40,545 nt of DNA from assembly GCA_024239035.1 (NCBI GenBank), contig JANBVK010000002.1, forward strand, positions 29,191-69,735, written 5' to 3'. Below are positions 1 through 40,545 of the stretch, in pieces (positions within the stretch are counted from its first letter, which is position 1; every line of letters begins with the position of its first letter). The notes beneath the pieces are model-generated. The model made no database searches and had not been told where the DNA came from. It saw only the letters and a program-made list of their open reading frames with translations. The position numbers were made by a program, and so were the translations under genes. The DNA is from Patescibacteria group bacterium (GTDB lineage: Bacteria; Patescibacteriota; Minisyncoccia; UBA6257; GWB1-50-10).

Positions 1-1
1 T

Positions 2-895
2 GCGGAAATTATCACTTTCGATAGCTCCTACAAAGCGCGAGCGCCGAGAGGCCTTCACGGCGCCGAAATTACGCTGCGTTTTCCGTCAGTCGGTGCGACC
101 GAAAATACACTTCTCGCCTCGGTTTTGGCTAAAGGGAAGACTGTAATTAGGAACGCAGCCCTTGAACCTGAAATCATAGATTTGATCAAGTTTTTGCAGA
201 AAATGGGCGGAATTGTCGAGCTTGGCGCAAATCGGGTAATTTACATTGAAGGCGTGGAACGTTTACGGGGAGTAAAGCATAGAGTAATACCTGACAGGAA
301 TGAAGCGGTTTCTTTTGCTTGTCTTGCCATTGCGACGGACGGCGATATTTTTGTGAAGGATGCCGTTCAGGAACATTTAATAACGTTTTTGAACACCATT
401 CGGAGAATCGGCGGCGATTACGAAGTTAAAGACCAAGGTATCAGGTTTTGGCGAGCCGGCGGTCTCAAGGCCACCAAGGTTGAAACTGACACTCATCCGG
501 GGTTCATGACCGACTGGCAACAGCCGCTTGCCATTCTTCTTACCCAGGCTCGAGGCCTATCGGAAATTCATGAGACCATCTATGAAGACCGCTTCGGTTA
601 TACCAAGGACTTGAATTTAATGGGAGCAGATATTAAAGTGATCACAGATTGTTCCGGCAGGACCTGCCGCTTCGCAGGAAAGTTTTCTCACATTGCAGTG
701 ATTAGCGGACCGACGCCCCTTCAAGGGACAGAACTTGAAGTGCCGGATTTGAGAGCGGGAATGGCCCACTTAACTGCTGCACTCATTGCCGAAGGCGAGT
801 CTGAAGTTTCAGGCGTGGAAGAAATAGACCGCGGCTATGAGAGAATTGATGAAAGGTTGAAATATCTGGGTGCCGACATTAAAAGAGTAGAATAA
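2..895 (+). CDS. murA: UDP-N-acetylglucosamine 1-carboxyvinyltransferase, 5'-truncated by window edge
   Basis: Frame is open from base 2 (AEIITFDSSYKARAPRGLHGAEITLRFPSVGATENTLLASVLAKGKT...), so the ORF start at 125 is not the true start. MurA motifs FPSVGATEN, GFMTDWQQP, DLRAGMAHLTAAL. Confidence 0.95.
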   Translation, partial: AEIITFDSSYKARAPRGLHGAEITLRFPSVGATENTLLASVLAKGKTVIRNAALEPEIIDLIKFLQKMGGIVELGANRVIYIEGVERLRGVKHRVIPDRNEAVSFACLAIATDGDIFVKDAVQEHLITFLNTIRRIGGDYEVKDQGIRFWRAGGLKATKVETDTHPGFMTDWQQPLAILLTQARGLSEIHETIYEDRFGYTKDLNLMGADIKVITDCSGRTCRFAGKFSHIAVISGPTPLQGTELEVPDLRAGMAHLTAALIAEGESEVSGVEEIDRGYERIDERLKYLGADIKRVE

Positions 896-906
896 TTTTC
901 ACATCC

Positions 907-1914
907 ATGTTTATTCGGAAAATAGGTATAGATCTTGGCACTACCAACACACTGGTTTTCCTACCCGATAAAGGAATAGTTATTAATGAACCAACGGTAG
1001 TTGCTCTGCGCAGGCCGGACAATGTTGTCTTGGCTGTTGGTGTTGAAGCAAAAGAAATGGTTGGTAGGACCCCTGATAATATTGTTACCTACAAACCTTT
1101 GAAGGATGGGGTTATCGCCGACTACTATATTACCCGAGCGATGCTTAAGTATTTTATTTCAAGAAGTGTCGGCCCCTTAAATATATTTAAACCGGAAGTG
1201 GTTATCTCAATCCCAGCTGGCATCACCTCCACTGAATATCGAGCAGTTATGAATGCCGCCAAGGAAGCAGGAGCCAAGGAAGTCTATTTGGTTAAAGAGC
1301 CGCTTTTAGCATCTTTAGGAGCAGGTATTCCCATTCATTCTTCAGAAGGTAATATGATTGTTAACATCGGTGGCGGCACCACTGAGGTAGCAGTCATCTC
1401 TTTAGGTGGGATTGTCAACTGGTCAAGTTTGAGAGTTGCCGGTAATCGTTTCGATCAAGCTATTGCCGATTACATAAAGAAAAAATACGGTTTGATTATC
1501 GGTGAAGGAACAGCAGAAAATATTAAAATTGCAGTCGGGACCGCTCTACCTGGCCGAAGTAAACTTGAGGCTAAGATAAGAGGTCGGGATCTTTTATCAG
1601 GCTTGCCGCGGGATTTAGTTGTCAACTCAAACGAGATAGCCGAAGCTGTCAACCCTTATATGGTGGATATTATGGATTCGGTACAGTCTGTTTTTAACAT
1701 AACACCTCCAGAGTTGGCAGCCGATATTATGGAAAAAGGTATTATTTTATCGGGTGGTAGTTCTCAACTTAGGAACATTGAAGATTTTTTCAAGCGATCT
1801 CTGGGAGTTGCGGCCTATACCGCTGAGAATCCGTTCTTTTGCGTCTCTCAAGGTACTGCTACGATTCTTAGTCATTTAGATGTTTATAAAAGAACACTAT
1901 TAAACAAACGGTGA
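907..1914 (+). CDS. mreB: Rod shape-determining protein MreB-like (actin fold)
   Basis: IGIDLGTTNTLVFLPDKGIVINEPTVVAL, IPAGITSTEYRAVMNAAKEAGAKEVYLVKEPLLASLGAG, NIGGGTTEVAVISLGG. Confidence 0.93.
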   Translation: MFIRKIGIDLGTTNTLVFLPDKGIVINEPTVVALRRPDNVVLAVGVEAKEMVGRTPDNIVTYKPLKDGVIADYYITRAMLKYFISRSVGPLNIFKPEVVISIPAGITSTEYRAVMNAAKEAGAKEVYLVKEPLLASLGAGIPIHSSEGNMIVNIGGGTTEVAVISLGGIVNWSSLRVAGNRFDQAIADYIKKKYGLIIGEGTAENIKIAVGTALPGRSKLEAKIRGRDLLSGLPRDLVVNSNEIAEAVNPYMVDIMDSVQSVFNITPPELAADIMEKGIILSGGSSQLRNIEDFFKRSLGVAAYTAENPFFCVSQGTATILSHLDVYKRTLLNKR

Positions 1915-2687
1915 TTGGCATGTTTTTTGGCCACGAAGACAAAATAAAAACTTTTAAAAAACTCGTTCGTGATGATGATTTGTCTCATGCGTATCTTTTT
2001 TACGGCTATCCTCAAATAGGTAAATTTTATTTCTCTAGGCTACTGGCGTTTTTTTTAGAGTCCGGTGAATTCGAGATTACCGATAAACCCTTGATCGACG
2101 CAAGGATTTTTTCACCCGGCGAAAACAAGGTTATTGGCGTAGAAACAGTGCGGGAATTAAAAAGATTTTTATTTCAAAAACCCCTTAAATCATCTCGCCG
2201 TCTAGCCATCATCAATAATGCTAATATGTTAAGCAGAGAAGCGGAGAGCAGTATGTTAAAGATCGTTGAAGAACCGCCGCCGGCCGCAATGATCATTTTT
2301 ATTGTTCACGACCAGCAGACTCTTTTTACCCCGCTTTTATCTCGGTTAACGTCGGTTTACTTTTCGTCTTTTAGAGAGAACAAGATAGAAGAAATTTTAG
2401 CCAAGAATTATAAATTGTCCGCAAATAAGGCAGCAGAGGTTGCTAAGAAATCTTTTGGTCGGATTGGCCGAGCCATCAATCTGATAGAGGGGACCAAAGA
2501 GTTATTAACTGAAGATGATTTGAAAAGTGAGATAGAGGATAGAATAATTAATTTATACATTAAAGGCGTCCGTCAGAATTCCCACTTGTTAGCCCAGCTT
2601 TTAAATCGTGAAGTGACTCTTTGGCGGTTTAATCTTAATACTAACCTTCAACGAAAAGCCGTGAACAGCCTAGTTAGTGGTAAATGA
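1911..2687 (+). CDS. holB: DNA polymerase III delta'-like subunit (AAA+, degenerate Walker A); ATG at 1920 is a likely start
   Basis: FFGHEDKIKTFKKLVRDDDLSHAYLFYGYPQIGK, NANMLSREAESSMLKIVEEPP, LLSRLTSVYF. Confidence 0.78.
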   Translation: MIGMFFGHEDKIKTFKKLVRDDDLSHAYLFYGYPQIGKFYFSRLLAFFLESGEFEITDKPLIDARIFSPGENKVIGVETVRELKRFLFQKPLKSSRRLAIINNANMLSREAESSMLKIVEEPPPAAMIIFIVHDQQTLFTPLLSRLTSVYFSSFRENKIEEILAKNYKLSANKAAEVAKKSFGRIGRAINLIEGTKELLTEDDLKSEIEDRIINLYIKGVRQNSHLLAQLLNREVTLWRFNLNTNLQRKAVNSLVSGK

Positions 2688-3235
2688 TAGATACTCTGGA
2701 AGATTTTAAAACTAAATCCCAGCATATTATCGTAAATTTTAAGCGGGAGCTTAGTAATATTAGAACAAGTCGTCCGACGTCGGCTCTGGTTGAGGATTTG
2801 AAAGTAGAATATTACGGTAAGCTGTCGCCAATAAGCAGCGTCGGTTCAATTGGGGTTGAGCCGCCGCGAGACATTATCATTCAGGTTTGGGATAAGGCAG
2901 CGATTCAACAGGTAGTGAAGGCAATTGAGACTTCTTCGTTGGGGCTTTCAGTGAGTGTTCAAGGGAATGTTATTAGAGTGCATCTTCCCGAGTTAAGCGA
3001 GGAGCGTAGGGAGGAAATTGCCAAGCATGTTAAGCGAATTACTGAAAACTACCGCATTCAAGTACGTAGCTTCCGTGACGAGGCTAATAAGAGTGTTCAG
3101 AAGTCTTTTGAGGAGGGTATTTTAGACGAAGACAGAAAGTTTAAATTAAAAAAAGAAATTCAAGACGAGACGGATAAAGTTAATAAAGAAATAGAAAAGT
3201 TGCTGGAGAATAAAATCAAAGAAATCCAGCAGTAA
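2684..3235 (+). CDS. frr: Ribosome recycling factor
   Basis: LSNIRTSRPTSALVEDLKVEYYG, RVHLPELSEERREEIAKHVKR, VRSFRDEANK. Confidence 0.97.
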   Translation: MIDTLEDFKTKSQHIIVNFKRELSNIRTSRPTSALVEDLKVEYYGKLSPISSVGSIGVEPPRDIIIQVWDKAAIQQVVKAIETSSLGLSVSVQGNVIRVHLPELSEERREEIAKHVKRITENYRIQVRSFRDEANKSVQKSFEEGILDEDRKFKLKKEIQDETDKVNKEIEKLLENKIKEIQQ

Positions 3236-3256
3236 TACTCCAATAATTAAAACATT

Positions 3257-4303
3257 ATGATAATTTTGCTTGTCATCATCAGTTTATCAATTCTAATCTT
3301 AGTCCATGAGTTGGGTCATTTTTTGACTGCTAAATTTTTCGGCGTTAAAGTTGAGGAATTTGGCTTAGGTTTTCCACCTAGACTTTTTAGCAAGCGTGTG
3401 GGGGAAACCACCTACAGCGTAAATATTCTGCCTTTCGGCGGGTTTGTGAAAATTTCTGGAGAGGATGGAGATGAAAAACCGCCGACTGAGGAAAGCTTTG
3501 TTTCTCAACCGGTCTGGCGCCGATCGGCGATTATACTCGCCGGAGTATTTATGAATGTTTTTTTAGGTTGGTTGATTTTAAGCATGGTGTTTTTTGTAGG
3601 TGCCCCGGAACACCTACTTATTGCTGATGTAGCGCCCGAATCGCCGGCCCTTTCAGCAAATCTAAAAAGTGGTGATGTTATTTTAGAAGCGGAACATGAA
3701 GGTCAACGTTTAAGCGACCCGATTAAGAGCAGTGATTTAATTAATTTAGTTAATCAATCGCCGAGTGGGTTGTTTCTTCTGAAAGTAATGAGAGGAGAGG
3801 AAATTATCGAAACATCTCTTTCTGGTCGTTTAACCCCACCAGAAGGGCAAGGTCCGCTTGGGGTAAGCTTAGTTGATGTCGGTTTTACGTCCGAGCCATT
3901 CTTTAGAAGTTTTATTAAAGGATTCATAAGCACCTTTACTATGTTGGGTTTGATTACTGTTGGATTTTTTAACTTCTTCTCTAAATTATTCGTTTCTCCC
4001 GAAATCATAGAAACCATTGCCGGGCCGGTTGGTATATTTGCGCTTTCGGCTCAAGCCGGCTCGTTAGGCTTGGTATATCTATTTCAGCTTATGGCGTTTA
4101 TTTCTTTGAATTTGGCAATTCTTAATTTAATTCCATTTCCAGCATTGGACGGCGGCCGGTTTCTCTTTTTGATGATTGAGAAGATTAAAGGTTCACCTAT
4201 TTCTCGTCGGATACAGCTTGGACTCAATGCGACTGGCTTTATTGCTCTTATCGTACTCATGATTTTGGTAACCGTGAGAGATATAAGTAAATTAATTAAT
4301 TAA
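3257..4303 (+). CDS. rseP: RseP-like site-2 protease, M50 family with PDZ
   Basis: LVHELGHFLTAKFFGVKVEEFGLGFPP (HExxH), NLIPFPALDGGRFLFLMIE. Confidence 0.93.
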   Translation: MIILLVIISLSILILVHELGHFLTAKFFGVKVEEFGLGFPPRLFSKRVGETTYSVNILPFGGFVKISGEDGDEKPPTEESFVSQPVWRRSAIILAGVFMNVFLGWLILSMVFFVGAPEHLLIADVAPESPALSANLKSGDVILEAEHEGQRLSDPIKSSDLINLVNQSPSGLFLLKVMRGEEIIETSLSGRLTPPEGQGPLGVSLVDVGFTSEPFFRSFIKGFISTFTMLGLITVGFFNFFSKLFVSPEIIETIAGPVGIFALSAQAGSLGLVYLFQLMAFISLNLAILNLIPFPALDGGRFLFLMIEKIKGSPISRRIQLGLNATGFIALIVLMILVTVRDISKLIN

Positions 4304-4370
4304 GTGTTCTTTGTATTTATACAGAGAATACTAGGTTGGCAATAAGCCATTGAGGCTGTAAGATTCAAGT

Positions 4371-6161
4371 ATGGCAGCCGAGAACGATAAAGACGTTATT
4401 TATTTTGGTAAAACCGATTTTCGTAATACTAATCGGCTTTTTGGCATTAAACGGAATGACCGCCGCCAGCATGTCTACGTTATTGGTAAGACCGGCACCG
4501 GTAAATCAGCTCTCTTGAATAATATGATTGTTCAGGATATCGCCAATGGTGAAGGGGTTTGTGTTGTTGATCCTCACGGAGAACTAGTTGAGAACTTATT
4601 AGAAAAAATTCCTGAAGAAAGGATGGATGACGTTGTTTACTTAAACCCGGCCGATACCGATTACCACGTCGGTTTCAATGTATTAGAGTTAACCGATCCT
4701 AAGTACAAACATTTGGTTGCATCAGGTCTCATGGGGATTTTTACAAAGATTTGGGCAAATGTGTGGTCGGCCAGAATGGAGTATATTTTGAATAATGCAA
4801 TTCTTGCCCTTCTGGACACGCCTAATACAACGCTTCTAGGTATAATGAGGATTCTCGTTGATAAGGAATATCGTCAAAAAATTATTGATAATATTAAGGA
4901 CCCTGTGGTGAAATCGTTCTGGATTCATGAGTATGAAGGGTGGCGTGATCAATTTCGCAATGAGGCCATCGCACCAATTCAGAATAAAGTCGGTCAATTT
5001 CTCTCAACCGACTTAATTAGGAATATTGTTGGTCAGTCAAAGAGCACGATTAATATTTTTGATATTATGAATGAGGGAAAGATTTTTTTAGTGAACGTCT
5101 CAAAGGGAAGAATTGGGGAGGATAACTCGGCGCTTTTGGGAGGGATGATTATTACTAAGATTCAACTTGCTACCATGGAGCGAGTGAGAATTTCTGAAGA
5201 GGAACGGGTGGATTTTTACCTATATGTTGATGAGTTTCAAAATTTTGCTACCGATTCGTTCGCGGGTATTCTTTCCGAGGCGCGAAAGTACCGCCTAAAT
5301 CTTATTATTGCTCATCAGTACGTTGGTCAGCTTGTAACCGACGTTTCAACAAAAGTGAGAGATTCTATTTTTGGTAATGTGGGAACTGCGATAGTGTTTA
5401 GAGTGGGAGCAGCGGATGCTGAATTTTTGGAACCAGAATTTACGCCGGAGTTTACAATCACAGACATCGTTAATCTCCCCAACTACTGCATCTATATAAA
5501 ATTGATGGTTAATGGCGTGACCTGCCGGCCTTTTTCAGCTAAAACCTTACCCCCCTTTATGGTTAAGTCATCTTCTTTGACTGCAGAAAAAGTTATGCTT
5601 AATTCTCGTAAACGTTACGCCAGGCCTCGGAAAGTAGTAGAAGAAGAAATTAAACGCTGGACAGGAATATTAGAGGGCAGTGCTAGGCCCGGTGAAGAGG
5701 GGAAATATAAGGTGAATTGTTCTATCTGTAATAAAATCTCTGAAGTACCGTTTGAACCAACACCGGGAAGGCCTGTGTACTGTAAGGATTGTTTAAATAA
5801 AATTAAAGCAGGAGAGTTGCAACCTCTTCCGACAAGAACAGTAATAACTGGCCGGACTCAAGAAAAATATCTCACCGATCTTTCTGGTCTGGGCATTGAG
5901 TTTGATAAGAAGCCGGCAAAGGTTGAGGTTTCCAGTCAAGCTAAGCAGTCTAAAAATAGAGGTCGGCCTGGGCAAAGAGAGAAGACTTTTGTTAGGGGTG
6001 GTTCACCTAACCCTAAAGAACAGAGTGAATCTAAGATCGGGCTTCACGATTTAAAACCTGTAGAAAGGAAAGAACGTCCCAAGAGACCCAAAAGCACGGC
6101 TGATGTTGCTGGACTTCGTGAGGCGTTGAGGGATGCATTAGACAAGTCTGGGGGGAAGTAA
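4371..6161 (+). CDS. VirD4/TraG/HerA-like DNA-pumping ATPase with C-terminal CxxC...CxxC zinc ribbon
   Basis: Walker A GKTGTGKSALLNNM, VDPHGELVENLL, YLYVDEFQNFATDSFAGILSEARKYRLNLIIAHQY; C-terminal CSICNK...VYCKDCL. Confidence 0.85.
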   Translation: MAAENDKDVIYFGKTDFRNTNRLFGIKRNDRRQHVYVIGKTGTGKSALLNNMIVQDIANGEGVCVVDPHGELVENLLEKIPEERMDDVVYLNPADTDYHVGFNVLELTDPKYKHLVASGLMGIFTKIWANVWSARMEYILNNAILALLDTPNTTLLGIMRILVDKEYRQKIIDNIKDPVVKSFWIHEYEGWRDQFRNEAIAPIQNKVGQFLSTDLIRNIVGQSKSTINIFDIMNEGKIFLVNVSKGRIGEDNSALLGGMIITKIQLATMERVRISEEERVDFYLYVDEFQNFATDSFAGILSEARKYRLNLIIAHQYVGQLVTDVSTKVRDSIFGNVGTAIVFRVGAADAEFLEPEFTPEFTITDIVNLPNYCIYIKLMVNGVTCRPFSAKTLPPFMVKSSSLTAEKVMLNSRKRYARPRKVVEEEIKRWTGILEGSARPGEEGKYKVNCSICNKISEVPFEPTPGRPVYCKDCLNKIKAGELQPLPTRTVITGRTQEKYLTDLSGLGIEFDKKPAKVEVSSQAKQSKNRGRPGQREKTFVRGGSPNPKEQSESKIGLHDLKPVERKERPKRPKSTADVAGLREALRDALDKSGGK

Positions 6162-6367
6162 CTAGTAATCTTCTCTGCAGTCGTCTCTACTCAGATAAAT
6201 ATATACTCCTCAAAACCGAAAAGCTTAACGAAAAACAGCGAACTCGCTTCGCTCAAACAGCACTGTTTTTCTACTTTTTTGGTTTCTCGCCCCAAAGGGG
6301 CCCCTTCGGGGTTCGTTAATTTATAGCTTCGTTCCGACATACTACAAAGAAGATTACTAGTTACTTC
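6155..6367. repeat. Large nested inverted-repeat element, copy A (20-bp perfect terminal inverted repeats)
   Basis: GAAGTAACTAGTAATCTTCT (6155-6174) is the exact reverse complement of AGAAGATTACTAGTTACTTC (6348-6367). Internal arms GAAAAACAG/CTGTTTTTC and TTAACGAA/TTCGTTAA. Related to 17585-17773. Confidence 0.9.
6290..6311. repeat. GGGGCCCC palindrome nested in copy A
   Basis: CCCCAAAGGGGCCCCTTCGGGG; absent from copy B at the equivalent site; also found at about 17375-17398. Confidence 0.8.
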
Positions 6368-6392
6368 GTTTAGTGAGGTAGGAAAGGGTTTA

Positions 6393-6962
6393 TTAAACTT
6401 TCTCTACCCGCTCCGCATACTCACCGGTTTTGGTGTTTACTCGTACGACATCTCCTTCGTTTATGAAGAGAGGAGCGTTTACTTTTGCGCCGGTCTCGAG
6501 GATGACTGCCTTTGTTCCACCTGCAGCGGTCGCGCCTCGTATCGTAGGGGGGGCTTCGGTTACTTTTAGATCAACTTTAATGGGTAGCTCGACGTTGATT
6601 ATTTTGCCGTTAAATTTAAATGCCTTGATCTCGGCATTAGGTTTTAAGTATTTAACTGCGTTTCCTAGGACGTCATCTTTCAATGAAAACCTGTTTTGAG
6701 GTTTCCCCGCCTCATGAAACCAGTATTCATTATTATGGTGATAGATAAACTGCACTGGATTTACCTCAATATCAGCCTCCTTAAAGGATTTGTTTTGGTG
6801 GGCGGTGTAGTTTAAGACCTTGCCCGTGATTAAATTCTTGATTTTAAGCTGTGCAACCGGTTTCCGCTGCTGCATTCTCATGTAAGTGTACTCTAAAACC
6901 TCATACGGCGAGTCGTCTTTAGTAAAGAGAATTCCAACTTTTAGTTCGTTATAAGAAAGCAT
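6393..6962 (-). CDS. efp: Elongation factor P
   Basis: MLSYNELKVGILFTKDDSPYEVLEYTYMRMQQRKPVAQLKIKNLITGKVL; GATAAGGTKAVILETGAKVNAPLFINEGDVVRVNTKTGEYAERV. Confidence 0.95.
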   Translation of the reverse strand: MLSYNELKVGILFTKDDSPYEVLEYTYMRMQQRKPVAQLKIKNLITGKVLNYTAHQNKSFKEADIEVNPVQFIYHHNNEYWFHEAGKPQNRFSLKDDVLGNAVKYLKPNAEIKAFKFNGKIINVELPIKVDLKVTEAPPTIRGATAAGGTKAVILETGAKVNAPLFINEGDVVRVNTKTGEYAERVEKV

Positions 6963-6998
6963 TGACTTACTTTAAAGATTAAAGAATACTACAAGAAA

Positions 6999-8177
6999 AT
7001 GTCAAGAAACAGTAATAAAAAAGTTTGCCCTGAGCGGGGTCGAAGAGTATTCGTTGCTATGTCCGGGGGAGTTGATTCGTCTGTAGCTGCGTTGCTCTTG
7101 AAGAACGCGGGTTATAACGTTACCGGCGTATTTATGCGTTGCGTTAGTGGTGAGCTTAGTCGAACCATTAATAGCCCTTCGACTGCGCTCAGGGCGGATT
7201 GCACCGCTGAAGCGGATGCAACCGATGCGCGTCGGGTAGCTGCTCATTTGGATATTCCTTTTTACGTTTTTGATTTTGAAGAAGAATATAAGCGTACGGT
7301 GGTGGAGTATATGGTTGACGGTTACCGGCAGGGAATAACTCCAAACCCGGATGTAATGTGCAACAAGGAAATTAAATTTGGATTGTTTTTGAAAAAAGCA
7401 TTGTCGCTTGGGGCTGATTTTATTGCGACTGGGCACTACGTTAGGCTTAGCTGCTCGCTTTTTACGGCTCGTGATACCAACAAAGACCAAAGCTATTTTC
7501 TCTGGACTTTGACCCAAAAACAATTAAAGCATTGCCTTTTTCCGATAGGTGATTATCTAAAATCAGAAGTGAGAGAGATAGCGCGAAGAGCGGGACTCCC
7601 GACTGCAGAGAAGAAGGATTCGCAGGGAATTTGTTTTTTAGGGAAGGTGACACTTGCAGATTTTCTTAAAAACTATATTCCCGAAGAAAAAGGGTTTGTA
7701 TTTACAACTGCTGGTGAGAAACTAGGTGAGCATAACGGTGCTTGGTTTTACACTATTGGTCAGAGGCGTATCGGCATTGCTTCAGGGGAACCTGTTTACG
7801 TGGCGGATAAAGACGTCAAAACAAATACTATTGTTGTAGCCGAAGACAGCAACAACCCCGCGCTTTACAGAAACGAAATTAATTTAGATGAAGTAAATTT
7901 CATAAAACCCCACCCGGTTGGAACAATTCGTCCTTCGACATCGCTCGGGATAAACGCGAATTGGCGAATGGAGATTTTAGCGCGGGTGAGATATAGGCAG
8001 CCGCTCACAAAAGCAATTCTCTATAACCTAACGCCTACAACCTATAACCTAAAATTTGACCAGCCGCAAAAATTTATCGCCCCGGGTCAGTCGGCAGTTT
8101 TTTACTTGCCCGCCGTAGCCTCGGCGAAGGAGGGTATGAACGAACACGAGATGTTGGGCGGAGGGGTTATCATTTAG
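6999..8177 (+). CDS. mnmA: tRNA-specific 2-thiouridylase MnmA, with several in-frame repeat insertions
   Basis: VFVAMSGGVDSSVAALLLKNAGYNVTGVFM, TPNPDVMCNKEIKFG, GHYVRL, KDQSYFLWTL, KKDSQGICFLGKV, YTIGQRRIGI. Confidence 0.95.
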   Translation: MSRNSNKKVCPERGRRVFVAMSGGVDSSVAALLLKNAGYNVTGVFMRCVSGELSRTINSPSTALRADCTAEADATDARRVAAHLDIPFYVFDFEEEYKRTVVEYMVDGYRQGITPNPDVMCNKEIKFGLFLKKALSLGADFIATGHYVRLSCSLFTARDTNKDQSYFLWTLTQKQLKHCLFPIGDYLKSEVREIARRAGLPTAEKKDSQGICFLGKVTLADFLKNYIPEEKGFVFTTAGEKLGEHNGAWFYTIGQRRIGIASGEPVYVADKDVKTNTIVVAEDSNNPALYRNEINLDEVNFIKPHPVGTIRPSTSLGINANWRMEILARVRYRQPLTKAILYNLTPTTYNLKFDQPQKFIAPGQSAVFYLPAVASAKEGMNEHEMLGGGVII

Positions 8178-8223
8178 AAGCCCACCTAAGGACGGGCAGG
8201 TTAGTAATTAGGAATTCTCACTT

Positions 8224-9666
8224 ATGCCCTCTTACGATATTTTCTTTTTTGGCGCGTTCTTTTTTCTAATAGGAGTATTTTTGGCAAGTATTGGGGCGGG
8301 GTTTTGGATACTAATTGTTACTTTTCTAGCCGCCGCTATTTTATTACTTTGGTGGTTTTTTCGCAAGAACAGACGTTTTTTATGGCTTGCCGGTCTTTTA
8401 CTCCTTATTATTGTGGGAGCACTTTATTACACCTGGGATGACGTGCGTTTTAGGCAAAACGTAGATGTGCCTTTTGACGAACAAGTTTCTTTCTCGGGTC
8501 TGGTGGTGTCGAATCCGCTTGTAAAGAGCAGCTCGCAAGAGTTTAGACTCAAATTATATCCGGCCCTTGAGGGCAGTATTTTAGTTAAAACAGGACTTTA
8601 TCCGAGCGTTCGCTATGGCGACGAATTGGACGTTCAGGGCGTAATTGAGCGCCCTTTTTCTATGAGCTACGCTCGTTATCTGGCAAAAGAAAGGATTAGT
8701 GGAGTTGTTTCTTTCGCTAAAGTAGAGATAACAGATTCGGATAAGGGGAGCGTAATTAAGAGTCGCCTCTTTGGTATTCGGAACAAGATGATAGCATCTT
8801 TTCAAAGAGTGTTGCCGCGTGAAGAGGCGGCGTTTTTGGGTGGATTAACTCTGGGTAGCAGGAGTGAATTTTCCAAAAAGTTCACCGAGGCAATGAGCTT
8901 GAGCGGCACCACACACTTGGTGGCGCTCTCCGGTTATAACATAACGATTATTGTGTGGGCGGCTATGGGAGCATTTGTGTGGGTGTTCTCAAGACGTTTA
9001 TCATTTTTGTTGACTCTTTTTCTTATTATGGGTTTTGTTGTAATGACTGGCGCTGAGGCCTCGGTTGTGAGAGCCGCAATTATGGGCATCTTGGTTCTTT
9101 TAGCTTATGAAGTCGGGCGGCTATATGATTTTCGTAACGCAATAATTTTAGCTGGTTTTCTTATGGTTATCCAGAATCCTAAAGTATTAGTTTTTGATAT
9201 TGGCTTTCAACTCTCTTTTCTAGCACTTCTTGGGATCATATACTTGAGGCCGGCAATCCAGAAATTTCTGCGTACCAAGAAAAATTCTGGATTTTTATCA
9301 TGGCGAGATAATCTTTTAACTACCGCCTCGGCTCAGCTAATGGTAGCACCGCTTTTGATCATCAACTTTAATAGTTTTTCGCTCACCTCGCTTATTGCAA
9401 ATGTTCTTGTTTTGGAGTTAATTCCCGTAACGATGGGTTTGGGATTTATAATTGCAGCCGTGTCCCTGCTCTCTTATTACACGTCTTTGGTTTTAGGTTG
9501 GGTAGTGTGGGTTCTCTTACGGTTTGAGATTTTAGTGATTGAATTTTTTGCAAAATTGAGTATTCCCTTTGGACCAAATTTGGGTGTCGAGTTGGTTTTT
9601 CTCTATTACTTTTTTATTATTGGTTTTATTGTGTATCAAGGACGTGTTCGTATCCCACGTCCTTAA
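8224..9666 (+). CDS. comEC: ComEC/Rec2-like competence membrane protein
   Basis: Multi-TM; FLGGLTLGSRSEFSKKFTEAMSLSGTTHLVALSGYNITII and ASVVRAAIMGILVLLAYEVGR are ComEC competence-domain motifs. Confidence 0.9.
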   Translation: MPSYDIFFFGAFFFLIGVFLASIGAGFWILIVTFLAAAILLLWWFFRKNRRFLWLAGLLLLIIVGALYYTWDDVRFRQNVDVPFDEQVSFSGLVVSNPLVKSSSQEFRLKLYPALEGSILVKTGLYPSVRYGDELDVQGVIERPFSMSYARYLAKERISGVVSFAKVEITDSDKGSVIKSRLFGIRNKMIASFQRVLPREEAAFLGGLTLGSRSEFSKKFTEAMSLSGTTHLVALSGYNITIIVWAAMGAFVWVFSRRLSFLLTLFLIMGFVVMTGAEASVVRAAIMGILVLLAYEVGRLYDFRNAIILAGFLMVIQNPKVLVFDIGFQLSFLALLGIIYLRPAIQKFLRTKKNSGFLSWRDNLLTTASAQLMVAPLLIINFNSFSLTSLIANVLVLELIPVTMGLGFIIAAVSLLSYYTSLVLGWVVWVLLRFEILVIEFFAKLSIPFGPNLGVELVFLYYFFIIGFIVYQGRVRIPRP

Positions 9667-9684
9667 GACGAACCAGCGTTTCAT

Positions 9685-10569
9685 ATGTTTGATGTAATAG
9701 TCTCTAAACTAGTCTCCCATAAGAATAAGGTTATTATTTTCCTTACAGTTTTAGCTATCTTGGATTTTTTGGTTTTTTGGCAAATTATTATAGTAGCACA
9801 GAGCCTTACCAGTCAGGACCTTAAGATATATTTCTTCGACGTCGGGCAGGGAGATAGCCAGTTGGTTCTCTTGCCCGGTGGAGTGAAAACGCTCATTGAT
9901 GGCGGCCCGCCTAACGGGCGGGTTCTGGAACAGCTAGCCAAGGTATTACCCCCGACCGATCGTTACATTGATTTGGTAATAATGAGTCATCCGCAACTTG
10001 ATCACCTTGGAGGGCTTATTGAAGTATTGAAGCGATATCGTGTTGGTGTATTTTTGTGGAATGGTCGAGAGGGAAGCGCCGAAGCCTTTTCTGAATTAGA
10101 AAGAGCACTTCAGGAAAACTCTGTAGGTCACGTTATTTTAGCTAAAGGGGATAGGATTCATTATCGAGATAGTCATTTTAATGTGATTATGCCGACAACC
10201 CAATTCTTAGAGAGCAAGGAATTGAATGACACTTCTCTGGTTCTCGAGTTACTGAGCAAAGAATCAAAAACACTTTTTACTGGAGATATCGGAACAAACG
10301 TGGAAAAGGAATTGTTGGGTACATATAAGCAAAATATCGACATCTTAAAAGTCGCTCATCATGGATCAAAGTATTCGTCCGTAGCCAGCTTTCTTCAGGC
10401 AGTAAAACCCAAAGTAGCAGTCATAGAGGTCGGAAGAAATAGTTATGGTCATCCGACTCGGCAAGTACTGGATCGATTGCAAGATATTGGTGCGAGTATT
10501 TACCGGACAGACCAAGACGGCACCGTTCAATTAGTAATTGACGGTAAGAGTATCAAGGTCTTTAGATGA
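9685..10569 (+). CDS. ComEC-type metallo-beta-lactamase-fold hydrolase (separate ORF)
   Basis: IYFFDVGQGDSQLVLLPGGVKTLIDGG, MSHPQLDHLGGL, LFTGDI, KVAHHGSKYSS. Confidence 0.9.
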   Translation: MFDVIVSKLVSHKNKVIIFLTVLAILDFLVFWQIIIVAQSLTSQDLKIYFFDVGQGDSQLVLLPGGVKTLIDGGPPNGRVLEQLAKVLPPTDRYIDLVIMSHPQLDHLGGLIEVLKRYRVGVFLWNGREGSAEAFSELERALQENSVGHVILAKGDRIHYRDSHFNVIMPTTQFLESKELNDTSLVLELLSKESKTLFTGDIGTNVEKELLGTYKQNIDILKVAHHGSKYSSVASFLQAVKPKVAVIEVGRNSYGHPTRQVLDRLQDIGASIYRTDQDGTVQLVIDGKSIKVFR

Positions 10570-10573
10570 TTTT

Positions 10574-10598
10574 ACCGATTACCACAGTCTGTGGTAAA
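10574..10598. promoter_or_regulatory. Short hairpin just upstream of the aspS ATG
   Basis: TTACCACAGTCTGTGGTAA-type stem (ACCACA/TGTGGT) 10 nt before the probable start at 10608. Confidence 0.4.
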
Positions 10599-10607
10599 TT
10601 TAATACT

Positions 10608-12011
10608 ATGCGTATTCTTTCTGGGGATATTGGTAATTTCGACGGAAAAGAAGTTGAATTAGCCGGCTGGGTGAACGTGCGGCGTGATCACGGCGGGCTT
10701 ATTTTTATTGACTTGCGGGATAGAAGTGGTGTTGCTCAGATTGTTTTTAATCCTAAAAAAGAAGAAAAACTTCACGAGCAGGCAGAAAAACTTCGTCCAG
10801 AGTGGGTAATTCGAATTCGGGGAACGGTGGGTAGGCGGCCAAAAGGAATGGAGAACCCGAAAATTCCAAGCGGTGAGTATGAAGTTTCAGTTTCCAACTT
10901 AGAAATTCTTACGGAGGCAAAGACGCCGCCCTTTAACCTCTCCAGCGATGGTACTGAGGTGGGAGAGGAAGTGAGAATGAAATACCGTTATCTGGATTTA
11001 AGAAGAGCCCGTTTGCAGAGAAACTTAAGAGAGAGGGCGAAAGTTATTAAATTTATCCGCGATTTTTTAAGTGAACGTAAATTTGTGGAGATAGAGACGC
11101 CAATTTTAGGAAAATCAACTCCAGAAGGAGCTCGGGATTACTTGGTGCCTTCCCGGCTTAACTCTGGAAAGTTTTATGCTCTGCCGCAGTCGCCTCAGCA
11201 GTATAAGCAGCTTTTGATGGTGGCTGGTTTTGAGAGATATTTTCAAATCGCACGTGCCTTTAGAGACGAGGATACTCGGGGTGACCGCCAACCGGAATTT
11301 ACCCAACTTGATCTTGAGATGAGCTTTGCATCTCAAGACGAAATCTTGAATTTAACAGAAGAATTATTCACCACGCTCGTGGAAAAACTGTACCCTGATA
11401 AGAAAATATTAAAGAAGCCATTTCCCAGAATTACTTATGAGGAGGTGATGAAAGAATATAATTCTGACAGGCCGGATTTACGTGAAGACAAGAAAGATCC
11501 TGACGAGCTTGCATTCACCTTTATTGTGGATTTTCCGATGTTTGAAAAGAAGGACGACGGGTCTTTAGGAGTGGTTCATCACCCGTTTACAAAACCGCAA
11601 GTTGAAAGCGTCGAAGAATTCGAAACAGCGTTTAAGAAAAATCCGCTATCAATATCCGCTTATCAATATGATCTCGTTCTGAATGGTTATGAAATAGGAG
11701 GAGGATCTATGAGAATTCACAACTCGGCATTACTCCAGGCGGTTTTTGAAGCGCTTGGTAATTCACCTGAAAAAGTCCAGGAGAATTTCGGCCACATGCT
11801 TGAGGCGTTTGAGTATGGCGTGCCGCCGCACGGCGGGATTGCACCCGGCCTTGACCGTTTTATAATGATTCTTCAAAATGAACCAAACATCCGGGAAGTC
11901 ATCGCTTTCCCTAAAACCGGTGACGGTAGAGATTTAATGATGGATGCGCCGAGTGAGGTAGATGAAAAACAACTAAAGGAATTGCACTTGAAGGTTAAGA
12001 AAGAAAAATAA
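10608..12011 (+). CDS. aspS: Aspartyl-tRNA synthetase lacking the bacterial GAD insertion domain
   Basis: ORF open from 10566, but homology begins at MRILSGDIGNFDGKEVELAGWVNVRRDHGGLIFIDLRDRSG; QSPQQYKQLLMVAGFERYFQIARAFRDEDTRGDRQPEFTQLD; GIAPGLDRFIMIL. Confidence 0.95.
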   Translation: MRILSGDIGNFDGKEVELAGWVNVRRDHGGLIFIDLRDRSGVAQIVFNPKKEEKLHEQAEKLRPEWVIRIRGTVGRRPKGMENPKIPSGEYEVSVSNLEILTEAKTPPFNLSSDGTEVGEEVRMKYRYLDLRRARLQRNLRERAKVIKFIRDFLSERKFVEIETPILGKSTPEGARDYLVPSRLNSGKFYALPQSPQQYKQLLMVAGFERYFQIARAFRDEDTRGDRQPEFTQLDLEMSFASQDEILNLTEELFTTLVEKLYPDKKILKKPFPRITYEEVMKEYNSDRPDLREDKKDPDELAFTFIVDFPMFEKKDDGSLGVVHHPFTKPQVESVEEFETAFKKNPLSISAYQYDLVLNGYEIGGGSMRIHNSALLQAVFEALGNSPEKVQENFGHMLEAFEYGVPPHGGIAPGLDRFIMILQNEPNIREVIAFPKTGDGRDLMMDAPSEVDEKQLKELHLKVKKEK

Positions 12012-13084
12012 TGAAGGACTTTTCATTTCCTATTTTTAAAACAAAAACTGAGGGAGAGACGCAGACATTCGCCCTAGATGATCCGGTGGAACGCCGGAAG
12101 TATTTTGATTTGAAAGCGCGCCCGGAAATTGAGAAACTACGTACGTATTTAAAGAAAAATACATTTGTTGGATTTCTTTTAGGAAAGAAGAATTCGGGGA
12201 AAGGAACATATTCAAAACTTTTTGCGGAAGCCATCGGTCCCGAATATATTCAGCATATTTCGGTGGGTGATATTGTAAGGTCCGTGCACTCTGATTTTGA
12301 GAATGACTCTAAACGTGGAGACTTGATGGATTTCCTTAAAAAGAAATACAGGGGGTTTGTGCCGCTTGAAGATGCAATTGAGGCACTTCTTGGAAGATCA
12401 ACAGAAGGACTTCTACCAACAGAACTCATTCTTACATTGGTTGAGCGCGAGATTTCGCGTGTTGGGAGAAAGGCTATATTTATTGACGGGTTTCCGCGTA
12501 ATCCCGATCAAGTTTCCCACTCACTCTATTTTCGGCATCTTATGGGATATCGAGATGATCCTGATTTTTTCGTGTTTATTGATCTTCCTGAGACAATAAT
12601 TGACGAGCGGATGCGATATCGCGTTGTCTGTCCAAAGTGTCAGACACCCCGGAATATCAAACTCCTCCGTACAAAGGAAGTAGGATATGATGAAAAGAAG
12701 AAAGAATTTTATCTTATCTGCGATAATAGTTCATGCGGCGGGGAGCGCATGGTTCCGAAAGAAGGTGATGAACTTGGGATAGAGGCGGTTCGCGAACGGA
12801 TTGAAATTGACGATGTAGTGATGCGAATGCTTATGGGTCTTGAAGGAGTGCCGAAGATATTCTTACGGAACGCGATTCCCACTGCCGTTGCGAAAGAATA
12901 TGTCGATGACTATGAAATTACACCCGCCTATAGATACGATTTGGATTCAAAGTCAAAAAAAGTTCGGATGATTGAAGAGCCGTGGGTAGTAAACGATGAG
13001 AAAGGCAATCCGTCATATAGTCTTCTTCCTCCACCCATTGTTGTTTCTTTTATTATTCAAACCGCAAAGATATTAGGCTTATAG
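12011..13084 (+). CDS. Adenylate kinase-like nucleoside monophosphate kinase, long form with zinc-type lid
   Basis: FLLGKKNSGKGTYSKLFAEAIG, FIDGFPRNPDQVSHS, ERMRYRVVCPKCQTP...CDNSSCGG. Confidence 0.8.
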   Translation: MKDFSFPIFKTKTEGETQTFALDDPVERRKYFDLKARPEIEKLRTYLKKNTFVGFLLGKKNSGKGTYSKLFAEAIGPEYIQHISVGDIVRSVHSDFENDSKRGDLMDFLKKKYRGFVPLEDAIEALLGRSTEGLLPTELILTLVEREISRVGRKAIFIDGFPRNPDQVSHSLYFRHLMGYRDDPDFFVFIDLPETIIDERMRYRVVCPKCQTPRNIKLLRTKEVGYDEKKKEFYLICDNSSCGGERMVPKEGDELGIEAVRERIEIDDVVMRMLMGLEGVPKIFLRNAIPTAVAKEYVDDYEITPAYRYDLDSKSKKVRMIEEPWVVNDEKGNPSYSLLPPPIVVSFIIQTAKILGL

Positions 13085-13116
13085 TTTTCCACAGGTCTCG
13101 GTTTTTAATTTTGTAG

Positions 13117-13122
13117 TATAAT
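13117..13122 (+). promoter_or_regulatory. -10 box for structured RNA 1
   Basis: TATAAT ending 7 nt before AATCCCG, the 5' strand of the closing stem. Confidence 0.55.
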
Positions 13123-13129
13123 GGTAGTG

Positions 13130-13280
13130 AATCCCGTTCGTTAGTAGATTCCGGATCAAATGATTATTTTAAGGGATTCCGATGTCGCTCCGACCCGCTG
13201 GTTAGTCCGGGGTGTCGGAGGATAGGAAACCCACCTTGATTTCAGCCGGGAATCTCAAAGGAGCGGGGTTTTGTGTTTTT
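13130..13280 (+). ncRNA. Structured RNA of unidentified family, copy 1
   Basis: Closing stem AAUCCCGUUC/GAGCGGGGUU; AGAUUCCGG/CCGGgAAUCU; GGGAUUCC/GGAAACCC; CUCCGAC/GUCGGAG; apical CUGG-UUAGU-CCGG; followed by UUUUGUGUUUUU. Same architecture as copy 2. Confidence 0.75.
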
Positions 13281-13338
13281 ATTAACAATTTAATCACACC
13301 TTTCTACACTTTTTCTACATGTTATTGACAATTTTCCG

Positions 13339-13367
13339 TTGACAAAACATTAATTTGCTTAATAATA
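13339..13367 (+). promoter_or_regulatory. Sigma70-like promoter for structured RNA 2
   Basis: TTGACA (13339-13344), 17-nt spacer, ATAATA (13362-13367), then AATCCCG at 13373. Confidence 0.7.
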
Positions 13368-13372
13368 AGCAC

Positions 13373-13530
13373 AATCCCGCTTATTAGTTCTGGATCAAGT
13401 AGTGCTCGAAAAAAAAGATTTCCTAAATAGTTTCAGTTCGCTGGTTTGTCCAGGCGCTGAGATTGCGGAAACTAACTTATAATACTTCAGCCGGAATTTA
13501 CTAAGAGCGGGATTTTGTGTTGATTTTTGA
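13373..13530 (+). ncRNA. Structured RNA of unidentified family, copy 2
   Basis: Closing stem AAUCCCGCUU/GAGCGGGAUU; AGUUCUGG/CCGGAAUU; AAGUA/UACUU; UAGUUUC/GAAACUA; apical CUGG-UUUGU-CCAG; shared GGAUCAA, CGCUGGUUnGUCC and UUCAGCCGG blocks. Confidence 0.75.
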
Positions 13531-13534
13531 GATC

Positions 13535-13560
13535 TGTGCTAAGGCACGGTTTTTTGTTTT
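13535..13560 (+). terminator. Intrinsic terminator upstream of metG
   Basis: GTGCTAAGGCAC followed by GGTTTTTTGTTTT. Confidence 0.7.
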
Positions 13561-13622
13561 TAGTTTATCTTTGCTTTACTGTATCTCTGTCACCTGATGC
13601 TTTTAAGTTGTAGAATATTACT

Positions 13623-15305
13623 ATGAAGAAAAAGATTTTTATCGGCGTTGCCTGGCCATACGTAAACGGTGATATTCACATTGGTCATTTGGCTGGATAT
13701 TTGCTTCCGGCTGATATTTTCGCGCGTTTTCAGCGTTTTAGGGGTAATGATGTGCTTATGGCTTCAGGATCGGACTGTTTTGGCACACCGATTACAATTG
13801 AAGCGGATAAATTAAACATTTCTCCAGAAGAAGTAGTCAGTAAGTATCACCCGCAAATCGTTAAGCTTTTTGAAAAGGTGGGTATTAGTTTTGATATTTA
13901 TACAAAAACAACGACTGATAATCATAAAGAAGTTGTTCAGGATTTTTTCATTAAGTTGCTGAAAGAAGGATTTATATTTAAGGATAAAACCGGTCAATAT
14001 TATTCTCCGGAAGACAAAAAGTTTTTACCAGACAGATACGTGGAAGGAAAATGCCCGCATTGCGGCTATGAAGGAGCCCGTTCTGATCAGTGTGAGAATT
14101 GCGGGGCTATTTTAGGTGTTGGAGAGCTTGTAGACCCTAAAAGCAAATTAAGCAGCAAATCAGTCCGAATAAAGCCAACAGAGCATTATTTCCTGGACTG
14201 GCCAAAACTGCAGGATTTTCTTGAAAAATACGTAGATGAAAAAGGAAAAGGTTGGCGACCGTGGGTACTAAAAGAAACCAGAGGTTGGCTTAAAAAAGGT
14301 TTAAAGCCCAGGCCGATAACGCGGGATTTAGATTGGGGAATTGAAATTCCGATTGAGAGGATTCCAAAAGAACTTCAGATGGAAGGAGTGGAGCATAAAC
14401 GGATTTATGTTTGGTTCGACGCAGTTATAGGTTACTTGTCTGCTTCCATAGAGTGGGCGTCTAAAGAGAGTACGAGAGACTGGAAAGCTTTTTGGTACAA
14501 CAAAGAAGCGGAACACTCTTATTTTATGGGCAAAGACAATTTGGTATTCCATACGCTTTTTTGGCCGGGCGAACTCTACGGCTATGACGGGAATATCCAC
14601 TTACCGGATTTTCCGGCCATTAATCAGTTTTTAACTCTTGAAGACCAGAAGTTTTCAAAGAGCAGGGGAATCACGATAGATTCCCGGTATATAACCGAAA
14701 CCTACGGTTTAGACACCGTTCGATTTTACCTCACGCTTATAGGCCCTGAATCCGCAGATGCAAATTTTAGTTGGTCTGATTTTGTGAGTAAAAACAATGA
14801 TTTATTAATTGGGAATTTTGGTAATTTTGTGAACCGTACACTCACATTGGCTAAGGATTTAGATTTTAGTAAGGAATTGGAAATTGATGAAAAAGTGGAA
14901 ACGCGCACACTCGAATTTATCGGTGAAGGACAGTCCGCTCTCGAAAGTCATAAATTTAAAAAGTACACAGAAATTATTCTTGAGCTCTCTAATTTTGGTA
15001 ACAAATATTTAAGTACCGAGGAGCCATGGTTTTTGAAAGATAAGGATCCAGAGCGTTTTGAGAAAGTTTTACTAAACGCAACCCACATTACGCTTGGCCT
15101 TCTTTTGCTTATAAAACCTCTTTTACCGGAATCGTATAAGCTGCTTTCTGGTTTTCTCGGAGTTGATATTAAGAAGTGGGAGGATAGCGAAAAAGAACCT
15201 TTGCGTTCACTGCTTACACAAGTTCGTATAAGCGGGACAAAACCTCTTTTTGGAAAAATTGACGAGAGTATTGTTGAGGTTGAGAGAGCAAAAATCAGCC
15301 CCTAA
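13623..15305 (+). CDS. metG: Methionyl-tRNA synthetase (KFSKS variant of KMSKS; no C-terminal tRNA-binding domain)
   Basis: IFIGVAWPYVNGDIHIGHLAGYLLPADIFARF, CPHCGYEGARSDQCENCGAIL, FDAVIGYLSASIEW, DQKFSKSRGITI. Confidence 0.96.
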   Translation: MKKKIFIGVAWPYVNGDIHIGHLAGYLLPADIFARFQRFRGNDVLMASGSDCFGTPITIEADKLNISPEEVVSKYHPQIVKLFEKVGISFDIYTKTTTDNHKEVVQDFFIKLLKEGFIFKDKTGQYYSPEDKKFLPDRYVEGKCPHCGYEGARSDQCENCGAILGVGELVDPKSKLSSKSVRIKPTEHYFLDWPKLQDFLEKYVDEKGKGWRPWVLKETRGWLKKGLKPRPITRDLDWGIEIPIERIPKELQMEGVEHKRIYVWFDAVIGYLSASIEWASKESTRDWKAFWYNKEAEHSYFMGKDNLVFHTLFWPGELYGYDGNIHLPDFPAINQFLTLEDQKFSKSRGITIDSRYITETYGLDTVRFYLTLIGPESADANFSWSDFVSKNNDLLIGNFGNFVNRTLTLAKDLDFSKELEIDEKVETRTLEFIGEGQSALESHKFKKYTEIILELSNFGNKYLSTEEPWFLKDKDPERFEKVLLNATHITLGLLLLIKPLLPESYKLLSGFLGVDIKKWEDSEKEPLRSLLTQVRISGTKPLFGKIDESIVEVERAKISP

Positions 15306-15323
15306 GTAAGTAGGGGTTGATTT

Positions 15324-15545
15324 TTAGTCTTCTTTTTCTTTGTGTGGTTTTTCGGGCTTCGGGAGTGATTCAATGATTCTCTCTGCTCCTTTTTGTTCTT
15401 CTAATTTTCTTCTCCGTTCTTGTCCTTCTTCGTGAGCTTTTTGTTCTTCAGGAGTCATCGAAAACCGCCTTCCTTCTCTAGTGAAACGATGCGGTTTAGA
15501 TTCACCCTCGGATTTGTCAGGTGGCTGTACTCTTTCAAATGACAT
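15324..15545 (-). CDS. Small highly charged hypothetical protein
   Basis: 73-aa ORF in the gap between metG and the exchanger; no recognised family. Confidence 0.45.
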   Translation of the reverse strand: MSFERVQPPDKSEGESKPHRFTREGRRFSMTPEEQKAHEEGQERRRKLEEQKGAERIIESLPKPEKPHKEKED

Positions 15546-15616
15546 AGATTAATATTGATTATTTCGCAACTTTCTAGGATTGTATCACAGTCGTTTTTCT
15601 TTGTAAATTCTATTGT

Positions 15617-16573
15617 TTAACCGCGGAGTACCGTAAATATGATGTAGATGATATAGGTAAGGACGAAAACTACGCCCTGCCATTTTTCGAGTCTGTATCT
15701 TCTGCCGGTTAAGAGAAATGCTAATAGTAAGACACTCGCAAAGATTACTACTCCTATATCTAAGTTGTTTAAAGGATTAAAGGGCAGGGGTTTAATAATT
15801 GAGCTTATTCCTAGTATCCAGAAAAGATTAAAAATGTTTGAACCAACTATAGTTCCTACAGCAATATCTGGATTCTTTTTACGAGCAGCTGCTACCGCGG
15901 CCGCAAGCTCTGGCAGGGATGTTCCGATAGCAATAATAGTAAGCCCAATCATTGTTTGGCTTACCCCGAATAGAGTTGCAATGTGCACTGCTCCATCCAC
16001 TAACCACTTTCCACCCAGCGTAAGTCCCAATAAACCCAGCAGGATAAATGCAATTGCTTTTGATGTTCCAAGTTTCTTAACTTTTTCTCCGCTCTCTGAT
16101 GCTCCAGTTTTTGCTATACCGAAGCTATAGTACATGAAGACGAAAAAGAAAGACAGAAGAATTAAACCATCTACTCTTGTTAAAATAGAGGGCGCAGTGT
16201 TGTCTATTAAAGAATCGTTAATTAAGAAACCAACGACGAATATCGCAAGTAGCGAGAGAGGGATTTCTTTCCGCACCGTATTATGGGGCATGGTAATCGG
16301 ATAAACGAATGCAGTTACACCGAGAACCAAAAGAATATTTGAAATATTGCTTCCCAGAATATTTCCAATAGCAATCCCAGCATTACCTTGGACACTTGCT
16401 ACAACGTTTACAAAGAGCTCCGGGGCTGAGGTGCCGAAAGCAACAACCGTAAGACCGATGACGATATTGGAAATCCCAAATCGTTTAGCAACGGACGATG
16501 CGCCATCAACAAGCAGGTTTGCTCCTTTGATAAGAAGTACAAATCCGATAATAAAGAGGATGTAGACGAGCAT
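15617..16573 (-). CDS. Calcium/sodium antiporter family (CaCA, YrbG-like)
   Basis: Duplicated alpha-repeats: VVAFGTSAPELFVNVVASVQGNAGIAIGNILGSNISN and IIAIGTSLPELAAAVAAARKKNPDIAVGTIVGSNIFN. Confidence 0.95.
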   Translation of the reverse strand: MLVYILFIIGFVLLIKGANLLVDGASSVAKRFGISNIVIGLTVVAFGTSAPELFVNVVASVQGNAGIAIGNILGSNISNILLVLGVTAFVYPITMPHNTVRKEIPLSLLAIFVVGFLINDSLIDNTAPSILTRVDGLILLSFFFVFMYYSFGIAKTGASESGEKVKKLGTSKAIAFILLGLLGLTLGGKWLVDGAVHIATLFGVSQTMIGLTIIAIGTSLPELAAAVAAARKKNPDIAVGTIVGSNIFNLFWILGISSIIKPLPFNPLNNLDIGVVIFASVLLLAFLLTGRRYRLEKWQGVVFVLTYIIYIIFTVLRG

Positions 16574-16583
16574 GTTTTATAAG

Positions 16584-16654
16584 TCGGGGTGGGGGGAATC
16601 GGACCCCCGCTACAAGACCCCCAGCCTTGCGTACTACCACTATACTACACCCCG
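16584..16654 (-). tRNA. tRNA-Pro (anticodon GGG), no encoded CCA
   Basis: Reverse complement folds as CGGGGTG TA GTAT AGTGGTA GTAC G CAAGG CTGGGGG TCTTG TAGC GGGGG TCCGATT CCCCC CACCCCG A; C1-G72 is typical of bacterial tRNA-Pro. Confidence 0.93.
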
Positions 16655-16670
16655 AAAATTCTGATGAGAT

Positions 16671-16862
16671 TTATCTTCCCTTTTTTGTAAGAGTTCTTAA
16701 GCAGCGGGTACAGACAAGAGAACGTTTTCCGGAAACCAAAAGGCTGGTCCACTGGAGATTGGCTTTTTTCTTGCTGGTTTTGGTGGGGTTGTAGTGGCCT
16801 CGCTTGAGCTTCCGTGTTCCACCCATTTTATAAGATTTTCCGCAACGTTTACATGCTCTCAT
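16671..16862 (-). CDS. rpmB: Ribosomal protein bL28, zinc-binding form
   Basis: MRACKRCGKSYKMGGTRKLKRGHYNPTKTSKKKANLQWTSLLVSGKRSLVCTRCLRTLTKKGR; two CxxC pairs. Confidence 0.82.
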   Translation of the reverse strand: MRACKRCGKSYKMGGTRKLKRGHYNPTKTSKKKANLQWTSLLVSGKRSLVCTRCLRTLTKKGR

Positions 16863-16911
16863 ATTTTAGCTTTTAGCTTATAGCTTTTAGGTCAACACTC
16901 ATAAATTTTTC

Positions 16912-17565
16912 TTAACCAAGAACCGTTTCTTTGTAGGTTCTATTACTGAAGTTTAACTCGTAGTACTTTATGATTCCATCGTAGTTGATTTGAAGGATTA
17001 TGGAATTTTTCGCAGGCTCAATTTTAAACATAACGCTTCCAGACACAGCGCTTTTTGGGGGGATGGAATCGAACGAACCCTCAACTTTAACTAGTTTTTG
17101 GGTGATGCCGCCGGCATCAAGATCAAGAAGTTCAAATAGATCTCTAAGCTCAAGCGCACTGTAGGCCGTAGCTTCATTAGTGAAAGCTTTTATATTAATA
17201 CTCACAGTGCCATTTTCTGCTTTTGATACGCTCTCAACCGTAACCGTGATTTTAGTCTGTGGCGAGAGCAGGGGACTTGATAAGGTTTCAAAGATAATAG
17301 CGGTAGGAATTATAATCAGTTTTTCTTCTTTTTGGGAAAGAGCATCCTCGTTTGTCTTAGTTGAAGTTGCTTCGCCCCCGAAAGGGGCCCCTTTGGGGCC
17401 GATTACATCATTTCCCTCGTTGGACAACTCCAATGCCAGTTCAAGATTTGTGAGATCGTTTCGCAAACTGTCAATTTCACTGAGAGTTAAATAAAACCCG
17501 GCTAAAACAAGCAGTATAAAAATAACTAAGACTAGATATAAATTTTTGTTTCTGCCTCTTTTCAC
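16912..17565 (-). CDS. Membrane-anchored hypothetical protein; GTG start at 17565 preferred over ORF-track start 17643
   Basis: One N-terminal TM (NLYLVLVIFILLVLAGFYLTL). Upstream part of the ORF lies inside repeat copy B. TGCTATAAT extended -10 ends 7 nt before the GTG. Confidence 0.6.
   Translation of the reverse strand: MKRGRNKNLYLVLVIFILLVLAGFYLTLSEIDSLRNDLTNLELALELSNEGNDVIGPKGAPFGGEATSTKTNEDALSQKEEKLIIIPTAIIFETLSSPLLSPQTKITVTVESVSKAENGTVSINIKAFTNEATAYSALELRDLFELLDLDAGGITQKLVKVEGSFDSIPPKSAVSGSVMFKIEPAKNSIILQINYDGIIKYYELNFSNRTYKETVLG
17375..17398. repeat. GGGGCCCC palindrome inserted in frame in a CDS
   Basis: CCCCCGAAAGGGGCCCCTTTGGGG, translated on the minus strand as GPKGAPFGGEA; near-identical to 6290-6311. 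Confidence 0.8.
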
Positions 17566-17584
17566 GTTTGTTATTATAGCACTT

Positions 17585-17773
17585 AAGTAGTTGATAAATC
17601 TTCTCTGCAGTCGCCTTCGCTCAGATAAGTATATACTCCTCAAAACAGAAAAGCTTGACGAAAAACAGCGAACTCACTTCGCTCAGACAGCACTGTTTTT
17701 CTACTTTTCTGTTTTTCATTCGTTAATTTATAACTTCGCTCCAGCATACTGCAGAAAAGATTATCAGCTACTT
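17585..17773. repeat. Large nested inverted-repeat element, copy B
   Basis: AAGTAGTTGATAAATCTTCTCTGCAGT pairs with ACTGCAGAAAAGATTATCAGCTACTT (few mismatches); nested AAAACAGAAAAG/CTTTTCTGTTTT and GAAAAACAG/CTGTTTTTC; core near-identical to copy A. Confidence 0.88.
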
Positions 17774-17838
17774 TGTGAGGTGCTGAGCAAATGAGTAAAA
17801 CTTTTCCTTTCTAAAGAAGCCTGTCGGAGGGATAAACA

Positions 17839-17974
17839 TAAATTCCCGAGTGAGAATTCGTAGAAGCTAGAAAAATATCGCTGTCTGAGTCCCAATCTAA
17901 GAACTTCGCAAGTTCTTAGATTGGTCGAGTTCGATATTTTTCGTCTCTTCTTAATTTGAACGAGGTGAATTTAT
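17839..17974. repeat. Nested inverted-repeat (giant hairpin) element
   Basis: ATAAATTC/GAATTTAT outer; GAAAAATATCG/CGATATTTTTC middle; CCAATCTAAGAACTT-CGC-AAGTTCTTAGATTGG inner (15-bp perfect stem). Confidence 0.85.
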
Positions 17975-18050
17975 TTATTCCGAAGGCTTTGGCTGATGAA
18001 GAAACGGAAAAGTTTTACAATATATCCGAACGCTTATATAATATTGAACA

Positions 18051-18671
18051 ATGGAATTAAGATTATTTCTATACGTCATAATTGTGCTATCCGCCGTTTT
18101 TCACGAATATGCTCATGCTCTGACAGCATATCGCTTAGGCGACACAACAGCTAAGGATCAAGGCAGGTTGACGCTTAACCCTTTGGCTCACATGGATCTC
18201 TTTGGCACGGTTATTATTCCGCTCGTTTTACTTTTTACTTCTGGGATTTTCATCGGTTGGGCAAAGCCCGTTCCTTATAATCCTTATAACTTACGAGATC
18301 AGAAGTACGGCTCTTTAAAGGTTGGGGCAGCCGGCCCCTTAGCTAATCTGGTTATAGCCTTAGCATTAGGTTTGGTTGTTAGGTTTTTCCCTTTCATCCC
18401 TTTTGATAGCAGTCTTATCTCTCCCTTGTTTTTGGGATTTTTAGGGCTCATTGTTTACATTAATATCTTTTTGGCCTTATTTAATTTAATCCCTTTCCCG
18501 CCGCTTGACGGATCAAAGATATTCGCCGATTTGTTTCCCAGGCAATCGCAGTACCTTAGTCGACTCGGTTTTTTCGGAATATTCTTTGCTCTTCTTTTCG
18601 CTTTTTGGGTTCTGCCGCCGATTGCTAATCTTATATTCTGGGTTATAACCGGCAAGGGGTTTGTATTTTAA
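18051..18671 (+). CDS. Site-2 protease, M50 family, compact form
   Basis: VFHEYAHALTAYRLGDTTAKDQGRLTLNPLAHMDLFGTVI; NLIPFPPLDGSKI. Confidence 0.93.
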   Translation: MELRLFLYVIIVLSAVFHEYAHALTAYRLGDTTAKDQGRLTLNPLAHMDLFGTVIIPLVLLFTSGIFIGWAKPVPYNPYNLRDQKYGSLKVGAAGPLANLVIALALGLVVRFFPFIPFDSSLISPLFLGFLGLIVYINIFLALFNLIPFPPLDGSKIFADLFPRQSQYLSRLGFFGIFFALLFAFWVLPPIANLIFWVITGKGFVF

Positions 18672-18731
18672 TGTTTGACATTTATAGCAAATACTGTACT
18701 CTGGACTTTACGTATCTGTGCTGTTCGTGAA

Positions 18732-18807
18732 GTTACATGGTGATGTAACCCTTCGATAAAACTCAGGGTGCTCAAATTTGTAACTTCGCTACGCTCAGAC
18801 AAATTTG
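18732..18807 (+). promoter_or_regulatory. Multi-hairpin leader of rpsL
   Basis: GTTACAT-ggtg-ATGTAAC; CCCTTCGATAAAACTCAGGG-TGCT; CAAATTTG (18773-18780)/CAAATTTG (18800-18807) 2 nt before the ATG, loop TAACTTCGCTACGCTCAGA. Confidence 0.65.
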
Positions 18808-18809
18808 GC

Positions 18810-19220
18810 ATGCCTACAGTTAATCAACTAATTAGAAAAGCGAGAAAGAAAACCGTTAAGAAAACTAAAACGCCGGCCTTGGGTTTGTATTTTAATAATT
18901 TGAAGAATCGGCCGGTAGCTTCCTCTTCACCTTTTAAGCGAGGTGTGTGTCTAAAAGTGTTTACTACTACTCCAAGAAAACCAAACTCAGCCCTTCGGAA
19001 AGTAGCTCGAGTGCGTCTCACAAATGGTATGGAAATAACGGCCTACATTCCCGGGGAAGGGCACAACCTTCAGGAACACTCGGTGGTTTTAGTTAGGGGT
19101 GGGAGAGTTAAGGATTTGCCTGGCGTGGGATATCATATCGTGAGAGGTGTTCTAGACACCGGTGGAGTGGAAGGGAGAAAACAGCAGAGGAGTAAGTATG
19201 GCACAAAGAGACAGAAATAA
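18810..19220 (+). CDS. rpsL: Ribosomal protein uS12, with internal insertion
   Basis: [24 protein letters not shown]...[31 protein letters not shown]-track start 18768 lies in the hairpin leader. Confidence 0.96.
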
Positions 19221-19287
19221 TGTAACCCTTCGACAGGCTCAGGGTGCTGAATTTTTCAGCTACTCGCTTTGCTCATAGGAAAAATTC
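19221..19287 (+). promoter_or_regulatory. Composite hairpin leader of rpsG
   Basis: TGTAACCCTTCGACAGGCTCAGGGTGCTGA then GAATTTTTC (19249-19257)/GAAAAATTC (19279-19287), loop AGCTACTCGCTTTGCTCATAG; ATG at 19290. Confidence 0.65.
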
Positions 19288-19289
19288 GC

Positions 19290-19769
19290 ATGCGTAAACG
19301 TAGTTCATATAAAAAGAAGGAACACAAACCAGATTACTTACACGGTCGTATTGATATGGGCCGGTTTATTAATTATCTAATGGAGAAAGGTAAAAAAACT
19401 ATTGCCGAGAAGGCTTTATATGGTGCTCTTGAGGAGGTAGGGAAAAAAACGAAGGAAGATCCGGTTGAAGTGTTTGAAAAAGCGATTCAGAATGCCTCAC
19501 CAATTTTGGAAGTGCGGTCAAGGCGTGTCGGAGGAGCGAACTACCAAATTCCACAGGAAGTAGATCCGAATCGGCAATTTTTTCTCGCTACCCACTGGAT
19601 TATTGACGCGGCAAGAAAAAGAAAAGGGAAACCAATCAGCGAGAAATTAGCAGAGGAAATTGTGTCGGCATCAAAAAACGAGGGGGCAGCTGTTAAGAGG
19701 AAACAGGATACTCACCGAATGGCGGAAGCAAATCGGGCGTTCGCGAGTTTCTTAAGGCGGCGGCGGTAA
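19290..19769 (+). CDS. rpsG: Ribosomal protein uS7
   Basis: MRKRSSYKKKEHKPDYLHGRIDMGRFINYLMEKGKKTIAEKALYGAL; VGGANYQIPQEV; AFASFLRRRR. Confidence 0.96.
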   Translation: MRKRSSYKKKEHKPDYLHGRIDMGRFINYLMEKGKKTIAEKALYGALEEVGKKTKEDPVEVFEKAIQNASPILEVRSRRVGGANYQIPQEVDPNRQFFLATHWIIDAARKRKGKPISEKLAEEIVSASKNEGAAVKRKQDTHRMAEANRAFASFLRRRR

Positions 19770-19779
19770 TACCGATAAT

Positions 19780-19959
19780 ATGCCCAGACAGTACCCTATA
19801 AAAAAGGTTAGGGACATTGGCATCATTGCTCATATCTCGCGTCGTTCCGACTACAAGTCAGAACTCCCACGAACCCATCGGTTCGTGTGCTCCGCCACAG
19901 GAAAACTCCCGTTTTCCCGACCCCTTTCCCGCATCAATATGCGCCTATTTGGAGAATAA
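19780..19959 (+). pseudogene. Truncated duplicate of the fusA 5' end plus unrelated hairpin-rich tail
   Basis: [19 protein letters not shown] then SRRSDYKSELPRTHRF...; 29-nt exact direct repeat GTTAGGGACATTGGCATCATTGCTCATAT at 19807-19835 and 19993-20021. Confidence 0.8.
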
Positions 19960-19965
19960 AATTTT

Positions 19966-22071
19966 ATGGCAAGGAATTATCCAATTGAAAAAGTTAGGGA
20001 CATTGGCATCATTGCTCATATTGATGCCGGTAAGACAACCGTAACCGAACGAATCCTTTTCTATACAGGTGTCTCTCATAAGATTGGCGAAGTGCATGAG
20101 GGAGATACGGTAATGGATTGGATGGAACAAGAAAGAGAGCGGGGCATTACTATAACCTCTGCTGCGACAACCTGCTTTTGGATTCCAACATATCGTGACG
20201 GTGATAAGGATTTCGAGCATAGGATTAATATTATTGATACTCCTGGCCACATTGACTTTACAGTTGAAGTAAAGCGGTCGCTTCGCGTTCTTGATGGTGC
20301 AGTAGTTGTATTTGATGGTGTCGCGGGCGTTGAACCGCAGTCGGAGACGAACTGGCATTACGCCGATGAGTACAAAGTGCCTCGTATTTGCTTCATTAAT
20401 AAATTAGATCGCACTGGAGCAAGTCTTGAGAAAAGTTTTCAGTCAATCTTAGATAGACTTACTCCAAACGCTATTCTTTTACAAATCCCAATTGGTTTGG
20501 AAGGTGCCTTTGAAGGGGTCATTGATCTTTTAACAATGAAGGCGTACCGCTTTGAGGGAAAGTTAGGAGAGAACGTTATTGAAGAGGAAATTCCGGAAAA
20601 TCTTAAAAAGGAGGCAACCGAACGGCGCCATACTCTCATTGAAAAAATTGTAGAGGGAGATGATGCTCTTATGGATATTTATCTGGGAGGAAAGGAGCCG
20701 GATCTTCAAAGTTTAAAGAAGGCGTTGCGCAGGGCAACTATTGATAACACCATTGTGCCGGTGCTTTGCGGATCAGCTCTGAAAAATAAGGGGGTGCAAC
20801 TTGTTCTTGACGCGATACTTGATTATTTACCTGCACCGTCCGATCTACCTCCAACCAAAGGATTGAATCCCAAAACTCACAAAGATGAGGAACGCCGCCC
20901 GGACGATAATGAGCCACTTGCGGCGTTAGCGTTTAAGATTGCCACCGATCCTTTTGTGGGGACACTCACGTTTTTCAGGATTTACTCAGGCACAATGAAG
21001 CGAGGTAGTTACGTTATGAATACAACGAAGGGCTCTAAGGAACGCATTAGCAGGATTCTTCGAATGCACGCTAATCACCGTGAAGAAGCAGAAGAAATTT
21101 ATGCCGGTGACTTAGGGGCATTAGTTGGGTTAAAAGACACAACTACAGGGGATACCTTAGCCGATCCAGATCACCAGTTGGTGCTTGAGCGTATTACGTT
21201 TCCAGAACCAGTTATATCAGTTCGAATTGAGCCAAAAACTAAAGTTGATCAAGAAAAGATGGGTGTGGCGTTGAAAAGGCTCTCTGATGAAGATCCAACT
21301 TTTAAAATAAGCGGCGATCCTGATACCGGTGAGACAATAATTTCCGGCATGGGCGAGCTCCATTTAGAAATTATCGTTGATCGGATGAAGCGGGAGTTCA
21401 AAGTTGGAGCGAACGTAGGTCGTCCTCAGGTGGCTTACCGGGAAACCATTAAGAGTACTGCTGAAGCAGAAGGAAAATATATTCGGCAGTCAGGTGGTCG
21501 CGGCCAGTACGGTCATGTTTGGTTGAGAGTTGAACCCTTAGAACGGAGCAAAGGTTTTGAATTTGTAAGTGCAATTAAGGGCGGTATTATTCCCCAAGAA
21601 TATATTCCGGCAGTTGAGAAGGGAATCAGAGAAGCAATAAGCAAAGGAATTCTTGCTGGCTATCCCTTAGTTGATATTAAAGCAACATTATACGACGGTT
21701 CGTTTCACGATGTTGATTCTTCGGAAATTGCGTTTAAGATTGCTGCAGCAATGGCATTTCAGGAGGGGAGTCGTCGGGCAAAACTCGTTCTTTTGGAACC
21801 AATTATGAAGGTGCAGGTTATTGCCCCACCGGATTTCTTGGGAGATGTAACAGGAGACATTAGTTCAAAACGTGGAAAGATTAAATCAATGGACGAGCGA
21901 GGCAACATTCGAGTAGTTGATGCGAATGTTCCTCTTGCTGAGATGTTTGGTTATTCAACTAATCTGCGTTCAATGACTCAGGGTCGCGGATCATTTAACA
22001 TGGAATTCTCTCATTATGAGGAAGTGCCTCAGAACGTAGCTACAGATATCATTGAAGGGAAGAAACAATAA
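19966..22071 (+). CDS. fusA: Elongation factor G
   Basis: [64 protein letters not shown]. Confidence 0.97.
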
Positions 22072-22093
22072 TAATTGTGGAAAATATAGGGGG

Positions 22094-22122
22094 TTGACAC
22101 TTTTCATTCTCTGGATAATAAT
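22094..22122 (+). promoter_or_regulatory. Sigma70-like promoter of tuf
   Basis: TTGACA, 17-nt spacer, AATAAT. Confidence 0.65.
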
Positions 22123-22174
22123 TAGGCTCATTGTATAAACCAGGTCGAAACGTTAACTTATAAAAGCTAAAAAA

Positions 22175-23374
22175 ATGGCAGAGAAAGAAAAATTTAATAG
22201 AAATAAACCCCACATTAATGTAGGGACGATTGGCCATGTAGATCACGGTAAGACTACTTTGACGGCGGCCATTACTCACATCCTTCATTTGAAGGGTTTA
22301 ATTAAAAAAGAGGAAAGCGTCGATGATATTGACAAGGCTCCCGAGGAGAAGAAACGGGGCATTACGATTGCCCTGCACCACTCTGAGTACGAAACAGAGA
22401 AGCGTCACTATGCTCACATTGATGCACCGGGGCACGCTGATTACATCAAAAATATGATTACCGGAGCCGCCCAGATGGACGGTGCCGTTCTTGTGGTTTC
22501 GGCGGCTGACGGACCTATGCCCCAAACTAGAGAGCATATCCTGCTTGCAAAGCAGGTGGGAGTGCCGGCTATCGTTGTTTTTCTAAACAAAGCGGATACG
22601 GTAGATGATAAGGAGCTTGTTGATCTTGTGGAGTCGGAGGTACGTGAACTTTTAAAGAAGTATGAGTTTCCGGGGGATGAGGTGCCGATTATTCGCGGCT
22701 CAGCATTAAAGGCACTAAACGTTAAGTCGGCCGATGAAGACGCCGCTAAGCCAATTCTAGATTTGGTTAAAGCGCTGGATGATTATATCCCCGAACCCGT
22801 TCGGGACATCGATAAGCCTTTTTTGATGCCCGTTGAAGACGTTTTCTCCATTGAAGGCAGGGGGACGGTTGTAACCGGCAGGGCCGAGAGGGGAATATTG
22901 AAGGTAAATGAAGAAGTGGAGATTATAGGTTTGAGACCAACTCAGAAAACGGTAATAACAGGCGTAGAAATGTTTCAAAAACTTTTAGACGAAGCAAGAG
23001 CCGGAGACAACGTTGGATTGCTTTTAAGGGGTCTAAAAAAGGAAGATGTAGAAAGAGGACAGGTTATAGCAAAACCCGGTACGGTTACTCCTCATACCGA
23101 GTTTGAGGCCGAAGTCTACGTTTTAAGTAAAGAGGAAGGCGGTCGTCACACTCCATTCTTTAAGGGCTATAAACCACAGCTCTACATTAGAACAACGGAT
23201 GTTACCGGTGAGGTTGTTTTACCGGAAGGTATTGAAATGGTAATGCCAGGCGATACTGTGAAGCTCACAGTTAAATTAATTTCAGAGGTAGCTCTTGAGG
23301 AAAAGCAGCGGTTTGCTATAAGGGAAGGCGGGAAAACTGTTGGTGCTGGTGTGGTAATTAAAATTCTTAAATAA
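22175..23374 (+). CDS. tuf: Elongation factor Tu
   Basis: [73 protein letters not shown]. Confidence 0.98.
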
Positions 23375-23386
23375 ACCCTTAAGTTT

Positions 23387-23719
23387 ATGCCCAAGAAAGA
23401 GGAGCAACTTTCTAAGGAAAAACTGAGGTTACGCATTAAATCTTACGATGCGAAACTCATTGATTCTTCAGTAAAGCAAATCGTTGAGGCTATCAGACGC
23501 CAGGGGGGTGAAGTAATCGGGCCGATTCCGCTGCCCACAGAGATAAGACGTTATACCGTTAACCGTTCTACATTCGTCCACAAAAAATCAAGAGAGCAAT
23601 TTGAAATGAGAATTCATAAGCGTTTAATTGATATCATAAACCCCAAACAGAAGATAATTGAATCGCTAACAGATCTGAATTTACCCGGTGGTGTGGATGT
23701 TGAGATAAAGATGGGGTAG
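23387..23719 (+). CDS. rpsJ: Ribosomal protein uS10
   Basis: KLRLRIKSYDAKLIDSSVKQIVEAIRRQGGEVIGPIPLPTEIRRYTVNRSTFVHKKSREQFEMRIHKRLIDI. Confidence 0.97.
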   Translation: MPKKEEQLSKEKLRLRIKSYDAKLIDSSVKQIVEAIRRQGGEVIGPIPLPTEIRRYTVNRSTFVHKKSREQFEMRIHKRLIDIINPKQKIIESLTDLNLPGGVDVEIKMG

Positions 23720-23722
23720 GGG

Positions 23723-23751
23723 TTGACGCCGAAATAGAGATAGTGTAGGAT
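23723..23751 (+). promoter_or_regulatory. Promoter upstream of rplC
   Basis: TTGACG, 17-nt spacer, TAGGAT. Confidence 0.55.
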
Positions 23752-23781
23752 ACGTGCGGGTTAAGCCATATTAATGTATTT

Positions 23782-23810
23782 AAAACAGCAGGGCTGAGCC
23801 CCGCTGTTTT
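23782..23810 (+). promoter_or_regulatory. Strong hairpin in rplC leader (attenuator/terminator-like)
   Basis: AAAACAGC-a-GGGC-tga-GCCC-c-GCTGTTTT. Confidence 0.7.
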
Positions 23811-23826
23811 GGTATTATATTAAACC

Positions 23827-24255
23827 ATGACAAAGGTTTTAGCTAAAAAAATAAAAATGACGCAGCTTTGGAGAAATGAAAGAGTTATGCCGGTAACGGT
23901 CTTGGAGCTTGATAAAGAGGGAACTCAGTTTCTAAAGGAATTAAAGGAAGGGGATAAGGTTGTAATAAGCGGAGTGAGCAAAGGGAAAGGTTTCCAAGGC
24001 GTGGTTAAGCGTCATGGTTTCAAAGGCGGACCTAAAAGTCACGGTCAGAAAGATCGTCTGAGAGCTCCCGGTTCTATTGGTGCCACTGATCCGGGGAGAG
24101 TTATTAAAGGAAAAAAGATGGCAGGACATATGGGAGTAAGGCGGGTTACGACTAAGAATTTAGAAGTTACTAAGGTTAAACCGGAAGAAAATATTTTAAT
24201 GGTAAAAGGAGCAGTACCAGGAATGAGAGGAACTAAAGTGGAAATAAATTATTAG
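23827..24255 (+). CDS. rplC: Ribosomal protein uL3, short form (142 aa)
   Basis: [32 protein letters not shown]...[55 protein letters not shown]. Confidence 0.93.
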
Positions 24256-24266
24256 TTATTGCAAGC

Positions 24267-24896
24267 ATGACGATGGATATTTATAACCAGGAAAATAAAA
24301 AGTCTGGAACGATGGAAGTTCCTGATAAGATATTTAAAGTAAAGTGGAATCCCGACTTGGTTCATCAAGCTTTACTTGCTCAGCTCGCTAATCGGCGGCG
24401 ATCGATTGCAAACGTTAAAGATCGGAGTGAGATTAGTGGTGGGGGTAAGAAGCCGTGGCGGCAGAAAGGTACGGGTAGAGCGCGTCACGGGTCAATCCGG
24501 TCGCCGATTTGGGTTGGTGGTGGCGTCACTTTCGGTCCGCGGAGAGAAAAGAAATTTAATAAAAAAATTAACAAGAAAATGAAACAAGCGGCGCTTTATT
24601 CCCTGTTATCTAGAAAAGCAGCTGACGGCGAAGTACGTATTATTAACGATTTAAAACTCGCGAGTCACAAGACGAAGGATTTAAACAACATCTTAAGAAG
24701 TTTTTTTAAAGAGAAATTAAGTGTTTTATTAGTCCCAACAAAAGGTAATAAAGGTATTTCTTTAGCAGCAAGGAATATACCTAAGACGAAAGTCATAAGC
24801 CCTAAATCTCTGAATGTTTATGATGGTTTGACTTATAAGTACATTTTTTTTGAAAAAAGCGCGATTAAGGATTTAATTGAAGACCCTCAAAAATGA
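24267..24896 (+). CDS. rplD: Ribosomal protein uL4
   Basis: ANRRRSIANVKDRSEISGGGKKPWRQKGTGRARHGSIRSPIWVGGGVTFGPR. Confidence 0.95.
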   Translation: MTMDIYNQENKKSGTMEVPDKIFKVKWNPDLVHQALLAQLANRRRSIANVKDRSEISGGGKKPWRQKGTGRARHGSIRSPIWVGGGVTFGPRREKKFNKKINKKMKQAALYSLLSRKAADGEVRIINDLKLASHKTKDLNNILRSFFKEKLSVLLVPTKGNKGISLAARNIPKTKVISPKSLNVYDGLTYKYIFFEKSAIKDLIEDPQK

Positions 24897-25273
24897 GCAT
24901 TCTAAAGCCGTTTAAGAAGAGCAAGAAAACGGATATCGTTTCCGAAGAGATCCAATCTAAAGAGCCGGAAAAAGCGAAAGAAAAACCGATTACTCACAAG
25001 ACCACCGAGGGTATTCTTAAGAAAATACGGATTAGTGAGAAGGGAACAGATTTAAACAAGAACAATCAGTACGTTTTCTTAGTCCGGAACACTGCCAATA
25101 AAAACGAAATCAAAAAAGAGGTTAGTCGTAGATATGATGTTAAGGTCAGTGCAGTAAATATTATTCGCATGCGGGGAAAAGTAAAACGGCTTGGCAGCAA
25201 ATTTGGCCGCCGTCCCAGTTTTAAGAAAGCTATTATCACCTTAAAACAAGGTCATAAGATAGAAATTACATAG
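24893..25273 (+). CDS. rplW: Ribosomal protein uL23, N-terminally extended
   Basis: NQYVFLVRNTANKNEIKKEVSRRYDVKVSAVNIIRMRGKVKRLGSKFGRRPSFKKAIITLKQGHKIEI. Confidence 0.93.
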   Translation: MSILKPFKKSKKTDIVSEEIQSKEPEKAKEKPITHKTTEGILKKIRISEKGTDLNKNNQYVFLVRNTANKNEIKKEVSRRYDVKVSAVNIIRMRGKVKRLGSKFGRRPSFKKAIITLKQGHKIEIT

Positions 25274-25274
25274 T

Positions 25275-26099
25275 ATGAAAAAATATAAACCAACAACTCC
25301 TTCAAGGCGTTCAATGACCGTTCCTGATTATAGTAAGTTATCAAAAGTAAAACCGTTCAAGAGGTTAACGAAGCGCCTAAAAAGTAATGCCGGCCGTAAT
25401 AGCCAGGGGCGGATTACAGTGCGCCACCAAGGAGGTGGTAGTAAGGCCATGTACCGGATAATAGATTTTAAGCAAGATAAACTCGGAATCTCCGGTCGGA
25501 TAGAGACCATTGAGTACGATCCTTATAGAACTGCTTTTATTGCTCTTACTCTTTACGAAGACGGTGAACGCAGGTATATTTTAGCGCCACAAAGTCTTAA
25601 GGTGGGTGATAAAATTGTAGCTTCAGTAGACGCGCCTTTTGAGGTTGGTAATAGAACCCTCCTGCGGCGGATACCGGTAGGGACGCTTGTTTATAACGTG
25701 GAAGTGTTGCCCGGTAAAGGTGGACAATTAGCTCGTTCAGCCGGCACGTCTCTTCAGATTTTAGCTAATGAAGATGGATACACTCATCTCAAGATGCCAT
25801 CCAAAGAGATTAGGAAAGTACCGTGGAATGGTTATGCTTCCATTGGTCAGGTTTCCAATCCTGAACGTAATTTAATGGTGATTGGGAAGGCGGGACGTTC
25901 CCGTCATATGGGTATAAGACCGACCGTTCGTGGCTCAGCAATGAATGCTAGGGACCATCCTTATGGCGGCGGTGAAGGTAAGGCAAAACGAGGGACTAAA
26001 AGGCCAAAGACTAAATGGGGCAAGGTTACTGGTGGTCGTAGAACGCGCAAGAAGAAAAAATGGTCAAACAGACTGATTATTAAACGGAGAAAGAAATAA
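25275..26099 (+). CDS. rplB: Ribosomal protein uL2
   Basis: GRNSQGRITVRHQGGGSKAMYRIIDF; GRSRHMGIRPTVRGSAMNARDHPYGGGEGKAKRG. Confidence 0.97.
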   Translation: MKKYKPTTPSRRSMTVPDYSKLSKVKPFKRLTKRLKSNAGRNSQGRITVRHQGGGSKAMYRIIDFKQDKLGISGRIETIEYDPYRTAFIALTLYEDGERRYILAPQSLKVGDKIVASVDAPFEVGNRTLLRRIPVGTLVYNVEVLPGKGGQLARSAGTSLQILANEDGYTHLKMPSKEIRKVPWNGYASIGQVSNPERNLMVIGKAGRSRHMGIRPTVRGSAMNARDHPYGGGEGKAKRGTKRPKTKWGKVTGGRRTRKKKKWSNRLIIKRRKK

Positions 26100-26100
26100 T

Positions 26101-26397
26101 ATGAGTCGGTCATCTAAAAAGGGTCCGTACGTGGATTCAAAACTGTTAAAGAAAATTTCAAATTTGAAGCCCGATGATAAAGCGGTTGTTAAAACATGGG
26201 CGCGAAATTCTGAAATATCCCCGGAGATGGTGGGATTTACTTTCGGCATCCACAACGGTAAAGATTTTATTGAAGTTAGAGTTACCGAAGATATGGTCGG
26301 CCATCGTCTAGGGGAATTTTCTCCGACTAAGAAGTTTTTGCGTCATGGCGGCAAAATTCAGAGAGAGCTGGAGCAAAAATCAAAAGAGAAAAAATAG
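26101..26397 (+). CDS. rpsS: Ribosomal protein uS19
   Basis: MSRSSKKGPYVDSKLLKKI; HNGKDFIEVRVTEDMVGHRLGEFSPTKKFLRHGG. Confidence 0.97.
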   Translation: MSRSSKKGPYVDSKLLKKISNLKPDDKAVVKTWARNSEISPEMVGFTFGIHNGKDFIEVRVTEDMVGHRLGEFSPTKKFLRHGGKIQRELEQKSKEKK

Positions 26398-26403
26398 ACA
26401 CCT

Positions 26404-26952
26404 ATGACTCAAACCGTTGCTGCAAAATTAAAATATCTTCGCATCGCACCGCGTAAAACTCGTTTTATCGCTGACGTTATTAGGGGTTTGCCGGTTAGTG
26501 AAGCTGAAGCACAACTTTTACTTTCTCCTCGGCGTGCTAGCGATGCCATTCTAAAACTTCTGCGTTCAGCTGTGGCTGATGCTAAAAATAATCACCAATT
26601 GGAATTGTCTAAACTTTACGTTAGGGAAATCAAAGTTGATCAAGGACCAAAGTCCAAAAGGTTTGCCCCTAGAGCTTTCGGCAGAGTTAATTTAATTGAG
26701 AAAAAGACAAGTCATGTTACTTTAATTCTGGGTGTTTCTGATAAATTAACTGAACCTAGATTTGTGATTCAAGAAAGCCGTAAAAAAGAAAAAACTAAGA
26801 TTTCTAAAGAACAGGAGAAAAAAGAACAACAAGAGAAACCTTCCGTTAAAGATGGAACAGTTCCAACAGGAAAAGAAAAACAAGTCCCAGAAGTAAAACC
26901 AACGGCTAAGCCGGGATTTTTCAAAAAAGTGTTTAGGAGAAAATCAATATAG
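26404..26952 (+). CDS. rplV: Ribosomal protein uL22 with ~60-aa charged C-terminal extension
   Basis: KLKYLRIAPRKTRFIADVIRGLPVSEAEAQLLLSPRRASDAILKLLRSAVADAKNN. Confidence 0.93.
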   Translation: MTQTVAAKLKYLRIAPRKTRFIADVIRGLPVSEAEAQLLLSPRRASDAILKLLRSAVADAKNNHQLELSKLYVREIKVDQGPKSKRFAPRAFGRVNLIEKKTSHVTLILGVSDKLTEPRFVIQESRKKEKTKISKEQEKKEQQEKPSVKDGTVPTGKEKQVPEVKPTAKPGFFKKVFRRKSI

Positions 26953-26965
26953 CTATAGGTATGGC

Positions 26966-27032
26966 GCCCCGCCTGCGCCAAGGCTTCGGCGGGGTGCTCA
27001 TGCTTGCAGCTAAATTTTCAAAGAAAATTTAG
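26966..27032 (+). promoter_or_regulatory. Composite two-hairpin leader of rpsC
   Basis: CCCCGCC...GGCGGGG (26967-26994) then TGCTCA, then CTAAATTTTC-aaa-GAAAATTTAG (27010-27032); ATG at 27039. Confidence 0.7.
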
Positions 27033-27038
27033 ACAATC

Positions 27039-27710
27039 ATGGCACAAAAAACAAAACCAACTTCATTCCGATTAGGGCTCACTGCTCCGTGGTCCAGTCA
27101 GTGGTTCTTTAAGAAGAACCGACGCTTTTTCATAGAAGAGGACCATCTGATTCGTAAGGTTATTAAGGGTAAAATTCTTACTGCTGGCATTGCTGGTATT
27201 GATATTGAGCGGACGGGTGAAGTGATTAAAGTTTCAATTAAATCAAGTCGGCCGGGATTGATCATTGGTCGAGGTGGTAAGGGGATTGAAGAACTGAAAA
27301 ACGCTTTGCTGAAGACCATGAAATCCTTGCGTCGTAAAAATAAATTTCCAGATAATTTTACTCTAAATCTGAACGTGGAAGAGCTTAAACGCTCTGAAAT
27401 ATCGGCTGCTGTTTCAGCTCAGCAAATTGCTTTTGACCTAGAAAAGAGGATCCCTTATCGGCTTATTATGAGGCGTCAACTAGAAACACTCAAGCAAAAT
27501 CGCGGTATTAAAGGTGCTAAAATCAGGATGGCAGGAAGGTTAAACGGAGCTGAAATCGCTCGTAGCGAGTGGTCGGCCTATGGCCGGATGCCTTTACAAA
27601 CCCTGAGAGCACACATTGATTACGGAGAGGCAATTTCATTTACTACTTATGGCACCATTGGTGTTAAGGTGTGGTTATATAAGGGGGAGATCTTTGACAA
27701 GAAATCCTAA
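27039..27710 (+). CDS. rpsC: Ribosomal protein uS3
   Basis: [65 protein letters not shown]. Confidence 0.96.
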
Positions 27711-27717
27711 ATTTAGC

Positions 27718-28137
27718 ATGTTACAGCCAAAGAAACAAAAACACAGGAAAATGCAGAAAGGCCGTTCCAGAGGACGACTTAAGGAAACGCGAGGAGTCAG
27801 TTTAAGTTTCGGGAGTTTTGGTATTCAAGCTCGCTCGGCAGCATGGATTACTTCTAATCAGATAGAAGCTGCTCGTAGGGCAATTACTCATTCGCTTAAA
27901 CGTGAAGGGAAAGTTTGGATTAGAATATTTCCCGATAAACCAATTACTAGACTGCCTCCCGAAGTTACGCTTGGTGGAGGCAAGGGCGACGTAGATCATT
28001 ACGTGGCTCCGGTCAAACCTGGACGAATTCTCTTTGAGATTGATGGTGTTTCTCGGGAAGCGGCTCTTGAGGCGCTGAGAATAGCCGGTCATAAATTGCC
28101 GGTTAGAACTAAAATTATTATTAAGGACTTGATATAA
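27718..28137 (+). CDS. rplP: Ribosomal protein uL16
   Basis: [76 protein letters not shown]. Confidence 0.96.
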
Positions 28138-28150
28138 ATTTTGGATTGGC

Positions 28151-28381
28151 ATGAAAAAGAAAGAACTACAAAGTTTTAAAAACAAACCACTGGTCGAGTT
28201 AGATAAAGAGCTCCGTATGAATCGTGAACGGTTAAATAGTTTAAGGTTAGATTTATCTCTAGGGAAGGTGAAGAATATTTCAGAGATAAGAAAAATTAAG
28301 AAAAGTATCGCTCAATTTTTAACACTAAAGCGTTTGATCAAGCAACCAGCATCAAAAACAAAAAGTGATATTGCATCATGA
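28151..28381 (+). CDS. rpmC: Ribosomal protein uL29
   Basis: LVELDKELRMNRERLNSLRLDLSLGKVKNISEIRKIKKSIAQFLTL; position between uL16 and uS17. Confidence 0.9.
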   Translation: MKKKELQSFKNKPLVELDKELRMNRERLNSLRLDLSLGKVKNISEIRKIKKSIAQFLTLKRLIKQPASKTKSDIAS

Positions 28382-28641
28382 ATATGCCAACAAATGAGAG
28401 TAACAAAAAAATAAAAAGGCGTCTAAAGGGTGTGATAATGTCTGACAAAATGAACAAGACAAGAGTTGTAGCCGTGCATCGGTTAAAGAAACACAAACGT
28501 TATCACAAGTATTACAGGACCACCAAAAGGTATAAAGCACATGATGAGAAGAATGAGTATAAGACAGGAGATAAAGTTGTTATCCAAGAATCAAGGCCTT
28601 TATCAAAAGAAAAACGCTGGATAGTAATTAGTAAGATATAA
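28378..28641 (+). CDS. rpsQ: Ribosomal protein uS17
   Basis: RRLKGVIMSDKMNKTRVVAVHRLKKHKRYHKYYRTTKRYKAHDEKNEYKTGDKVVIQESRPLSKEKRW. Confidence 0.95.
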   Translation: MNMPTNESNKKIKRRLKGVIMSDKMNKTRVVAVHRLKKHKRYHKYYRTTKRYKAHDEKNEYKTGDKVVIQESRPLSKEKRWIVISKI

Positions 28642-28668
28642 CTTTTAGTAAGTTAGAAATTTGAGAAT

Positions 28669-29034
28669 ATGATCCAAGAACAATCCATATTAAAAGTGGC
28701 AGATAATTCGGGAGCGAAAATCGTCCGGTGTTTTAAGGTTTTAGGGGGTAGCCGACGCCGTTATGCAAGAATTGGAGATATTATTGTGGCATCAGTTCGG
28801 AGTGCTGAACCAAGAAAACAGGTTAAAAAGAAGGATATTGTTAGAGCTCTCGTTGTGCGGCAGCGTGCTCCTTGGCGCCGGAGAGATGGTTCATATATTC
28901 GTTTTGATGAGAACGCCGTAGTTTTGGTTGATAAAAAAGAACCAAGGGCAACTAGAATCTTCGGTCCTATTCCTCGTGAGATTAAAGAAAAAGGATATGA
29001 TGCTATTGCCTCATTGGCAGAAGAACTTGTGTAG
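28669..29034 (+). CDS. rplN: Ribosomal protein uL14
   Basis: [43 protein letters not shown]. Confidence 0.97.
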
Positions 29035-29054
29035 TTGAACCATTCAATAAAAAA

Positions 29055-29360
29055 ATGAAAATACACAAAGGTGACACAGTAAAAGTTTTAGCAGGTAAGG
29101 ATAAGAGTAAAACCGGCAAGGTTATTAAAGTTAACCCAAATAATAGCAGGGTTACCGTCGAGGGAGTAAATCTCTATAAGAAACACGTTCGTCCAAAACG
29201 CCAAGGAGAAAAAGGAGAAATTGTCCAAGTAGTAAGACCGATTAATTCCTCTAATTTGATGCTAGTTTGTTCCAGTTGTAATCGAGCAACACGGGTTGGA
29301 TATCGGTTAGAAAATGATAAAAAAGTTAGGTACTGTAAAAAATGTAAGAGCTTGCTGTAA
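29055..29360 (+). CDS. rplX: Ribosomal protein uL24 (zinc-type)
   Basis: KIHKGDTVKVLAGKDKSKTGKVIKVNPNNSRVTVEGVNLYKKHVRP; CSSCNRATRVGYRLENDKKVRYCKKC. Confidence 0.95.
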   Translation: MKIHKGDTVKVLAGKDKSKTGKVIKVNPNNSRVTVEGVNLYKKHVRPKRQGEKGEIVQVVRPINSSNLMLVCSSCNRATRVGYRLENDKKVRYCKKCKSLL

Positions 29361-29364
29361 AATT

Positions 29365-29874
29365 ATGACAAAAAAAGTTTCTATTAAGAAAAATTTAGAG
29401 AAAATTGTTATCAATGTGGGTCTGGGGAGGTTGAGACAGCAATCTAATTTTGAAGAGAAGTCTTTACCCGAGATTATAAAAGAATTAGCCTTGATTACCG
29501 GTCAGAAACCTGCCCCAAGGCAAGCCAAGAAATCAATCGCTGGTTTTAAAACTAGGGCCGGAGATATTATTGGTTTACAGGTAACTCTTAGAGGGAAAAG
29601 AATGGAGGACTTTTTTACAAGAGTTATAAGTTTTGTTCTGCCTCGGGTCAGAGATTTTAGAGGTTTAGATTTGAAAAACGTGGACACCGGAGGAAATTTA
29701 AATATAGGTTTTAGAGAACAATTCGTTTTTCCAGAAATCAGTGCCGATAAATCAAAAGTCAATTTTGGTTTGCAGGTTACTGCAGTCAGTGTTTTTGAAA
29801 GTAGAGACGAAGCGATTGATTTTTACAGGTCGATTGGAGTACCATTGAAGAAATCTAATAAGGAGAATACTTAG
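29365..29874 (+). CDS. rplE: Ribosomal protein uL5
   Basis: LEKIVINVGLGRLRQQ; LALITGQKPAPRQAKKSIAGFKTRAGDIIGLQVTLRGKRMEDFF; ORF-track start 29314 overlaps rplX. Confidence 0.95.
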   Translation: MTKKVSIKKNLEKIVINVGLGRLRQQSNFEEKSLPEIIKELALITGQKPAPRQAKKSIAGFKTRAGDIIGLQVTLRGKRMEDFFTRVISFVLPRVRDFRGLDLKNVDTGGNLNIGFREQFVFPEISADKSKVNFGLQVTAVSVFESRDEAIDFYRSIGVPLKKSNKENT

Positions 29875-29883
29875 ATATTACTT

Positions 29884-30069
29884 ATGGCAAAGAAATCAGT
29901 TGCAGCTCGAGCAAGAAAAAAACCAAAGTTTACAAGCCGCATTGTGCGGCGCTGTTTTCGTTGCAGCCGTGCTCGAGGTTATATGCGAGATTTCAATATG
30001 TGCCGTATTTGTTTTAGAGAACTAGCGGGGCGGGGAGAAATTCCCGGGATTAAAAAAGCTTCTTGGTAA
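29884..30069 (+). CDS. rpsN: Ribosomal protein uS14, zinc-binding type
   Basis: [46 protein letters not shown]. Confidence 0.97.
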
Positions 30070-30075
30070 AGACCC

Positions 30076-30447
30076 ATGTATATTGATTTATTGATTAAAA
30101 TTAAAAATGCCCAAGCGGCCGGTAAGAAATCGTTGAAGACTCGATATGTAAAGATAGACTACGCTGTAGCGGAATTACTTCAACGTTCTGGTTTCTTAAA
30201 AAAAGTGGAAGTGAAAGGAAAATCTCTTAAGAAGATTATTGAGATTCATATGAATCCAGAAAGACCCATTCAAGGTTTGAAGCTTTTAAGCCGGCCCTCG
30301 ATGCGTCAGTATAGAGGCTATCGGGATTTTAGAAAAGTTAAGGGAGGTTACGGTTTACTTGTGGTTTCAACACCAAAAGGCATTTTAACTGGCGAACAAG
30401 CCAGAAAGGATAAAACTGGCGGCCAGATGCTGTTTGAGGTATGGTAG
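30076..30447 (+). CDS. rpsH: Ribosomal protein uS8
   Basis: DLLIKIKNAQAAGKKSL; GYGLLVVSTPKGILTGEQARKDKTGGQMLFEVW. Confidence 0.95.
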   Translation: MYIDLLIKIKNAQAAGKKSLKTRYVKIDYAVAELLQRSGFLKKVEVKGKSLKKIIEIHMNPERPIQGLKLLSRPSMRQYRGYRDFRKVKGGYGLLVVSTPKGILTGEQARKDKTGGQMLFEVW

Positions 30448-30456
30448 AAAATTATT

Positions 30457-31020
30457 ATGTCTAGAATCGGTAAACAACCAATTGAAATCCCGGAGGGAAT
30501 AGAAATACAGATAGCTGAGGACGTGATTTTAGTGAAAAATCCGAAGGGTGAGATTAGTGTGCCGCGTCTTCATGGTATTACGCCTCATCTTGACGTCGAA
30601 AGTAAAGAATTACGTTTTGTTCTTGAGGGAACAGGAAAGCAGGCGAGGAGTAATTGGGGAACTCAGCGGTCGCTTACACAGGGTGCGATTGAGGGACTTA
30701 TAAAAGGTTTTGAAAAGACTCTGTTACTTGAGGGTGTGGGTTATCGTATTACTAAAGAAGGAGAAAACCTTGTTATGAATTTAGGGTTTTCTCACCCGGT
30801 GCGGTATGAGACAAAGCCCGGTATTACGTTTGAAGTTGAGAAGAATTCTATTTTGAAAGTTAAAGGCATTAGTAAGGAGTTGGTTGGTCGAGTGGCAGCA
30901 GAAATTCGGTCACTCAAAAAACCAGAGCCGTATAAAGGGAAAGGTTTTCGTTATAAAGGTGAGATTGTTCGCCGCAAAGCTGGTAAAAGAGCAGCTACCA
31001 CTGCTGCTGGTACTACGTAG
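30457..31020 (+). CDS. rplF: Ribosomal protein uL6
   Basis: MSRIGKQPIEIPEGIEIQI; VKNPKGEISVPR; LEGVGYRI; EPYKGKGFRYKGEIVRRKAGK. Confidence 0.96.
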   Translation: MSRIGKQPIEIPEGIEIQIAEDVILVKNPKGEISVPRLHGITPHLDVESKELRFVLEGTGKQARSNWGTQRSLTQGAIEGLIKGFEKTLLLEGVGYRITKEGENLVMNLGFSHPVRYETKPGITFEVEKNSILKVKGISKELVGRVAAEIRSLKKPEPYKGKGFRYKGEIVRRKAGKRAATTAAGTT

Positions 31021-31025
31021 AAATT

Positions 31026-31424
31026 ATGCAAAAACAGAAGCTGTTAAATAAAGTTAAAGGAAGAAGAAAACAAAGGGTTCGTCTGCGTATTAGAGGTACT
31101 TCTTCAAAACCCCGCTTGTCAGTGTTTAGGAGCAATAGTCATATTTATGCTCAACTTATTGATGACACAAAACAAAAAACCTTAGCTTCTGCCTCATCTT
31201 TCGAGTTAGAAGCCTCGACACCTAGAGGGAATCGGGGTCCCAGCCGAGGCGTCGGAAAAAAATTAAAAAAAACAGAAGTGGCTGAAAAAGTTGGTAAAGT
31301 AATTGCCGAGAAGGCTAAAAAATTAAATATTAAATCAGCCGTTCTGGACAGGGGAGCGTATCGTTATCATGGTAGGGTTAAGTTTTTGACCGAAGGTGCC
31401 CGTGAAGAAGGATTGAAGATATAA
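31026..31424 (+). CDS. rplR: Ribosomal protein uL18, with repeat-like insertion
   Basis: RLRIRGTSSKPRLSVFRSNSHIYAQLIDDTKQKTLASAS; VLDRGAYRYHGRVKFLTEGAREEGLKI. Confidence 0.95.
   Translation: MQKQKLLNKVKGRRKQRVRLRIRGTSSKPRLSVFRSNSHIYAQLIDDTKQKTLASASSFELEASTPRGNRGPSRGVGKKLKKTEVAEKVGKVIAEKAKKLNIKSAVLDRGAYRYHGRVKFLTEGAREEGLKI
31212..31250. repeat. Inverted repeat inside rplR
   Basis: GCCTCG (31212-31217)/CGAGGC (31245-31250) around CTAGAGGGAATCGGGGTCCCAG; encodes the non-conserved STPRGNRGPSRG segment. Confidence 0.5.
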
Positions 31425-31427
31425 TAT

Positions 31428-31937
31428 ATGATACATCAACGTACAAAGAGAATTGTTAGGCAGAAAAGCGAATTTCAGGAAAAGGTACTTGAGATTAGGC
31501 GTGTTACTAGAGTTGTTGCTGGAGGTAAACGTTTTAGTTTTAGAGCAACGGTTATTATTGGTGATCAGAAGGGGAAGTTGGGTTTGGGCATTGCTAAAGG
31601 TCTTGACGTTGCCTCAGCTATTCAGAAAGCCAAAACTCAAGCTAGAAAGAACCTGGTTTCGGTGTCTTTAAAAGATAGTCGAACTATTTTTTACGATACT
31701 GAAGCAAAATATGGAGCGGCAAGAGTCAGATTAAAACCAGCCCGACTCAACCACGGTTTAATCGCCGGCGGTGCCTGCCGAGTTGTTCTGGAGCTTGTGG
31801 GAATTAAAGATATCTCAGCTAAGATTTTAGGTAGAACCACTAATAAAATAGCTAATGCTAGAGCAACAATAAAGGCCCTAAGGCAGATTAAAGTGCAAAA
31901 CGTAAATATCAAAACAAAAGAGCAGAGCCCTAAATAA
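31428..31937 (+). CDS. rpsE: Ribosomal protein uS5
   Basis: EKVLEIRRVTRVVAGGKRFSFRATVIIGDQKGKLGLGIAKGLDVASAIQKA. Confidence 0.96.
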   Translation: MIHQRTKRIVRQKSEFQEKVLEIRRVTRVVAGGKRFSFRATVIIGDQKGKLGLGIAKGLDVASAIQKAKTQARKNLVSVSLKDSRTIFYDTEAKYGAARVRLKPARLNHGLIAGGACRVVLELVGIKDISAKILGRTTNKIANARATIKALRQIKVQNVNIKTKEQSPK

Positions 31938-31985
31938 TTTAAGAATTTTCTTTGGTACTTAAATTTTGATTTTTGACTTAATTTT

Positions 31986-32402
31986 ATGCAGATTCATCAA
32001 TTAAAGTCGTTAAATAAAAGAAAAACTAAACGAATAGGACGTGGCGGTAAACGTGGAACGTATTCTGGTCGAGGTCAGAAGGGTCAGAAATCCCGATCCG
32101 GACACCGGATCAGACCGGCAGAGCGTGATCTTTTCTCTAAACTCCCGAAACTCCGGGGCGTGAAGAATAAATCTCTCAGACTCAAACCCGTGGTTATTAA
32201 CGTTGGTGATTTAGAAAAAATACTAGATAATAATTCTCTTAATAAGAAAATCTTAATTGAGAAAGGAATAGTAAAAAGAATGTCGCGGGAGGTAAAACTT
32301 ACGGGTAATGGAGAAGTTAAAAAGGCTTTTACAATTGAAGATGTGAAAGTTTCTAAGACAGCCCGGGAAAAGATTGAGAAGGCTGGTGGTACGATTAAAT
32401 AG
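31986..32402 (+). CDS. rplO: Ribosomal protein uL15
   Basis: MQIHQLKSLNKRKTKRIGRGGKRGTYSGRGQKGQKSRSG. Confidence 0.96.
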   Translation: MQIHQLKSLNKRKTKRIGRGGKRGTYSGRGQKGQKSRSGHRIRPAERDLFSKLPKLRGVKNKSLRLKPVVINVGDLEKILDNNSLNKKILIEKGIVKRMSREVKLTGNGEVKKAFTIEDVKVSKTAREKIEKAGGTIK

Positions 32403-32430
32403 TAGCCAATTAGGGTATAATCAGAAAATA

Positions 32431-33702
32431 ATGAACAAACTTATCCAAATTTTTAAGATCCCGGATCTTCGGAAAAAGATTTTAATGGTGTTGTTTTGGC
32501 TTTTGGTTTTTAGGGTCTTGGCGGCTATTCCTATCCCGGGAATTGATGTAGCTAGATTGAATGAATTCTTTTCTTCTAATCAAATCTTTGGATTTCTAAA
32601 TATTTTCTCCGGTGGCGGACTAGCTAACTTGTCGTTGGTGATGCTTGGCGTTGGTCCTTACATTACAGCAGTGATTATTATGCAGCTTCTAACAATTATT
32701 TTTCCGAAGCTCAAGAAAGCATACTACGAGGAAGGAGCTGAAGGAAGAGCTAAATTTAACCGTTATTCCAGATATTTAACCGTTCCCTTAGCCGCCCTTC
32801 AATCTTATGGATTTTTAAACCTTTTAGCTTCTCAGCAGGTGTTACCTTCTCTATCATTACTGCAGCTCTTAAGCAACGTTGCAGTTATTACTGCCGGCAG
32901 CGTCTTCTTAATGTGGATTGGTGAGTTGATATCAGAGTATAAAATGGGTAACGGCGTTTCTTTGATTATCTTCGCCGGTATCGTGGCCAGTTTACCACAG
33001 CTTATAACTTCAAGTTTTTTAACCTATACTCCCAGTATTTTACCAACGTACATCGCTTTCGTTATTTTAAGCATCATTATCATTGCCGGTGTTGTTTTTG
33101 TTAATGAAGGTGAGCGGAAGATACCGGTTTCTTACGCAAAGCAGGTTCGCGGCAATAAGTTATACGGCGGCGTCGCCACTTATTTACCGCTTAAAGTTAA
33201 TCAGGCCGGTGTTATTCCTATTATTTTTGCAATTTCTATTTTGCTTTTCCCTCAATTTTTGGCTCAGGCTGTTTCCATTTTTTCTGCTGAACTTTCTCTC
33301 CGCTTGAATAGTTTGGTTATCGGTCTTTTTAATAATATATATATTTACAGCTCTCTTTACTTTATTTTGGTTGTTGTTTTCACTTATTTCTACACCGCTA
33401 TTACTTTTGACCCCAAAGAAATTTCTAAAAACTTGCAGCGTAGTGGGGGCTTTATTCCGGGTATTAGACCGGGGGAGGCGACAGCTGAAACTATTTCTAA
33501 AATTGTCCGCCGAATAACTTTTTTTGGTGCGCTGTTCTTGGGAATTGTGGCGATTCTGCCGAACGTAACTCAGATAATAACCGGTATTCAGGCACTCACA
33601 ATTGGTGGTGCGGCACTCTTGATTGTTGTTGCTGTGGCACTCGATGTGATGAAGCAGGTTGAATCACAGCTTATGGTGAGGGAATACGAGGGAATTTTCT
33701 AG
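32431..33702 (+). CDS. secY: Preprotein translocase subunit SecY
   Basis: MNKLIQIFKIPDLRKKILMVLFWLLVFRVLAAIPIPGID; NVAVITAGSVFLMWIGELISEYKMGNGVSLIIFAGI; GFIPGIRPGEAT. Confidence 0.97.
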   Translation: MNKLIQIFKIPDLRKKILMVLFWLLVFRVLAAIPIPGIDVARLNEFFSSNQIFGFLNIFSGGGLANLSLVMLGVGPYITAVIIMQLLTIIFPKLKKAYYEEGAEGRAKFNRYSRYLTVPLAALQSYGFLNLLASQQVLPSLSLLQLLSNVAVITAGSVFLMWIGELISEYKMGNGVSLIIFAGIVASLPQLITSSFLTYTPSILPTYIAFVILSIIIIAGVVFVNEGERKIPVSYAKQVRGNKLYGGVATYLPLKVNQAGVIPIIFAISILLFPQFLAQAVSIFSAELSLRLNSLVIGLFNNIYIYSSLYFILVVVFTYFYTAITFDPKEISKNLQRSGGFIPGIRPGEATAETISKIVRRITFFGALFLGIVAILPNVTQIITGIQALTIGGAALLIVVAVALDVMKQVESQLMVREYEGIF

Positions 33703-33904
33703 AAGTTTGAACCAAAAGTTACCCCCTCGTTCGTAGAAGTCTCCGAGCGTTAAAATGATACTCGCTCGCTTACGAAAATGTACCACCCAGCTCGCTTCGC
33801 TCACGTGTACCCGGCACATTTCCTACTCACTCGTTCATTTTTAAACACTCTCCGACATACTCACTCGGAGAAATTTTCGGTTCAATTTTTTTAAAACAAA
33901 ATTC
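33692..33904. repeat. Large nested inverted-repeat element after secY
   Basis: GAATTTT/AAAATTC outer; TTGAACC (33707-33713)/GGTTCAA (33879-33885); CTCCGAG/CTCGGAG; TTAAAATGA/TCATTTTTAA; AAATGT/ACATTT inner; unpaired segments CTCGCTCGCTTACG, CTCGCTTCGCTCACG, CTCACTCGTT. Confidence 0.82.
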
Positions 33905-33969
33905 TAAAAAAGTTTTATTATTTCAGCAGGTTTGAGCTATGATTCAACCAAGGAAAGTTATTGGATTGA

Positions 33970-34205
33970 GAAAAGGAAAGAGCCGCGGTGCATGGTGCAC
34001 GCGGCTCTTATTGCGCCCCTCCCTATAACGCGGTTGACGGGTGAAACCGAGGAGTGGGTGGACGATGGGGCAGGACGAGATCTTCTCGCTAACTCTCAAC
34101 GATATCTCCTCATCACTAACTCCCAAAAACAGAGAGATCTGCGGCGCGCGAGGGAATCCTTCCGCCACATTGATCAAATTCGCCGCACCCACTCCCGATG
34201 ATCTA
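33970..34205 (-). ncRNA. Candidate structured non-coding RNA (or short ORF) antisense to the secY-adk gap
   Basis: Minus-strand TTGACA-16-TACTAT (34239 to 34212), terminator hairpin AAGAGCCGCG...CGCGGCTCTT (33978-34009) followed by TTTCCTTTTC, long-range 10-bp stem GGAGTGGGTG/CACCCACTCC (34051-34060 with 34186-34195). Confidence 0.55.
33978..34009 (-). terminator. Intrinsic terminator hairpin (minus strand)
   Basis: AAGAGCCGCG-TGCA-cca-TGCA-c-CGCGGCTCTT then TTTCCTTTTC on the minus strand. Confidence 0.65.
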
Positions 34206-34285
34206 TCCTCCATAGTACTTATATATTTTATTTTGTCAATTCAATAGTACTCAAAATACAGGAAAACAGTTATTATTAAGGGTAT

Positions 34286-34972
34286 ATGGCTAATCAAGCA
34301 GTAATAATATATGGTCCTCCGGGATCGGGAAAAGGAACGCAGGCCGAGCTTTTAGTTAGAAAGTTTAGCTTTATTCATTTTGATACTGGGCGATATGGCG
34401 AAAGTTTAATATACGCGCCTGGCGCTGAGAAGAATACAGTTCTTCTGCGAGAGAGAGAAAATTTTGAAACTGGTAAATTATTCACCCCTTCGTGGACACT
34501 GCGTATTGTGAGTCAGGCTACTCGCCGTATTGCAAAAGCCGGGTTTGGTATTGTCTACAGCGGTTCTCCGCGGACCATGTTTGAAGCTTTTGGTGATAAA
34601 AATAATAAAGGATTACTTTCAATTTTGATTAAGCTCTATGGCAAGAAAAATATTATAGTGGTTGAATTAAAAGTTAAGAGTCAGACATCAATAGAGAGGA
34701 ACAGTAAACGCGTTGTCTGCTCGGTTTGTGGTTTGCCGATTTTGGCCAGTTCAAAAAATAAGAAGTGTTCATTTTGTGCCGGACCTGCAAGAAAAAGAAC
34801 CCTGGACAAACCGGAGATAATCAAAGTACGCCTTAAGGAATATCGCGAACGGACTTATCCAATTCTAAAGAAAATGAGAAGTCTTGGTTTTAGGATTAGA
34901 GAAATTAACGGTGAACCATCCCCGTATAAAGTCTATGAACAAGTTGTGAGAAGATTAGGGTTGCGGCGATGA
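34286..34972 (+). CDS. adk: Adenylate kinase, zinc-lid type
   Basis: VIIYGPPGSGKGTQAELLVRKFSFIHFDTG; CSVCGLPI...CSFC; secY-adk-map synteny. Confidence 0.87.
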   Translation: MANQAVIIYGPPGSGKGTQAELLVRKFSFIHFDTGRYGESLIYAPGAEKNTVLLRERENFETGKLFTPSWTLRIVSQATRRIAKAGFGIVYSGSPRTMFEAFGDKNNKGLLSILIKLYGKKNIIVVELKVKSQTSIERNSKRVVCSVCGLPILASSKNKKCSFCAGPARKRTLDKPEIIKVRLKEYRERTYPILKKMRSLGFRIREINGEPSPYKVYEQVVRRLGLRR

Positions 34973-35751
34973 TTCGTTTAAAAAAAGAAAACGACCTTCG
35001 GGTTTTAAGAACATCGGGTAGAATTCTTGCATCAGTTCTCCAAAAACTAGAAGAAGAAACGAAAGAAGGAATTGAGCTTATATATCTTGATAAACTTGCC
35101 AGAAGGCTTATTAAGAAAGCCGGTGCGAAGCCGGCGTTTTTAGGTTATAAACCGGAGGGTGGAACAAAGCTTTACCCGGCAGCGATTTGTACGTCAGTAA
35201 ATGAACAAATTGTCCACTGTTTGCCGTCGGAGTATGTCTTGAGAAAAGGAGATGTTTTAAAAATTGACTTTGGCGTGGATTATCAAGGGTACATTACTGA
35301 TTCGGCTGTAACAGTTGGGATTGGAGAACTTACAGGGAAAGCCAAAGAATTGGTTGATATAACTAAAGAAACCTTAGAAAAAGCGATAGAGGAGTGCAGA
35401 CCAGGAAAGCATACCGGTGATATTGGTTGGATGATAGAGAAAACAGTCAAAGGTGCCGGTTTTCATGTAATTAAGAATCTGACTGGACACGGTGTTGGTT
35501 TTGAACTGCATGAGGACCCGACTGTCTATAACTATGGGAACCGGGGAGAGGGAGTCAAACTTGTGCCCGGTCTCGTCTTGGCAATTGAGCCAATGGTGAG
35601 CGTCAGCTCGTCACGCGTGATGCAAAAAAGTGATGATAGTTACGTTACTGAAGACGGCAGCTTGAGCGCTCATTTTGAGCATACTATCGCGATAACGGAA
35701 AGTGGGCCTGAGGTTTTAACGAGCCGAGAGTCAGCGTTTGTTTCCGGCTAA
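34969..35751 (+). CDS. map: Methionine aminopeptidase, type I
   Basis: AICTSVNEQIVHCLPSEYVLRKGDVLKIDFGVDYQGYITDSAVTV; NLTGHGVGFELHEDPTVYNYG; AIEPMVS; FEHTIAIT. Confidence 0.96.
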   Translation: MIRLKKENDLRVLRTSGRILASVLQKLEEETKEGIELIYLDKLARRLIKKAGAKPAFLGYKPEGGTKLYPAAICTSVNEQIVHCLPSEYVLRKGDVLKIDFGVDYQGYITDSAVTVGIGELTGKAKELVDITKETLEKAIEECRPGKHTGDIGWMIEKTVKGAGFHVIKNLTGHGVGFELHEDPTVYNYGNRGEGVKLVPGLVLAIEPMVSVSSSRVMQKSDDSYVTEDGSLSAHFEHTIAITESGPEVLTSRESAFVSG

Positions 35752-37908
35752 TTTGTGAGGATTGTGGTTGGGGCAAGTTTTATCACTGCAACGCTCTGGA
35801 ATTGTTTTTGTTCCCTCCATCATAAGCGATTTGCAGAGCGGGCAGAGATTTCCCGTAGGGCGGGATTTGACGATGAATTTACAGTTTGGGTAATCTGAGC
35901 AGCTATAAAATAAACCAAAGCGTCCCCGCCGCTCTGCAATCTCACCGGGGCTGCATTTCGGGCACTTCACTCCCGTTTTTGCTTTTGCTACCTCTTCTTC
36001 GCTTTGTTTCACGTATTTGCACTTTGGGTAGTTTCCGCAAGCAATAAACTTTCCATAGCGCCCTTCCCGCTCAAAAAGCTTTCCTTCGCATTTTGGGCAG
36101 GTTTCGCCGGTTTCTTTCGGAGCTTCCATCTCCGTTCCGTCTATTTTTAGCGCACCGGTGCACTTTGGAAATTTTTTACAGCTTAAAAACTTCCCGGTGC
36201 GGCCTAATTTTATTACCATGCTTGATTTGCACGTAGGGCACTTGAATTTTTTATCTGCGTCTCCTAAATTTGTTATTTTTTCGATGTTCTCTTTTGATTT
36301 CAATTCTTTCAGAAAAGGTTTGTAAAAATTACTGAGTGTTTTCTCGTATTCTTTTTTCCCTTCGGCAATTTCATCTAAATCATTTTCCATCTCCGCGGTA
36401 AAAGAATCACTTATGTATTTCGCAAAGTTTTTTTCCAAGAAATTACTAACCGCTTCTCCTGTGTCTGTTGGAACAAGCGCTCTTCCTTCTTTTATGACGT
36501 ATTCTCGTTCGAGAATGGTTCTGATTATTGAGGCGTATGTGCTTGGTCGTCCGATCTCTCTTTTTTCGAGTTCTTTAATAAGACCAGCTTCAGTGTATCT
36601 CGGCGGCGGAAGTGTCTCTTTTTGTTCACTCTCTATGTTTAATAAGTTCACAACATCACCTTTATTAAGATCGGGGATTTCTTTATTTTCTCCTCTTGCC
36701 TCTTTATCTGCGGAGAACCAACCGGGGAAAAGAATCACACTCCCGTTTATAGAGAAATTCGGGATTACGTTTTCTTCTTCAATATTCGCTGAAAGTTTTG
36801 TTCTTAAAGTTTTTGCGTCTGTCATTTGAGAAGCGATTGTTCTCCGCCAAATGAGCTGATAGAGCCTTTTTTGTTCGTCGTTTGCGCCAGCTTCATGTTT
36901 TGATATTTTCGTTGGTCTTATTGCTTCATGTGCTTCTTGGGCGCTTTTGCGTTTTGTAGCGTAGGTTCGAGGAGAAAGATATTCTTTCCCAAATACTTTT
37001 TCAATTTCAGCATATGTTTGTTTTAGAGCCTCTTTGCCTATAGTTATGCTGTCCGTTCTCATGTAGCTTATGTACCCTGCTTCATACAGTTTTTGTGCCA
37101 GAACCATTGTTTTTGAAGGAGAGAACCCGAGCCGTGAACTTGCAGTCTGTTCCAAAGTAGACGTAATAAAAGGAGGGCGTGGAGAACGCTTTACTTCTGT
37201 TTGCTTTATAGAAACAATTTTCCAATTTTTATTCTTTTGGGCAATTTCAACAATTCGGTTCGTTTCGTCTTCTGTTTTGGGCTCTTCATCGCATATAAGG
37301 GTCAATTCTTCGCCGTTTTTATATTTAAACGTGCCGCTTATCACCCAATATTCCTGGGGCACAAAGATTCGAATTTCCCGTTCCCGCTCCATAACAATAC
37401 GGAGTGCGGGGGATTGAACGCGTCCGGCAGAGAGACCGTATCTTAATTTTTTCCAAATAAGGCCGCTTAAACCATATCCAACGAGCCGGTCCAGCACTCT
37501 CCGGGCTTCCTGTGATCTGCGGAGGTGTTCGTCGATGTTCCGGGGATTTTTCATCGCTTCTTTTACGGCACTCTCCGTAATTTCATAAAAAACAACCCGT
37601 TTTGGATTTTTCAGGCCGCATGCTTCTTTGATATGCCAAGCAATTGCTTCTCCTTCTCGATCGGGGTCAGTGGCGAGAATTATCTCTTTTGCTTTTTTAG
37701 AGATTGCTTTGAGTTCTCTGACGATTTTTTCTTTCCCTTTTGAGATTTCATAGTGGGGGACAAAACCCGCCGGAATATCAATGGCTTTCTTGTTGCTCTT
37801 TGGCAGATCACGAATATGCCCGACGCTTGCGTGGACCTCATAGGTATTGTCTAGGTATTTAGAGATAGTTTTCGCTTTTGAGGGGGACTCTACAATAACT
37901 AAATTCAT
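35731..37908 (-). CDS. topA: DNA topoisomerase I with four C-terminal zinc-finger repeats
   Basis: MNLVIVESPSKAKTISKYL; ILATDPDREGEAIAWHI; LSAGRVQSPALRIV; ISYMRTDSITI; repeated CPxC...GRFLSCKKFPKC. Confidence 0.97.
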   Translation of the reverse strand: MNLVIVESPSKAKTISKYLDNTYEVHASVGHIRDLPKSNKKAIDIPAGFVPHYEISKGKEKIVRELKAISKKAKEIILATDPDREGEAIAWHIKEACGLKNPKRVVFYEITESAVKEAMKNPRNIDEHLRRSQEARRVLDRLVGYGLSGLIWKKLRYGLSAGRVQSPALRIVMEREREIRIFVPQEYWVISGTFKYKNGEELTLICDEEPKTEDETNRIVEIAQKNKNWKIVSIKQTEVKRSPRPPFITSTLEQTASSRLGFSPSKTMVLAQKLYEAGYISYMRTDSITIGKEALKQTYAEIEKVFGKEYLSPRTYATKRKSAQEAHEAIRPTKISKHEAGANDEQKRLYQLIWRRTIASQMTDAKTLRTKLSANIEEENVIPNFSINGSVILFPGWFSADKEARGENKEIPDLNKGDVVNLLNIESEQKETLPPPRYTEAGLIKELEKREIGRPSTYASIIRTILEREYVIKEGRALVPTDTGEAVSNFLEKNFAKYISDSFTAEMENDLDEIAEGKKEYEKTLSNFYKPFLKELKSKENIEKITNLGDADKKFKCPTCKSSMVIKLGRTGKFLSCKKFPKCTGALKIDGTEMEAPKETGETCPKCEGKLFEREGRYGKFIACGNYPKCKYVKQSEEEVAKAKTGVKCPKCSPGEIAERRGRFGLFYSCSDYPNCKFIVKSRPTGNLCPLCKSLMMEGTKTIPERCSDKTCPNHNPHKLAGNKR

Positions 37909-38795
37909 AGTGATTTGAATTTTCCGTTCTTTTCTTCTACCAATTCTTCAAGCATAAGAAAGGTTAGTTTTTGGTTTACGATATGGGTTTCCAGTTTAGT
38001 GACTTCAATAATTTTGTCAACTGAAATAGGTTCCTTGTTGTTTTTAACGGTTTCTAGAATCAATTTTTCTTCACTCCCGAGGTTATGTGTTGTTCCGCTC
38101 TTCGCGGAGCTTGTGCTCATATTTGCGCCAATTTGCGGTTCTATATTCAAATCTTCCAGAATATCTTTTGCTTTAGTCACTAAGCGGGCGCCGTTCCGGA
38201 TGAGGAGATGAGATCCTTCGTAATTGGGGTGAGAGGCCGGTCCGGGAGTAATAAAAACCTCTCGTCCTTGGTCGAGGGCGTGCTTGGCGGTGACGAGTGA
38301 ACCGGAGCGGATTGGCGCTTCAATAACAACCAAAGCGGTGCTAAGACCGCTCACAATACGATTACGTTCCAGGAATTGGTTGGGATAAGCCGGTACTCCA
38401 GCCTGGTATTCAGAGAAAATACACCCTCCTTGATTTAGAATTTTCTTGGCCAGGCCGTAGTGTCGGTGAGGATATATGGTATCTAGGCCGTTTGCGAGGA
38501 CAGCCATTGTTTTACCGCCTCCCGCGAGTGCTCCTTCGTGAGCCGCTCCATCGATGCCGAGAGCAAGTCCGCTTACGACGGTGACACCGGCTCTCACCAG
38601 ATCGCGGCTTATTTGTTTAGCTATAAGGATTCCTGCCGGGGTTGCTTTTCTTGTCCCAACAACAGAAATAGTTGGTTCTTCTTGATTTGGCAGTTGGCCC
38701 AGGTAATAAAGTTCTTTTGGGCTCCCAGGAATTTCTTTGAGTAATGAGAGATATTTATGTTCTCGAACGACAACTTTTTTAATTGATAGGTTCAT
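37905..38795 (-). CDS. dprA: DNA processing protein DprA/Smf
   Basis: ISVVGTRKATPAGILIAKQISRDLVRAGVTVVSGLALGIDGAAHEGAL; FLERNRIVSGLSTALVVIEAPIRSGSLVTAKHALDQGREVFITPG. Confidence 0.96.
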   Translation of the reverse strand: MNLSIKKVVVREHKYLSLLKEIPGSPKELYYLGQLPNQEEPTISVVGTRKATPAGILIAKQISRDLVRAGVTVVSGLALGIDGAAHEGALAGGGKTMAVLANGLDTIYPHRHYGLAKKILNQGGCIFSEYQAGVPAYPNQFLERNRIVSGLSTALVVIEAPIRSGSLVTAKHALDQGREVFITPGPASHPNYEGSHLLIRNGARLVTKAKDILEDLNIEPQIGANMSTSSAKSGTTHNLGSEEKLILETVKNNKEPISVDKIIEVTKLETHIVNQKLTFLMLEELVEEKNGKFKSL

Positions 38796-38840
38796 ATAGA
38801 TTGTGATAAAATACTCATTATTACTCTTGGAATATAATTC

Positions 38841-39191
38841 ATGAAACTATATCATATTCGTATTTTTAAAGAAAAGGTTTTATTGGTTTTTACGGTTTTA
38901 AGTCTTGTATTGATGATTTTTAGTTTGGGGCTCGTTTATTTTAACATTAATAAACTTGGCACACCCCTTATTTTACATTTTGATGAATTTAGGGGAGTTG
39001 ACTTCTTTGGTGAGGGGAAAAACCTGTGGGGGATTTGGCTTACCAGTCTTGTTGCGATTATTATTAACACTTTCTTAGCAAACACGTTTTTTTATCGTGA
39101 ACGAGCACTCACATACTTGCTCATCGGGAGTGGTTTCCTTATATCTATTTTGACATTAGTAGTGCTCGGAACGATAATTTCTGTTAATTAA
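38841..39191 (+). CDS. Hypothetical membrane protein
   Basis: 116 aa, about three TM segments, abuts rmuC. Confidence 0.65.
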   Translation: MKLYHIRIFKEKVLLVFTVLSLVLMIFSLGLVYFNINKLGTPLILHFDEFRGVDFFGEGKNLWGIWLTSLVAIIINTFLANTFFYRERALTYLLIGSGFLISILTLVVLGTIISVN

Positions 39192-39192
39192 T

Positions 39193-40230
39193 ATGGAAAC
39201 AGTCCTTATTATAATTTTATTAGCGCTAATCGCGGGATTTGCCATCTTTTTTTGGTTTTTAACACATCGAAAGGGATTTCTAAAAAGTGATGATCAGTCA
39301 CTTGTAATGCTCCAAAATCAAATTAACGAACTTAATCGGACACTTGATTTAAAACTTAGTGAATCTACTCGTTTTATGCAACGCCAATTTGGTGAGAGCG
39401 CGAAAATTATTAAAGATGTAACTGAGCGTTTAGTTAAATTAGACGAGACTAACAAGCAAGTAGTGAATTTTGCCGATCAATTACAAAGTCTCCAGGATAT
39501 TCTAAAAAACCCGAAAAGTCGTGGAATCTTGGGCGAATACTATCTGGAGACCGTCTTGAAAAATGTTCTGCCGCCTAACAGTTACCGGATGCAGTATGAG
39601 TTTAAGGATGGTACTGTCGTTGACGCGGTGATTTTTATTAAAGATAAGATCATACCCATTGATTCAAAATTCAGCCTGGAGAATTATAATCGGATCCTTG
39701 AAACACGAGACGAGACTGAGCGTAAGCGTTTTGAAGATGCCTTTCGGGGAGATCTCAAAAATCGCATCGATGAGACCGCCAAGTATATCAAACCGAGTGA
39801 GGGAACAATGGAATTTGCCTTTATGTTCATTCCGGCAGAAGCTGTTTATTACGACTTATTAATCAATAAAGTTGGTTCGGTGAACGCCCGTGATTTAATT
39901 GAATATGCAATTGTCGATAAGAAGGTCATCGTAGTCTCGCCGACGTCGTTCTTGGCTTATCTCCAAACCGTGATGCAGGGTTTGAAGGCAATGAAGATTG
40001 AGGAATCAGCCAAAGAAATAAAGAAGCGGGTAGAAGAGTTGGGCAGGCATCTTTCAAGTTATGAGACGTACATGAAGAAGTTAGGCACTCATTTGGGCAC
40101 CACGGTAAACATGTACAATAACGCCTATAAAGAGCTGGGGAAAATTGACAAAGACGTGTTGCGGATAAGCGGGGAGGCAGTAAATATTGAGCCTTCTTCT
40201 CTGGATAGACCCGTGCAAGAAGATGAATAG
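39193..40230 (+). CDS. rmuC: RmuC family protein
   Basis: N-terminal TM plus coiled coil; SRGILGEYYLETVLKNVLPPNSYRMQYEFKDGTVVDAVIFIKDKIIPIDSKFSLENY; FMFIPAEAVYYDLL. Confidence 0.93.
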   Translation: METVLIIILLALIAGFAIFFWFLTHRKGFLKSDDQSLVMLQNQINELNRTLDLKLSESTRFMQRQFGESAKIIKDVTERLVKLDETNKQVVNFADQLQSLQDILKNPKSRGILGEYYLETVLKNVLPPNSYRMQYEFKDGTVVDAVIFIKDKIIPIDSKFSLENYNRILETRDETERKRFEDAFRGDLKNRIDETAKYIKPSEGTMEFAFMFIPAEAVYYDLLINKVGSVNARDLIEYAIVDKKVIVVSPTSFLAYLQTVMQGLKAMKIEESAKEIKKRVEELGRHLSSYETYMKKLGTHLGTTVNMYNNAYKELGKIDKDVLRISGEAVNIEPSSLDRPVQEDE

Positions 40231-40545
40231 GGACAGGGACAGCGAACTCCTGGATAAAAAGTGGCAAAAGTTTTTAAAGTTACGTCCATTTTTTGCTTAC
40301 CTTCCATTTGTTGATTTCGTACTTATTGCGGGATCACTCGCCTTCGGTAATGTCCATTCTGATTCTGATTTTGATGTTATTGTGGGCGCCAGGGCCGGCA
40401 GGATTTTTACGGTTCGTGGATTTTGTATAGCATTATTTTGGCCGCTAGGATTATTACAAAGACGAAGAGATTTAAAAAAACTTTCCAGCGATAAGATTTG
40501 TTTTAATCACTTTGTTACCGAAAAAAGCTACACACTTTCTCCACC
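40223..40545 (+). CDS. Nucleotidyltransferase-domain protein, 3'-truncated by window edge
   Basis: MNRDRDSELLDKKWQKFLKLRPFFAYLPFVDFVLIAGSLAFGNVHSDSDFDVIVGARAG...; GSxxxG-x(5-7)-DxD signature; overlaps the rmuC 3' end by 8 nt. Confidence 0.7.
   Translation, partial: MNRDRDSELLDKKWQKFLKLRPFFAYLPFVDFVLIAGSLAFGNVHSDSDFDVIVGARAGRIFTVRGFCIALFWPLGLLQRRRDLKKLSSDKICFNHFVTEKSYTLSP

Follow-up and report, generated by a model that had tools for sequence, protein, structure and literature searches.

The window, i.e. the whole stretch of DNA that was analysed (40.5 kb; contig C2, 29191-69735), belongs to the genome of a Parcubacteria-like member of the Patescibacteria (CPR), here G000, which comprises 794,594 bp (0.79 Mb) in 12 contigs and is 99.7% complete. 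On the forward strand it carries a gene of tRNA 2-thiouridine(34) synthase (mnmA, 6999..8177, 392 aa), which adjoins a divergent efp-like gene. The assignment is based on profile, invariant-column, copy-number and model evidence. MnmA scored 399.7 bits with the NCBIfam profile NF001138 (cut-off 284) and contains the Pfam domains PF03054, PF20259 and PF20258, with the domain set of the MnmA family (HUP/PP-loop, central and C-terminal barrel domains). In an alignment of 60 sequences it keeps all the invariant positions (SGGVDS of the PP-loop at 22-27, Cys121 and Cys212), and the two cysteines presumably have the catalytic role that they have in E. coli MnmA. The predicted model has a pLDDT of 89, and its top structure matches are MnmA structures (2hma, 2det, 2deu and 2der). 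A genome-wide search matched one locus and found no second mnmA in this genome, so a pseudogene with a second mnmA elsewhere was rejected. Judged by its profile match, its catalytic residues and the fold predicted for it, the MnmA of G000 is intact and functional-looking. Immediately 3' of the mnmA stop codon there is a GCCCACCTAAGGACGGGC-like inverted repeat (8181-8200), possibly a terminator or a member of another repeat family.

Inserts in mnmA

A preliminary description of this DNA proposed at least four in-frame repeat insertions from two families in mnmA. All of them are present, and the alignment with related MnmAs displays them as extra residues at four sites, numbered here 1, 2, 3 and 5. 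Site 1 is an 18-nt family-1 repeat on the minus strand (7028..7045), which encodes PERGRR just before the protein strand VFVAM and adds about 8 aa in comparison with the G001 homologue; the repeat coordinates proposed earlier were essentially right, except that this one had been extended to 7046. After 6999 the next start codon is the ATG within the first strand, and translation should therefore include the N-terminal insert. Site 2 is an inverted family-1 dimer, consisting of a degenerate inverted unit (TGAGCttaGTCGAA, 7151..7164, minus strand) and a perfect unit (CCCTTCGACtgcGCTCAGGG, 7175..7194, plus strand) that encodes PSTALRA. The net gain is 15 aa (45 nt) after GVFMRC, where homologues continue from FMRC with YNLDGC and the G000 protein has the 15 extra residues with the two inverted copies.

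The insert at site 3 (7931..7954, plus strand) is 24 nt long (TCCTTCGACATCGCTCGGGATAAA), contains a family-1 core at 7932-7950 encoding PSTSLG and adds 8 aa. It had been placed before the C-terminal barrel, but it actually lies in a loop inside the C-terminal domain, with strands 290-301 and 323-329 on either side. The insert splits an older palindrome (ATTCG^CGCGAAT, encoding IRAN; 7926..7961, plus strand) that is uninterrupted in relatives. When the 24 nt at 7931-7954 are taken out, the sequence ATTCGCGCGAATTGGCGAATG (IRANWRM) results, which is an exact empty site with the arrangement of the relatives. ATT CGC GCG AAT is uninterrupted at these codons in six genomes of different genera (G024, G021, G022, G006, G058 and G038), and in G024 the region is a perfect 30-bp palindrome (CATTCTACGATTCGCGCGAATCGTAGAATG). 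The site-3 repeat is therefore the younger one and is nested in the older palindrome, since the relatives carry the latter uninterrupted and the removal of 24 nt restores it.

Site 5 is a family-2 repeat (CCCGCCGTAGCCTCGGCGAAGGAGGG, 8109..8134, plus strand) near the terminal GGGVI, which encodes PAVASAKEG, gives a net gain of 10 aa and is flanked by the last two strands. Together, the four sites add about 41 residues, or 10% of the protein. A tandem stretch of the CTATAACCTA type (LYNLTPTTYNLK, 8018..8056, plus strand), designated site 4 and missing from the preliminary description, was considered as a fifth insert and rejected: the DNA is repeat-like, but relatives have the same length here (that of the G013 homologue is equal) and there is no net gain. 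The region of site 4 is an insert hotspot in other relatives.

In the predicted model, the inserts correspond to low-pLDDT stretches (1-14, 51-70, 302-322 and 370-383), mostly between predicted strands and helices, so that according to the model all four sit in loops. Residues 51-57, within the low-confidence stretch of site 2, are predicted to form a short helix.

Repeat families in the genome

Family 1 has the form CCCTTCGAC-N2-4-GCTCAGGG. The sequence CCTTCGACnnnGCTCAGG, with up to three mismatches, is matched six times in the 40.5-kb window versus 0.5 expected, and the matches with at most one mismatch include three in mnmA. Exact copies of TTCGACnnnGCTCAG number 15 genome-wide, versus 0 for the reversed control. 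At up to two mismatches, a sample of 434 kb (about half of the genome, genes being called as simple ORFs) contains 34 copies of family 1, versus 0, 1, 1, 3 and 4 in resampled controls. Twenty-two of these copies lie inside ORFs and are read in several frames (e.g. PSTALR, LRQGSA, FDIAQG, PERSRR), and the other 12 are intergenic, an enrichment given that non-genic DNA makes up about 11% of the sequence. Family 2 (CCCGCCGnAGCnnnGGCGnAGGnGGG) has five copies genome-wide (at most two mismatches), four of them in ORFs. In the window, the family-2 core has one match versus 0 expected. The genome-wide count of a relaxed family-2 core equals that of the reversed control, but all five copies run on into CCC...GGG flanks, which are absent from the search pattern. 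Four more ORFs contain a third palindrome (CCTGCCTGCCGGCAGGCAGG), which is read there as peptides of the LPAGRQ type.

The preliminary description called the repeats palindromic and the pair at 7151-7194 a hairpin. Folding energies were compared with those of shuffled sequences. Single family-1 units are weak (z about -0.7) and, being no better than shuffles, are not claimed here to be palindromic; the inverted dimer at 7151-7194 (z -1.4) and family 2 (z -1.9) fold better, although not strikingly.

Several other occurrences of family 1 were noted. An inverted pair similar to that within mnmA is located in the intergenic region C1:508298-508353 of G000 (L009, L010), and two copies in the window (18750-18767 and 19227-19243) occupy the intergenic spaces on either side of rpsL. 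Three tandem units (L131:1244-1315; C1 of G000, approximately 171,245-171,313) encode the N-terminal LRQGSASST repeats of an ORF that is at least 445 aa long. A PSTGSG insert is found near the C-termini of three ORFs that look like paralogues, each about 600 aa long (L131:6808, 13626 and 17049), and since all three have it in common, the insertion probably preceded the duplications. An ORF of 962 aa (SDTFLDSAWYYLRY), similar to aminoacyl-tRNA synthetases, contains a family-1-like stretch encoding PSTRSA (L140:6191-6207).

Among the 430 ORFs sampled, mnmA ranks first in repeats of the library, with three of family 1, one of family 2 and what is left of the IRAN palindrome; the pattern for the latter (F4b) was derived from mnmA itself, and the gene is still first without it. 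Three family-1 matches in a gene of this size have a Poisson P of about 5e-5, or about 0.02 when corrected for all sampled genes.

MnmA inserts in related genomes

The insert residues of G000 are mostly missing from the MnmAs of relatives (55 genomes), as had been supposed, and homologues encoding the same residues by non-repeat DNA were not encountered among them. The relatives have inserts of their own, and the same loops are struck repeatedly by differing sequences from unrelated repeat families: after TGHYVR in 18 genomes, after RQPL in 17, and before GGGVI at two neighbouring positions, with 5 entries at one and 11 at the other. Other recurrent locations are the site-3 loop, the FMRC loop and the position after LLLK, where TPNNFEKLFGRPTP occurs in three genera. 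Family-2-like inserts at site 5 are found in G000, G012, G022 and G024, and palindromes at site 3 in about a dozen genomes. G013, G014 and G007 lack inserts at the majority of these sites. The inserts turn over within genera: repeats at sites 1 and 5 are present in G024 and not in G001 of the same genus, a TPNNF...RPTP insert is present in G028 and not in G014, again of one genus, and G010 and G026, also congeneric, differ in their inserts as well.

An inverted-repeat score of at least 8 was obtained for 22 of 84 inserts versus 40 of the 840 segments used as controls (P=1e-4 in a rank test), while many MnmA inserts of the relatives, e.g. at query residue 150, are no clear palindromes. A MnmA of Yanofskybacteria (L070:1486-2640) carries two almost identical copies of a palindrome of about 40 nt (CCTGTGGATAAACGACTTCGCAAGTCGTTTATCCACAGG), one at site 2 and one at site 3, and the mnmA of G004 (L230) has three tandem SIHSGSKSSDFG-like units before the terminal GGGII, i.e. 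at site 5. The insert HSNILKNVGM of several MnmAs is a 30-bp palindrome that is dispersed in 19 of 59 genomes, versus 0 for the reversed control. In its two-mismatch copies the changes fall at mirror positions in 36 of 39 cases among the matches listed, where about one is expected, and in 16 of 19 distinct sequences. Such changes preserve the pairing of the arms and thus suggest that a DNA or RNA hairpin is involved when copies of this palindrome spread or are repaired.

The insert load was compared with that of AspS, TopA and DprA, counting inserts of at least 5 residues between core columns; the control set is limited to these three proteins, the TopA and DprA loci being the best-scoring 30 each, and MetG was left out with only 8 full-length orthologues. 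Over the 20 genomes that the four proteins have in common, the inserted residues per 100 core residues amount to 7.28 for MnmA, versus 0.58 for AspS, 0.88 for TopA and 0.53 for DprA; with all available sequences the values are 5.18, 0.34, 1.42 and 0.35, respectively. Thus, in the same genomes the insert load of MnmA exceeds that of the three controls 8- to 14-fold. Together with the first rank of the gene within its genome, this bears out the unusual density remarked upon earlier: MnmA is a hotspot for in-frame repeat insertion in G000 and its relatives. No such inserts were found in non-CPR MnmAs, in a sample that was mostly Bacilli and hence of closely related sequences.

Origin and spread of the repeats

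Coding palindromic insertions have previously been known mainly as Rickettsia palindromic elements (RPE; Ogata 2000, 2002; Claverie and Ogata 2003, as cited in PMC6649704 and PMC10969869) and as occasional intragenic REPs. The G000 repeats resemble RPEs in being dispersed, in occurring in coding and non-coding DNA, in being inserted in frame into conserved genes with empty sites in homologues, and in forming several families per genome that would be tolerated in functional proteins, here a functional-looking one. They differ in size, as the units are 18-30 bp or inverted pairs and the RPE size given in PMC10969869 is about 150 bp, in the host, which belongs to the Patescibacteria, and in that one gene is struck repeatedly across genera. 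The likeness to Rickettsia pointed out earlier is apt as an analogy, with this difference in element size.

Intragenic REPs of the GTAG and CGTC superfamilies consist of 20-40 bp units, often inverted dimers encoding 20-30 aa, which occasionally occur at least twice per gene (uvrA, uvrB) and often in nucleic-acid enzymes; RPE-4 and RPE-6 correspond to short CGTC REPs (PMC3733652). The repeats described here are similar in their short units, in being paired in inverted orientation at some loci, in the occurrence of several per gene and in the nucleic-acid enzyme affected, but families 1 and 2, judged by eye, have no evident GTAG or CGTC end tag, and the family-1 core strings TTCGAC and GCTCAGG are absent from the text of PMC3733652. 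Unlike the REPs mobilised by RAYT, they are found in a genome in which a profile search detected no Y1 transposase (Y1_Tnp, PF01797), control genomes being positive. This transposase is present in 25 of the 59 genomes of the set and is missing in six of the 11 relatives with at least five family-1 copies. A RAYT-type transposase was accordingly rejected as the mover, with none in the own genome and no clear link in the relatives. Coding palindromes of Nematomorpha mitochondria are likewise inverted repeats kept within functional coding sequence; they differ in encoding conserved residues and involve no insertion of dispersed elements (PMC6649704). By analogy, the repeats of G000 may work like RPEs and intragenic REPs, while membership in either is not claimed because the unit size differs from that reported for RPEs and no RAYT was found. 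No report of such inserts in Patescibacteria was found in the literature searched, which covered few subscription journals, and a search by repeat sequence gave no relevant paper among the matches listed.

It is quite probable that dispersed repeats spread in the genome and that their insertions are kept only in frame and in tolerant loops. Several short families (18-30 bp, mostly hairpin-forming, some as inverted pairs) would multiply in Patescibacteria genomes, their copies entering both genes and intergenic DNA, and genic copies would survive only when in frame, stop-free and in exposed loops. The repeats might be moved in trans as selfish DNA or through hairpin-templated copying. MnmA may tolerate a partial loss of enzyme while offering many loops; with at least seven tolerant ones, it would for this reason have accumulated many inserts. 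The insert residues are probably translated and the enzyme active, as far as the sequence indicates, and tolerance, not targeting, probably explains the insert load.

The 8-14-fold excess over AspS, TopA and DprA is the strongest argument for a different, rather unlikely explanation, in which MnmA is a preferred target or keeper and recurrence is selected because the hairpins or added loops are functional, for instance in mRNA-level autoregulation or in contact with the modified tRNA. MnmA would then be a selected landing site that captures unrelated hairpin repeats to tune expression or activity, a domesticated control of tRNA modification and not tolerated junk, which we likewise regard as doubtful. 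The same loops are indeed struck in many genera, at times by the same family (sites 5 and 3), and intragenic REPs occur in many proteins acting on DNA or RNA, including tRNA pseudouridine synthases (PMC3733652). The strongest argument against is that the sequence, length, family and presence of the inserts vary even within a genus; G013, G014 and G007 do without inserts at most sites, and the low confidence of the loops in the model suggests that they have no fixed structure.

An origin of the inserts in place, by replication slippage or templated hairpin copying and with no dispersal of mobile units, seems improbable. The coevolving arms of the 30-bp palindrome are what hairpin-templated repair would give, and tandem copies occur at site 5 of G004 and in L131, but the same families recur at many unrelated loci in many genera, so that local origin cannot explain the sequence identity. 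It is very improbable that the elements are translationally bypassed or spliced, leaving a protein without them, as with the bypassing elements of yeast mitochondria: several per gene, at loops and with some forming hairpins, they do recall the bypassed palindromic elements mentioned for Magnusiomyces mitochondria in PMC6649704, but every copy keeps the frame and lacks stops within an open ORF, which bypassing would not need. Decay of mnmA into a pseudogene, or an error of assembly, is scarcely credible despite its foreign residues and the MAG origin of the sequence: the ORF is open and lacks none of the invariant residues, the scores greatly exceed the curated cut-offs, a nearly complete genome has a single copy, and the same phenomenon is seen in dozens of independent genomes.

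Coding palindromic insertion extends to the small genomes of Patescibacteria, where several families are involved and tens of genera have one enzyme struck in the same loops. In effect, nature has run a replicated experiment here, from which one may learn which loops of a protein put up with random peptides, how new protein segments originate, and by what means short palindromes travel in genomes where no transposase is obvious. A further lesson is that DNA repeats, and not a conserved motif, can lie behind stretches such as PSTxxG, PERSRR and LPAGRQ in proteins of Patescibacteria. AspS is seldom struck, yet family-1-like peptides (PERSRG, PELVEG) are found there too.
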